Below are positions 1 through 55,317 of a DNA stretch of 55,317 bases, piece after piece. The notes beneath the pieces are model-generated. The model worked only from the letters and a program-made list of their open reading frames with translations. It searched no databases and had not been told where the DNA came from. Position numbers and translations under genes: made by a program. Source of the DNA: Bacteroidaceae bacterium (GTDB lineage Bacteria > Bacteroidota > Bacteroidia > Bacteroidales > Bacteroidaceae); contig JAFRTL010000018.1 of the NCBI GenBank assembly GCA_017427065.1, positions 1 through 55,317 on the forward strand, in the 5' to 3' direction. Each line of letters begins with the position of its first letter. Positions within the stretch are counted from its first letter, which is position 1.

Positions 1-30
1 TAAACATTAAACATTAAACATTAAACATTG
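1..30. repeat. Heptamer tandem repeat, TAAACAT x4
   Basis: Four perfect TAAACAT heptamers open the window. This is an A-variant of the ATTGAAC heptamer array found again at 3220-3250 and 27076-27106. It lies upstream of the pseudouridine synthase gene in non-coding DNA. Such AT-rich heptamer arrays are common between genes in Bacteroidales; no function is visible. Confidence 0.8.
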
Positions 31-49
31 TGAATTTTGCGATTTAGCG

Positions 50-82
50 AGAGCAGAGTGATGCTTGTATCAGCTCTGCCGA
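50..82. repeat. Intergenic inverted repeat (GCAGAG...CTCTGC)
   Basis: GCAGAG at the left pairs with CTCTGC at the right, with an inner GAT/ATC match and a short loop. No T-run follows, so it is not a convincing terminator. It sits between the heptamer array and the pseudouridine synthase start and may be part of a dispersed extragenic hairpin element. The rest of positions 31-128 shows nothing else I recognise. Confidence 0.4.
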
Positions 83-128
83 GTGTGAGCAAAATCAAAG
101 CGAAGCTTTAATTGTGAATTGAAAACAT

Positions 129-1055
129 ATGGAAAAGAAAACACCAATGGCGCGAGCCAAGACAAGATATACGGACTATGTGGTGCGTGAGGAGATGGAG
201 CTGATGGCTTATCTGGCAAAGTTGATGCCTGAAGCCAGTCGTACGAAGTTGAAATCGCTGCTGAGCAAGCGTCTGGTGCTGGTGGATAACGTCATCACCA
301 CACAGTTCAACTATCCGCTGAAGCCTGGCATGAAGGTACAGATCAGTCGTGCCAAAGCGGGCAAGGAGTTCCACAACAAGTTCCTGAAGCTGCTCTATGA
401 GGATGCCTATATCCTCGTGGTGGAGAAGAAGGAAGGGCTTCTTTCTGTGAAGACGGATAGGGAGAAGGAGCGCACAGCGTGGTCGTTCCTCACGGAATAC
501 CTGCAGAAGAGCGACCGCAAGGCTCAGGCGTACGTGGTGCATCGACTGGACAGGGATACCTCGGGCATCATGATGTTCGCCAAGGATGAGAAGACGCAGC
601 GTACCCTGCGTGACAACTGGCACGAGATAGTGTTCGACCGTCGCTATGTGGCTGTGGTGGCTGGTGAGATGGAGAAGGATGCTGGCAAGGTGGAATCGTG
701 GTTGACGGACAAGAAGCTCTATGTGCATTCCTCTCCTGTAGATGACGGTGGACAGTATGCGTTGACGCACTATCGCACCATCAAGCGTGGCAATGGTTAC
801 TCACTCATGGAGCTGAAGTTGGAAACGGGACGCAAGAACCAAATCCGCGTACACATGGCTGATTTGGGGCATCCTGTGATAGGCGACGGGCGCTATGGAG
901 TGGATGACCAGAATCCGCTGGGACGATTGGCGCTGCATGCCTTCAAGTTGTGTTTCTATCATCCCGTGACACGAGAGCCCATGCAGTTCGAAACACCCTA
1001 CCCTGCTGACTTCAAGCGTCTGTTTATGAAGAGTGCACCTGAAAAGGAAGATTAG
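129..1055 (+). CDS. RluA-family RNA pseudouridine synthase
   Basis: This 308-residue protein probably isomerises specific uridines in rRNA or tRNA to pseudouridine. Residues about 25-75 look like the S4 RNA-binding domain. The family signature HRLDRDTSG starts at H138, making D141 the expected catalytic aspartate. A later LETGRKNQIRVHMADLGHPVIGD stretch (around residues 235-257) is the usual RluA C-terminal block. An internal ATG seven codons in (147) is an alternative start. The gene is convergent with the patatin gene and overlaps its stop by 4 nt. The exact target (RluA, RluC or RluD type) cannot be assigned from sequence alone. Confidence 0.9.
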   Translation: MEKKTPMARAKTRYTDYVVREEMELMAYLAKLMPEASRTKLKSLLSKRLVLVDNVITTQFNYPLKPGMKVQISRAKAGKEFHNKFLKLLYEDAYILVVEKKEGLLSVKTDREKERTAWSFLTEYLQKSDRKAQAYVVHRLDRDTSGIMMFAKDEKTQRTLRDNWHEIVFDRRYVAVVAGEMEKDAGKVESWLTDKKLYVHSSPVDDGGQYALTHYRTIKRGNGYSLMELKLETGRKNQIRVHMADLGHPVIGDGRYGVDDQNPLGRLALHAFKLCFYHPVTREPMQFETPYPADFKRLFMKSAPEKED

Positions 1056-1909
1056 GATGGGGAGATGGATAGCTGGGACGCTATCTCATACCCTTCCTCA
1101 TACAAGGCTGACAACTTACGAGTGTCTCGCTCTATGCGATCCACCTCGATAGGTTTTTGAGGGCGTATCACGGTGATGCGCCCTTCGTCTTCCAAACGCT
1201 CCACGAGGTCGAGCTGCTGATTATAGACGATGCTACGCATGACCAAGGCCTCACGGATGCGTGGATAATCCTTATAGATAAAGGGTGGTATCTTGAACTT
1301 ATGCTGCTTCTTGCGATAGCCACGATTGCGCGTGAGAATCACCACGGCCTTCTTATAGCCCTGACTGAAGGCGCGCTCCACAGGAATGCTATCCGTGATG
1401 CCACCATCGAGCATGGGCTTTCCATCGACATAGGCAATGGGGCACACGAAAGGCAAGCTACAGGAGGCCTTCGCGATGTCGATAATACGCGCCTCACTGT
1501 GCTTCTCTTCCCAATATTCTGGAAGCCCCGTGACACAGTTGGTAGTCACCATCTCAAAGCGATCGGGGGTAGCAGCATACGTGGCATAGTCGTAAGGAAT
1601 GATATGCTCAGGGAAATCACCAAACATGAGGTTGAAATCCATGATATTGCGCTGCTTCACCAAGTATTTAAGTCCGATGTATTGATATTGTTCCAGGAGG
1701 TCGATATTGGCTTTCTTGGCACGCCCACGCTGGCGCGACATAAAGGAAAGTCCGTTGCTGGCACCTGCACTCACGCCAATGGTATAAGGGAAATGAAGAC
1801 CACGATCCAAGAAGTTGTCGAGCACCCCCACGGTAAACACGCCACGCATGCCCCCACCCTCAAGCACCAGTGCCGTTTCTGAATCTATTTGCAAGTTTAT
1901 CTGATTCAT
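1052..1909 (-). CDS. Patatin-like phospholipase
   Basis: This is a 285-residue serine lipase of the patatin/RssA family, expected to hydrolyse acyl esters of phospholipids. The oxyanion-hole glycines (LEGGGMRG, residues 16-23), the nucleophile elbow GVSAG with S47, and the DGG motif with D168 complete the Ser-Asp dyad. No signal peptide is visible, so it is probably cytoplasmic. It has its own promoter in the divergent region shared with the C1 peptidase. Its 3' end overlaps the convergent pseudouridine synthase gene by 4 nt. Confidence 0.9.
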   Translation of the reverse strand: MNQINLQIDSETALVLEGGGMRGVFTVGVLDNFLDRGLHFPYTIGVSAGASNGLSFMSRQRGRAKKANIDLLEQYQYIGLKYLVKQRNIMDFNLMFGDFPEHIIPYDYATYAATPDRFEMVTTNCVTGLPEYWEEKHSEARIIDIAKASCSLPFVCPIAYVDGKPMLDGGITDSIPVERAFSQGYKKAVVILTRNRGYRKKQHKFKIPPFIYKDYPRIREALVMRSIVYNQQLDLVERLEDEGRITVIRPQKPIEVDRIERDTRKLSALYEEGYEIASQLSISPS

Positions 1910-1946
1910 TAATAAACAATCTGATACAATATTTCACTTTTTAATG

Positions 1947-1954
1947 CAAAGATA
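1947..1954 (-). promoter_or_regulatory. -7 box of the patatin promoter
   Basis: Read on the minus strand this is TATCTTTG, an exact match to the Bacteroidetes -7 consensus TAnnTTTG, 37 nt upstream of the patatin ATG. No good -33 TTTG is seen at the usual distance. Confidence 0.6.
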
Positions 1955-1976
1955 ACAAATATTACAATTTAATGCC

Positions 1977-1984
1977 TATCTTTG
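1977..1984 (+). promoter_or_regulatory. -7 box of the C1 peptidase promoter
   Basis: TATCTTTG on the plus strand, 37 nt upstream of the peptidase ATG, matches TAnnTTTG exactly. It is back to back with the patatin -7 box, 22 nt away. The -33 region is poor. Confidence 0.6.
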
Positions 1985-2021
1985 CAACACTTTGAGTAAA
2001 AACTATCAAAATTTATAGGAA

Positions 2022-3218
2022 ATGAAGAAAGCATTATTGTTTGCTGCTGCTGGCCTTCTGAGCCTCAGCACATTGGCACAAGCCCCTGCTGAAGACGGGT
2101 TCAAGTTTACCGTTGTGAAGCAAAACCCTATCACCAGCATTAAGAACCAAGCCAGCGCTGGTACCTGCTGGTGCTATTCTACCTTGGCTTTCCTGGAGTC
2201 AGAACTCATCAAGGCTGGTAAGGGCACTTACGATTTTTCTGAGATGTACATCGTAGAGAACACGTATTATGATCGCGCTCAGGCTGCTGTACGTACTCAT
2301 GGTGATGTGTCTTTCTCACAGGGTGGTTCATTCTATGACGTTCTTTATGGTATGGAGCACTTCGGCCTCATCCCTGAAGCTGAGATGCGTCCAGGTGTGA
2401 TGTATGGTGACACACTGAGCCGTCACTCTGAGCTCTCTGCTGTAACTGACGCTATGGTAGCTGCCATCGCCAAGGGTCGCAGTCGTAATCTGCAAACTGA
2501 TCCTGATGGCAACTGGATGTGGCTCAAGGCCGTGAAGGCTGCTCACGAGGTATATCTGGGCAAGGCTCCTGAGACTTTCACCTATCAGGGCAAGACTTAC
2601 ACTCCGAAGTCATTCTTTGAGAGCACTGGTTTGAAGGCCAGCGACTATATCTCTCTGACTTCTTATACACACCACCCATTCTACGAGCCATTCGTACTGG
2701 AGATTCAGGACAACTGGCGTTGGGCACAGAGCTACAACCTGCCTATCGACGAGCTGATGGAGGTATTCGACTATGCCATCAATCAGGGCTACACCATCGC
2801 TTGGGGTTCTGACGTGAGTGAGGAAGGTTTCAACCGTCAGGGTATCGGCGTATTGCCAGACATTGAGAAGGTAGCCGAGGAAGCTGGTAGCGACATGGCT
2901 CACTGGCTGAATCTGCCTGCTGCTCAGCGCAATGTAACTGACAAACCGACTCCACAGAAGTGGGTGACTCAGGCAGAGCGCCAGAAGGCTTATGACAACT
3001 GGGAAACTACAGACGACCATGGCATGCAGATCTACGGCATCGCTAAGGATCAGAATGGTACCGACTACTACATGGTGAAGAACTCATGGGGTAAGACTGG
3101 TAAGTACGATGGTATCTGGTACGTTTCTAAGGCTTTCGCTCGCTACAAGACCATGAACATCGTGGTGAACAAGAAGGCTGTGCCTAAGAGCATTTTGGAC
3201 AAGCTGGGAGTGAAATGA
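2022..3218 (+). CDS. Secreted papain-like cysteine peptidase (C1B, bleomycin hydrolase type)
   Basis: This 398-residue protein starts with a clear signal peptide (residues 1-21, MKKALLFAAAG then LAQA). The papain-type catalytic set is present: oxyanion Q43, nucleophile C49 in GTCW, H333 in DDHGMQ and N354 in KNSWG. The long insertion between Cys and His and the overall length fit the aminopeptidase C/bleomycin hydrolase branch. Such proteins in Bacteroidales probably trim peptides in the periplasm. It is transcribed alone, from a promoter divergent to the patatin gene, and a strong terminator follows. Confidence 0.92.
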   Translation: MKKALLFAAAGLLSLSTLAQAPAEDGFKFTVVKQNPITSIKNQASAGTCWCYSTLAFLESELIKAGKGTYDFSEMYIVENTYYDRAQAAVRTHGDVSFSQGGSFYDVLYGMEHFGLIPEAEMRPGVMYGDTLSRHSELSAVTDAMVAAIAKGRSRNLQTDPDGNWMWLKAVKAAHEVYLGKAPETFTYQGKTYTPKSFFESTGLKASDYISLTSYTHHPFYEPFVLEIQDNWRWAQSYNLPIDELMEVFDYAINQGYTIAWGSDVSEEGFNRQGIGVLPDIEKVAEEAGSDMAHWLNLPAAQRNVTDKPTPQKWVTQAERQKAYDNWETTDDHGMQIYGIAKDQNGTDYYMVKNSWGKTGKYDGIWYVSKAFARYKTMNIVVNKKAVPKSILDKLGVK

Positions 3219-3219
3219 C

Positions 3220-3250
3220 ATTGAACATTGAACATTAAACATTGAACATT
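3220..3250. repeat. Heptamer tandem repeat, ATTGAAC x4.4
   Basis: Four heptamers (one with A instead of G) plus a partial fifth begin two bases after the peptidase stop codon. The motif and copy number match the array inside the DUF1015 gene at 27076-27106. Confidence 0.85.
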
Positions 3251-3253
3251 ATA

Positions 3254-3290
3254 GAAGGGCTGTCGCATTAGCGGCGGCCTTTCTTTTTTA
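3254..3290 (+). terminator. Rho-independent terminator of the C1 peptidase gene
   Basis: A 13-bp stem (three G-U pairs) with an ATTA loop spans 3254-3283 and is followed by CTTTTTTA. It lies 36 nt after the stop codon. Confidence 0.85.
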
Positions 3291-3296
3291 CGCGGG

Positions 3297-3312
3297 TGCG
3301 CGTGCATGCGCG
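3297..3312. other. 16-nt alternating pyrimidine-purine tract
   Basis: TGCGCGTGCATGCGCG alternates pyrimidine and purine without exception. It sits between the peptidase terminator and the etf promoter, in otherwise AT-rich DNA. Such tracts are prone to form Z-DNA under negative supercoiling; a role here is speculative. Confidence 0.6.
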
Positions 3313-3328
3313 AAAATCATTCAATATT

Positions 3329-3360
3329 TTTGGCTTTTCGCTTGAATATTCGTAACTTTG
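3329..3360 (+). promoter_or_regulatory. Promoter of the etfB-etfA-acd operon
   Basis: A -33 TTTG (3329-3332), a 20-nt spacer and a -7 TAACTTTG (3353-3360) give a full match to the Bacteroidetes primary sigma consensus, 60 nt before the etfB ATG. Confidence 0.85.
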
Positions 3361-3419
3361 CAGCCAAATTTGTCGAAAAAGGCAATCAAAGTTGAATTTA
3401 ACTTTAATCTTATAAATAA

Positions 3420-4313
3420 ATGAGTTTGAAAATTGTTGTTCTGGCAAAGCAAGTACCCGACACCCGCAATGTGGGGAAAGATGCCATGAAAGCTGACGGA
3501 ACCATCAACCGTGCAGCGCTTCCCGCCATTTTCAACCCTGAGGACCTCAACGCTCTGGAGCAGGCCCTCCGCTTGAAAGATGCCTTCCCTGGCTCAACGG
3601 TGACGATGCTCACCATGGGTCCTGGACGTGCAGCGGAAATCATTCGTCAAGGACTATATCGTGGTGCTGATGACGGCGTATTGCTGACCGATCGTGCATT
3701 CGCAGGTGCCGATACATTGGCTACCTCTTATGCCATCGCTACCGCTATCAAGAAAATGGGAAACTGTGATGTGATTCTTGGCGGTCGCCAAGCCATCGAT
3801 GGTGATACTGCTCAGGTAGGTCCACAGGTGGCTCAGAAGTTGGGTCTTACCCAGGTGACCTATGCTGAGGAAATTCTCTCACTGGATGAGAAGAATCGTC
3901 GCATCACCATTCGTCGTCACATTGATGGTGGAGTGGAAGTGGTGGAAGCTCCTCTCCCACTGGTGATCACCGTGAACGGAAGCGCAGCGCCTTGCCGTCC
4001 TTGCAATGCCAAGCTGGTGATGAAATATAAGCGTGCTATGGGTGGTTTGGAGAAGGCCGACCTTGCTAAGCAGGGTGTAGAGTTGCCTTACGCCGACCTT
4101 TATGCAGAGCGCCCATACCTCAATCTGACGGAATGGACAGTGGCCGACATCGATGCTGATGTGGAGCAATGCGGTCTTAGCGGTTCGCCTACCAAGGTGA
4201 AAACCGTGCAGAACATCGTCTTCCAAGCTAAGGAGAGCCAGACGCTCACTGCTAAGGACGAGGATGTGGAAGGTTTAGTTAAAGAATTGTTGGACAAGAA
4301 GATCATCGGCTAA
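3420..4313 (+). CDS. etfB: Electron transfer flavoprotein beta subunit
   Basis: This 297-residue protein is the EtfB/FixA subunit, which binds AMP or a second FAD and pairs with EtfA to shuttle electrons from acyl-CoA dehydrogenases. The N-terminus (VVLAKQVPDT) and the GGRQAIDGDTAQVGPQ block near residues 120-136 are typical. It is longer than mammalian EtfB (about 255 residues), as in FixA/CarD-type anaerobe proteins. It is first in a tight operon: etfA starts 6 nt later and the dehydrogenase 2 nt after that. Whether this pair bifurcates electrons to ferredoxin cannot be decided by eye. Confidence 0.95.
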   Translation: MSLKIVVLAKQVPDTRNVGKDAMKADGTINRAALPAIFNPEDLNALEQALRLKDAFPGSTVTMLTMGPGRAAEIIRQGLYRGADDGVLLTDRAFAGADTLATSYAIATAIKKMGNCDVILGGRQAIDGDTAQVGPQVAQKLGLTQVTYAEEILSLDEKNRRITIRRHIDGGVEVVEAPLPLVITVNGSAAPCRPCNAKLVMKYKRAMGGLEKADLAKQGVELPYADLYAERPYLNLTEWTVADIDADVEQCGLSGSPTKVKTVQNIVFQAKESQTLTAKDEDVEGLVKELLDKKIIG

Positions 4314-4319
4314 GGAATT

Positions 4320-5342
4320 ATGAACAACGTATTTGTATATTGCGAGATAGAAGGCACCACCGTGGCCGAAGTATCTCAGGAGTTGCTGACCAAAGGCCGC
4401 AAACTCGCCAACCAACTGAACGTAGAACTCCATGCCGTTGTGGCTGGTACCGATATCAAGGGGAAAGTAGAAGAGCAGATTCTGCCATACGGCGTCGATA
4501 AGCTCTTTGTCTTCGATGCCCCTGAGTTGTTCCCATACACCTCAGCGCCTCATACAGACATTCTGGTAAATCTCTTCAAGCAGGAGAAACCTCAGATCGC
4601 GCTCATGGGTGCTACCGTGATAGGTCGCGACCTCGGTCCTCGTGTATCTTCTTCACTGACCAGCGGTTTGACTGCCGACTGTACCCAGTTGGAGATTGGT
4701 GACCATACGGACGTGAAGACAGGTACAGAGTATAAGAATCTGCTGTATCAGATCCGTCCTGCATTTGGTGGTAACATCGTGGCTACCATCGTGAATCCCG
4801 ACCATCGTCCTCAGATGGCTACCGTGCGTAGTGGTGTGATGCAGAAAGCCCTATATGAAGGCAACTGCCGTAAAGAGGTGGTTTATCCAGAGGTTAGCCA
4901 ATATGTAAGCCCTGAAGCTTTCGTGGTACATGTATTGGAGCACCGTGTAGAGGCAGCTAAGCACAACCTCAAGGGTGCCAAGATCGTGGTAGCTGGTGGT
5001 TATGGCATGGGCAGCAAGGAAGGTTTCGACATGCTCTTCGAGTTGGCCAAGGTACTTCATGGTGAAGTAGGTGCCAGTCGTGCCGCTGTAGATGCAGGTT
5101 TCTGCGACCATGACCGCCAAATCGGTCAGACAGGTGTTACAGTGCATCCAAAGGTATATATCGCCTGCGGTATCAGCGGACAGATTCAGCACATTGCAGG
5201 TATGCAGGATTCAGACATCATCATCTCTGTGAACAGCGATCCAGAGGCGCCTATCAACAAGATTGCCGATTACGTGATCTGTGGCACCGTGGAAGAAGTG
5301 GTTCCAAAGCTGATTAAGTATTACAAACAAAATTCGAAGTAA
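4320..5342 (+). CDS. etfA: Electron transfer flavoprotein alpha subunit
   Basis: This 340-residue protein is EtfA/FixB. The C-terminal FAD-binding domain shows the family pattern GASRAAVDAG, then QIGQTG, then ACGISGQIQHIAGM, and the terminal NSDPEAPI stretch. It forms a heterodimer with the preceding EtfB and would accept electrons from the dehydrogenase encoded next. Spacing of 6 nt upstream and 2 nt downstream indicates one transcript. No N-terminal ferredoxin domain is present, unlike some bifurcating EtfA proteins. Confidence 0.95.
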   Translation: MNNVFVYCEIEGTTVAEVSQELLTKGRKLANQLNVELHAVVAGTDIKGKVEEQILPYGVDKLFVFDAPELFPYTSAPHTDILVNLFKQEKPQIALMGATVIGRDLGPRVSSSLTSGLTADCTQLEIGDHTDVKTGTEYKNLLYQIRPAFGGNIVATIVNPDHRPQMATVRSGVMQKALYEGNCRKEVVYPEVSQYVSPEAFVVHVLEHRVEAAKHNLKGAKIVVAGGYGMGSKEGFDMLFELAKVLHGEVGASRAAVDAGFCDHDRQIGQTGVTVHPKVYIACGISGQIQHIAGMQDSDIIISVNSDPEAPINKIADYVICGTVEEVVPKLIKYYKQNSK

Positions 5343-5344
5343 CT

Positions 5345-7057
5345 ATGGCCAATTATTATAGTGACTATCCTGAGCTCAAGTTCCACCTCACCCACCCGCT
5401 CATGGAGCGCATCGTGGAACTGAAGGAGCGCGGCTATGCCGACAAAGAGCAATATGAAGATGCGCCTGTTGACTACAACGACGCCATTGAGAACTATGAC
5501 CGCGTGCTGGACATTGCTGGCGACATCGCTGCCAATATCATTGAACCTAACAGTGAGAGCGTAGACATCGAAGGTCCACACCTCGTGGACGGACGCATGG
5601 TATATGCTGAGAAAACCAAGGAGAACCTGGCTGCTACTATCAAGGCAGGTCTCAACGGTGTGCCTATGCCTCGCCGCTACGGTGGCTTGAACTTCCCTAC
5701 CGTTCCTTATTCTATGGCTTCTGAAATCATCTCTGCCGCCGATGCTGGTTTCCAGAACATCTGGTCACTGCAGGATTGCATCGAGACGCTGTATGAGTTT
5801 GGTACTGAGGAGCAGCGTCAGCGCTACATCCCTCGCGTATGCCAGGGCGAGACCATGTCTATGGACCTTACTGAGCCAGATGCTGGTTCTGACCTTCAGC
5901 GCGTGATGCTTAAAGCCACTTACGATGAGAAGGAAGATTGCTGGCGTCTGAACGGCGTGAAGCGCTTCATCACCAATGGTGACTCTGACATTCACCTCGT
6001 ATTGGCTCGTTCAGAGGAAGGTACTCGCGACGGTCGTGGTCTTTCTATGTTCATCTACGACAAGCGTCAAGGTGGTGTGACCGTGCGCCACATCGAGCAT
6101 AAGCTCGGTATCCACGGCTCTCCTACGTGTGAGTTGGTTTACAAGAACGCTAAGGCAGAGCTTTGCGGTGATCGTAAATTGGGCCTTATCAAGTACGTCA
6201 TGGCTTTGATGAACGGTGCCCGTCTGGGTATTGGTGCACAGAGCACAGGTGTAAGTCAGGCAGCTTACAACGAGGCACTGAAGTATGCTCAGGAGCGTCG
6301 TCAGTTCGACAAGGCCATCATTGAGTTCCCTGCTGTGTATGACATGCTGGCACGTATGAAGGCTAAACTCGATGCTGGTCGTAGCATCCTTTACATGACT
6401 TCACGCTATGTGGATATCTATAAGGCACTGAACGACATCAGTCGCGAGCGTAAGCTCACTCCAGAAGAGCGTGCAGAGCAGAAGAAGTACAGCCGCTTGG
6501 CCGATGCCTTCACTCCTCTCTGCAAGGGTATGACTTCTGAATATGCTAATCAGAACACTTACGACTGCATTCAGATTCACGGAGGTTCTGGTTTCATCAT
6601 GGAGTATAAGTGCCAGCGTCTTTATCGCGATGCCCGTATCCTCTCTATCTACGAGGGTACCACACAGTTGCAGGTAGTGGCTGCTATCCGTTACATCACG
6701 AATGGTACATACCTCTCTATCATCCGCGAGATGCTGGGTGCTGAGGTAGCTCCTGAGTTCAAGGCATTGCAGGATCGTCTGGCTGCTCTGGCAGATCGCT
6801 ACGAGGAGGCCATCAACCTGGTGAAGGATCAGGGCAACCAAGATGTACAGGATATTCTGGCACGTCGTCTCTATGAGATGACTGGTGGACTGGTAATGAG
6901 CCTTCTGCTGCTCGACGATGCCACTCGTGCACCAGAGCTGTTCACTAAGAGCGTGAATGTGTATGTGCGTCTGATTGAGGGCGAAGCTAATGGCCACTAC
7001 GACTTCATCAAGAACTTCCGTGCGGAAGATATGGAGTATTACAAGCCAGAGTGCTAA
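5345..7057 (+). CDS. Acyl-CoA dehydrogenase, long C-terminally extended form
   Basis: This 570-residue flavoenzyme oxidises an acyl-CoA, or reduces an enoyl-CoA, using EtfAB as electron partner. Family marks are MDLTEPDAGSD (around residues 175-185), the KRFITNGD strand, the RRQFDKAI block and IYEGTTQLQ with the expected catalytic base E437. It is about 190 residues longer than short-chain dehydrogenases, with an insert near residues 350-385 and a helical C-terminal domain. The operon carries no thiolase, hydratase or CoA ligase, so the substrate is not shown by context. A strong terminator follows. Confidence 0.9.
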   Translation: MANYYSDYPELKFHLTHPLMERIVELKERGYADKEQYEDAPVDYNDAIENYDRVLDIAGDIAANIIEPNSESVDIEGPHLVDGRMVYAEKTKENLAATIKAGLNGVPMPRRYGGLNFPTVPYSMASEIISAADAGFQNIWSLQDCIETLYEFGTEEQRQRYIPRVCQGETMSMDLTEPDAGSDLQRVMLKATYDEKEDCWRLNGVKRFITNGDSDIHLVLARSEEGTRDGRGLSMFIYDKRQGGVTVRHIEHKLGIHGSPTCELVYKNAKAELCGDRKLGLIKYVMALMNGARLGIGAQSTGVSQAAYNEALKYAQERRQFDKAIIEFPAVYDMLARMKAKLDAGRSILYMTSRYVDIYKALNDISRERKLTPEERAEQKKYSRLADAFTPLCKGMTSEYANQNTYDCIQIHGGSGFIMEYKCQRLYRDARILSIYEGTTQLQVVAAIRYITNGTYLSIIREMLGAEVAPEFKALQDRLAALADRYEEAINLVKDQGNQDVQDILARRLYEMTGGLVMSLLLLDDATRAPELFTKSVNVYVRLIEGEANGHYDFIKNFRAEDMEYYKPEC

Positions 7058-7085
7058 GCGAAACAGATACGTTCGACTATATAAG

Positions 7086-7124
7086 AAAGCTCCTCCCCTT
7101 CTTAAGGGAGGAGCTTTTATTTTT
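7086..7124. terminator. Rho-independent terminator after the etf operon
   Basis: A perfect 12-bp stem (7086-7097 with 7106-7117) and an 8-nt loop are followed by a T-rich stretch on the plus strand. It may also stop transcription arriving from the convergent metallochaperone gene, since the minus-strand side is moderately T-rich. Confidence 0.9.
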
Positions 7125-7144
7125 AGCCCATAGGCGTGAGCATA

Positions 7145-8434
7145 TTATTTCACCAGACACTTATCCAATTCACGAGCAATGGCTTCCTTGTCGAGATGTT
7201 GGCCGATAAATACCAACTTCTGCATGCGGTCACCATAACGCTCGTCCCAATCGCGGCGAAGCGCTGGTTCTCGCTCCATAAGGCGATAGAGTTCCTCTTC
7301 AGGCATAGTGGCATACCACTGACCAGCATTGCGCAAGGATACTTGCTTACCTGCCTGCTCGAAGACATAGCATGTCTCACGCTCATCGCTGAAGTAGCAC
7401 AAACCCTTGGCACGAATCACGCTCTTTGGCCACTTGCGGGCTACAAATTCATCAAAGCGTGCTAAGTCGAAAGCCTCGCGACGGAAATACACATAAGTAC
7501 CAATGCCATATTCCTCTGCTTCACCCTCCTCGTGATGGTGATGATGGTGGTGGTGATGTCCATGATCTTCATGGTCGTGTTCATGCTCATCATCATCGTC
7601 GTCATCGTGATGATGATGGTGTTCATGCTCATGTTCGTAGTGGTCATCGTCGTCATCATCGTCATCGTGGTGATGATGCTCTTCCTCCTTATACTCAGAT
7701 TCTACCTCGCTGATCCAAGTGGCAGAAGTAGCCACCTTGTCGAAATCGAACATGTGGGTGTTAAGTATCTTGTCAAACTCCACGTCACCGTAGTTACAAG
7801 GGATAATCTCTGCCTTTGGCTGCAAAGCACGGACAATTTGTGTCAAGCGTTCCAGCTCCTCAGGACTTACCTCACGTGCCTTGTTGAGCAGCACAATGTT
7901 GCAGAACTCTATCTGCTGAATTACCAGATTCTCGATGTCCTCTTCTTCGATATTCTGTTTGAGAAGATCTAATCCACCAGCAAACTCATCCTTCATGCGC
8001 AACGCATCCACCACGGTGACAATGCAGTCGAGTCGTGGAAGGCCATCAGCAGCATATTGTGGCATAAGATCGGGAATAGAGCAGATAGTTTGTGCGATGG
8101 GAGCAGGTTCGCAAATGCCGCTTGCCTCAATCACGATGTAGTCGAAGCGCTGCATACGCAGTATGTCATGCAACTGCTCCACAAGATCCATTTTCAGTGT
8201 GCAGCAGATACAACCGTTTTGCAAAGCCACAAGGCTGTCGTCTTTCTGCCCCACTACCCCATCTTTCTCTATAAGAGTGGCGTCGATGTTTACCTCACCT
8301 ATATCGTTCACTATGACGGCAAACTTGATGCCGCGTTCATTAGTCAGAATTCTATTGAGCAACGTGGTCTTTCCACTGCCCAGATAACCTGTCAGCAAAA
8401 GTACAGGTGTTTCCATTTTCATCTTTATTTCCAT
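7145..8434 (-). CDS. COG0523 (CobW/ZigA-like) GTPase metallochaperone with a His/Asp-rich insert
   Basis: This 429-residue G3E GTPase has the P-loop GYLGSGKTT (residues 16-24), the metal-binding C75-I-C77-C78 motif, a central NKAR guanine-specificity motif and a C-terminal CobW domain. Between the domains, roughly residues 245-305, lies a tract almost entirely of His, Asp and Glu, expected to bind zinc or another divalent metal. Such proteins deliver metal to client enzymes under limitation. The DNA for the insert is a near-repeat of CAT and GAT codons, so its length could vary between strains. ATGs at codons 5 and 7 are alternative starts. Confidence 0.9.
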   Translation of the reverse strand: MEIKMKMETPVLLLTGYLGSGKTTLLNRILTNERGIKFAVIVNDIGEVNIDATLIEKDGVVGQKDDSLVALQNGCICCTLKMDLVEQLHDILRMQRFDYIVIEASGICEPAPIAQTICSIPDLMPQYAADGLPRLDCIVTVVDALRMKDEFAGGLDLLKQNIEEEDIENLVIQQIEFCNIVLLNKAREVSPEELERLTQIVRALQPKAEIIPCNYGDVEFDKILNTHMFDFDKVATSATWISEVESEYKEEEHHHHDDDDDDDDHYEHEHEHHHHHDDDDDDEHEHDHEDHGHHHHHHHHHEEGEAEEYGIGTYVYFRREAFDLARFDEFVARKWPKSVIRAKGLCYFSDERETCYVFEQAGKQVSLRNAGQWYATMPEEELYRLMEREPALRRDWDERYGDRMQKLVFIGQHLDKEAIARELDKCLVK

Positions 8435-8453
8435 CTTAATTAGTTTGAGGCTG

Positions 8454-8461
8454 CAAAGTTA
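8454..8461 (-). promoter_or_regulatory. -7 box of the metallochaperone promoter
   Basis: TAACTTTG on the minus strand matches TAnnTTTG, 20 nt upstream of the ATG. A correctly spaced -33 box is not seen. I see no Zur-like palindrome. Confidence 0.5.
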
Positions 8462-8481
8462 CAAAAACTTAGGCAAAAACC

Positions 8482-9945
8482 CTACACCTTCTTCTTTTCA
8501 ATACGCTTGGCTGCACCAATAGCTCCTGTTGGACAAACCAAACGACAGAGATGACAACCTACGCAACGGGTTCCCACTATCTGGGGACGGCGGATGGCTG
8601 CATCGAAGGTGATGGCCTGATGGCCACCATCCTGACAAGAGGTATAGCAGCGCCCACAGCCGATGCAGCGTTCACGATCTATGCGCGGATAGACCATAGT
8701 TTGACGGTCGAGGTTGCTTGGTGCCACGAAGTTAGGAATCTCCTCACCCACCAACTGCTCAAGCTTCTCCAACCCACGCTGCTGCATGTAGGTCTGCATG
8801 CCCAACTGCAAATCGTCGATAATGCGGTAGCCATATTGCATCACAGCAGTACAAACCTGTACGTTACGACAGCCTAACTGAATGAATTCCAAAGCATCAC
8901 GCCATGTCTCAATGCCTCCTATGCCACTCAGTTGCACACTCTTGAGCACTGGGTTCTGCGCCATCTCCAGAATGAAACGCTGTGCGATAGGCTTCACGGC
9001 ACGACCAGAATAGCCAGAGACGGCCTTCTTATCAGACACGGTAGCACGACTGTTCATAGTCACACTTTTGATAGTGTTGATGGCGGAGATGGCATCGGCA
9101 CCAGCAAAGTAAGCACCCATAGCTGGCTCTGAAATATGGGTAATGTTTGGAGTCATCTTAGGGATAACGGGGATGGAGACATTACGTTTCACGTACGCCG
9201 TGAAAAAGGTAACCAATTCAGGATTTTGTCCCACATCGGAGCCCATGCCCGCCAGTCGCATCTGTGGACAGGAGAAATTGAGTTCAATGGCATCCACCCC
9301 TGCGCGTTCTGCCATGCGTGCCAAGGCTATCCACTGCTTTTCTGTCTGCCCCATGATAGAGGCGATCACCACCTTAGTGGGATAATTCTTCTTCAGTCGC
9401 TTCAAGATGTCAAAGTCGATGCGCATAGGATTCTCACTGAGTTGCTCCATATTACGGAATCCGTAGAAATCACCCATTCCATCGGATTGCATGGCATCAA
9501 ATCGAGGTGACACCTCTTTAATGTCTTGCGTGCATATGGTCTTATAATAGACTCCTCCCCACCCTGCTTCGAAGGCGCGTGCCACCATCTCATAGCTAGT
9601 GCTCACAGCCGAAGAGGCCAAGAAGAATGGGTTTTCACAATGGATGCCACAAAAATCGATGGCCAGACTTGGCAAACTTAACTCTGACACAGGAGCATCA
9701 GCCAACGCATGTACCAGTTCCCTAATGCGTATGGGACGGTCGTAGTGTATACAGGCTTCCTCAGCTGCTAGTAACTCAGAGTCTGTGCACTGAGCCACCC
9801 ACCTGCTTGCATGCTGCTGATTGTCAAACCTTATGGCACGTATAGCCCGAGCAGGATCACCATTCGGGCAGACTTGACTGCAAGGAGCATCAAGACATAG
9901 TAAGCAGCGGGTAGCCTCTTCTCTAAGGTGGATTTGCTTGTTCAT
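8482..9945 (-). CDS. preA: PreA-like dihydropyrimidine dehydrogenase with extra N-terminal Fe-S domain
   Basis: This 487-residue iron-sulfur flavoprotein should interconvert uracil or thymine and the 5,6-dihydro forms. The N-terminus carries C14, C17, C22 and C26, a cluster-binding segment usually found in the PreT/GltD partner. Residues about 90-400 form the dihydroorotate-dehydrogenase-like FMN barrel, with an NFSCPQM...GSDVGQ segment that resembles E. coli PreA as I remember it. Two ferredoxin clusters follow (CIGCGRC and CVGCHLC). No preT or other pyrimidine catabolic gene is adjacent, so the electron partner is unknown. It begins 25 nt after the rhamnosidase stop and may share its transcript. 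Confidence 0.8.
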   Translation of the reverse strand: MNKQIHLREEATRCLLCLDAPCSQVCPNGDPARAIRAIRFDNQQHASRWVAQCTDSELLAAEEACIHYDRPIRIRELVHALADAPVSELSLPSLAIDFCGIHCENPFFLASSAVSTSYEMVARAFEAGWGGVYYKTICTQDIKEVSPRFDAMQSDGMGDFYGFRNMEQLSENPMRIDFDILKRLKKNYPTKVVIASIMGQTEKQWIALARMAERAGVDAIELNFSCPQMRLAGMGSDVGQNPELVTFFTAYVKRNVSIPVIPKMTPNITHISEPAMGAYFAGADAISAINTIKSVTMNSRATVSDKKAVSGYSGRAVKPIAQRFILEMAQNPVLKSVQLSGIGGIETWRDALEFIQLGCRNVQVCTAVMQYGYRIIDDLQLGMQTYMQQRGLEKLEQLVGEEIPNFVAPSNLDRQTMVYPRIDRERCIGCGRCYTSCQDGGHQAITFDAAIRRPQIVGTRCVGCHLCRLVCPTGAIGAAKRIEKKKV

Positions 9946-9970
9946 GAGTATTTATATTTTAGTTAGATTT

Positions 9971-12550
9971 TCACTTCGTCACTGTATAGGTGCCAGCGGT
10001 GTACTCCTTAGATTCTGTCTCACCTGGGAGGGTTACATTAGCGGTGGCACCCTCGGGAATGGAAAACTCCCACGTCCACGCGTCACCTTCGTAACGCCAT
10101 GCACTGCGTATTAAGCCTGCAGCTGATTGGTACTCAGCAGTGAGGTGTCCTAATCGCTTGTCGGGCACAGGCTTCATGATAATATGCTTAAAACCTGGTT
10201 CAGCTGGGTCGGAAGCGATTCCAGCAGCGGTAGTCCACAACCAAGCGCAAACACATCCATAGGCATAGTGGTTGAAACTATTCATACCTTGTGGACCCAT
10301 GCCCTTATCAACCATGTAGCTGTTCCAACGCTCCCAAATGGTGGTGGCTCCTTGATCTACAGAATAGAGCCAGCTAGGATTACGACGCTGGAAGAGCAGC
10401 TCATAGGCAATGTCCTGCATGCCATTGTCTGTCAAGGTCTGCATCAGGATACTAGTACCCAGAAAACCCGTTTGCAGGCAATTGTCATGCTCAGCAAAGT
10501 TCTGACGAAGGCGCTCTATCATGCGCGTCTTCGCAGCGCCCTCGAAGAGTTGGTTTTTCAGTGCAAAAAGAGCAGGAGTCTGCATGGTATTCAAAATAGC
10601 AATCTTAAAAGTACCATCGGGACGGAAGAACTGCTGACGCAGGTAAGCCTTAGCCCCCTCCACCATCTGGCGATAGCGGTTGGCATCACGTCCAGTGGCT
10701 TGTGCCATATCCGCCATCATGGCAGCATCAATAGCCCAGTAAGAAGCACTCAGGTAGTTCCAATATACAATGGCCTCAGGCTTGGGCTGACGACCCTTTG
10801 GGGTATCCATGAAGGCTCCACCGCCACAACTCTCCAACGGCTCGTAACTCAACCAATCTGCCCACTGATAGTTACCGTTCTCGGAAACCAATGCATTATG
10901 GTCATACTTCGTGTCATTGATAAGGTTCATGTATTTCTCCATAGCCTCCCAGTTCTCTTCCACCATCTGGTTGTCGCCAAACTGCTTCCAAATGGTCCAT
11001 GGTACAATGATGCCTGCATCGGCCCATCCCAAACGCAGCATATCGCCACCATATTGTGCCAGAGGTGCCACACCAGGGAAACCACCACGAGGACTCTGAG
11101 TATCACGCATGTCGCGCATCCATTTGTGGAAGAACTGATCCGTATTGGCAAAGAAGGAACCAGTCTCTGTGAATACCTGCGTATCAGCTGTCCATCCCAG
11201 TCGCTCATTACGCTGTGGACAGTCAGTGGGCACAGAGAGGTAATTGCTGCGCTGTCCCCACTGGGTGTTAGAGATCAACTTATTGATAAGGTCGTTCCCA
11301 GTTGCCAAGGTTCCTATCTCGAGATTCTTAGCGATAGAGGTAACAGGCACTGACACGAGCGAACGGATATGCACCTCATCGGTAGCTGTAATGGAAGCAT
11401 AGCGGTAGCCGAAGAAGGTACACTGCGGAACATAAGTTTCAAAGCCCTCGGTACCAGCAAAAGTGTACTTCAGTATCATACCTATCTTAGGGATACGCAG
11501 ATTGTCGCGGTGAACGCTGCCCTCGGGACCATCCATACCACGATCCTTAGCGCCATTGCCATCGTTAAGCAATTCACCAGGCAAACAAGTAAGCACAGTG
11601 CCTGCAGGTGCCTTAAAAATGAATGAAGGCACGGCAGCAGCATTCTGCCCAAAGTCCACCACCAAAGTCTCTCCTGGACGAATCACCATCTCTTCTGCCC
11701 CGTTGTAGCTGCGTGCTTTCACTACCTTACCATATGCTTCGTCACTAATATTCTCCACATCTTTATATACATAAGCATCTACAGGAGCCAATGCCAAATC
11801 GGAGCGTAGGTAGATCTCAGCGCCCTCGGAGGGGAGAATCTCACCATTAAACTCATGATTGATCTCAGGAGTAGAAAGTTTCTCAGGCGTGAGGAATCCC
11901 TGTGGCTCACGAGCATCATATTCTTCACCGTCAAAGATGGCAGCATGTTTCACTGGACCAGCAATGCCAGCTTTCCAGTGATCGAGGTCGGTACCTATGA
12001 GTTGCTTACTGCCATCGGCATAAGTCAATTCCAGTACACCGCGAAACGCCACTTTTTTGCCCACCATGCCGTCATGACCACCAGGGGTTACGATGCGATC
12101 TGCCCACCATCCAGGAGTGACTTGCACGGCTAATTGATTCTCTGCCCCTTTCTTCGTCTTGTAGGCACCTGTAATCTCATAAGTAAAAGAGCGCTTGGTC
12201 TTCTCATAATGTGTGAAGCCAGGCTTTAAAACTTCATCCCCTATAAGTTGTCCATTGACATACAGCTGATAGACGCCTAGACCTGTAGTCATCCATGTAG
12301 CTTTCACCACACGTTGGTCATTCTTCACATCACTAACGAACCAACTCGCTCCATCTGCAGAACGCCCATTGTCGCTATCGTTAATACGACCTGTAACTAC
12401 AGGAGCATCGACTACAGAAATCCATTGAGAGGTATTCCATGCAGCATCGGCCAGAGCCTCTGTTCTAACATACGTTTCCATTGCAGTTTCTGAAGTACAT
12501 CCGCCAATGGCCACTGCTGCCATTGCCAGAAACCAATTCCTCATTTTCAT
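9971..12550 (-). CDS. GH78 alpha-L-rhamnosidase, lipoprotein
   Basis: This glycoside hydrolase removes terminal alpha-L-rhamnose from plant glycosides or polysaccharides. Two N-terminal beta-sandwich regions (the first with HYEKTKRSFTYEI) are followed by the (alpha/alpha)6 barrel with NERLGWTADTQ near residue 455, a segment that carries GH78 active-site acids, and a C-terminal beta domain. I place the start at 12550, giving a lipoprotein signal ending in AIGGC; an ATG at 12571 would add seven residues and overlap gltS by 17 nt. The gene begins 4 nt after the GltS-like gene. No SusC/SusD pair is nearby. Confidence 0.88.
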   Translation of the reverse strand: MKMRNWFLAMAAVAIGGCTSETAMETYVRTEALADAAWNTSQWISVVDAPVVTGRINDSDNGRSADGASWFVSDVKNDQRVVKATWMTTGLGVYQLYVNGQLIGDEVLKPGFTHYEKTKRSFTYEITGAYKTKKGAENQLAVQVTPGWWADRIVTPGGHDGMVGKKVAFRGVLELTYADGSKQLIGTDLDHWKAGIAGPVKHAAIFDGEEYDAREPQGFLTPEKLSTPEINHEFNGEILPSEGAEIYLRSDLALAPVDAYVYKDVENISDEAYGKVVKARSYNGAEEMVIRPGETLVVDFGQNAAAVPSFIFKAPAGTVLTCLPGELLNDGNGAKDRGMDGPEGSVHRDNLRIPKIGMILKYTFAGTEGFETYVPQCTFFGYRYASITATDEVHIRSLVSVPVTSIAKNLEIGTLATGNDLINKLISNTQWGQRSNYLSVPTDCPQRNERLGWTADTQVFTETGSFFANTDQFFHKWMRDMRDTQSPRGGFPGVAPLAQYGGDMLRLGWADAGIIVPWTIWKQFGDNQMVEENWEAMEKYMNLINDTKYDHNALVSENGNYQWADWLSYEPLESCGGGAFMDTPKGRQPKPEAIVYWNYLSASYWAIDAAMMADMAQATGRDANRYRQMVEGAKAYLRQQFFRPDGTFKIAILNTMQTPALFALKNQLFEGAAKTRMIERLRQNFAEHDNCLQTGFLGTSILMQTLTDNGMQDIAYELLFQRRNPSWLYSVDQGATTIWERWNSYMVDKGMGPQGMNSFNHYAYGCVCAWLWTTAAGIASDPAEPGFKHIIMKPVPDKRLGHLTAEYQSAAGLIRSAWRYEGDAWTWEFSIPEGATANVTLPGETESKEYTAGTYTVTK

Positions 12551-12554
12551 AGTT

Positions 12555-13883
12555 TTAGCATTTATTATCATGTTTCATATATCTTCTCCATGCATAGCCC
12601 ATAATACAACATCCAGCAAAAGCAGCCAAACCAAGGAATATTAGGCCATAGCCATTAGCAAAAGCCACTGGTGCAAAAGTAACCAAACAAATTTCCACAG
12701 GTGCGATGAACAGATATGCCAACGCATAGTTCTCTAAACAGCGACTACGCATATCGGGATCTGCTATACGTAACAGGGCTATACCCATGGCCATGGTACC
12801 TGTGAACCATCCCCAAGTAAAAAGAGCTTTCTCAAACCAATAATCTTTCATCAGCTTTCTGCCAATAAAAAGGACGTAGAGTAAGGTGACAAACAAACCG
12901 CAGATCAACAGGATAAGTAGCGGAACTAAGTATTGCATCACCACACTGAGTTTGATACTGCTGATGCCAAAGGCTACCAGAAAATCGGTGAAGGTACCGC
13001 TAAGATGTCCCATGGCCTTGGGTGAAACGTAAAAGGTGACTTTGGCACGGTCGAAGCACAATTTCAGGAGGATACCCACCACAAATGCACAACTGAACAC
13101 AGGCATCTCCAACTGTGGCAACCAGTATGAAACAAACTGACTGATGCCGTAGCCTCCAAGTGCCACCATGCAGATGATACAGACGTGAAATGCCAAGCTG
13201 TCGATAGAAATGGAAGAACTGGTAGCTTCACCCATGCTTTCACGCTTATTCATAGGAATAAGACCTGTACGTAACTCATCGGGCAATTCTGCAAAGTCAG
13301 TAATGAAGCTGGTATGTCCATGTCTTGTGCCCCACTTTACCAATGCCAGGCCTATAAACACCGATGCTAGGATACCCACAGTAGCAGCCGTCATAGCTAG
13401 CGTGAGCATATCATCACCCCCCATCTTGAGGAACGACTGTCCTATAGCAGCAGCTGTGCCGTGACCACCACAGTAACCTGCAGGCATACATAGTCCGAAG
13501 TAACCTTCGAGGGGCCAAAAACGACTAAGAATGAAGTAACCCAATAAGCCACCAAATGCCCATTGCCACAGCATACCCGTCTGCGAATAGGCCCACATGC
13601 GCCCGATATTCTCTCCCTGTTTCTCCCCCTTATGGGATGATGAAAATGGCAGACAGGCAAAGATCAATGCAATTAGAATGCCTGCATAGGTACCCAACTG
13701 GTCGCTCATAGGTATCCAGCCCAAGCCTCCTGGACCAAAAGCCAAGCCCAAGAAACCGGCAATGAGGCTTGGGGGTATAAAGTATCGTTGTGCGAAACGC
13801 AACTTCACGCGTATCAGTTTACCAAGGAGCAGTAAACAGGCTATGAAACCAACATCAACGAAGAGTGTCCAAGGGGTATACAT
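12555..13883 (-). CDS. GltS-like sodium/glutamate symporter family protein
   Basis: This 442-residue protein has about ten to twelve hydrophobic segments and no signal peptide. The GGHGTAAAIG motif (around residues 138-147) and the PPSLIAGFLGLAFGPGGLG segment near residue 40 match the GltS fold, which couples sodium entry to anion uptake. The substrate here is not certain. It is followed at 4 nt by the rhamnosidase lipoprotein, suggesting translational coupling and perhaps uptake of a product rather than glutamate, but that is inference. Confidence 0.8.
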   Translation of the reverse strand: MYTPWTLFVDVGFIACLLLLGKLIRVKLRFAQRYFIPPSLIAGFLGLAFGPGGLGWIPMSDQLGTYAGILIALIFACLPFSSSHKGEKQGENIGRMWAYSQTGMLWQWAFGGLLGYFILSRFWPLEGYFGLCMPAGYCGGHGTAAAIGQSFLKMGGDDMLTLAMTAATVGILASVFIGLALVKWGTRHGHTSFITDFAELPDELRTGLIPMNKRESMGEATSSSISIDSLAFHVCIICMVALGGYGISQFVSYWLPQLEMPVFSCAFVVGILLKLCFDRAKVTFYVSPKAMGHLSGTFTDFLVAFGISSIKLSVVMQYLVPLLILLICGLFVTLLYVLFIGRKLMKDYWFEKALFTWGWFTGTMAMGIALLRIADPDMRSRCLENYALAYLFIAPVEICLVTFAPVAFANGYGLIFLGLAAFAGCCIMGYAWRRYMKHDNKC

Positions 13884-13918
13884 TGTTCAAATTGAAAATT
13901 AGCAATTCATAATTAAAC

Positions 13919-15337
13919 TCACCTCATCCGAACGAAAATGCCATTTGCACCTCCCCATAGCCACAACACATTGAAGAGGATGCCAAAGATGACAGCCAAC
14001 CAAGTGTTACGGCGATAGATTTTCTCATAATACTCCTTGCTCTCCCACCGCTCTGAGAGCCACACCAAACGACGGCCATTACGGCAGAACACATAAGCCA
14101 ACAGGATATTGGTGGCAAAGCGTAGCAGTACAAGCTGATACAAAGAGGTTGGAAAAACGATTTCTAGGCCCTGAATGCCAGCAAAGAGAAGATAAAGTGG
14201 TATGCGCCAGCGGATACGATGACAAATGAGATAGTACTTTGGGAATAGTAATCCCACCCACGACATACGGTTGATGCCAGGCATGAGCTGTGGATCGTAA
14301 CGAGGATCAAGAGCCTCACGTATCAGGTTACTGTCGCGTTTCCAGAAGTAAGAAAGATTTTCGCTGAGGTGATGAGGATGGTCCTCACGATGCAAGTCTA
14401 TCAGTTGATCATAGGCCTGCTTATTATTCAGTAAATGGATGCGGAAGGATCCGTCTTCACGCAAGTAGAACACTTGTTCCTCGGATTCCTGTTGATGAAG
14501 TTCTGGAAAATCAATGTCATACTCCTCCTTGACATACTTACGAAAAGATTGGTACTGCTTGAAATCGGTGACCCAAAAAATCACCTTCGACAAATAGCCA
14601 TGCTCCACGCACTGTTCAAACTCCCATAAGTAACCCTCGCTGATATTGATACGCTGTAAAATAAGAGGTGCTTCGCGCTGCATCTTAAGCACAGCCTCTT
14701 GCCAGTCTTCCCCCGCATAAATGCGTTTGGCGCCGCGAGGAGGCATGAACTCGTTGGGTTGTCCGATGGCATAAGGTTGGTAGATTTTCAGAAGGGTATG
14801 CATCAGCTTGCGCTCGGATGATCTATGTCGGCTGTCTTCCTTAAAACTACGCAGATAGAGAATGAAATAATGCAAGTATGGTATATGATTGCTTCGGAAG
14901 AAATCCTGTTTACCCAATCCCATCGATAAGAGGTAATAAAGTGGCAGGATAAACATGAGCATAAAACTCAGAGGCAAGAAACGCTGGCGATAAAGGTCGA
15001 GTTCTCCACTCAGGAAACTCTCAGAATTAATCATATAGGAGAAAAAGTTCACCAAATAAAAAGCACCCCAAATAGTAGCCAGCATCAGAATCCATTGGGC
15101 TATCTTACGGCTGCGTATGGCCAATTTGTAATTATTGCTGAAGTAAATGATGAGGCGAAAAGGCAACGAGAGAAGTAAATAGATCAACACCATTACTATC
15201 AGTCCCCAAACGGTGCCTCCCATGGTATAACCAGCCTTCATCCAAATAGAAGGATCGGGTGAAGAATATGTTGGTTCCTGACGACCATTAGGCAGCATCT
15301 GCCACAGCATCATTAGGGTTATCATGAGTGCTCTCAT
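13919..15337 (-). CDS. Polytopic membrane protein with a central TIR-like soluble domain (function unknown)
   Basis: I do not recognise a named family with certainty. This 472-residue protein has hydrophobic segments near residues 38-60, 82-103, 121-143, 372-392, 397-416 and 442-460, enclosing a soluble domain at about 155-365. That domain reads LYLRSFKED, then AIGQPNEFMPPRGAKRIY, then WQEAVLKM, then GYLWEFEQC. This pattern recurs, as I recall, in uncharacterised membrane proteins of other phyla, and the last element resembles the helix of TIR domains that carries the catalytic Glu. A nucleotide-related role is possible but unproven. It lies between a small basic protein gene and the GltS-like gene, 32 and 35 nt away. 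Confidence 0.75.
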   Translation of the reverse strand: MRALMITLMMLWQMLPNGRQEPTYSSPDPSIWMKAGYTMGGTVWGLIVMVLIYLLLSLPFRLIIYFSNNYKLAIRSRKIAQWILMLATIWGAFYLVNFFSYMINSESFLSGELDLYRQRFLPLSFMLMFILPLYYLLSMGLGKQDFFRSNHIPYLHYFILYLRSFKEDSRHRSSERKLMHTLLKIYQPYAIGQPNEFMPPRGAKRIYAGEDWQEAVLKMQREAPLILQRINISEGYLWEFEQCVEHGYLSKVIFWVTDFKQYQSFRKYVKEEYDIDFPELHQQESEEQVFYLREDGSFRIHLLNNKQAYDQLIDLHREDHPHHLSENLSYFWKRDSNLIREALDPRYDPQLMPGINRMSWVGLLFPKYYLICHRIRWRIPLYLLFAGIQGLEIVFPTSLYQLVLLRFATNILLAYVFCRNGRRLVWLSERWESKEYYEKIYRRNTWLAVIFGILFNVLWLWGGANGIFVRMR

Positions 15338-15369
15338 ATATCTACTTATTAGTTAATGTGCTAAACCTA

Positions 15370-15699
15370 CTACAATTCATTTTGGACGGAAGAATCAGCC
15401 AGACTATCTTTCTTCTTGGCGCCATTTTTATTCTTTCCCGTCAGTAGGTCGGTAATCCACTTCCCTATCTTACGCTGTATGCCAGCCTCGGTAGTAGGGA
15501 TACCTGTCTGCTTGGTGAACCAACGTTTCAGTTTAGTGATACCTAGCAATTTCTTCCAACTGAAGGACACAGTGACACCTGGTAAAATCTCTGTGCCCGT
15601 CTTCTTACGTTTACGGGTGGTGCCCGTAGTAGTGGTTGTAGTGGTCACTGTCACTCCATTTTTGGTAGTCTTCTTAGTTGTTGTTTTTTTTGTAGCCAT
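15370..15699 (-). CDS. Small basic, threonine/lysine-rich hypothetical protein
   Basis: About 109 residues, starting at the ATG at 15699; an in-frame TTG at 15717 is less likely. The N-terminal third is a low-complexity Lys/Thr run (KKTTTKKTTKNG, then a tract of eight threonines broken once by glycine), followed by an ordered-looking basic segment with SFSWKKLLGITKLKRWFTKQTGIP near residues 45-70. No membrane segment or signal peptide is seen. The charge suggests nucleic-acid or membrane-surface binding. It begins 14 nt after the DAACS symporter gene, so it is probably cotranscribed with it. Confidence 0.65.
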   Translation of the reverse strand: MATKKTTTKKTTKNGVTVTTTTTTTGTTRKRKKTGTEILPGVTVSFSWKKLLGITKLKRWFTKQTGIPTTEAGIQRKIGKWITDLLTGKNKNGAKKKDSLADSSVQNEL

Positions 15700-15713
15700 A
15701 TAATCATCAATGT

Positions 15714-16877
15714 TCAACTTTTCAATTTAGTAAGTTTGTCTATTACCAATGCTATGGCACCATCTCCAGTCACGTTGCAAGCCGTACCGAAACTATCCAT
15801 AGCTATGTAAAGACCTATCATCAATGCCTGTGCAGCTTCATCGAATCCCAGCATGGATTGAAGGATGCCCAATGTTGCCATGATAGCTCCTCCAGGCACA
15901 CCTGGTGCCGCTACCATGGTGATGCCAAGCATACAAATGAACCCAAAGAATTGCCAGAAAGTGTAGGGCATACCTTGCATCAGCATCAAAGCCAAGGCAC
16001 ATGCAACAATTTTGAGCATACTACCAGAAAGGTGGATGGTGGCACAAAGAGGAATTACGAAACCAGACACCTCTTCGCTCACGCCATTGCGACGTGTCTG
16101 CTCTAAGGTAACAGGGATGGTCGCTGCACTCGACTGGGTACCTAATGCCGTAAAATAAGCGGGCAGCATCGTCCAAAGCAACTTTAGCGGATGGCGTTTC
16201 ACTACACTGCCTGCCACACAATAAAGTCCAATAAGCCACAAGATATGCAGTGCAAAGATAATACCAATGATGCTGATAAACACCATAAGTATACCAAACA
16301 CTTGTCCAGACTTTGTCATATTAAGGAATATACCGAAGATATAGAGCGGCAGCAATGGCAGTATGACGCTGCTGATAGTTTTAATGATGATCTGCTGAAA
16401 ATCACGTGCTACATCTTTAAGATAGGTAGTTTCCAAAGTGGCAGCACCAAGTCCTAAGACAAAAGCCATGACAAGCGCCGTCATTACGTCCATCAGTGGC
16501 GGAATATTCACCGTGAAATACGGTTCAATGCCCTTCGCTTCGGAAATTTCTTCCAAGGGAACCCCCTGAGTGATAAGTGAAGGAAAGAATGTCTGACCAG
16601 TGGCAAATGACACCAATCCTGCTACAAGCGTACAGCCATATGCCATCAACACAGTAACGAGCAGCATACGTCCTGCCCCTCGCCCTATGTCGGCAATGGC
16701 AATTGTGACCAGTCCCACAATAATAAGAGGAATGCAGAATCCCAGAAACTGGCTAAAAATACCATTGAAAGTCTCAAATACACGCACTAACCACAATGGG
16801 AGCACCTGACCAATAAGGATGCCCAACACGATGGCAATAAGAATACGTGGTAAAAGACCAATATGGAGCTTTTTCAT
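15714..16877 (-). CDS. Dicarboxylate/amino acid:cation symporter (DAACS family)
   Basis: This is a sodium- or proton-coupled transporter of acidic or neutral amino acids or C4-dicarboxylates, related to GltP, SstT and DctA. Starting at the ATG at 16877 it has 387 residues, slightly short for the family (400-430). The serine-rich re-entrant loop appears as TALGTQSSAATIPVT around residue 250, and the cation/substrate site as NVTGDGA near the C-terminus. Eight or so membrane segments are visible. A TATATTCG sequence on the minus strand (16898-16905) resembles a -7 box upstream. Confidence 0.88.
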   Translation of the reverse strand: MKKLHIGLLPRILIAIVLGILIGQVLPLWLVRVFETFNGIFSQFLGFCIPLIIVGLVTIAIADIGRGAGRMLLVTVLMAYGCTLVAGLVSFATGQTFFPSLITQGVPLEEISEAKGIEPYFTVNIPPLMDVMTALVMAFVLGLGAATLETTYLKDVARDFQQIIIKTISSVILPLLPLYIFGIFLNMTKSGQVFGILMVFISIIGIIFALHILWLIGLYCVAGSVVKRHPLKLLWTMLPAYFTALGTQSSAATIPVTLEQTRRNGVSEEVSGFVIPLCATIHLSGSMLKIVACALALMLMQGMPYTFWQFFGFICMLGITMVAAPGVPGGAIMATLGILQSMLGFDEAAQALMIGLYIAMDSFGTACNVTGDGAIALVIDKLTKLKS

Positions 16878-16945
16878 ATACAATCGCTTTAATGATGCGA
16901 ATATACAAAAAAACTTTTAAAACAGAAATGGATGTTGACTATATA

Positions 16946-17545
16946 TCAACGCTTAGGTTTGATATTCAAATTCACGCCAAGAATATCCTCACTATCAACA
17001 ATGGTCCAACTACTTCCAGTATATGCTCCAAAGGTGCGTTGGGTATCAAATCCCATATCAGATAATTCACGTATGACCTCATCACGGTCTTCTCCTACCT
17101 CGAACCCCAGATGGTGTACACCATTTCCATGCTTGTCATAGAATTCACGGAAGGAACTAGCTTTTGCATCAGCCTGGTGGAGTTCTAATACCCATCCTCC
17201 CATGTCAATGTTGCAAACCAACAGGTCGCACTCACTGTCTTCACCTCGGTAGGTATAAGGAAACTCTTTGCTGCTTCTAAGGCGATTGGTTGTCACCTCG
17301 GGCACAGGGATATCCAAGAGAGCTGCCCATGCCTTTGCTGCCTTGTAGATATCGCCCACCACAATGTTTATTTGAATGAACTTGTCTTTCTTCAGCGGTA
17401 TCTGTAATGGCTGAAAATCGGCAGGAGTGGACACTTGTGCAGCTGGTTGATTAGCACTTGGCTGTTCTTCTGTAACTTTGCTCTGAGGAGCGTTACATGA
17501 TGTCATGATCATCAATGCAGCAATGATAAATAATGAATTTTTCAT
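16946..17545 (-). CDS. VOC (glyoxalase/dioxygenase) fold lipoprotein
   Basis: About 199 residues from the ATG at 17545 (an upstream TTG at 17584 is unlikely). The N-terminus is a lipoprotein signal (MKNSLFIIAAL then IMTSC). The rest is a VOC fold with two beta-alpha-beta-beta-beta modules: QINIVVGDIYKAAKAWAALL begins the first and GVHHLGFEV the second, the latter carrying a typical metal-ligand histidine pair. VOC proteins catalyse isomerisation, ring cleavage or antibiotic modification, but an exported lipidated one is unusual and the substrate cannot be read. It has its own consensus promoter. Confidence 0.8.
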   Translation of the reverse strand: MKNSLFIIAALMIMTSCNAPQSKVTEEQPSANQPAAQVSTPADFQPLQIPLKKDKFIQINIVVGDIYKAAKAWAALLDIPVPEVTTNRLRSSKEFPYTYRGEDSECDLLVCNIDMGGWVLELHQADAKASSFREFYDKHGNGVHHLGFEVGEDRDEVIRELSDMGFDTQRTFGAYTGSSWTIVDSEDILGVNLNIKPKR

Positions 17546-17566
17546 TATGGTATGTATTAGACGCAA

Positions 17567-17598
17567 CAAATATATAGCATTCAATACAAATCTACAAA
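17567..17598 (-). promoter_or_regulatory. Promoter of the VOC lipoprotein gene
   Basis: On the minus strand a -33 TTTG (17598-17595), a 20-nt spacer and a -7 TATATTTG (17574-17567) match the Bacteroidetes consensus, 22 nt upstream of the ATG at 17545. This supports that start over the TTG at 17584, which lies within the promoter. Confidence 0.8.
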
Positions 17599-17615
17599 TA
17601 AAAATAGGGAATTAT

Positions 17616-17658
17616 AATAAAAAAGTACAGGTATGCAAAGAATTGCCACCTGTACTTT
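17616..17658 (-). terminator. Rho-independent terminator of valS
   Basis: A perfect 11-bp stem (17622-17632 with 17648-17658), with an inner GCAA/TTGC match in the loop, is followed on the minus strand by TTTTTTATTATAATT. It lies about 30 nt after the valS stop. Confidence 0.85.
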
Positions 17659-17687
17659 ATCTCATTAAAGGTTTTCGTATAACCTTA

Positions 17688-20375
17688 TTATTTCTTCAGA
17701 GCCTCAATACTCTCACGAAGAGACTTGATGATACTCTCGGCATCGGCTTGCTTCTTGCGTTCCAAGGCTACAACAGCCTCAGGAGCATTCGCCACGAAGC
17801 GCTCGTTGCTGAGCTTAGCAAGCACTCCCTTCAAGAAACCTTCCTTCGCCTTGAGTTCTTTCTCCATGCGGGCAATTTCTGCCTCAACATCGATGAGGTT
17901 CTTCATAGGTACGGCATACTCAGCTGTACGTACCATAAAGGTAGCTGCGCCTTCAGCCTTGGCATCCACAACAACGATGTTGCTCAGGTTACACATTTTA
18001 TACAAGATTGCGTTAAAGTCGGCCACTGGATTCTCACCTACCACCTGCAGTTCTAGCGTCTCCTTCTGAGCGATGTTCTTCTGCACACGCACGGCACGCA
18101 CGTTGCTGATGACTTCCTTCATTTCTTCAAAACGGTCGAGCAAAGCCTCGTTCACAGCCCCCACCTTAGCCATCGGACTTACCATGAGGCTTTCACCATC
18201 CTTACGATCAACGATGTGCTGCCAGAGTTCCTCCGTGATGAATGGCATGAACGGATGCAGCAGATGCAACAGATTGTCGAAGAACTCGATGGTCTTATCC
18301 ATCACCACCTTGCTGATTGGTTTCAGGTAAGCAGGCTTAATCATCTCCAAGTACCATGCTGAGAACTCATCCCAGAACAACTTATATACTGCCATCAAGG
18401 CCTCACTGATACGATATTTAGAGAAGAGGTCGGCCATCTCCAAAGCCACAGCATTCTGCTTGCTTTCGAACCACTCCATCGCCAACTTCGAGGCTTCTGG
18501 TACTTCAACATCTTCACTCACTTCCCAACCCTTCAGCAGACGGAAGGCATTCCAAATCTTGTTACAGAAGTTACGTCCCTGCTCGCAGAGAGCATCGTCG
18601 AAGAGGATATCGTTACCTGCTGGTGCAGAGAGCATCATACCCATGCGCACACCATCGGCACCATAATTGTCGATCAACTCCAATGGATCAGGGCTATTAC
18701 CAAGGCTCTTAGACATCTTGCGACCAAGCTTATCACGCACGATACCAGTGAAATAGACATTCTTGAATGGGTACTTACCCATATATTCCTCACCAGACAT
18801 GATCATACGTGCCACCCAGAAGAAGATGATATCTGGAGCAGTCACCAGGTCGCTGGTTGGATAGTAATATTTAATCTCCTCGTTGCCAGGGTTGTTGATA
18901 CCATCGAAGAGAGAGATAGGCCAAAGCCATGAAGAGAACCATGTATCCAGCGCATCCTCATCCTGACGGAGATCGTTCAGTTGCAGATTCGCATTGCCAC
19001 TTGCCTTACGTGCCAATACCAATGCCTCCTCTGCTGTCTCAGCCACCACGAAATGGTCTTCTGCATCGTAGTAGTAAGCAGGGATGCGATGTCCCCACCA
19101 CAACTGACGACTAATACACCAGTCCTGAATGTTCTCCAACCAGTTCTTATACGTATTGACGTACTTCTGTGGATAGAAGTGCATCTCACCATTCACCACT
19201 GGAGGCAGGGCAATGTCTGCAAAATGCTTCATTTTGAGGAACCACTGCAGAGAAAGACGTGGTTCGATGGCAGTATCAGGATTGCGTTCACTATAGCCCA
19301 CCTTGTTGGTATAGTCTTCCACCTTCTCCATCAAGCCTGCATCCTGCAAGTCCTTGGAAATCTGCTTACGACAATCGAAGCGATCCATGCCCACATAGAG
19401 CGGACTCTGCTCAGATATGGTACCATCAGCATTAAAGATGTCTATAGTTTCAAGATTGTGCGTCTTACCCAGCATGTAGTCATTGGTATCGTGAGCAGGG
19501 GTCACCTTCAAACAACCAGTACCAAACTCAATATCCACATAGCGGTCTTCTATGACAGGAATCACGCGATTTACCAATGGCACGATAACCTTCTTGCCCT
19601 TCAACCACTGTGTCTTAGGGTCCTTAGGATTCACGCACATCGCCGTATCACCCATGATAGTCTCAGGACGGGTGGTAGCTACCACAGCATAGTAACCACG
19701 GGCATCCTTATGGATCACGTTGCCTTCACCGCTCTCATCAATAGTATCCTGATACTCAGGAGCCACATAATATTTCAAGTAGAACAGATGGCTCTGCTCC
19801 TCCTTATATACCACTTCCTCAGTACTCAGTGCAGTGAGTGCCTTAGGATCCCAATTCACCATGCGAAGACCACGATAAATCAAGCCCTTATTGTAGAGAT
19901 CCACGAATACCTTGATGACACTCTGGCTGCGCTTCTCATCCATCGTGAATGCCGTGCGGTCCCAATCGCAAGAAGCACCCAGTTTGCGAAGCTGTTTCAA
20001 GATAATACCACCATGCTCGTGTGTCCAATCCCACGCATGCTCCAAAAACTGCTCTCGCGTAAGGTCGCGCTTCTTGATGCCCTCGGCAGCAAGTTTCTTC
20101 ACCACCTTAGCCTCTGTAGCGATACTGGCATGATCGGTACCAGGCACCCAGCAAGCATTCTTGCCTTCCATACGAGCGCGACGCACCAAGATATCTTGTA
20201 TGGTATTGTTGAGCATGTGGCCCATGTGAAGCACACCCGTGACATTTGGCGGTGGGATAACGATGGTGTAAGGTTCACGTCCATCGGGTTTCGAACTGAA
20301 AAGCTTGTGGTCAGTCCAATACTGATACCATTTTCCCTCCACATCGGCGGGGTTGTACTTCGTTGCTAATTCCAT
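17688..20375 (-). CDS. valS: Valyl-tRNA synthetase
   Basis: This 895-residue class I synthetase charges tRNA-Val. The HIGH motif appears as HMGH in [15 protein letters not shown] (residues about 40-55), the KMSKS motif as GRKMSKSLG, and the editing (CP1) domain lies between them. An anticodon-binding domain and a C-terminal coiled-coil arm (about residues 825-895, rich in Lys and Glu) complete the usual architecture. No T-box or leader peptide is visible upstream, only a promoter and a palindrome overlapping it. Confidence 0.97.
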
Positions 20376-20404
20376 AATTTCTTGCTAGTTTTATAATTTG
20401 GGTG

Positions 20405-20435
20405 CAAAGATAGTGCAAGAGGAATGAAAATGCAA
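20405..20435 (-). promoter_or_regulatory. valS promoter
   Basis: On the minus strand TTG (20435-20433), 20 nt, then TATCTTTG (20412-20405), 30 nt upstream of the valS ATG. Confidence 0.7.
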
Positions 20436-20446
20436 GTTTACTTGCA
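20431..20446. promoter_or_regulatory. Palindrome TGCAAGT-TT-ACTTGCA over the valS -33 region
   Basis: A perfect 7-bp inverted repeat with a 2-nt centre covers the -33 box of the valS promoter. Position and symmetry suggest a dimeric repressor site, but no regulator can be named. Confidence 0.45.
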
Positions 20447-20570
20447 ATTTTCCGAGTCGCAGCCTTTCTTCACATGTTTTAGTGAGTAAAGATAGTGTAA
20501 ATCGAGTGAAGAACAAACCAAAAATAAAAGAACCACACGATTAAGCCTGCTGACTACCAATGTAAAAGTC

Positions 20571-20654
20571 AATCAACACTGGTGTCTGTGTAATCAGCAC
20601 TGGTGATTATATAATCATCAGTGGTAACTACATAGTCACCACTGATGTTTAAAG
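20571..20654. repeat. Four-unit 21-bp palindromic repeat array, copy A
   Basis: Four consecutive units of exactly 21 bp start at 20571, 20592, 20613 and 20634. Each is a 14-nt near-palindromic core (AATCAACACTGGTG, AATCAGCACTGGTG, AATCATCAGTGGTA, AGTCACCACTGATG) followed by a 7-nt linker, mostly AT-rich. A second four-unit array lies at 46378-46461. Too short and without unique spacers for CRISPR. Confidence 0.85.
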
Positions 20655-20735
20655 ATTGTCTCGCCTAATAGCTAGTTTTATCTTTCTATACTAGATGATT
20701 TATATTGCAGCATCGGCTACTTTCTAAGCCAAATC

Positions 20736-22499
20736 CTACTTCAGATACTTAACTGCCAGCATAGTGAGGTCATCACTCTGCTGCGCTCCACCTACAAAGT
20801 GCTTCACAGCAGCATCCATGCTCTTGATAAGTTGTTCTGCACTGTTATTTCCCTTATCCAAGGCTTTCTGAACTTCTTCTATCATACGTTCTTCACCAAA
20901 CAGCCGCTTGGAAACATCCTCTGCCTCAATTAAGCCGTCTGTATAAAGGAAGACCGTTGTCTTAGGTTTCAGTTGGATCTCCTGTTCTACATAATCCCAA
21001 CCATTCATTAGCGCCAAAGGTATGTTAGGATTCGTCTCCATCTTTTCTACGCCTTGACCTATCAGCAAAGGAGCACAATGCCCCGCATTGCAATATTGAA
21101 GCAAACCTGTAGCAAGGTCAAGCTTGCCAATGAAGAGGGTAACGAACATGTTGTCTTCGTTCATTTCGGACATCGCATTGTTCATGTCTTTCACTATTAA
21201 TCCGACATTCTCCTGATGTACGGAAATGGTACGGAACAAAGAACGAGTGACTGCCATCACGAGTGAAGCTGGCACTCCCTTCCCACTTACATCACCAATA
21301 CAGAAGAACAATTTCTCTTCACGGATATAGAAATCGAAGAGGTCACCACCTACCTCCTTAGCTGAATCCAGGAAAGCAAACACATCAATGTCATTTCGTT
21401 CTGGATATGGTGGAAATACTCTTGGAAGCATGCCACGCTGAATACCGCTTGCAATACGTAGTTCACTACCAATGCGCTCTTTCTCAGCATTCACTTTCTG
21501 GAGACGTCGGAAATTCTTTGCAGAACGATCCAGAATAATCCCGATAAGGAGCAAACCTATCAACATCAGGATAAACAGGACGAAGGCTATTTTACGAAGG
21601 TTGGAATAGATTTCCTTATCCAACGCTACAACAGCCATTGACCAACCTGTATTTCCTTCAATCGGACCATAGAATACATAGTTTTTCTCTCCGTCATTGT
21701 CGATGACAGACGATTGCCCGCTCTCTCCTGCCATCATCGCATTGTTGATTACTTCGTAGGTAGTATCTTCAAGAACAGACGCAATTTCCTGAACAGTGTA
21801 TCGCATTGACAGACTTTCGACAGGAGCCACCATCAGTTGCCCCTTTCGAGACACTACGATATTGTATGAAGAGGGATATATACGCTGCGAATTGAGGTAC
21901 TCATTCATCCAATCCAATGAAACATCAAGTCCCATGATTCCCACAATCTCCCCGTTACTACTGTGTATAGGAAGAGAATAAGTAGTAAGCATCGCACGAG
22001 CTCCATCACTATCAAGATAAGGCTCAGACCATTGTGGCTGACCAGTCTGCATCGGCACCATATAGAACTCGCTCTTAGTGTAGTCGTGATTTTCCCCTCC
22101 TAATTGGGTAGTTTCAATAACTCCATTTTCACGTCTAGCTCCATAAGGCTCATACCAATAACCTTTCGACTGATAATAATTGGGTTTGAAAGTTATGCCA
22201 CATCCTAAAATATTAGGATTATTGATCAGCAAGCGACGAATGACAGAATACATGGAATCAGGATATTGAAGATTCTCTTCCACAACCCATATCATATTTC
22301 TTGCAGCTGTTTCTACCTCCAGCGTGGCATTCTTAATGGTTAGGCTTTTCACCTTCAGCTCAGTCTGCGCGCGATGCACAACTTCCTCACGGATGCCTTC
22401 ACGTGAATACCAATATTGTATCAACGAAGTGGCTTCCAACAAGATAGCCGCAACAGCGATGATGGCTATACTCGTCTTATTCTTTAAATCCAACTTCAT
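20736..22499 (-). CDS. Membrane sensor PP2C-type serine/threonine phosphatase (Cache-RsbU/SpoIIE)
   Basis: This 587-residue protein has a membrane helix at 10-30, an extracytoplasmic Cache-like sensor domain at about 35-295, a second helix at 304-323, a short linker helix and a SpoIIE/RsbU phosphatase domain at about 370-587. Metal-binding motifs are GGDLFDF (384-390), IGDVSGKG (401-408), YTDGLIEA and QSDDLTML. It probably senses a small molecule outside the membrane and dephosphorylates a cytoplasmic partner such as an anti-sigma-factor antagonist; no such partner is encoded next to it. It has its own promoter, 128 nt downstream of the ABC exporter gene. Confidence 0.9.
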   Translation of the reverse strand: MKLDLKNKTSIAIIAVAAILLEATSLIQYWYSREGIREEVVHRAQTELKVKSLTIKNATLEVETAARNMIWVVEENLQYPDSMYSVIRRLLINNPNILGCGITFKPNYYQSKGYWYEPYGARRENGVIETTQLGGENHDYTKSEFYMVPMQTGQPQWSEPYLDSDGARAMLTTYSLPIHSSNGEIVGIMGLDVSLDWMNEYLNSQRIYPSSYNIVVSRKGQLMVAPVESLSMRYTVQEIASVLEDTTYEVINNAMMAGESGQSSVIDNDGEKNYVFYGPIEGNTGWSMAVVALDKEIYSNLRKIAFVLFILMLIGLLLIGIILDRSAKNFRRLQKVNAEKERIGSELRIASGIQRGMLPRVFPPYPERNDIDVFAFLDSAKEVGGDLFDFYIREEKLFFCIGDVSGKGVPASLVMAVTRSLFRTISVHQENVGLIVKDMNNAMSEMNEDNMFVTLFIGKLDLATGLLQYCNAGHCAPLLIGQGVEKMETNPNIPLALMNGWDYVEQEIQLKPKTTVFLYTDGLIEAEDVSKRLFGEERMIEEVQKALDKGNNSAEQLIKSMDAAVKHFVGGAQQSDDLTMLAVKYLK

Positions 22500-22579
22500 A
22501 CTCTTTCATAAATAAACTCACATCAATACTTGATATATCCCATTATCATAAATAATGCCATATAGTGGATATTTGGGTA

Positions 22580-22587
22580 CAAATATA
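22580..22587 (-). promoter_or_regulatory. Possible -7 box of the PP2C sensor gene
   Basis: TATATTTG on the minus strand matches TAnnTTTG, 81 nt upstream of the ATG. The -33 region is not convincing. Confidence 0.4.
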
Positions 22588-22627
22588 ATGAAAAAACGCC
22601 ACATTGGTATAGTTGCTAGGATGAAAA

Positions 22628-24463
22628 TTATGCATCTTCCATCACACTGGCGATCTTATCCACATTCATACTACGGGCACTGGCATCAAGAATCTCCTTA
22701 TAAGCACCACCCTGACGGTAAACCTCGTCGGGCTTACCACTCTGCACAACCCTACCTTGTTGCAACACATAGATGGTATCGGCATCGATTATCTGACCGA
22801 TGTTATGCGAAATGATAATTACCGTACGCCCTGCCTTAATGGCATCTATACTCGCCTTGATTTGCTCAGTAGCGATGGCATCAAGACTTGCTGTAGGTTC
22901 ATCAAGGAAAATAATGGGCGGATTCTTTAGGAACATACGCGCTATGGCCACACGTTGCTGCTGACCACCACTAAGCTGCAAAGCACTGGTTTCAAAACCC
23001 TCGGGCAGTTGCATAATCTGGTCGTAAATATATGCCTGTTTAGCAGCCTCCATAACTTCTTCATGCGTTGCTTGTGGATTACCATATTTGATATTCTCCT
23101 CGATGCTACCGCTGAAAATGTGGTTCTTCTGTAATACCAAGCCGATATGTTCACGGAGCCACTGTGTATCCCAGTCACTCAGATCCACCCCATCCAACTT
23201 TATACTCCCTGTATCGGGATGATAAAACTTGTCAAGCAGATTGACCACAGTACTTTTTCCAGCACCGCTTAGTCCAACCAATGCTGTGATCTTACCAGGT
23301 TCGATATGCATATCCACTCCAAAGAGCGCCTGTGTGCCATTACTGTAAGTAAAATCCACACCTTGTAGCACAAAATCCCCCTTTACCAACTGCGGATGAT
23401 GCTTACCACTATCTTCCACCTCATGGTCAGCATGCAGAATACCAAAGAATCCCTCGGCATAGATCAGTGCATCATTCATATCGTCGTAGATACGATGAAG
23501 TTGACGGATAGGAGCACTTACATTACTGAATAGCATCACATGGTACATAATCTTACCGATGGTCATTCCTGGATAATCTATCAACACTAAGTAGGCCGTC
23601 AAAATAATGATAAGCACTGTTCCAATCTGTTCCAAGAAACTCTTTAGTCCATTAAACATATAACTCTGCTTACGGATATTGAGTTGCTGGTCGGTCATCT
23701 GTTGTTGGATAGCTTCCTGTCGCTGAGATTCTATGACTTCACGGTTGAATGATTTTATTACAGTTATACTTTCAATAATATTCAGAATACCCTGGCTTAC
23801 AGCTTGATGACTTCCAAAAATATTACGACGGCCACCTTTCATCCGTTTGGCTTGAATATACGTTACATAGAAATAAATGGGTACAATACAGAGTGCTACT
23901 AACCCAACATAGACATTGGCCATGAACATCAATGCCAGGGCCAATATAGCACTGGTGAAAAGAGGCAAAATTTCGATAAAGAAATTATTCACCGTACTAC
24001 TTAGACTCATGATACCTCGATCTATTCGCGATTGAAGCTTACCCGTTTCATTCCCCTCTGAAGAGAAAAAAGCCATACGGAAAGACAGCATACGGTCGAT
24101 GACCTTCACGGCAAGATCACGGCTTACCAAGATACGCATCTTCTCACCAAAATAGCGCTGAAAGAAAGTGATAATCATCGAGAGCACTTCCTTACCCAAC
24201 AGAATAATACTGATGGTGATAAGTATCTGTGTTGCCTTGTCCCAAGCGAAATTGGGTGTCTGTATCAAGGCATTGATGGCATCTACCGTCTTATCCAAAA
24301 CCACCGCATTTACCTGAGCCATGAGGGAGCCAATAAAAGTGAGCGTCACCGTGGCAGCGATAAGCCATTTGTAAGGCATGACAAACGGAAGAATGTTCTT
24401 AAGCAAGTCCAAAATGTTCATCTTGCTTGTAGGAGTGGTTTCTGTAGTTTTCTTTGTTTCCAT
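22628..24463 (-). CDS. ABC exporter, fused permease and ATPase
   Basis: This 611-residue half-transporter has six membrane helices in residues about 30-330 and an ATPase domain at about 360-600. The ATPase motifs are Walker A GLSGAGKST (397-405), signature LSGGQ (497-501), Walker B IIFLDE (517-522) and the H-loop H553. It should dimerise and export a lipid, peptide or drug. It resembles MsbA/MdlB-type exporters but the substrate is not evident. The promoter is divergent to, and interleaved with, that of the DUF3810 gene. Confidence 0.92.
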   Translation of the reverse strand: METKKTTETTPTSKMNILDLLKNILPFVMPYKWLIAATVTLTFIGSLMAQVNAVVLDKTVDAINALIQTPNFAWDKATQILITISIILLGKEVLSMIITFFQRYFGEKMRILVSRDLAVKVIDRMLSFRMAFFSSEGNETGKLQSRIDRGIMSLSSTVNNFFIEILPLFTSAILALALMFMANVYVGLVALCIVPIYFYVTYIQAKRMKGGRRNIFGSHQAVSQGILNIIESITVIKSFNREVIESQRQEAIQQQMTDQQLNIRKQSYMFNGLKSFLEQIGTVLIIILTAYLVLIDYPGMTIGKIMYHVMLFSNVSAPIRQLHRIYDDMNDALIYAEGFFGILHADHEVEDSGKHHPQLVKGDFVLQGVDFTYSNGTQALFGVDMHIEPGKITALVGLSGAGKSTVVNLLDKFYHPDTGSIKLDGVDLSDWDTQWLREHIGLVLQKNHIFSGSIEENIKYGNPQATHEEVMEAAKQAYIYDQIMQLPEGFETSALQLSGGQQQRVAIARMFLKNPPIIFLDEPTASLDAIATEQIKASIDAIKAGRTVIIISHNIGQIIDADTIYVLQQGRVVQSGKPDEVYRQGGAYKEILDASARSMNVDKIASVMEDA

Positions 24464-24554
24464 ATTTTGCTTCTGTCTATTATCATCCTATCAGAAGCGC
24501 AAAAGCAACTTGTTGGCATATATTATGCGTAAGTTGCTCCGCACTTTTATGGCG

Positions 24555-24586
24555 CAAAGTTAGTATTTTATTTGGGAAAAATTCAA
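24555..24586 (-). promoter_or_regulatory. ABC exporter promoter
   Basis: On the minus strand TTG (24586-24584), 21 nt, then TAACTTTG (24562-24555). It overlaps head to head with the opposite promoter at 24571-24602, so the two probably compete for polymerase. Confidence 0.65.
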
Positions 24587-24602
24587 TTCTTCGGTATCTT
24601 CG
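24571..24602 (+). promoter_or_regulatory. DUF3810 gene promoter
   Basis: TTTG (24571-24574), 20 nt, then TATCTTCG (24595-24602), a one-base variant of the -7 consensus also used upstream of recQ. The -7 box ends 8 nt before the ATG at 24611, so the transcript is leaderless or nearly so. Confidence 0.65.
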
Positions 24603-24610
24603 CATAGAAT

Positions 24611-25753
24611 ATGGCAAAGAAAAAACACAAATATACCATAATAGAGTTTAGCCCTAGGCATTACATACTGGCAGTATGGTTGTTGACGGTATGGCTTTTC
24701 CAACTTATCGACGGAGCTGGAGAATGGTATGCACGTGAACTATACCCTACCATAGGAGGCTTTCTGTCGTCCATTACAGGGAACATCAATTACAGTGTTA
24801 GCGATGTGTGGTATCTAATTCTCGTTGGTCTGTTGCTTTCTTATCCTATCGTTGGCATCTTCTTCCTTAAACAAAAGAAATTGAAAGTATGCTTCAACAT
24901 TGTAGAATCTATTCTTTGGTTGTATGCTTGGTTTTACACAGCATGGGGGCTTAACTATTGGCAAGACAATTTCTATTTACGTACAAAAACAACGTATATA
25001 GAGTATTCCTCAAACACCCTCGGAGCATATGTTAGCAACTATATTCATCAGTTAAACCAAGCCTATGTAGAAGTGGAAGATATATCTAAAGAACAGGTTA
25101 AACAAGAAATCACAAAAAGCTATGAGACAATATATAATGAGATTGGCATAAACCGCCCTTTTGTAAATAACCCACAGATAAAAACCATGCTTATCAGTCC
25201 GTTGGCTTCTATGGTTGGCGTTACGGGAAGTATGGGCCCTTTCTTCGGAGAATTTACCATAAATAAAGAGGTGCTGCCTGTGGACTATCCCGCCATTTAT
25301 GCACATGAACTTTCACATCTCTACGGCATCACCAGTGAGGGAGAAGCCAACTTTTACGCTTATCTGGCATGTACCCATTCCAAGGTTCCTGAAATTCATT
25401 TCAGTGGCATGCTCTCCGTTTTCAGCCACTTGATGTTCAATGTGCGAAAGCTTATGGGCGAAAGCAGCTATGCCCACCTATTGTCACAAGTACGACCAGA
25501 GATACGCCAATTGGTGCGCTATCGCCAGTCGTACTGGATGGATCGGTACAGTCCAATCTTAGGCAACATTCAAGACCGCTTCTACGATCTCTACCTACGC
25601 AGCCATCGGGTGGAAGGTGGTCGCAAGAACTATTCTCAAGTGGTAGCCTTGCTTATAGCGTGGGATCATCGGAAAGAAAACCAAGCGTTTCAACTTTCTC
25701 TAAACGAGAACGCAGACGTGCCATTTGTGAACGTCGGATTCGGAGGGTCATGA
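24611..25753 (+). CDS. DUF3810 family membrane protein with zincin-like HExxH motif
   Basis: This 380-residue protein matches DUF3810, a Bacteroidetes-centred family of unknown function. Three membrane segments lie near residues 17-33, 64-86 and 97-115. The C-terminal domain contains H232-E-L-S-H236 and, shortly after, E243-G-E245, an arrangement typical of zinc metallopeptidases (two histidines, catalytic Glu and a downstream Glu ligand). A membrane-anchored peptidase is therefore plausible. The last 101 bp of the gene overlap the convergent yigZ-like gene, an unusually long overlap for chromosomal genes. Confidence 0.85.
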   Translation: MAKKKHKYTIIEFSPRHYILAVWLLTVWLFQLIDGAGEWYARELYPTIGGFLSSITGNINYSVSDVWYLILVGLLLSYPIVGIFFLKQKKLKVCFNIVESILWLYAWFYTAWGLNYWQDNFYLRTKTTYIEYSSNTLGAYVSNYIHQLNQAYVEVEDISKEQVKQEITKSYETIYNEIGINRPFVNNPQIKTMLISPLASMVGVTGSMGPFFGEFTINKEVLPVDYPAIYAHELSHLYGITSEGEANFYAYLACTHSKVPEIHFSGMLSVFSHLMFNVRKLMGESSYAHLLSQVRPEIRQLVRYRQSYWMDRYSPILGNIQDRFYDLYLRSHRVEGGRKNYSQVVALLIAWDHRKENQAFQLSLNENADVPFVNVGFGGS

Positions 25754-26270
25754 AGCAGTTATTATCGAATCCCTGACTTATTAACTCTGGCTCCTCCTCT
25801 TTCACGATGCGCATCACCTCATTCATGAAAGGATACTCGAAGTGGAAGGAAATGTCATCGTCCACTGTTTTTTCGATGATGGTGGCAGCACGCAGCGCCT
25901 CTGCAGCTGCTTCTTTATAGGCAGCATAAAGTCCGCTAGTACCCAATTTGATGCCTCCAAAATAACGAACGACAACCACTAAGATATCAGTAAGTTCTAA
26001 GGAATTGATTTGTCCTAAAATTGGACGTCCAGCAGTGCCCGAAGGCTCCCCATTATCATTGGCACGGAAGTCCTTACGCTCAGGTCCCAACATATAGGCA
26101 TAGCACGCATGACGGGCATCGTAGTACTTCTTATTGATGGCAGCCAGCTCCTCTTTGATGTCCTCCAACGTGCGCACAGGGATAGCCATCGCAATAAACT
26201 TGCTGCGCTTCTCCGTGTAAAGCCCTTCACAACGGGCTGCTATGGTCTTGAAACTATCGTCTGCCATCAT
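25653..26270 (-). CDS. YigZ/IMPACT family protein
   Basis: This 205-residue protein belongs to the YigZ/IMPACT family (UPF0029). The conserved region covers residues 15-115, with EKRSKFIA, DARHACYAY, DNGEPSGTAGRPIL and VVRYFGGIKLGTSGL. A C-terminal alpha-beta domain follows. Family members relate to translation-linked stress control in eukaryotes; the bacterial role is not settled. The coding sequence overlaps the 3' end of the DUF3810 gene by 101 bp on the opposite strand. Length is normal for the family, so neither reading frame looks artificially extended. Confidence 0.9.
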   Translation of the reverse strand: MMADDSFKTIAARCEGLYTEKRSKFIAMAIPVRTLEDIKEELAAINKKYYDARHACYAYMLGPERKDFRANDNGEPSGTAGRPILGQINSLELTDILVVVVRYFGGIKLGTSGLYAAYKEAAAEALRAATIIEKTVDDDISFHFEYPFMNEVMRIVKEEEPELISQGFDNNCFMTLRIRRSQMARLRSRLEKVETLGFLSDDPTL

Positions 26271-26352
26271 CCTTTAATTTATTCGTAAAGATAATGCTTA
26301 TTTTTATAAACGCAAAAAAAGAGGAACAGCTTGTGAATTTGCCCCCCATTTT

Positions 26353-26512
26353 ATCTCGGCATCTCGGTATCTCGGTTATTATTTGCCTATCATTTATACT
26401 GCATGCGCTCTGGAATTAACGTATATAATATAAGAAAGTCTATTATCAATTATAACTAAAACACCATCAATACATGTTCCGAAAATAAACTGAGATACCG
26501 AGATACTGAGAT
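26353..26512. repeat. Inverted clusters of an octamer (ATCTCGGY x3 ... x3)
   Basis: Three consecutive copies of ATCTCGGC/T lie at 26353-26376. Three consecutive copies of ACYGAGAT, the inverse complement, lie at 26489-26512. The clusters face each other across 112 bp of AT-rich DNA. Confidence 0.8.
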
Positions 26513-26557
26513 TAATTTCGTAATATTTATTTTTGGTTCCTAACTACGTAAAATGAC

Positions 26558-26595
26558 TTTTCTAACTAGCAAAAAATATTTTCCTAGTTAGAAAA
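26558..26595. repeat. 12-bp perfect inverted repeat with 14-nt spacer
   Basis: TTTTCTAACTAG at 26558-26569 is the exact reverse complement of CTAGTTAGAAAA at 26584-26595. A partial third copy (CCTAACTACG) lies just upstream. Not followed by a T-run. Confidence 0.7.
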
Positions 26596-26658
26596 ATAAA
26601 ATGGGCACTTTCGCCAACCCGACTATTATGCATGAGCATGGTGAAAGAAGAAAAGAAA

Positions 26659-26690
26659 AGGGCACCCTTCGGGATGCCCTCTTTTTATTT
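26659..26690. terminator. Terminator near the 3' end of the serine operon
   Basis: AGGGCA pairs with TGCCCT around a short inner stem with one bulged A. T-rich tracts lie on both sides, so it can act in both directions. It is about 10 nt after the DUF1015 stop. Confidence 0.7.
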
Positions 26691-27970
26691 TATACCAGCT
26701 TGTGGATGACCAGTCCTGAACGAAGCTTTGGTTCAAACCAAGTAGCCTTCGGAGGCATGATCTTTCCGCTGTCGGCAATGTCCATAATCTGCTGCATGGA
26801 GACGGGATAGAGGGCCAGCGCCATCTTCATTTCTCCGCTGTCCACACGGCGTTTCAGTTCCTTCAGACCGCGCAATCCACCCACGAAATCAATGCGTTGA
26901 CTGCTACGGAGGTCCTTGATGCCAAGTAGCTCGTCGAGTATCAGACGACTGGAGATGTCCACATCAAGCACGCCGATAGGGTCAGTATCATCATAGGTGC
27001 CAGGCTTGGCAGTGAGACTGTACCACTGCCCTTCCAGATAAAGGGAGAAGTTGTGTAGATGCTTAGGCTTATAGCATTGAACATTGAACATTGAACATTG
27101 AACATTATCCTCTGGGACCGTGATATTCTTTACTTCAAAGTTCTTCTTTAAAGCACCCAAGAACTGTTCTGGAGTCATGCCATTGAGATCCTTTACCACA
27201 CGGTTGTAATCAAGCACAGTGAGCTGTGAGGCTTGGAAACAAACGGCCATAAAGTAATTGTACTCCTCTGTTCCTGTGTGATGCGGATTCAGTTTGGCTT
27301 TCTCTGCACCTACCAAAGCAGCTGCAGCAGAACGGTGATGCCCGTCGGCTATATACATGGTTGGCATCTTGGCAAACTCTTCTGTAATGAGCTGGATGTC
27401 GGCCTCATCACTGACTACCCAAAACTGATGGCGAAAACCATCGATGGGAGCTATAAAGTCATACTCAGGTGTGGTAGAGGCATAGCGCTTCAGAAGGGCA
27501 TCGAGCACCGCATTGTCGGGATAGGCGAAGAAGACTGGTTCGATGTTGGCATTGTTCACGCGCACATGCTTCATACGGTCTTCTTCCTTATCGCGACGGG
27601 TAAGTTCATGCTTCTTGATTCGACCAGCCATATAGTCTTCTACCCATGCACCAACCACCAAACCATACTGGGTCTTTTCATTCATGGTCTGTGCATAGAT
27701 GTAGTACTGTTCCTTCTCGTCCTGTACCAGCCAACCTTTATCTTGGAATTTCTGGAAGTTCTTGGCTGCCTGCTCATAGACGCGAGGATCGTACTCAGAA
27801 GTACCAACAGGAAAGTCTATCTCTGGTTTAATGATATGATACAGTGATTTCTCATTATCCCCAGCTTCAGCACGTGCTTCCTCACTCTCAAGCACATCAT
27901 AAGGACGGCTTTCCACCTGTTCCACCAATTCCTTAGGAGGACGTATGCCTTTAAATGGTTTTACTCTCAT
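26690..27970 (-). CDS. DUF1015 family protein in the serine operon
   Basis: This 426-residue protein is DUF1015 (COG4198). Conserved elements are the N-terminal FKGIRP and YDV, the HELTRRDKEEDR block (residues 121-132) and IADGHHRSAAA with D209-G-H-H-R213. The DGHHR motif resembles the DGxHR phosphotransfer motif of ParB/sulfiredoxin-like free-serine kinases. The gene follows serA by 3 nt, so a role in serine or phosphoserine metabolism is a reasonable inference. Residues about 288-298 (DNVQCSMFNVQC) are encoded by an ATTGAAC heptamer array, apparently an in-frame insertion absent from the conserved family core. Confidence 0.85.
   Translation of the reverse strand: MRVKPFKGIRPPKELVEQVESRPYDVLESEEARAEAGDNEKSLYHIIKPEIDFPVGTSEYDPRVYEQAAKNFQKFQDKGWLVQDEKEQYYIYAQTMNEKTQYGLVVGAWVEDYMAGRIKKHELTRRDKEEDRMKHVRVNNANIEPVFFAYPDNAVLDALLKRYASTTPEYDFIAPIDGFRHQFWVVSDEADIQLITEEFAKMPTMYIADGHHRSAAAALVGAEKAKLNPHHTGTEEYNYFMAVCFQASQLTVLDYNRVVKDLNGMTPEQFLGALKKNFEVKNITVPEDNVQCSMFNVQCYKPKHLHNFSLYLEGQWYSLTAKPGTYDDTDPIGVLDVDISSRLILDELLGIKDLRSSQRIDFVGGLRGLKELKRRVDSGEMKMALALYPVSMQQIMDIADSGKIMPPKATWFEPKLRSGLVIHKLV
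27076..27106. repeat. Heptamer array ATTGAAC x4.4 inside the DUF1015 gene
   Basis: Four perfect heptamers plus three bases lie wholly within coding sequence. Because seven is not a multiple of three, gain or loss of one unit would shift the frame. Identical motif and copy number occur in the intergenic array at 3220-3250. Confidence 0.9.
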
Positions 27971-27973
27971 AAT

Positions 27974-28891
27974 CTACTTATTAACCTGGAATTTGGTGCA
28001 ACCATCTGCAAAGAAGGCATTGATCTGCTTGGCAGCGGCAATTCCTGCATTGGTATTGGCCTCGGTGGTCTGAGCACCCATTTTCTTAGGCGTAGCAAAA
28101 TAGCGACCTTCAAATTGTGCAAACTCAGCATCGGCATCAGGTTTGATGTCTGCCACGTATTTCAAATCAGCACGCTCTGCCATCAGTTTCAGTAACTCAG
28201 GCTCGTTGATGACTTCTTTGCGAGCAGTATTTACCAGGATACCACCCTTAGGCAACTTATTCACCAAGGCATAATTGATACTCTCCTTAGTCTCTGCAGT
28301 AGCAGGGATATGCAAGGAAACGATGTCGGCAGTCTCAAAGAGGACATCCTGTGAATCTACAGCATGCACACCTGCTGCTTCAATCACTTCCTTTGGGCAA
28401 TAGGCATCGAAGGCATAGACATCCATACCAAAACCCTTGGCAATGCGTGCCACATTACGACCCACATTTCCAAAAGCCAGAATACCCAGTTTCTTACCTA
28501 ACAGTTCCGAACCTGACTTACCGTTATAGAAATTACGCACGGCAAAGACTAAAAGACCGAACACCAGCTCTGCCACAGCATTGGCGTTCTGACCAGGGGT
28601 ATTCTCCACCACTACTTTATGAGCGGTAGCAGCTGCCAAATCAACATTGTCATAACCAGCACCTGCACGTACCACTATCTGGAGTTGCTTGGCTGCATCA
28701 AGTACTTCTGCATCGATTTTATCACTACGGATAATCAATGCATCAGCATCTTTCACGGCATCTAGCAACTGCGCTTTCTCTGTATATTTCTCTAACAGAA
28801 CCAACTGGTGGCCTGCTGCCTCTATTTCACTGCGAATGCCATCAATGGCAACCTTCGCAAAAGGCTTTTCTGTTGCAACTAAAACTTTCAT
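27974..28891 (-). CDS. serA: D-3-phosphoglycerate dehydrogenase, short form
   Basis: About 305 residues from the ATG at 28891; an upstream TTG at 28912 lies inside serC and is unlikely. It oxidises 3-phosphoglycerate to 3-phosphohydroxypyruvate, the first step of serine synthesis. RAGAGYDNVD (substrate loop), the NAD-binding LGILAFGNVGRNVA and NTARKEVINE are recognisable. It lacks the C-terminal ACT and intervening domains of long SerA, so feedback control through an ACT domain is not possible. It starts 4 nt after serC and ends 3 nt before the DUF1015 gene. Confidence 0.93.
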   Translation of the reverse strand: MKVLVATEKPFAKVAIDGIRSEIEAAGHQLVLLEKYTEKAQLLDAVKDADALIIRSDKIDAEVLDAAKQLQIVVRAGAGYDNVDLAAATAHKVVVENTPGQNANAVAELVFGLLVFAVRNFYNGKSGSELLGKKLGILAFGNVGRNVARIAKGFGMDVYAFDAYCPKEVIEAAGVHAVDSQDVLFETADIVSLHIPATAETKESINYALVNKLPKGGILVNTARKEVINEPELLKLMAERADLKYVADIKPDADAEFAQFEGRYFATPKKMGAQTTEANTNAGIAAAKQINAFFADGCTKFQVNK

Positions 28892-28895
28892 ATTT

Positions 28896-29963
28896 TTAAT
28901 GTTTTGCTTCAAACTCCTTCATGCAAGCTACCAATGCCTTCACACCCTCAAGAGGCTGTGCGTTGTAGCAAGAAGCACGGAAGCCACCTACAGAACGGTG
29001 ACCCTTCACACCTACCATACCCTGAGCAGTGGCAAAGTCCATGAAGTCCTTCTCTAACTCCTTGTACTCATCTGCCATCACGAAACAGAGGTTCATCAGA
29101 GAGCGATCTTCTGGAACCACTGTACCACGGAACATCTTGTTACGGTCGATTTCTGCATAAAGCATTTCTGCACGTTCCTTAGCGCGACGATCCATCTCCT
29201 CTACGCCACCACTATTCTTGATCCAACGCAGTGTCTCCAAAGCAGAATAAATAGGCACCACTGGAGGAGTATTGAACATAGAACCCTTCTCTACATGGGT
29301 ACGATAGTCAAGCATAGTAGGAATCGTACGGCTAACCTTACCTAACTCATCATCCTTAACGATAACGATGGTCACACCAGCCATGGCCAGATTTTTCTGT
29401 GCACCAGCATAAATACACTTATACTTCTTCACATCCACTGGACGGCTGAAGATATCGGATGACATATCTGCAATCATTGGCACTGGTACATCGAGATCCT
29501 TACGGATTTCAGTACCATAGATGGTATTGTTGGTAGTGATATGCAGGTAATCCACATCAGCAGGACATGTCCAACCCTTTGGAATATAAGTGTAATTAGC
29601 ATCTGCTGATGAAGCTACTTCTACAGTCTCACCGAACAATTTAGCTTCCTTCAATGCTTTCTTTGCCCAAACACCCGTGTTCAGATAAGCGGCCTTCTTC
29701 TCAAGGAAGTTATAAGGTATCATACAAAATTCAAGGCTGGCACCACCTCCAAGGAAAATAACCGAATATCCTTCAGGAATATCTAGAATCTCTTTGGTAA
29801 GAGCTACTGCTTCATCTACTACTGGCTGGAAATCCTTAGCACGATGACTAATTTCCATCAAAGAAAGACCAGAACCATTGAAGTCCAAGATTTGCTTTGC
29901 TGTAGCCTCAATCACTTCACGTGGAAGGATAGAAGGGCCTGCGTTGAAATTATACTTTTTCAT
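28896..29963 (-). CDS. serC: Phosphoserine aminotransferase
   Basis: This 355-residue PLP enzyme converts 3-phosphohydroxypyruvate and glutamate to O-phosphoserine. FNAGPSILP at the N-terminus and [12 protein letters not shown] with the PLP lysine K190 are diagnostic. It is the first gene of serC-serA-DUF1015. No serB phosphatase is present in the operon. Confidence 0.96.
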
Positions 29964-30051
29964 TGCGATAGTTTATTTGATTAAACAATCAATTTTATAT
30001 TATTTTATTTATTTCTCTTACTTTTTGCAAGGCTTCCTTAACAAGCGACTG

Positions 30052-30082
30052 CAAAATTACAGAATAAATTCCGTATTACAAA
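30052..30082 (-). promoter_or_regulatory. Promoter of the serC operon
   Basis: On the minus strand TTTG (30082-30079), 19 nt, then TAATTTTG (30059-30052), about 90 nt upstream of the serC ATG. The leader between them shows no clear riboswitch or attenuator. Confidence 0.8.
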
Positions 30083-30156
30083 TCTTTTGTTGTTAAAAAC
30101 CTCACAGCGGTTACAATAGTAGCCATTTTTTATGAAATATGCAAATTTTATGCATT

Positions 30157-31476
30157 TTATTTGGCCTCTTCTATCAATACCCGCATACCTTTAATTTTCT
30201 CACCACTTACCAAACTTAGGAGTTGATTAACCTTAGAACGTTTGACTGCAGCAAAGGCATAACGGTCTTTCACATCGACTGCACCTACTTCATCGCGTTG
30301 CAGTCCTCCTACTTTATATAGGAAACCGACGATATCCACTTTATTCAATTTGTCTTTCTTACCTTTACTGATATAGAGTGTGGCCCATTCGGGTTTAGGA
30401 AGTTTTCCCATTTCTGAAGGGAGTATCATTTCCTTAACCTCTTCCTGGATATAATCAGGAATAGATTCTTCTGGCCCCAAAATCATATATGCGGCGCCAG
30501 TGGCATCCCATCTTGCCGTACGTCCATTTCTATGAATAAAAGCCTCTTCATTGATGGGAAGATGGTAGTGAACGATATTGTCAATACCTGGGATATCCAA
30601 TCCACGCGAAGCAAGGTCAGTAGATATCAGCACTGGGCAACTTCCATTTCGCAAACGGTAGATAGAGCGCTCACGATCAGGCTGTTCCATACCACCATGA
30701 AACATATCACAGGGGAAATGATTAGCTTCCAAGAAACCTGTAACACGTTCCACACTCTCCCGATAATTAACAAATACCAGTGTACGCTGGCTGCCTAATG
30801 AACAAAGCAAACGCAGTAAGGTCTGCAGCTTATCTTTCTCTGGAGATTTCACTATCTGTAGATTCAACCGCTCTGTTTTTCCATCCTCTCGATAATCCAA
30901 GCGTATAGGTTTCTTTGTTTCTCCCACGCCAGTAAACAGAGGAATCTGTTCTGTATCAGTAGCAGAAAGCAGCACGCGTTTCCTAATGCGTGGGAGATGT
31001 TCTATAACAGCCTGCATTTCATCCTGAAATCCAAACTCCAGACACTTGTCAAACTCATCAATAACCAAGGTCTGAACAGTATGAGCATCAAAATTCTGTT
31101 TCTGAAGATGATCGAGCAAACGGCCAGGAGTACCAATAATGACTGCGGGTCTTACTCCATTCATTGTCCGATGTTCTTCCATAGCAGGACGACCACCATA
31201 GCAACTAATGGCCTTGAAAGATGTTCCCATCTGCTTGAAGACATTCTCCGTTTGCAATGCCAGTTCTCTACTGGGTACCAGGACTACCGCCTGCACGCCA
31301 CTCTCCTTTTTCTTTAAAGTCTGCACCAAAGGGAGCATGTAAGCCAATGTCTTTCCAGAACCTGTAGGTGAAAGCAACACCAAGTCACGCGGTTTAGCAT
31401 AGGCCTCAAGTGTAGTCTGCTGCATGGCATTCAGTTGCTCTATCTTCAGATTCCTTAATATCTCAACCTGTTCCAT
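30157..31476 (-). CDS. DbpA-like DEAD-box RNA helicase
   Basis: This 439-residue ATP-dependent RNA helicase has motif I SPTGSGKT (36-43), PSRELA, TPGRLLDHL, motif II as D140-E-F-D143 rather than DEAD, motif III SAT (171-173) and HRNGRTARWDATG for motif VI. The C-terminal 75 residues (YISKGKKDKLNKVDIVGFL then RYAFAAVKR) match the DbpA RNA-binding domain, which directs helicases to 23S rRNA during large-subunit assembly. The DEFD variant is, as far as I recall, normal in this Bacteroidetes subgroup. A near-consensus -7 (TATCTTTA, 31508-31501 on the minus strand) lies upstream. Confidence 0.88.
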   Translation of the reverse strand: MEQVEILRNLKIEQLNAMQQTTLEAYAKPRDLVLLSPTGSGKTLAYMLPLVQTLKKKESGVQAVVLVPSRELALQTENVFKQMGTSFKAISCYGGRPAMEEHRTMNGVRPAVIIGTPGRLLDHLQKQNFDAHTVQTLVIDEFDKCLEFGFQDEMQAVIEHLPRIRKRVLLSATDTEQIPLFTGVGETKKPIRLDYREDGKTERLNLQIVKSPEKDKLQTLLRLLCSLGSQRTLVFVNYRESVERVTGFLEANHFPCDMFHGGMEQPDRERSIYRLRNGSCPVLISTDLASRGLDIPGIDNIVHYHLPINEEAFIHRNGRTARWDATGAAYMILGPEESIPDYIQEEVKEMILPSEMGKLPKPEWATLYISKGKKDKLNKVDIVGFLYKVGGLQRDEVGAVDVKDRYAFAAVKRSKVNQLLSLVSGEKIKGMRVLIEEAK

Positions 31477-31535
31477 CTTCGCATTTTTAGAGTGAGGGTG
31501 TAAAGATACTAATATTTAGGGGAATAACCAACGAA

Positions 31536-31570
31536 AAAAGCCACAACTTCATTACGAAGCCGTGGCTTTT
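31536..31570 (-). terminator. Rho-independent terminator of groEL
   Basis: A 15-bp stem with a 5-nt loop is followed on the minus strand by a T-run. Two positions that are A-C mismatches when read as plus-strand RNA become G-U pairs in the minus-strand RNA, showing that it serves groEL. Confidence 0.88.
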
Positions 31571-31591
31571 CTTTATCTATAATCAAGTGTA

Positions 31592-33235
<1,644 letters not shown>

Positions 33236-33249
33236 TTAAATGTTCCTAA

Positions 33250-33525
33250 TTATTTCTCCACAACTGCTACGACATCACTCTGGCGCATAATCAGGTATTT
33301 CTCACCCTGAACGTCAATTTCAGTACCAGCATATTTGCCATACAATACAGAGTCACCTGGTTTCAACACCATTTCCTCATCCTTTGTGCCATTACCAACG
33401 GCAACAATCTTGCCACTCAGTGGCTTTTCCTTAGCGGTATCAGGGATAATCAGACCGCCTACTGTCTTTTCTTCTGCTGGATCTGGGAGCACCAGAACAC
33501 GATCAGCTAATGGTTTAATGTTCAT
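33250..33525 (-). CDS. groS: Co-chaperonin GroES
   Basis: This 91-residue cap protein binds GroEL. It starts [14 protein letters not shown] and contains the mobile loop (about residues 16-33, with TVGGLIIPD) and the [12 protein letters not shown] strand. It is the first gene of groES-groEL. No CIRCE element or clear heat-shock sigma site is seen in the 134 bp upstream, only a small palindrome next to the hisS stop. Confidence 0.98.
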
Positions 33526-33629
33526 AATTTTTAGTTTTTTATTTGTTATACATATTATCTATCATTATAACCTTTGCAGGCACGCCTTATAAACTAACCA
33601 AAAGTGTGCCAAAGCCTACAAGCGTAGCA

Positions 33630-33660
33630 TTGTCAGTATAAAACTGACAAACTGACAAAT
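33630..33660. promoter_or_regulatory. Small palindrome and tandem octamer between hisS and groES
   Basis: TTGTCAGT (33630-33637) and ACTGACAA (33643-33650) form a perfect 8-bp inverted repeat with a 5-nt loop; AAACTGAC is repeated in tandem at 33641-33656. On the minus strand no T-run follows, so it is a poor hisS terminator and might be an operator for groES. Confidence 0.35.
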
Positions 33661-35021
33661 CAGCGAAGCTGTTCTGTCAGTTCTTCCACGCTGACCATGG
33701 CTTGTTCGCCTGTGGTCATATTCTTCAAGGTTACTTTACCTTCTTGCATTTCATTCTCACCGACTAAGGCAACAAATGGAATCTCATGGGCATTGGCATA
33801 AGCCATCTGCTTCTTCATCTTCACTGAATCAGGAAATATCTCTGTGCTCACGCCTGCAGTACGTACTTTTTGCAAGATAGGAAGGCAATAAGCCGCTTCC
33901 TTCTCACCAAAATTTATGAAAAGCAATTTAGTACCATTTACTGCCTCTTTCGGATAGAGATCCAGTTGATTAAGTACATCGAAGATACGATCGGCACCAA
34001 AGGAAATACCCACACCAGAAATGCCAGGCATACCAAACACACCTGTCAGATTATCATAGCGCCCACCACCAGTGATGCTGCCAATCTGCACATCTAAAGC
34101 CTTAACTTCAAAGATGGCACCTGTATAATAGTTCAATCCTCGAGCAAGGGTAAGGTCAAGTTCCAACTCATTCTTCAATCCCATATCGGCAAGGGTATTC
34201 AAGATAAACGCCGTTTCATCTATACCTTTCTGCCCTGTTTCACTTCCGTTCAGCACTAGTCTCAGTGTAGCCAACTTCTCTGTGTTTGAGCCACTCAACA
34301 AGATAATAGGTTGTAATTTTTCGATGGCTTCTTCACTGATGCCCTTCTCTCGAAGCTCGGCATTCACATTCTCCAGACCAATCTTGTCCAGTTTATCAAT
34401 AGCCACCGTAATATCCACAATCTTATCAGCCTCACCGATAACCTCAGCGATGCCTGAGAGGATCTTGCGGTTGTTAATCTTGATGCATACTCTTACACCA
34501 AAGCGTGAGAAGACAGTATCTACTATCTGCATCAATTCCACCTCATTCAGCAGGGAATCACTACCTACTACATCAGCGTCACACTGGTAGAATTCACGGT
34601 AACGACCACGTTGAGGGCGATCTGCACGCCAAACTGGTTGAATCTGATATCGCTTAAATGGGAAAGTGATTTCTTCTCGATGCATCACCACATAACGAGC
34701 AAAAGGAACAGTAAGGTCATAACGCAACCCTTTCTCACAGAATTTACAGGCCAAATGAGAGGCATCACGACTCAGAAGCTCTTCATCTGTCAGTCCCCTG
34801 AAATAATCTCCTGAGTTCTGAATTTTGAAAAGCAACTTGTCTCCTTCTTCGCCATACTTTCCCATCAACGTAGAAAGCATTTCCATGGCAGGTGTCTCTA
34901 TCTGGTGAAAACCATAGAGGTGATAAACCTCACGAATAGTATCAAAAATATAGTTGCGCTTCGCCATCTCTATGGGCGAAAAGTCTCTCGTTCCTTTTGG
35001 AATGCTGGGTTTACCTACCAT
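33660..35021 (-). CDS. hisS: Histidyl-tRNA synthetase
   Basis: This 453-residue class II synthetase charges tRNA-His. Motif 1 region IETPAMEML, motif 2 with [23 protein letters not shown], the histidine-A loop with GLNYYTG and the GGGRYDNL motif are all present, followed by the anticodon-binding domain. It starts 5 nt after the zinc metallopeptidase gene, so the two are likely cotranscribed. Confidence 0.97.
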
Positions 35022-35026
35022 TTGTT

Positions 35027-35707
35027 TTAATTTCGACGATTTGAATAAATCAATATATAATATAATAAGGTGGCCAATGAGCTGACTGCTGCCACCACAT
35101 ACGTATAGGCTGCTGCCTTCAAGGCATCCTCAGCCATGGCATGATTACGGGAAGTGGTCATTCCAGAAGAGCTAAGCCATGCCAAAGCACGCTTACTGGC
35201 ATTGATTTCTACAGGTAAAGTAATCAAGCTGAATGCGGTAGTCATTGCAAAGAGGACAATGCCAGCCAACAGAATCTGAGGGAAGCTGTTCAGCAAAACG
35301 ATGCCCAACAGGATAACCCAAGAAACCCACTTATTGGCAAAGGATACGGCAGGGACCAGCTTGCTACGCATGGTCAGTGGACCATAGGCTGTAGCATGCT
35401 GCACGGCATGACCACACTCATGGGCTGCCACTGCTGCAGCCATCACACTGTTGCTCTCATATACACCCTGACTTAAATTCACAGTCTTAGTCACAGGATT
35501 ATAATGATCGGTCAACTGACCGCTTACATGAGTCACTCTCACATCATAGATTCCATTGTCACGAAGCATCTTCTCTGCTATCTGCTGACCAGTAAGGCCA
35601 CTCTCGTTCATCACTGCAGAGTACTTCTTAAATTTCCGTTGCAAATTCTGCTGTACCAGCCAACTTGCAATCATCACACCTATAAAAATAATCCACTGTA
35701 TTCCCAT
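35027..35707 (-). CDS. YugP-like membrane zinc metallopeptidase
   Basis: This 226-residue protein belongs to the putative neutral zinc metallopeptidase family (YugP). An N-terminal hydrophobic segment (residues 4-18) is followed by a domain with H96-E-C-G-H100, matching HExxH, and further hydrophobic segments near 130-158 and 200-220. It is probably membrane-bound with an unknown substrate. hisS follows 5 nt downstream. A perfect 14-bp palindrome lies 18 nt upstream of the ATG. Confidence 0.88.
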
Positions 35708-35724
35708 AGTCTGTATGTATTAAT

Positions 35725-35738
35725 TAAACAATTGTTTA
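35725..35738. promoter_or_regulatory. Palindrome TAAACAATTGTTTA upstream of the yugP-like gene
   Basis: A perfect 14-bp palindrome lies 18 nt upstream of the ATG. It could be an operator; AT-rich palindromes also arise by chance. No consensus promoter is obvious nearby. Confidence 0.35.
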
Positions 35739-35782
35739 GTTATCATCTATACCATAATCTCTTACAAAACTCGTGCCAAAAA

Positions 35783-37090
35783 TCAGAGTGTAAGTTCCAC
35801 TACGTAGTCCACATCTTCAGGGACGCAACCTAATTCCAACAGCACTCCTTCTTTTGATTTAGTCATGCGTACAGGAGTTCCATCCTTGAACACTTGTGCC
35901 TTTTTCACCTTTACACCTGTCAGTGGCAGAAAGAGGGCACTGTCTTGCAGTTTCATGATATGCACATAGAGTTTATCGCCTTTCTGTGTCGTTACTCCCC
36001 ATTCATGCGGTTCAATCATTCCACCACGTGTGCCATAGATAGTCTCGCCATAAACATCCAGCCAATCGCCCATTTCCTTCAGTCGGGAAAGTGCAGTGGC
36101 AGGTAGACGACCATCAGACTGAGGACCGATGTTGAGCAACAGATTGGCATTCATACCAGCAGCACGTACCAACATCTGAATCAGGTCTTCCCTACTCTTG
36201 TAACGAGTATCCGTGATATTGAAGCCCCAGCTTTCGCTCATGGTCTGGCAAGATTCCAGTGGCACAGTATTGCTTACAGTCATCCCAGCTGAATAGCCCG
36301 CAGTATTCTGACCAGGAAGGTCACGCTCAAAGATTTGGATATCCTCTCCCGGATTCAAGTCCTTATGATGATTATTACCTATCAGACATGAAGGCTGCAG
36401 ACGATGTATTAAGGCATATTGCTCTTCCAACTGCCAATTGAAAGGAGTGGTATCTCCAGCATGATCCCACACACCATCGAACCACATGGCACCTATGGAG
36501 CCATAGTTGGTAAGCAGCTCTGTGATTTGGTCGTTCATGAACTTATAGTAGCTCTTCCAGTCCTGTTGGTTGGTTGGCCTACCCAGTTGGCGACCAGAAC
36601 TGCCGATAGGATAATCCAAGCGGTGCCAATCAAGGTGTGAGTAATAAAGGTGCAGTTTGATGCCGTATTTCTCGCAGGCAGCTGCCAATTCCTTCACCAC
36701 ATCACGCTTGAAAGGTGTAGCATCCACCACGTTGTAGCCACCATCTACCTTTGAGCCAAACATAGAGAAACCATCATGGTGACGTGAAGTGAATGTGATG
36801 TATTTCACCCCTGCCTCCTTGAAGGCCTTCACCCACTCTTCTGCATTGAAATACTGGGGATAGAAGCCACCGGGCATCTTGGCATACTCCTCATGGTTGA
36901 TGTTACGATTGTTCATCACCCATTCGCCTTGTCCCATCATGGAATAGACACCCCAGTGCAAGAACACACCAAACTTGCGGTCTTGAAACTCCGTCCGTGC
37001 TTTTAGGTTCTCTGGTGAAGGCTGATATTGTGCCAATACCTGCATGACACACATCAACAGCCCAAGAATAAACACCGTCTTTTTCCCCAT
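35783..37090 (-). CDS. GH29 alpha-L-fucosidase, secreted
   Basis: This 435-residue glycoside hydrolase releases alpha-L-fucose from glycans. A signal peptide covers residues 1-20 (ending VLA-Q). GVFLHWGVYS, the SRHHDGFSMF segment (102-111) and WFDGVWD with the expected nucleophile D205 are family marks. It lacks the long C-terminal extension of some fucosidases. The gene lies 19 nt downstream of purA with no promoter seen between, so it may be cotranscribed with fur and purA, an unusual pairing. Confidence 0.93.
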   Translation of the reverse strand: MGKKTVFILGLLMCVMQVLAQYQPSPENLKARTEFQDRKFGVFLHWGVYSMMGQGEWVMNNRNINHEEYAKMPGGFYPQYFNAEEWVKAFKEAGVKYITFTSRHHDGFSMFGSKVDGGYNVVDATPFKRDVVKELAAACEKYGIKLHLYYSHLDWHRLDYPIGSSGRQLGRPTNQQDWKSYYKFMNDQITELLTNYGSIGAMWFDGVWDHAGDTTPFNWQLEEQYALIHRLQPSCLIGNNHHKDLNPGEDIQIFERDLPGQNTAGYSAGMTVSNTVPLESCQTMSESWGFNITDTRYKSREDLIQMLVRAAGMNANLLLNIGPQSDGRLPATALSRLKEMGDWLDVYGETIYGTRGGMIEPHEWGVTTQKGDKLYVHIMKLQDSALFLPLTGVKVKKAQVFKDGTPVRMTKSKEGVLLELGCVPEDVDYVVELTL

Positions 37091-37109
37091 AATTCTTAAT
37101 CTTCAATTA

Positions 37110-38378
37110 TCAATCCACATAACGAATAATCGTTTGCTCACGATCTGGACCAACAGATACAATCTTGATAGGCACTTCCAATTCGTTCTCCAAGAAGTCC
37201 AGGTAAGCATTGAATTCCTCAGGGAACTCATCCTCACTCTTCATCTTAGTAAGGTCGGTATTCCAACCCGGAAGTTCCACATATACTGGCTCAATACCTT
37301 CATTGATGTCGAATGGGAAATAGTCAATCTCCTCACCATTCACCTTATAAGCCACACAAGCCTTGATGGTTTCGAAGCTGTCCAGTACATCACTCTTCAT
37401 CATGATAAGTTTAGTCACACCATCGATCATAATGGCATATTTCAGTGCCACAAGGTCTATCCATCCACAACGGCGCTTGCGACCAGTCACAGCACCATAC
37501 TCATGTCCCAGATCACGAATCTTGTCACCTACCTCATCAAAAAGCTCGGTAGGGAAAGGACCTGCTCCTACACGGGTGCAATATGCCTTGAAGATGCCAT
37601 ACACATCCCCAATCTTATTTGGAGCCATACCTAAGCCCGTGCAAGCACCTGCACAAATAGTGCTAGAAGAAGTAACAAACGGATATGAGCCAAAGTCCAC
37701 ATCCAGCATCGTGCCTTGTGCTCCTTCGCAGAGAATGGATTTTCCTTCTTTCAGCAACTTGTTCACCAGATGCTCACTGTCCACCAGCTGGAACTGCTTC
37801 AGGTACTCTACACCCTCCATCCATTTCTGTTCTGCATCCTTCAGATCATACTCGAAGTTCAGGCTTTTCAATATCTGTTCATGACGAGCCTTGGCAGCTG
37901 CATACTTTTGGTCGAAGTCCTTCAGCAAATCACCTACACGCAATCCATTTCTACTGATTTTATCGGTATAAGTTGGACCGATGCCCTTGCCTGTAGTACC
38001 CACCTTACTCTTACCCTTGGCAGCCTCATAGGCAGCATCCAGAAGACGGTGTGTAGGCAAAATCAGATGAGCCTTTTTCGAAATAACCAAGCGTTTTCTC
38101 AGGTCATGTCCGCTGGCAGCCAAAGCCTCAGCCTCCTCCTTGAACAATGCAGGATCCAGCACCACGCCATTTCCCACAATATTCACCTTGTCACCCTGGA
38201 AGATACCTGAAGGAATGGAACGAAGCACATACTTCTGTCCCTCAAACTCCAGTGTATGTCCAGCATTAGGACCACCCTGAAAACGTGCCACTACATCATA
38301 ATTAGGGGTCAGCACATCGACAACCTTACCCTTGCCTTCATCACCCCATTGCAAACCTAAAAGAATATCGGCTCTCAT
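37110..38378 (-). CDS. purA: Adenylosuccinate synthetase
   Basis: This 422-residue enzyme joins IMP and aspartate with GTP to make adenylosuccinate on the route to AMP. The N-terminal WGDEGKGK loop (around residues 10-17), the GGPNAGHT motif, STGKGIGPTYTDK-like segment (GTTGKGIGPTYTDK) and EGAQGTMLD are diagnostic. Its ATG overlaps the fur-like stop codon (ATGA), indicating translational coupling. Confidence 0.98.
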   Translation of the reverse strand: MRADILLGLQWGDEGKGKVVDVLTPNYDVVARFQGGPNAGHTLEFEGQKYVLRSIPSGIFQGDKVNIVGNGVVLDPALFKEEAEALAASGHDLRKRLVISKKAHLILPTHRLLDAAYEAAKGKSKVGTTGKGIGPTYTDKISRNGLRVGDLLKDFDQKYAAAKARHEQILKSLNFEYDLKDAEQKWMEGVEYLKQFQLVDSEHLVNKLLKEGKSILCEGAQGTMLDVDFGSYPFVTSSSTICAGACTGLGMAPNKIGDVYGIFKAYCTRVGAGPFPTELFDEVGDKIRDLGHEYGAVTGRKRRCGWIDLVALKYAIMIDGVTKLIMMKSDVLDSFETIKACVAYKVNGEEIDYFPFDINEGIEPVYVELPGWNTDLTKMKSEDEFPEEFNAYLDFLENELEVPIKIVSVGPDREQTIIRYVD

Positions 38379-38869
38379 TTCTTGCTATTTTGAAGTTTAT
38401 TAGTCATTTTTCGTTTGTTGGCTCTCTCGCACCTGCTACAGATGCCATACATATACAAAGAATAGTGCGACATATTGAAACGCCCTACTCGGGTATGTTC
38501 AATGACATGCTGCAATTCCTCGTTCACAAATTCAGTCACCTTGCCACACTGCGTACAGATCAGGTGATGGTGCGTTTCACGGTTGTAACACTTCTCATAC
38601 TGTGAAGAAGTGCCAAATTGATGCTTGATAACCAGATTAGCATTCAAGAGCAAGATGATGGTGTTATAAAGCGTAGCCCTACTCACACGGAAGTTCTCTT
38701 TCTCTTCCATCAGTGTGTAGAGTGTCTCTATATCGAAATGTCCATCCAGTGAGTAAATGGTGTCAAGAATCGCATAACGTTCTGGTGTCTTGCGATGTCC
38801 ATGCTTTTTCAGATACTCCGTGAATATCTGTTTCACCTCTTCTCTCACACTTTGATTATCAATCATCAT
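38375..38869 (-). CDS. Fur/PerR family transcriptional regulator
   Basis: This 164-residue metal-responsive repressor has the winged-helix DNA-binding domain in residues about 10-90 (TPERYAILDTIY, then SRATLYNTIILLLN) and a dimerisation domain with HHHLICTQCGKV and a second CSRC pair that would hold structural zinc. Which metal or peroxide it senses cannot be told. It overlaps purA by 4 nt. A -7 box (TATCTTTG) lies upstream on the minus strand at 38900-38893, without an ideal -33. Confidence 0.9.
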   Translation of the reverse strand: MMIDNQSVREEVKQIFTEYLKKHGHRKTPERYAILDTIYSLDGHFDIETLYTLMEEKENFRVSRATLYNTIILLLNANLVIKHQFGTSSQYEKCYNRETHHHLICTQCGKVTEFVNEELQHVIEHTRVGRFNMSHYSLYMYGICSRCERANKRKMTNKLQNSKK

Positions 38870-38892
38870 TCCTTCGTTAAGTTACTACCTTA

Positions 38893-38900
38893 CAAAGATA
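38893..38900 (-). promoter_or_regulatory. -7 box of the fur-purA operon
   Basis: TATCTTTG on the minus strand, 24 nt upstream of the regulator ATG. The -33 spacing is not ideal. Confidence 0.5.
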
Positions 38901-38937
38901 ATAGTTTTTTGCCAAACGTCTTACAACTTTCGGTAAA

Positions 38938-39603
38938 TTATTCTGACACCAAGTTTCTTATCCATGCATAGAGGGCTTGTCCCTGTTCTGTGGTACTGTC
39001 TTTCAAATCCTCAGTCTTTCGGCAGAGTCTGAAGGCATGCTCCTCCTCATAGGTAGCATATTTTGTCAATGCCCTGAGCACTGCTGTACGCACATTATAA
39101 GAACCCGAAAGGAAAGCAGTCACTGCCTGATCCAGGAACTCATTCTCCGTACGTTCATCCATGTCACCTTTCTTAGAAAGCAGTCGAGCTATCAGTAAGT
39201 AGCCACAAACCTGTCTAAACTCTGTCTCTGAAGAAATCCATTGGAAAGAGAGTTGTGGGGCATACTCCAGATGCTGGAAAAGATTCATCACCGTCAGCTC
39301 TGCAATCTCCATGGTGCGAATGTCATCCACCCAGATATCGGCAATCTCAGGATAGAAGCTTTCTACAGGTTGGAGCATAGCTGCCAGAATCTTGGACTCA
39401 CGGATATCTTCCTTCCAGAGTTCGCCAGCCAACTGGTGATTCTTTTCATACCCAGCAGCCAGTTGTTTCAATCTGGGCAATTCAACGCCGAAGTTCACCT
39501 TATAGTTCAATCCCTTCTCACGCATACTGGCACTGGCAGCTCCGTTCATCAGTGAACGCAGTTGCTGTTTAATCTCCCGTATCTGCTCTCTGATATTTTC
39601 CAT
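38938..39603 (-). CDS. AlkD-like DNA alkylation repair protein (HEAT-type)
   Basis: This 221-residue all-helical protein resembles the AlkD/DNA alkylation repair family: LRSLMNGAASASMREKG near residues 15-32 followed by NFGVELPRLKQLA and a series of HEAT-like helical pairs (LWKEDIRESKILAAMLQ, then ADIWVDDIRTMEIAELTVMNL). AlkD enzymes excise alkylated purines. I cannot confirm the catalytic Asp/Trp set by eye, so it might be a non-catalytic relative. It follows the M49 peptidase gene by 16 nt. Confidence 0.65.
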   Translation of the reverse strand: MENIREQIREIKQQLRSLMNGAASASMREKGLNYKVNFGVELPRLKQLAAGYEKNHQLAGELWKEDIRESKILAAMLQPVESFYPEIADIWVDDIRTMEIAELTVMNLFQHLEYAPQLSFQWISSETEFRQVCGYLLIARLLSKKGDMDERTENEFLDQAVTAFLSGSYNVRTAVLRALTKYATYEEEHAFRLCRKTEDLKDSTTEQGQALYAWIRNLVSE

Positions 39604-39619
39604 AGAACGGGGGTCTTCT

Positions 39620-41659
39620 TTATTTCAATACAGAATAGTCACGGCTGTAGCGCAACATCTGTTCAGGATAAGTCTCCCCATAGCTCACCACCACATCAAT
39701 GATGTTACCATCAGCATCTTTCACAGTGTCATACTTAGGATTCAAGAATCCCTTGTATGGAGCCAGGTTCAACTTGGCATAACGCTCCAGAACTTCCTGA
39801 TGCAGCACAGGATCCACCTTCACGCCATAGTTCTCTACCAACTGACGGGCAGCCTCAAAGTCACCTTCACTCTTGATACGCTGCACTTCTGCCAGCAACT
39901 CTCCAAAGAGGTCGCGCAACTTCTCATAATCATTGATCTGAACGTAGGTTTTACCATCACGCTTCACCAGTTCCACCACCTTGTCCTTTTGTCCATGCTC
40001 GAATGCCCAGTGAGCAATGAAAGAACGGTTGCGCATGTGTGCCTCCTCAATGTTCTTTCCAGGTTCAATACGTACCAATTGCGTCATCAGGCCATTCATC
40101 ATATAGGTATAGTACTGTGCCTTGTAAGCATCCAAATTAGGAGTCAGTCCAAGATCCACCAGCTTCTGATTAGCTACATAGTAAAGACCAAAGAGGTCGG
40201 CCCTACCCTCTTCTATGGTAGAACCGTAGGCCTTCAAAGCATCAGGATCCACGCCAGGAAGCAATTTTCCAGAAGCATGTCCCAGACATTCATGAAGGTC
40301 GGTATGCAATTCATCTGTTGTATCAGCATACTTATTGATCAAATCCAACTCAGTCTCACCGAGCACAAACTCTTCATTGAAGCCATTGCCATGCGCTGCC
40401 TTGTTGTAAGCATCCGTCACATTGCCAATGGTCACACTCTTGGAACCATGCTGTGCACGCACCCAGTTGCTGTTAGGCAGATTGATGCCAATAGCGGTGG
40501 CTGGATAGAGGTCACCTGCCAAGATGGCAGCCGTGATCACTTTAGCCGTTACACCCTTCACATTCTCTTTCTTGAAGCGGGCATCCACAGGCGAGTTGTC
40601 CTCAAACCATTGCGCATTACTACTGATGGTCTCTGTGCGCTTAGTGGCCTGCATGTCCTTGAAGTTCACCAATGCTTCCCAACTGCCCTTCATACCCAGA
40701 GGGTCGGTATAGGTCTCTGTAAAGCCATTCACAAAGTCCACCTGTGAATTCAGGTCCTTTACCCAGGCGATGGTATAGTCATCGAAGGTCTTCAAGTCGC
40801 CAGTCTGATAAAATTCGATCAATTTCTTGATCACTTCCAGCTGTTCAGGCGTTTCTGCCACTTCCTCAGCTTTCTCCAGCCAATAGATGATCTTCTCGAT
40901 GGCAGCGCTGTAGAGTCCCCCCACCTTATACACCTCTTCACCGATCTTTCCATCGCGCTTCACTAGTTTGCTGTTCAAGCCATAAGAGATAGGTGCCTCA
41001 TCTTTCGGGTCTTTCATCTTGTTATAGAAATCCTCTGCCTCCTGCTGTGTCACTCCCTCATAGAAATTGGCTGCCGAAGTCAGAATCAGATCCTCCCCAT
41101 CAGCCTGGTTGGTACGCATCTTCATGATAGAAGGGTCGAACATCACCGGACAGATCTCATCCAGCAGCTGCTCCACTGTCTGTCCTTGCTTCAAAGGAAG
41201 TTTTGCTGCATCCACGCTTTTCACAGCCTCACGGAAGAAGTTCTCAGCAAAGCCAGGCACAAACTTCTCACTGCCATAGTGATGGTGTATGCCGCTGGAG
41301 AACCATACCCGCTTCAGGTAAAGCTCCATAGCCTTGAAGTCGGCACTCTCACGGTCACCCTTCCAATCTGTATAGACAGCCTCCAGTGTGCGACTGATGG
41401 CCAGATTGTACTTTCCATTCTGGTCAAAGTAGATGTCACGTCCCCAGAGGGCAGCCTCAGTGAGGTAATACACCAGTTTCTTCTGACTGAGCGTCAGTTT
41501 CTCAAAATCCGTCACCTTGTAACGGAGTATCTGTAAGTCAGCAAATTGTTCCACGTTATAAAAGTTATAATCCACAGAAACGTTTGTATTCTCTTGTTTT
41601 GTGCCACATGCAGCCAACATTGTCAGCACTGCCAAGGCACACATCAATTTCTTTTTCAT
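39620..41659 (-). CDS. Dipeptidyl peptidase III (M49), lipoprotein
   Basis: This 679-residue zinc exopeptidase releases dipeptides from the N-termini of short peptides. The lipoprotein signal ends LAAC with C18. The zinc motif is H456-E-C-L-G-H461, the HECLGH form known from Bacteroides thetaiotaomicron DPP III, with the second motif EEGRAD at 483-488. Length matches the bacterial branch. It shares a divergent promoter region with the SGNH hydrolase and probably feeds the AlkD-like gene 16 nt downstream. Confidence 0.95.
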   Translation of the reverse strand: MKKKLMCALAVLTMLAACGTKQENTNVSVDYNFYNVEQFADLQILRYKVTDFEKLTLSQKKLVYYLTEAALWGRDIYFDQNGKYNLAISRTLEAVYTDWKGDRESADFKAMELYLKRVWFSSGIHHHYGSEKFVPGFAENFFREAVKSVDAAKLPLKQGQTVEQLLDEICPVMFDPSIMKMRTNQADGEDLILTSAANFYEGVTQQEAEDFYNKMKDPKDEAPISYGLNSKLVKRDGKIGEEVYKVGGLYSAAIEKIIYWLEKAEEVAETPEQLEVIKKLIEFYQTGDLKTFDDYTIAWVKDLNSQVDFVNGFTETYTDPLGMKGSWEALVNFKDMQATKRTETISSNAQWFEDNSPVDARFKKENVKGVTAKVITAAILAGDLYPATAIGINLPNSNWVRAQHGSKSVTIGNVTDAYNKAAHGNGFNEEFVLGETELDLINKYADTTDELHTDLHECLGHASGKLLPGVDPDALKAYGSTIEEGRADLFGLYYVANQKLVDLGLTPNLDAYKAQYYTYMMNGLMTQLVRIEPGKNIEEAHMRNRSFIAHWAFEHGQKDKVVELVKRDGKTYVQINDYEKLRDLFGELLAEVQRIKSEGDFEAARQLVENYGVKVDPVLHQEVLERYAKLNLAPYKGFLNPKYDTVKDADGNIIDVVVSYGETYPEQMLRYSRDYSVLK

Positions 41660-41706
41660 ACCATTTATATTTTATTCGAGGTAGTAAAGCTACAATTAAG
41701 CGAGCG

Positions 41707-41714
41707 CAAAGATA
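41707..41714 (-). promoter_or_regulatory. -7 box of the DPP III gene
   Basis: TATCTTTG on the minus strand, 47 nt upstream of the ATG, back to back with the SGNH hydrolase -7 box 23 nt away. Confidence 0.6.
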
Positions 41715-41737
41715 ATAAAAAAACAGGAAAACTTTAG

Positions 41738-41745
41738 TATCTTTG
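41738..41745 (+). promoter_or_regulatory. -7 box of the SGNH hydrolase gene
   Basis: TATCTTTG on the plus strand, 16 nt upstream of the ATG at 41762. No good -33 box is seen. Confidence 0.6.
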
Positions 41746-41761
41746 TCGTTGAAAAACACCA

Positions 41762-42592
41762 ATGACTATGAAATCAAGATTCTTTTTCTGCAGCCTGCTG
41801 CTATGTCTGGCAGGGGTACTCTATGCGCAAGCTCCCATGCAGCACCCATGGAAGGGGGCGCGTGTAGGATTCTTGGGTGATTCCATCTGGGATCCCAATG
41901 CCTATACCGATGTAAGGAAATCATGGAGTTTCCTCAGTGAATGGCTGGGCATCACGCCCTATGTCTATGCCGTAAGTGGCAATGAGTGGACACACATCAG
42001 GCGACAGGCAGAGCAACTGAAAACTGAGCACGGAGATGAGGTAGATGCCATCATCGTCTTCATAGGTACAAACGACTTTCTGGCTGGAGTGCCCATCGGT
42101 GAGTGGTGGACAGAGAAACGTGAGGAGGTCATGCAGGCAGTGGGCCATCCCAAGGCTCCTGTGAATCGGGTGAAGCGAACTATGGTGATGAGTGATGATA
42201 CCTACAAGGGGCGCATCAATCAGGCTATCAGCCTACTGAAAAGTCTCTTCCCCACCAAGCAGATCGTGCTGCTCACCCCTCTGCATCGAGGACTGGCCAA
42301 CTTTGGAGACCGCAATCTGCAACCCGATGAGAGCTATCAAAACAGTGCTGGGGAATATGTGAATGCCTACATTAAAGCTTCTCAAGAGGCTGCCGATGTC
42401 TGGGGAATTCCAGTCATCAACCTCAGTGCCCTTTCAGGTCTCAATCCTATGGTCGAAGAGCAAGTGCCTTACTTCATCAATGCAGAGACTGATCGTCTAC
42501 ATCCCAATACCTCTGGACATGAACGCATGGCTGCCACACTGTATTATCAGCTGATGTCCCTACCCGTTCATTTCAATGTCAGTAATCCGTAA
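41762..42592 (+). CDS. Secreted SGNH/GDSL hydrolase
   Basis: This 276-residue esterase or lipase has a signal peptide (residues about 1-22, ending LYAQA). Block I is GDSI with S41, block III GTND (102-105) and block V D244-x-x-H247 in DRLHPNTSGH. Family members deacetylate glycans or cleave esters; the substrate is not clear. It is monocistronic and convergent with the unknown four-gene operon that ends 31 nt further on. Confidence 0.9.
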   Translation: MTMKSRFFFCSLLLCLAGVLYAQAPMQHPWKGARVGFLGDSIWDPNAYTDVRKSWSFLSEWLGITPYVYAVSGNEWTHIRRQAEQLKTEHGDEVDAIIVFIGTNDFLAGVPIGEWWTEKREEVMQAVGHPKAPVNRVKRTMVMSDDTYKGRINQAISLLKSLFPTKQIVLLTPLHRGLANFGDRNLQPDESYQNSAGEYVNAYIKASQEAADVWGIPVINLSALSGLNPMVEEQVPYFINAETDRLHPNTSGHERMAATLYYQLMSLPVHFNVSNP

Positions 42593-42623
42593 AATGTAAT
42601 AGCGATGATATTGTAAGCTTATA

Positions 42624-43664
42624 TCATTCTTTCTCCAATATAAGGCAGCACAAGCCATCTATAATGTTTTCAGTGATGACATTGTAGATTTTGGCTTTTT
42701 CTGAATCCAATGCTTGGGCGATTTCAGCCCTTGACGCTATCCATTTATTATAAAGATCCTCTACTTTGGGAATTAAATCCGATGCTTTCTGATGTAATGT
42801 TTCATACTCCTCATATTCCTCTGCTATATCTTTACTATAAGCTTCATTTAAAGCATCCGAATATGTCTTTATCAATGATTGAGCATTCTGATTCTGCTCA
42901 GGAAAGTTAGAGCTACCATTAAATAAAGCAAGTTGCTGTAGCATATCTTTTTCCAGTCGAACGTCATCAAAACCTCTTGCAAAAGAATTAACCAATAATC
43001 CCCCTATCGTTCCACCAAAGGACTCTAAAGATATTATGTCCGCCCCTACTCTGTATAAAGAATCCGAGAACTCTTTCCATCTTTCCATCTCGTTGCGAAT
43101 TAGAGTTTTTCTCTGGCTATTCTCATCTGCAGATAATAGTTCATTGTATTTCCTAACAACCTTATACTGCATTATCCCACGTTCCACATCTGAAGCTATC
43201 ATCATATCCATAGTAGATCCATTGCTCATCGGTTCATAGAATGTTGAAACCCTATTAATTACAGAGTCTCTTTTTATCTCATTTGAGATGTCTTTTTTCT
43301 CAAAGTTTGCTTCATAATACTTTACCAGCAACTCATCGCATCTATCTCCCCATGCCAACAAATCATCAAAGCTATGGTGTAGATTCTCTCCACCATACAC
43401 AAAACTCCATAACTCATTAGCAACTCTCACCAAATCTTGGTTGTCCTTCAAGAGAGCTTCATCTGTCCAAGACATCAATGTATTAGACTCATAAGACTCC
43501 GGAACACTTGCCTGCTCATTAGATCCTTGCTTTTGGTTAGCACATGATGTAACAAAGCTATACGAAATGATAGCTGCAAATAATACTATTATAAAATAAA
43601 ATATCCTTTTCTTTCTCATGGCATTGTTAATCATCTCAATTATCGAAAACGGAACTTGAGTCAT
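42624..43664 (-). CDS. Hypothetical lipoprotein, last gene of the unknown four-gene operon
   Basis: I do not recognise this 346-residue protein. A hydrophobic stretch ending FVTSC (Cys at residue 41) is a lipoprotein signal. Translation may begin at the ATG at 43619 (MRKKRIF), which gives a normal-length signal; the ATG at 43664 overlaps the stop of the preceding gene as ATGA. The mature part is helical and acidic, with probable coiled coils near residues 100-190 and 255-325, and a C-terminal CC pair. An envelope-anchored role is inferred. AT-rich with frequent ATA and AGA codons. Confidence 0.75.
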   Translation of the reverse strand: MTQVPFSIIEMINNAMRKKRIFYFIIVLFAAIISYSFVTSCANQKQGSNEQASVPESYESNTLMSWTDEALLKDNQDLVRVANELWSFVYGGENLHHSFDDLLAWGDRCDELLVKYYEANFEKKDISNEIKRDSVINRVSTFYEPMSNGSTMDMMIASDVERGIMQYKVVRKYNELLSADENSQRKTLIRNEMERWKEFSDSLYRVGADIISLESFGGTIGGLLVNSFARGFDDVRLEKDMLQQLALFNGSSNFPEQNQNAQSLIKTYSDALNEAYSKDIAEEYEEYETLHQKASDLIPKVEDLYNKWIASRAEIAQALDSEKAKIYNVITENIIDGLCCLILEKE

Positions 43665-44452
43665 TTGTATTCCATAACATGAGATCTTTGAATAGTTATC
43701 CCATTGAGTTTGGGAAACTCTTTCTTTAGAAAATCAATAATTTTATCAGCCATTTTCGGGTTCACAAAGGGTGAGATGGTTATATTTTTTATAATTATAT
43801 ATGGATCTATCTTTAGGTGTACACAATCATTTGTACTCAATACTGCGAGCCTATACTCTTGCTCATCACGATAATAGATAGGCTTTTCAAATATGTAATG
43901 TTGTGGATTATTATCTGCAAACCTTTCTTTTTCTAAATAACTAACTTTTGAAAATAAAATATCATACTTAAGGTCTGCATTATTCTTTGTAATATTATCA
44001 AGTAAAACACCCATAATAGTCTCAATTCTACACATAATTCCATTTGAATAAGACTTCCACATCAAATAGTTTTCATTTGATGATGAACTATTCTCATAAT
44101 CATATTCATCTGATGTCCAACATGAAACACATGTATGGTAAGAAGCCCACCATCTTCTATAACTCTCTGAAGAGAACCTTTTGTTACTCTCTTCATCATC
44201 TAGTATAGGAGAAAGTGGGAAAAATTTTTTCATGTCTTCCTTTCTCCCTTGTTCTCTCAAATCAGAAAAACGCTGCCTATTTGATACATAGAGTGAGCCT
44301 GAGTCCAACATTTCTATAAGATATTCCCAATTTATATATCTATATAATGTCATGGACATATCTTTATCTACAATGCTTTCATTTACATATATTATTCCTT
44401 TTTTTCTATAGTCGGAGAAATCACTAATTGATATTGTGTATTTATTTTCCAT
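43661..44452 (-). CDS. DUF2971-like protein
   Basis: This 263-residue protein resembles DUF2971. The family pattern is visible as YRYINWEYLIEMLDSGSLYVSNRQRFSDL near residues 37-65, a CWTSDE segment, NYLMWKSYSNGIMCRIE (around 130-146) and YRDEQEYRLAVLS (around 195). DUF2971 proteins have no established activity; they are often found in accessory and mobile regions, including near defence genes. No signal peptide is seen, so it is cytoplasmic. It begins 13 nt after the preceding gene and overlaps the next by 4 nt. Confidence 0.75.
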   Translation of the reverse strand: MENKYTISISDFSDYRKKGIIYVNESIVDKDMSMTLYRYINWEYLIEMLDSGSLYVSNRQRFSDLREQGRKEDMKKFFPLSPILDDEESNKRFSSESYRRWWASYHTCVSCWTSDEYDYENSSSSNENYLMWKSYSNGIMCRIETIMGVLLDNITKNNADLKYDILFSKVSYLEKERFADNNPQHYIFEKPIYYRDEQEYRLAVLSTNDCVHLKIDPYIIIKNITISPFVNPKMADKIIDFLKKEFPKLNGITIQRSHVMEYK

Positions 44453-44465
44453 AACTTGGAAATTG

Positions 44466-45080
44466 TTATTTCATTAAAACAGAATCAATAAATGAAAACA
44501 ACTTATTCATTGACTGATTATATGTCGATCGTAAAGCTTTCCGTGCAGTTGAATAACCTCCTAAATTAGGCCTTTCTTCCAAGCTTATGATTTCTTGTTC
44601 TTCAACAATAGAATTATTATCTCTAAAGTCATATACTTTTACATAAAAAGAAGTAATACTATTCCATTTACCTTCTCCTATGAAAGATGTCATAAACTTA
44701 CCCCCAACATTCCCTATAGCAACACCTATATCTCTACCAAAACCTGCATGATAACCCGATATTCCGATTTTGATCGTTACGTGCTTGTTTTTAACTTCTT
44801 TATAGTATTCATTTTTATCCAAATGGTTAAAGACCGCACCTTCATAAGCTTCTTTTATATTATTGTTAATAACTTCTATCAGTTCTTCAGACGTAAATTT
44901 ATTATTAGATTTCTTTGGGATACTTCTTCCATCAAAAATTATAATATCAACAGTGTCAGAAGATGTAAATAAAGACCTTTGTACAGGAACTTCTGGTTGT
45001 GGATCCCAAACGTATACTTTCTGGGCAAAGGCCTCCCCACAAAACATCAAAATACCTATAAGAGTTATTATCCTATTCAT
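44466..45080 (-). CDS. Hypothetical exported protein, second gene of the unknown operon
   Basis: This 204-residue protein starts with a signal peptide (MNRIITLIGILMFCGEAFAQ). The mature region has a strand-rich part with SDTVDIIIFDGRSIP, then TSEELIEVINNNIKEAYEG, a glycine-containing GYHAGFGRDIGVAIG region and a C-terminal helix with TYNQSMNKLFSFID. I do not recognise a family. The alternation suggests a small alpha/beta periplasmic protein. It starts 4 nt after the coiled-coil membrane protein gene. Confidence 0.7.
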   Translation of the reverse strand: MNRIITLIGILMFCGEAFAQKVYVWDPQPEVPVQRSLFTSSDTVDIIIFDGRSIPKKSNNKFTSEELIEVINNNIKEAYEGAVFNHLDKNEYYKEVKNKHVTIKIGISGYHAGFGRDIGVAIGNVGGKFMTSFIGEGKWNSITSFYVKVYDFRDNNSIVEEQEIISLEERPNLGGYSTARKALRSTYNQSMNKLFSFIDSVLMK

Positions 45081-45084
45081 AATA

Positions 45085-45486
45085 TTATTTAAATAAAGAT
45101 CCTATTCCTGTTACCACTAATGCTATTATAAAAATTACTAAACAAGTGATGCATGTTGTAATAAAAACATGAACTATCAAACCCAAAGTAGTACCTCGAT
45201 ATAATCTTCCAGAAACATGTTCAACTGGGTTATTTTCATTAAATGTCTCAATCTTTCGTGCTATTGGACCCTTTTTTAGACGTTTATTCAATTTTGATAA
45301 CCTGACTTCATCACTAATAATATTATTCTTCAAATTATTAATTTGCATAAAATAATTTGGATGAAAGCAATTACTGCTGCCAAGAACTTTTTCCGTTTCC
45401 TTTAAAAGTTCCTTTTTATAATCCAGTTCTTTAGTTAAAGATCGTATCTCTAATTTTATAGCTTCTGTTTCTTCTTGGTATGTCAT
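45085..45486 (-). CDS. Small coiled-coil membrane protein, first gene of the unknown operon
   Basis: This 133-residue protein has a strongly charged coiled coil at residues 1-75 (EETEAIKLEIRSLTKELDYKKE at the start) and one C-terminal membrane helix at about 101-127, after a short linker with GRLYRGTT. It should be tail-anchored in the inner membrane with the coiled coil inside the cell. No family is recognised. The other three genes of the operon follow at 4 nt, 13 nt and a 4-nt overlap. Confidence 0.7.
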   Translation of the reverse strand: MTYQEETEAIKLEIRSLTKELDYKKELLKETEKVLGSSNCFHPNYFMQINNLKNNIISDEVRLSKLNKRLKKGPIARKIETFNENNPVEHVSGRLYRGTTLGLIVHVFITTCITCLVIFIIALVVTGIGSLFK

Positions 45487-45808
45487 ATTTCTAAATTTAA
45501 TAACAAAAACACATATCTAAAAAAGTGAGAGAACTTAATTCCTTACTTATCTCACATTCATGACTTCGCATTCCCATGTAGATAGAATGGGCAATGCAGA
45601 AGCCTACGCCGTATGACTATAGCATACCTACCGAATTGGCATGTATATATCACACACATAGACATCTACTGATGCCTTGTCTCTTGCTACAATTACAAAA
45701 AATGCTAAGTTTTGAATCGCTAAGACAAAGCGTTTAGTAAACGCATTTCTTATTTATATCAATCCATGTATGCTTAACTCAAAAATTATATAAGCATGTG
45801 GAACACTG

Positions 45809-45839
45809 CAAAGATAAAAGTTTGTCTTTAATATTCAAA
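45809..45839 (-). promoter_or_regulatory. Promoter of the unknown four-gene operon
   Basis: On the minus strand TTTG (45839-45836), 19 nt, then TATCTTTG (45816-45809): a perfect consensus. Transcription would start near 45802, leaving a leader of about 315 nt before the first ATG at 45486. Confidence 0.75.
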
Positions 45840-45960
45840 TAATAAGGAAGGGAAAAGATGTATGAAGAAAAAACTAACGAATAAATGAAGCCACAAAAAA
45901 CGCTCTCTACTATAAGAGCAACTTCCAATAGATTGGAAAACACTCCATACCTCGCTTTTT

Positions 45961-46248
45961 CTTTCACCTTTCACAAAGGACTTGTTACAACATGAATATC
46001 ATAAATAATTACCGTGAAAGGTTAGGACTGACCTTTCACAACCTTTCACAACCCTTCACGCCTACCTTTATTGAATAATGTGAAAGGTAAAAAAACACTA
46101 CAACGAGCATACTTAACTAATAATCAAGAGATTACCACAAACACTGAATAAAAATGTGTGAAAGGTAGTGAAAGGTGCGACTTCACCTTTCACGCTCATA
46201 ACAAGCTATAATACTGCAAGTTAAGTCCACTCCGTGAAAGGTGAAAGG
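45961..46248. repeat. Cluster of octamer GTGAAAGG/CCTTTCAC in both orientations
   Basis: At least nine exact octamers occur, at 45967, 46014, 46032, 46042, 46080, 46158, 46168, 46186 and 46234, with a tenth overlapping at 46241 and a one-mismatch copy at 46052. Two 26-bp palindromes share identical 9-8-9 geometry: 46014-46039 and 46168-46193. Some neighbouring direct copies are exactly 10 bp apart. Confidence 0.85.
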
Positions 46249-46370
46249 AGAAACACAGATTGGCGCTTAAATAAGCACAGAAAAGCTGAAGCCAATAGAG
46301 ACAAGAACATTATAAAGAGCCATACATAAACAGAAGGAAGGCTGAGATAAAAGTTATGGAGTGCTCCTAT

Positions 46371-46464
46371 AAAAGTTAATCAGCGGCTCTGATTATGTAA
46401 TCAGCAGTGCTGATTATATAAACACCAGTGGTAACTATATAATCACCAGTGCTGATTAACTTTT
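46371..46464. repeat. Four-unit 21-bp palindromic repeat array, copy B, with flanking inverted repeats
   Basis: Units start at 46378, 46399, 46420 and 46441, each exactly 21 bp, with cores AATCAGCGGCTCTG, AATCAGCAGTGCTG, AAACACCAGTGGTA and AATCACCAGTGCTG. The outer ends are a perfect 14-bp inverted repeat (AAAAGTTAATCAGC at 46371-46384 and its complement at 46451-46464). Unit 3 closely matches unit 3 of copy A, so the two arrays are related as whole elements. Confidence 0.85.
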
Positions 46465-46611
46465 GTCCCACTACTCTTAAGGTTTTGCATCGATTAGCAG
46501 GGAGTTTTGAATCATGTTGAACTGTTTTATGATTCATCTATTGAATGTAATCCCCTTTCCTTCTTTCAAAGAAACCCAAAGCCAAAACAGATATGTCTTT
46601 TTTTGACGACA

Positions 46612-46638
46612 TGACAAATCATTGTCGCAGATTTGTCA
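46612..46638. promoter_or_regulatory. Inverted repeat TGACAAATC-N9-GATTTGTCA upstream of recQ
   Basis: A perfect 9-bp inverted repeat with a 9-nt spacer ends 29 nt before the recQ -33 box. The 18-bp centre-to-centre distance, near two helical turns, suits a dimeric or tetrameric regulator. None can be named. Confidence 0.45.
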
Positions 46639-46667
46639 AGTATGGAAAGGAAAGATTTAACCTATAA

Positions 46668-46699
46668 TTTGTATTTCATCTGTTCTTACACTATCTTCG
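46668..46699 (+). promoter_or_regulatory. recQ promoter
   Basis: TTTG (46668-46671), 20 nt, then TATCTTCG (46692-46699), 19 nt before the ATG. Same boxes and spacing as the DUF3810 promoter at 24571-24602. Confidence 0.7.
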
Positions 46700-46718
46700 C
46701 AGTGGAAATAAAGAAGAG

Positions 46719-48548
46719 ATGCAGGAACTATTAAAGCGATATTTCGGATTTGATTCCTTCCGCCCACAGCAGGAGGAAATCATCAAGCATATACTTCAGG
46801 GAAAGGATGCACTGGTGCTGATGCCTACGGGTGGTGGCAAGAGCATCTGCTACCAACTGCCTGCACTGATGATGAATGGCACTGCCATAGTGGTGTCACC
46901 ACTGATCTCGCTGATGAAGGACCAGGTGGAGGCTCTGAGGGCCAACGGCATCATGGCTGCTGCACTGAACAGCAACAATACAGAAACGGAGAATTCACAA
47001 ATCATACGCATGGCACTGCAGGGCTCACTGAAGCTGCTGTATATCTCGCCTGAACGACTGATGTTTGCGCTGGAGGGGTTTCTGAAGGATACGGTGGTCT
47101 CACTTTTTGCTGTAGATGAGGCTCACTGCATCTCTCAATGGGGGCATGATTTCCGTCCGGAATATACCCAACTAGGGGTGCTGAAAAAGCAGTTCCCGAA
47201 GGTGCCTGTCATTGCACTGACTGCCACTGCCGACAAGATCACCAGAGAGGATATACTGACACAACTGCGTCTGGAGAATCCTGGCATCTTTATCTCTTCT
47301 TTCGACCGCCCAAACATCCAACTGGGGGTGCGCAGGGGTTACAGAAGCAAGGAAAAGAATGCTGCCATACTGAACTTCATTGCCCGTCATGCCGGGGAGA
47401 GTGGCATAGTGTATTGCCTGAGCAGGAGCAACACAGAGAAGGTAGGCCAGATGCTTCGGCAGCATGATATCAAGGCTACCATCTATCATGCTGGACTTAC
47501 GGCTAACCAGCGGGACAAGGCACAGGAGGATTTCATCAATGACCGTGTGCAGGTGGTGTGTGCCACCATTGCCTTCGGGATGGGGATAGACAAGAGCAAT
47601 GTGCGCTGGATAATCCACTACAACATGCCCAAAAGTCTAGAGAGTTACTATCAGGAAGTGGGCCGTGCAGGACGTGATGGGATGCCCAGTGAGGCATTGC
47701 TGTTTTACTCGCTGAGTGATGTGATTACGCTGACAGAGTTTGCCAAGGAAAGCGGACAGGAGAGCATCAACATGGAGAAACTGAAGCGCATGCAGCAGTA
47801 TGCAGAGGCAGACATCTGCAGAAGGCGCATCTTACTGTCTTACTTTGGAGAGGATATAGACCACGACTGCCATAGTTGTGATGTATGCCAGAACCCTCCA
47901 CATCGTTTTGATGGTACAGTCATCGTACAGAAGGCACTGAGTGCAGTCTATCGCACTGAGCAACAGATAGGTAATACGATCTTGATAGATATACTGCGAG
48001 GCAACTTCAACCAGGAGATCATAGCACATGACTATGCGAAACTGAAAACTTTCGGTGCTGGGAGGGATATACCTGCTCGCGACTGGAATGACTACATCCT
48101 GCAGATGGTGCAACTGGGTTATCTGGAGATAGCTTACAATGAGCATAATCATTTCAAGATCACTCAGGCAGGAAGTGATGTGCTCTTTGGGAAGAATACG
48201 GCCCAATTGGTTGTAATTCAGCGGGAAGAACCAAAGCCAAAACGAAAGCGGAAAGCAGAGGCTTCCACTTTGCTTCCATTATCAGATAGGGCATCCATCT
48301 CTTCACCCCAAAAAGTGATAAACTATGATGAACTTTTCGAACTGCTACGCAACTTGCGGAAAGAGATAGCTGCAGAGGAAATGGTGCCTCCCTACATCGT
48401 TTTCTCTGACAAGACCCTTCAGCAACTAGCACTACTCCACCCTACCAGTATAGAGGCATTTGGCAATGTAAATGGTGTGGGTGAATACAAGAAGCGCAAG
48501 TATGGAGAACGATTCACTTCACTGATAAGGCGGGCACTGCAAGAATAA
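46719..48548 (+). CDS. recQ: ATP-dependent DNA helicase RecQ
   Basis: This 609-residue 3'-5' helicase acts in recombination and repair of stalled forks. Walker A MPTGGGKS (35-42), DEAH (133-136), SFDRPNI and VGRAGRDG are the helicase motifs. The zinc-binding cysteines are C367, C384, C387 and C390, followed by the winged helix (with [10 protein letters not shown]) and a C-terminal HRDC domain (about 530-605). All RecQ domains are therefore present. It is monocistronic, with a palindrome upstream. Confidence 0.96.
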
Positions 48549-48574
48549 AGGGGATACTCCTAAAAGCATCCCCT
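48549..48574. terminator. Hairpin between recQ and leuB
   Basis: AGGGGAT (48549-48555) pairs with ATCCCCT (48568-48574) directly after the recQ stop. The following sequence is only weakly T-rich. It probably serves both convergent transcripts. Confidence 0.5.
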
Positions 48575-48601
48575 CTATTATCTCTAAACCCTAAATCTAA
48601 A

Positions 48602-49663
48602 CTAGGCTTTCTGAATGTATTCAACCAACCAAGCACCAACTTCCTTAGTGCCATACTTGGCTCCACCTTCCACCTGAATGTCTGGAGTACGTACATTCTG
48701 GTCGATTGAAGCATCTACAGCATCACGAATAAGGTCGGCTTCTTTCTGCATACCAAAGTACTCGAACAGCATGGCATCTGAAAGTACCTGGGCCAACGGA
48801 TTGGCAATGTTCAAGCCTTTTGCCTGTGGCCAAGAACCATGTACAGGTTCAAAAACAGGTGTACTGTCACCAGTAGATGCAGATGGGAGCAAGCCCATGG
48901 AACCACTAATGCAAGAACTCTCATCTGTTAAGATATCGCCAAAAGTGTTTTCTGTCACAATCACATCGAAGAACTTAGGCTCCTGAATCATACGCATGGA
49001 GGCATTGTCCACATACATATAGTCGGTCTTAACATCAGGATATTCTTTCTCCAACTCCTGCCCTATCTGACGCCAAAGACGAGAAGAGGCCAGCACGTTA
49101 GCTTTATCTACGATGGTAAGGTGATGATTACGACGACGAGCATACTCATAGCCAACCTTGATGATACGCTCTATCTCTGGACGGGTGTAGTAGTTGGTGT
49201 CATAGGCCTTGTCATTGTCCTGGTATTTCTCACCGAAATACATACCACCGGTAAGCTCACGAATGGTGATGAAGTCGGCACCATCTACCAATTCAGGACG
49301 GAGTGGTGACTTATGCAACAAACTCTTGAATGTCTGCATAGGACGGACATTGGCATAAAGTCCCAGTTTCTTACGCATGGCCAACAAGCCTTGTTCAGGG
49401 CGTACTTTGGCAGTAGGATTATTGTCAAACTTTGGGTCGCCAACAGCAGAGAAAAGCACTGCATCGGCACGCAGACAGGTCTGGAAAGTCTCCTCTGGAA
49501 ATGGGTCGCCCACCTTATCAATGGCATCGGCTCCACAAATTGCATACTCATAAGTCACTTTGTGACCAAACTTCTCACACACGGCAGTCATCACATCGAC
49601 ACCCACCTTAGAAATCTCAGGTCCAATACCATCACCTGGCAGGACTGCAATCTTAAAATCCAT
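48602..49663 (-). CDS. leuB: 3-isopropylmalate dehydrogenase
   Basis: This 353-residue NAD-dependent enzyme oxidises and decarboxylates 3-isopropylmalate to 2-oxoisocaproate. [12 protein letters not shown] at the N-terminus, the [11 protein letters not shown] loop and the late block with FEPVHGSWP are diagnostic. It is the last gene of the leucine operon, 13 nt after the second synthase gene. Confidence 0.97.
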
Positions 49664-49676
49664 AGTGTTATCTTAA

Positions 49677-51245
49677 TTAATTATCGTTATCATACATATT
49701 TTCTTTGTTCAAGAAGTCATCCTCAATCATATTGAGCATCTTGACTGTAGCTTTGATAGCCGCTTCAGTCTGGTCAGCATCCAATCCTCGTGTACGGAAC
49801 TCCCTTCCAGCAAAACTCCAAGAAATGACTGTCTGCACCAATGCATCGGTACGGCCACCAGGAGGAATACTTACCACATAATTCGTCAGCATAGGGAACT
49901 TGCGGTTCAGTGTTTTCTTATACACATTGCGCAAGGCACGCACAAAAGCATCATACTGTCCATCACCACTGCTGCTCTCTTCATACTCATGTCCATTGAT
50001 CTCAATTTTCAGTGTTGCCATAGGCTTCAAGCCATGTGCCAGATTCACGAAATAGCTCTTCAGTTTAACCTTTTCTTCACCTATCACATTGTGCTTCAGC
50101 ACATCTGCAACGATATAAGGAAGGTCTTCTTGGGAAACAGTCTCTTTCTTATCACCCAGTTCAATGATACGGTCAGTCACTTTTCGCATGGTGGCTTCAT
50201 CAAGGTCCAGCCCAAGGTCTTCCAAGTTCTTGCGGATATTGGCCTTACCACTGTTCTTTCCCAAAGCATATTCTCTTCGCCTACCAAAGCGCTCTGGCAG
50301 AAGGTTGTTGCAATAGAGGTTCTTCTTATTATCACCATCGGCATGCACTCCAGCCACCTGTGTAAAGACATTCTCGCCAACAATGGGTTTATTTGGCGCA
50401 ATGGCAATGCCTGAATAGGATGATACCAAGAGACTGGCACGATAGAGTTGACTTTCCACAATGCTGGTTTCTATACCCATCTGGTCTTTCAACCCTGCTT
50501 GTACACTGGCAAGTGGCGCATTTCCAGCACGTTCTCCCAGACCATTAATGGTGACATGCAATCCTTTACAACCAGCCTGAACGGCAGCCAAGGAATTGCT
50601 GACAGCCAGGTCATAGTCGTTATGTCCGTGAAAATCAAAATGCGCATCAGTATAGCAACTCACAATATCACGCATATAGCGCATGGTATTCATGGGGTTC
50701 AGCACTCCCAATGTATCAGGGAGCATAAAACGCTTGATGCCCTGCCCTTGAAGGCCATCCATCAGATGATAGACATAATCAGGAGAGTCTTGTATACCAT
50801 TACTCCAGTCTTCCAAATAGACATTGACATCCATACCTTTCGATTGAGCGTAGGCAATGACCTTTCTGATATCCTCCAGATGTTCTTCGACCGATTTTTT
50901 CAGTTGATAGGTGCAATGCTTTTCTGAGCCTTTGCAGAGCAGGTTTATCACCTTACCACCTGCAGAGGTAATCCAATCTACAGAGGACTGACCATCCACA
51001 AAGCCCAGAACTTCAATCTTCTGAAGCATATCATGACGCTCTGCCCAGTTGCAGATAAGACGCACAGCCTCATGTTCTCCTTCAGAGACACGGGCTGACG
51101 CAACCTCTATGCGATCCAACTGAAGGTCGGATAACAAAAGGCGAGCTATCATCACCTTCTCATGGGGAACGAAAGATACTCCGCTGGTCTGCTCACCATC
51201 ACGGAGAGTAGTATCCATGAACTCTATCTTACGATTAATGCCCAT
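49677..51245 (-). CDS. Second 2-isopropylmalate synthase-like enzyme (possible citramalate synthase)
   Basis: This 522-residue protein condenses acetyl-CoA with a 2-oxoacid. It has the barrel motifs [12 protein letters not shown] (residues 11-22) and HGHND, and a C-terminal LeuA-type regulatory domain (about 385-515, with [16 protein letters not shown] and [12 protein letters not shown]). It is a paralogue of the operon's first gene but differs at key points (HGHND instead of [15 protein letters not shown] segment), so it may be a citramalate synthase making 2-oxobutyrate for isoleucine, or a second isopropylmalate synthase. Its start overlaps leuD by 11 nt. Confidence 0.85.
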
Positions 51246-51828
51246 GTCGATTCTCCCAAGCTTCTATTTTATCCTTGTTTTCCAATAAGAAATCTATATC
51301 GTCCAAACCATTCATCAAGCAATGCTTCTTATAGGCATTGATCTCGAAAGTCTCGCTCTTTCCCGTAGCAGTATTAGTAATTGTCTGATTAGGAAGATCA
51401 ACCACAACTTCCATTTTAGGGTTGGCGTAGATAGCATCGAACAACTCCTGAAGAAATGGCTCAGAAACGACCACTGGCAAAACAAAATTATTCAGTTCGT
51501 TGTTCTTATGGATATCGGCAAAAAAACTGCTTACCACTACTCTAAATCCATAACCAGCAATGGCCCAAGCTGCATGTTCACGGCTACTGCCACTACCAAA
51601 GTTCTTTCCTGCCACAAGTATTACTCCCCCATAAGTTGGATCATTGAGGACAAAATCCTTGATTGGATTACCCTGCTTGTCATAACGCCAATCACGGAAA
51701 AGATTGTCGCCAAATCCTTTCTTGTCAGTAGCTTTCAAGAAACGAGCTGGAATAATTTGGTCAGTATCCACATTCTCTAAAGGAAGGGGAACACAAGTGC
51801 TGGTTATAATATCGAATTTCTGTTTCAT
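51235..51828 (-). CDS. leuD: 3-isopropylmalate dehydratase small subunit
   Basis: This 197-residue subunit carries the swivel domain of isopropylmalate isomerase, with [14 protein letters not shown] near residue 20 and [13 protein letters not shown] near 75. It pairs with LeuC to isomerise 2- to 3-isopropylmalate. It begins 8 nt after leuC and its end overlaps the second synthase gene by 11 nt. Confidence 0.97.
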
Positions 51829-51836
51829 GTGCTGAA

Positions 51837-53231
51837 TTACATTAAAGTTCTTGGATCTGTTACTTCACCCGTAATAGCTGCAGCAGCTGCTACAAGCGGA
51901 CTTGCAAGGATGGTTCTGGAACCTGGTCCTTGGCGACCTTCAAAGTTTCGGTTGCTGGTAGACACGGCATATTTCCCTGCAGGAATCTTATCATCGTTCA
52001 TAGCTAAGCATGCAGAGCATCCTGGCTGGCGGATTTCAAAACCAGCGTCCTCAAGCACCTTATCAAGACCTTCTTCACGAATCTGCTGATCTACCATCCA
52101 TGAACCTGGAACCAACCATGCTATGATATTTTCTGCTTTCTTCTTGCCTTTCACTAACGAGGCAAATGCACGGAAATCTTCAATACGTCCGTTGGTACAA
52201 GCTCCTAAAAAGACATAGTCGATCTTCTTTCCAAGTAATTTATCACCAGGAAGGAAGCCCATATAGTTCAGTGACTTAGTGAATGATGCTTTGGCTGCTT
52301 CACCCATACCTTCAGTAGTAGGAATACTCTGAGTAATGCCCATACCCATACCTGGATTGGTCCCATAAGTCACCATAGGCTCTATATCAGCACCATCGAA
52401 CTGTAATTCTTTATCAAATACAGCATCTTCCCCACTCTTCAATGTCTTCCAGTATGCCACATGTTTCTCCCAGTCTTCTCCCTTCGGAGCATACTCGCGA
52501 CCCTTTACATATTCAAAAGTCTTCTCATCTGGGGCAATAAAACCTCCACGAGCACCCATCTCAATGGAAAGGTTGCACAGAGTCAGTCTGCCTTCCATAC
52601 TCATATCACGCACAACTTCACCAGCATATTCAATGAAATAGCCTGTGGCACCAGAAGTAGAAATCTTTGACATCAGATAGAGTGCTACATCTTTAGCTGT
52701 CACTCCTTTACCAAGCTTCCCATTCACGCTGATACGCATAGACTTAGGTTTCTGCTGAAGAATGCACTGAGAAGCCATAACCATCTCAACTTCACTAGTA
52801 CCAATACCAAAGGCAACGGCTCCCATCGCTCCATGCGTAGAGGTATGTGAGTCACCACAAACGATGGTCATACCAGGAAGGCTTAATCCTCTTTCTGGTC
52901 CTACCACATGAATGATTCCGTTCTTTGGGGTATTCATTCCGAAATGAGTCAGACCAAAATCAGCAGCATTTTTCTCTAAGGTATCTACCTGATTCTTTGA
53001 AACAGGATCTTCAATAGGCTTATCTTGATCATGGGTTGGTGTATTATGATCTGGCATACAGAAAATTTGTTCAGGACGGAAACATTTCAATCCTCTGCTT
53101 CGCATTCCTGCAAAAGCCTGTGGAGAAGTAACTTCATGACAATAGAGTCTGTCAATGTAGAGTTGTGTGGGACCATCTTCAACTTTTTGTACTATGTGAG
53201 CATCCCAGATTTTGTCAAATAATGTATTCAT
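51837..53231 (-). CDS. leuC: 3-isopropylmalate dehydratase large subunit
   Basis: This 464-residue aconitase-family subunit holds the 4Fe-4S cluster, with cysteines in FLGACTNGR (near residue 345) and [10 protein letters not shown] (near 405). [12 protein letters not shown] (around 145) is also typical. It works with LeuD. It lies 11 nt after leuA and 8 nt before leuD. Confidence 0.97.
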
Positions 53232-53242
53232 CGTATATATTC

Positions 53243-54748
53243 TTATTCTCTGATTCTGAACTTATTGATACAATCGATGTAGGCTTCAACAGAAGCAGTA
53301 ACGATATCGGTATTAGCCCCAAATCCATAGTAAAGGCTACCATCGTATTCTACCTGCATGTGCACCTTACCTACATCATCACTTCCCTTGCTGATGGCCT
53401 GAATCGTAAATTCCTTCAACGTCATCTGTTTCATGATAATCTTCTTTAAAGCTTTTATTGCAGCATCCACAGGACCATTACCTGTAGCAGCAGCTTCAAA
53501 CTTCTGATTTGAAATATCCAGTCCGATGCTCGCCACGCTTCTCACTCCCATTCCTGTTGTTACCTGTAAGAAATCGAGCTTAATAGCATGAGAAGCGGTA
53601 CGATCAGCTCCTGCCAACATTAAGATATCATCGTCTGTGATATCTTTCTTTTGGTCAGCAAGACGCAAGAATGCCTGATAGATCTTATCAACTTTTTCTT
53701 CGTCATCTACATTTACTCCAAGGACACTCAGTCGGTACTTCAACGCAGCTCTTCCACTTCTAGCAGTAAGTACAATGGAGTTCTCATCCAGACCCACATC
53801 TTTCGGATCCATGATTTCATAAGTCTTCACATTCTTCAATACTCCATCTTGATGAATACCACTGGAATGTGCAAAAGCATTTCTTCCAACTACAGCTTTA
53901 TTTGGCTGAACAGGCATATTCATCAAACTGCTGACTAACCTACTTACTGGGTAAATTTTGGTAGTATTAATATTGGTGTCTATATTTAAATACTTATGGC
54001 ATTTTAGAATCATGGCAATTTCCTCAAGAGATGTGTTACCAGCACGTTCACCTATTCCATTGATAGTAACCTCCACTTGACGGGCACCAGCCAATACACC
54101 ATTTAAGGTATTAGCTGTGGCCATACCTAAATCGTTATGACAATGTGTAGAAATAATCGCATTATCTATACCATCAACATGTTCTTTGAGATATTTGATT
54201 TTTTCGAAATACTCTTGTGGTAGGCAATATCCCGTTGTATCTGGAATATTCACAACGGTAGCTCCTGCTTTAACCACAGCCTCTACTACACGTGCAAGAT
54301 ACTCATTATCAGTTCGTCCTGCATCTTCTGCATAGAATTCCACATCATCCACATATTTTCTAGCATATTTTACTGCTGCAACTGCACGTTCGATGATTTC
54401 TTCGCGATTGGAGTTAAATTTATACTTAATATGAGGATCACTAGTACCTATTCCCGTATGGATACGTTTACGCTTAGCATATTTCAAGGAGTCAACAGCT
54501 ACATCTATATCCTTCTGTACGGCACGCGTCAATGCGCAGATAGTTGGCCAAGTTACAGCCTTCGATATTTCTATGACAGAATTAAAATCGCCAGGACTAG
54601 AAATAGGAAATCCTGCTTCAATCACATCTACACCCAAAGACTCCAGTTGCTTCGCTACTTGAATCTTTTCCACAGTATTCAATTGACAACCAGGAACTTG
54701 TTCTCCATCACGTAAAGTGGTGTCGAAAATAAATAAACGCTCACTCAT
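53243..54748 (-). CDS. leuA: 2-isopropylmalate synthase
   Basis: This 501-residue enzyme condenses acetyl-CoA and 2-oxoisovalerate in the first committed step of leucine synthesis. [15 protein letters not shown] (9-23), the HCHNDLGMA metal site and [14 protein letters not shown]-type segment are present, followed by the C-terminal regulatory domain for leucine feedback (about 375-500, with [10 protein letters not shown]). It is the first structural gene of leuA-leuC-leuD-leuA2-leuB, preceded by an attenuator. Confidence 0.97.
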
Positions 54749-54777
54749 ATACTTTTATATATTACATTCAAATTAAA

Positions 54778-54807
54778 AGCCTTTCACACTATGAAGTGAG
54801 AAAGGCT
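54778..54807 (-). terminator. Attenuator terminator of the leucine operon
   Basis: On the minus strand a 13-bp stem with one mismatch and a 4-nt loop (54807-54795 with 54790-54778) is followed by TTTTAATTT, ending 29 nt before the leuA ATG. It lies between promoter and first gene, so it is an attenuator rather than an operon terminator. Confidence 0.85.
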
Positions 54808-54852
54808 CTATTTTATCCATGATCTACATACTTATGCACCAAACTCACTTCA
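54792..54852 (-). promoter_or_regulatory. Antiterminator pairing of the leu leader
   Basis: In the leader RNA the nonamer UGAAGUGAG (54852-54844), which includes the leader peptide stop codon, is perfectly complementary to CUCACUUCA (54800-54792), most of the 5' arm plus the loop of the attenuator. The two pairings exclude each other. A ribosome stalled on the Leu or Ile codons leaves the nonamer free; one that reaches the stop codon covers it. Confidence 0.8.
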
Positions 54853-54918
54853 ACTAACATTCGCCAGTCGAATAATAATACCCAATAGTAGGTTGCTGTA
54901 TATAGATAATCTTATCAT
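54850..54918 (-). CDS. Leucine operon leader peptide
   Basis: A 22-codon frame from ATG (54918-54916) to TGA (54852-54850) lies about 16 nt after the predicted transcription start. Eleven of 22 residues are branched-chain: Leu at 4, 10, 11, 12 and 18 (codons TTA, CTA, CTA, TTG, CTG), Ile at 2, 6, 14, 15 and 16, and Val at 21. The runs LLL and III are adjacent. Its stop codon sits inside the antiterminator nonamer. This is the hallmark of a translation-controlled attenuation peptide sensing charged tRNA-Leu and tRNA-Ile. Too short for routine gene callers. Confidence 0.85.
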   Translation of the reverse strand: MIRLSIYSNLLLGIIIRLANVS

Positions 54919-54940
54919 AATTCTATTTTAAAAATCGCTG

Positions 54941-54971
54941 CAAAGTTATCAAATAAATTGCATGTAACAAA
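54941..54971 (-). promoter_or_regulatory. Promoter of the leucine operon
   Basis: On the minus strand TTTG (54971-54968), 19 nt, then TAACTTTG (54948-54941): a full consensus. The start should be near 54934, giving a leader of about 186 nt to leuA. Confidence 0.85.
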
Positions 54972-55056
54972 CAAATCGTTTACTTTTTTACCCCAATATC
55001 TAACATATTTGCAAAATTAAGGAATAGAATTATATAAATCCTTCATTTATGAACAA

Positions 55057-55093
55057 AAAAAGGCGGGTGGACTCCTGTTGGAATCCACCCGCT
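55057..55093 (-). terminator. Terminator of the rRNA operon
   Basis: GCGGGTGGA (55092-55084 on the minus strand) pairs with TCCACCCGC (55071-55063), a perfect 9-bp GC-rich stem, followed by CTTTTTTTG. Confidence 0.92.
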
Positions 55094-55099
55094 CTAGCA

Positions 55100-55212
55100 A
55101 GACGGCAGCTACCTACTCTCCCACCCGTCAGGGCAGTACCATCGGCGTAGGCGGGCTTAACTTCTCTGTTCGGGATGGGAAGAGGTGGAACCCCGCCGCA
55201 ATAGCCACCTGA
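55100..55212 (-). rRNA. rrf: 5S ribosomal RNA
   Basis: On the minus strand the sequence contains the universal 5S block with CCCATCCCGAACAGAGAAG and GTTAAGCCCGCC. Helix I forms between GGUGGCUA at the 5' end (55209-55202) and UAGCUGCC near the 3' end. The ends are accurate to a few bases. As it is read leftwards, the 23S gene should lie beyond the right edge. Confidence 0.95.
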
Positions 55213-55317
55213 ATAAGGGTGACACACTGACTCAAGTCAAAGTCATTCATCAAACCTTGAAACGAACGGCGCACTGTACCGCAGCTGCGGACCATTTCGG
55301 GGATATGCGTCCCCATA
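55213..55317 (-). other. Spacer upstream of 5S rRNA
   Basis: About 105 nt between 5S and the window edge. It contains a 12-bp palindrome CCGCAGCTGCGG (55279-55290) and a small hairpin GGGGA/TCCCC (55299-55314). I do not recognise the 3' end of 23S, so this is probably intergenic spacer. Confidence 0.5.

Follow-up and report, generated by a model that had tools for sequence, protein, structure and literature searches.

The window analysed here is the whole 55,317-nucleotide stretch of contig JAFRTL010000018.1 of a Bacteroidaceae bacterium, whose assembly is 83% complete. It carries on its minus strand a leucine operon, and the region bounded by a 5S rRNA gene (55212-55100) and the first gene of the operon, leuA (54748-53243), contains a leader with the make-up of an attenuator. 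According to the window letters and folding predictions, the order along the transcript is promoter-like site, leader frame, 1:2, 2:3 and 3:4 elements, and leuA. The features are as follows.

54941..54971, minus strand: promoter-like site of the Bacteroidota type (TTTG at 54971-54968, 19-nt spacing, TAACTTTG at 54948-54941)
54850..54918, minus strand: leader frame MIRLSIYSNLLLGIIIRLANVS (ATG at 54918, 22 codons, TGA at 54852-54850)
54849..54872, minus strand: leader (1:2) hairpin TTCGACTGGC/GTTAGTTGAA (54872-54863 pairs with 54858-54849, -10.5 kcal/mol)
54844..54852, minus strand: antiterminator segment 2, TGAAGTGAG, beginning at the leader stop codon in the window
54792..54800, minus strand: segment 3, CTCACTTCA, partner of segment 2 or, in part, of the 3' arm of the terminator
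54774..54808, minus strand: intrinsic terminator hairpin (3:4; 54808-54777) and short U tract, TTTTAATTT
53243..54748, minus strand: leuA, 2-isopropylmalate synthase, first gene of the operon (TIGR00973, 664.7 bits, above cut-off)
51837..53231, minus strand: leuC, isopropylmalate dehydratase large subunit (TIGR00170, above cut-off)
51235..51828, minus strand: leuD, isopropylmalate dehydratase small subunit (TIGR00171, above cut-off)
49677..51245, minus strand: cimA-like gene, (R)-citramalate synthase, isoleucine entry by the citramalate pathway (top NCBIfam model CimA, NF042433)
48602..49663, minus strand: leuB, 3-isopropylmalate dehydrogenase (TIGR00169, above cut-off)

The identity of the cimA-like gene is likely rather than certain, because its score of 635.9 bits to NF042433 lies under the cut-off of that model, 950. 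The closest solved relative of its product is the citramalate synthase of Leptospira (3ble, E = 1.8e-113), the next match having an E value of 4.9e-54. The enzyme encoded by leuB is common to the leucine and citramalate pathways. The 5S rRNA gene directly ahead of the operon has a strong terminator-like hairpin of its own (window 55060-55317). Many relatives have contigs that stop a few hundred bases ahead of leuA, the pattern that an rRNA operon would produce.

Competing helices in the leader

A sequence-only reading of this DNA had pointed to a promoter, a 22-codon frame with 11 Leu, Ile or Val codons and a terminator hairpin followed by a U-run, and all of these are present, on the minus strand. 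The TTTG and TAACTTTG boxes, 19 nt apart, match the Bacteroides promoter consensus, and the start of transcription is a predicted one. The frame comprises five Leu, five Ile and one Val codon, and the likely control codons are CTA CTA TTG and ATT ATT ATT; no Shine-Dalgarno sequence is apparent by eye. Its richness in Ile and Leu was matched by one of 200 shuffles to which the same frame-choice rule was applied (p = 0.005). The same reading had described a 9-nt segment over the leader stop codon as complementary to the 5' side of the terminator, and TGAAGTGAG (54852-54844) is the exact complement of CTCACTTCA (54800-54792). The pause hairpin that it suggested (CAAC-C-UA with UAGUUG) gives way to another, as the strongest local hairpin predicted is that formed by TTCGACTGGC and GTTAGTTGAA, which in the predicted fold of the window sequesters the 5' part of the antiterminator segment.

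The predicted energies are -18.8 kcal/mol for the terminator, -18.7 for the antiterminator region and -10.5 for the leader hairpin. In sets of 200 shuffles each, no shuffle matches the stability of the terminator (z = -5.5) or of the leader hairpin (z = -3.8), and one equals that of the antiterminator region (z = -2.8). The terminator and the antiterminator, which are mutually exclusive, are thus balanced in energy as a switch requires; the U tract of the window terminator (TTTTAATTT) is short. The last ATT codon ends 18 nt ahead of segment 2, so that a ribosome stalled there should leave this segment free, and by the same geometry a ribosome at the stop codon should cover it.

Covariation was determined on an alignment of 101 of the 109 leaders at ≤88% identity, the eight more distant ones being excluded. 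The covariation that the sequence-only reading had proposed to look for in relatives is found in both helices: the antiterminator has 92.2% of cells paired and changes on both sides in eight of its nine pairs, the terminator 95.0% of cells paired and changes on both sides in eight of 11 pairs. None of 500 alignment shuffles reached these values by any measure, except for the number of terminator pairs changed on both sides (one of 500), with the proviso that related sequences may beat such shuffles even without structure. Sliding the register left at most 63.1% (antiterminator) and 67.3% (terminator) of cells paired. A slide of +2 in the antiterminator ties with the true register in pairs (eight) and cells (17) changed on both sides and exceeds it in pair types (22 versus 18), but only 39.4% of its cells are paired and its covariation score is 0.038 versus 0.124 in the true register.

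The 1:2 helix behaves differently. In the register of the window 58.7% of its cells are paired, which is not above shuffles (264 of 500), and one column off the value is higher (75.3%). A local hairpin involving the 5' end of segment 2 was folded in all of 100 leaders, with a mean z of -0.88, and only 22 of these hairpins fold better than 95% of shuffles. The 1:2 helix is likely, its register differing among relatives.

Conservation and codon usage of the leader

We searched for leuA in 60 genomes of the genus, 61 of the family and 99 of the order (some in common) and added 80 named loci. The 168 loci gave 167 upstream regions, 162 of which are distinct. A terminator-like hairpin is found within 165 nt of leuA in 141 of the 162, and in 130 of those 141 an upstream segment complementary to the best-scoring hairpin was present at -8 kcal/mol or better; a second pass that took any such hairpin, and not the best-scoring one only, retained 131 upstream regions. 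The short frame (26 codons on average) and the competing helices noted in the window are kept together in 129 of the 162. The frame near segment 2 with the highest Ile and Leu content was chosen for each region, shuffles being handled identically; enrichment reaches p ≤ 0.05 in 106 of the 131 tested regions and p ≤ 0.005 in 21 of them. Many leaders of the genus of the window share the core ILLCGIIILL, and many loci with Prevotella in their titles the core NLLNxIIIIRL.

The stop codon lies 17-25 nt past the start of segment 2 in 98 of the 129 leaders, meaning that the antiterminator is normally translated as the last codons of the frame, often as ..GSE... The frame stops early both in the window and in L003, its 98% relative, and the TGA of the window aligns with GGA in most close relatives. 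Judging from this alignment, the TGA looks like a derived truncation, the competing segment usually being inside a longer frame. The placement of the competing segment over the stop codon, as initially described, therefore holds for the window and not for most relatives.

By our rule-based search, the full set is missing from 33 of the 162 upstream regions, including those of the close relatives L005 and L007, which implies that the attenuator is dispensable. No terminator was detected by the rule used in L005, L007, L091, L093 and L106, whose leuA genes are 91-92% identical, and the attenuator has probably been lost there. By eye, a promoter-like site seems to lie directly ahead of leuA in these five loci, with no leader. 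The attenuator becomes rarer with growing distance from the leuA of the window: among 120 order-level regions, a leader at shuffle p ≤ 0.1 was found in 41 of 60 at 75% leuA identity or above, in five of 14 at 70-74% and in 12 of 46 below. A terminator-like hairpin of the CCTTTCTT type was seen just downstream of the promoter region in L341 (genome G500), L343 (G521) and L357 (G516), where a leader frame was not seen; these hairpins upstream of leuA are possibly relics of attenuators.

The leaders also differ from the leuA genes that they precede in their codons. In frames selected for Ile and Leu, so that the raw percentages are biased upward, the 129 leaders have 17.1% Ile and 16.5% Leu, versus 8.7% and 6.5% in their leuA genes. 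CTA makes up 36% of the Leu codons in the leaders (193 of 539) versus 2% in leuA, and ATT 85% of the Ile codons versus 36%. At least one CTA occurs in 95 of the 109 less redundant leaders, with a bootstrap range of 0.30-0.38 for its share. The rare Arg codon CGA is similarly enriched (40% of Arg codons versus 4%), possibly owing to its position in the 1:2 helix. In PMC1183508, the leu attenuator of Salmonella is described with three CUA control codons and with their replacement by CUG, and theory is said to make CUA the most suitable leu control codon for E. coli. The preference for CTA in our leaders is thus what the theory of tRNA charging would favour, and it is shared with the leu control codon of Salmonella.

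An Rfam search of the whole window at gathering score returned 5S rRNA as its sole match. At a relaxed threshold over positions 54700-55000, the best score was 23.2 bits versus a cut-off of 54, and neither the T-box (RF00230) nor the Leu_leader family (RF00512) was listed. With no match, a known Rfam element, T-box included, was rejected as the identity of the leader. T-boxes regulate genes of branched-chain amino acids elsewhere, and a T-box or a ligand-binding RNA driving the terminator would make the short frame incidental. However, the lack of any Rfam match to the leader, with no T-box listed even at the relaxed threshold, the conservation of the frame with a synonymous codon bias and the fact that the conserved RNA consists of the competing helices make this extremely unlikely. 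Action by nascent-peptide arrest or on leuA translation, in place of codon-specific stalling ahead of an intrinsic terminator, is also very improbable: such a terminator with a competing antiterminator is conserved, and the peptide sequence varies widely with Ile and Leu retained, in frames that were selected for these residues.

With anatomy, conservation, covariation of the terminator and antiterminator, codon bias and the association of Ile codons with cimA described below all obtained directly, the leu-cimA operon is very probably controlled by a ribosome-mediated transcription attenuator that senses charged tRNA-Leu and tRNA-Ile. What we infer is that ribosomes stall, that ribosome and polymerase are coupled and that the operon responds to leucine and isoleucine. 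In the proposed mechanism, a ribosome would trail RNA polymerase into the leader frame. With both tRNAs well charged, it would move past the Leu and Ile codons, reach the stop codon and cover segment 2, and the 3:4 terminator would form. If either tRNA were poorly charged, the ribosome would stall on CTA CTA TTG or ATT ATT ATT and the 1:2 hairpin would be disrupted; segment 2 could then pair with segment 3, and transcription would proceed into leuA. If the leader were not translated, the 1:2 hairpin would keep segment 2 and termination would prevail.

Isoleucine codons and the cimA gene

The 120 order-level leuA regions were scored by a single rule blind to cimA. A cimA gene is on the same strand in 84 of them and absent from 26, ten being undecided; leaders were found in 55, nine and three of these, respectively. 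Without further filtering, at least three Ile codons occur in 51 of 55 leaders with cimA versus three of nine without (Fisher p = 0.0002). The corresponding figures are 38 of 39 versus three of eight with a structure-only filter (p = 0.0002) and 51 of 54 versus three of seven at shuffle p ≤ 0.2 (p = 0.002), kinship being ignored in all three tests. With the strict filter of shuffle p ≤ 0.1 in both groups, the difference is not significant (50 of 51 versus three of four, p = 0.14). The association thus varies with the leader filter chosen. In our reading, significance is lost with the strict filter because leaders that lose Ile score lower on the very enrichment that serves as the filter.

These figures bear on a simpler reading, according to which the attenuator is real and responds to leucine only, the Ile codons being kept by RNA structure or by descent without acting as a signal. 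The 5' arm of the 1:2 hairpin shares sequence with the last ATT codon, which could be conserved as RNA, the association is not significant under the strict and equal filter, and two leaders are poor in Ile although cimA is near (L052 with one codon, L274 with two). L052 is one of ten among the first 129 leaders with fewer than three Ile codons, the others being L060, L068, L073, L080, L087, L103, L104, L112 and L134. We nevertheless regard a leucine-only attenuator as unlikely, given the association under the other filters and the comparison of similar leaders that differ by their Ile codons.

That comparison comes from three families (39, 39 and 3 genomes) that were added because some of their genomes lack a cimA gene next to leuA; CimA was searched for at the protein level in 50 genomes. 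In family f26, leuA was found in 24 of 39 genomes, 16 of which have no readable leader. The leaders with cimA in this family (G515, G499, G427, G495, G510 and G511) have 5, 5, 4, 6, 8 and 6 Ile codons, that of G510 having been missed by the rule and read by eye. Those without cimA, G142 and G507, have no Ile codon, with 6 and 11 Leu codons. The similar leaders of G499, with cimA, and G142, without, end in ..MNSIILSLSIIGLTLSK and read MNTTLLSLSLTSGLTLSK, respectively, and this pair of sequences is the most direct evidence for a link between Ile codons and cimA.

The other two families contribute further cases. In f9, the genomes G339, G419 and G458 without cimA have 1, 1 and 0 Ile codons (G458, 85% complete, was read by eye); G466 (84% complete), also without cimA, has four or fewer depending on the start codon, and the leader frame of G125, again without cimA, is doubtful. 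In f59, where cimA is away from leuA, G175, G280 and G372 have 2, 0 and 0 Ile codons and 8, 9 and 9 Leu codons, the last two leaders having been read by eye.

In a set of 70 leaders placed on a leuA tree, at least three Ile codons occur in 55 of the 56 whose operon includes cimA versus four of the 14 others, and parsimony requires seven changes for cimA in the operon and eight for the Ile state. The set is partly hand-made, and the Fisher value of 2.6e-8 ignores kinship and selection and is not to be taken as a probability. Nineteen leaders were added by hand; L183, L303 and L314 would fail p ≤ 0.1, and ten have no shuffle test. Dropped from the set were four leaders with cimA at p > 0.1 (Ile 3, 0, 0 and 0), the doubtful L176 and L248 without cimA (no Ile in either) and the undecided L253 (Ile 4).

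A simple rule, by which leaders of leuA genes without an adjoining cimA would have no Ile codons, fails: the leaders of G121, G239 and G416 have five, four and three. In these three genomes cimA is located elsewhere. Family f5 retains three to five Ile codons with cimA elsewhere in the genome. The leader of G172, whose genome also has cimA elsewhere, has one Ile codon. No other leu gene was seen adjoining leuA in G416. From the sequences compared, Ile codons tend to vanish where the operon would no longer serve isoleucine synthesis.

Sister leaders and known attenuation systems

The ilvD gene of the same genome is preceded by an attenuator with a Val-rich leader, MNKLTSLNLVDLIIVRLVVVEL. Its terminator carries a CCTTTCTCAC core identical to that of the leu attenuator (L169, 3460-3310, minus strand), and with this common core the two leaders may share descent. 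The attenuator set was found in 29 of 30 ilvD upstream regions of the genus, the exception being L231. These ilvD leaders, whose frames were picked for Ile, Leu and Val content, have on average 2.9 Ile, 3.4 Leu and 4.9 Val codons, versus 5.0 Ile, 4.2 Leu and 0.7 Val in 31 leu leaders of the genus, with frames picked for Ile and Leu. The genome also contains a Bacteroid-trp element (RF01692) above cut-off, with a Trp-rich short frame, MRHSVYTYWWWRPLQLT, recognized by eye. With a Val-rich leader for ilvD, a Trp-rich frame in Bacteroid-trp and a Leu- and Ile-rich leader for leu, leader composition appears to track the product of the operon.

On balance, we favour the view that the leu leader senses two inputs and that its list of codons changes in evolution with what the transcript contributes to metabolism. 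It would read Leu and Ile where the transcript encodes enzymes of the citramalate route; after loss of cimA, or with leuA on its own, Ile codons would be replaced and the leader become Leu-only. The ilvD sister would read Val as well. The control by both Leu and Ile proposed in the sequence-only reading is strengthened by the Val-rich ilvD leader and by the disappearance of Ile codons from several lineages that lack cimA, although the latter association is not significant under the strict filter. The natural losses of cimA provide a comparative test of how the specificity of a sensor may change by codon replacement.

Leader-peptide attenuation is established in Proteobacteria, and in the enterobacterial ilvGMEDA and ilvBN operons one leader reads several branched-chain amino acids. 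Attenuators were reportedly predicted in Bacteroidetes by Vitreschak in 2004. PMC1183508 names ilvGMEDA and ilvBN as attenuated operons; by description, their leaders are similar in make-up to the ilvD leader of our genome, and they differ from the leu leader in genes and phylum. Enterobacterial leuL (RF00512) resembles the window in that a leu operon is preceded by a short leader in which Leu codons, CUA among them, follow one another. By description it differs from the window, which has no RF00512 match, combines Leu with Ile codons, has no Shine-Dalgarno sequence apparent by eye, precedes a leuACD-cimA-leuB operon and has its antiterminator segment in, or ending, the frame. In Actinobacteria, the LEU element features a leader with successive Leu codons ahead of leuA; according to PMC1262725, it involves a pseudoknot with a base stem in which the Leu codons pair with the Shine-Dalgarno box of leuA, and classical attenuation is deemed unlikely there.

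Closer to the window, a table of PMC2864571 lists Bacteroid-trp (RF01692) as a cis-regulatory RNA of Bacteroidetes; it belongs by its name to tryptophan genes and has a separate RNA model, to which the window shows no match. For Flavobacterium psychrophilum, of the same phylum as our genome, leader-peptide attenuators are proposed in a passage of PMC9723704 that does not name the operons, and short frames of B. thetaiotaomicron are likened to leader peptides in PMC7366714. The passages available of PMC3766115, PMC2965389 and PMC6429828 name no leu leader of Bacteroidales. We found no description of the leu leader or of a link between Ile codons and cimA in the open-access literature, among the matches listed, subscription papers being mostly outside this scope. 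The mechanism is therefore known and was earlier suggested in Bacteroidota, while the codon-pathway association was not found among those open-access matches.

Under our proposal, a textbook switch also operates at the leucine operon of many members of the Bacteroidales, which are prominent in the gut. If it is true, ribosome and polymerase would have to be coupled closely enough in these bacteria for stalling in a leader to have an effect, apparently without a Shine-Dalgarno site.

A second, lower-scoring relative of ilvD, under the cut-off of TIGR00110, was also observed in the genus (e.g. G000:C7:55581-57239). It is present in G000, G006, G008, G013, G023, G027 and G029 among 41 genomes.
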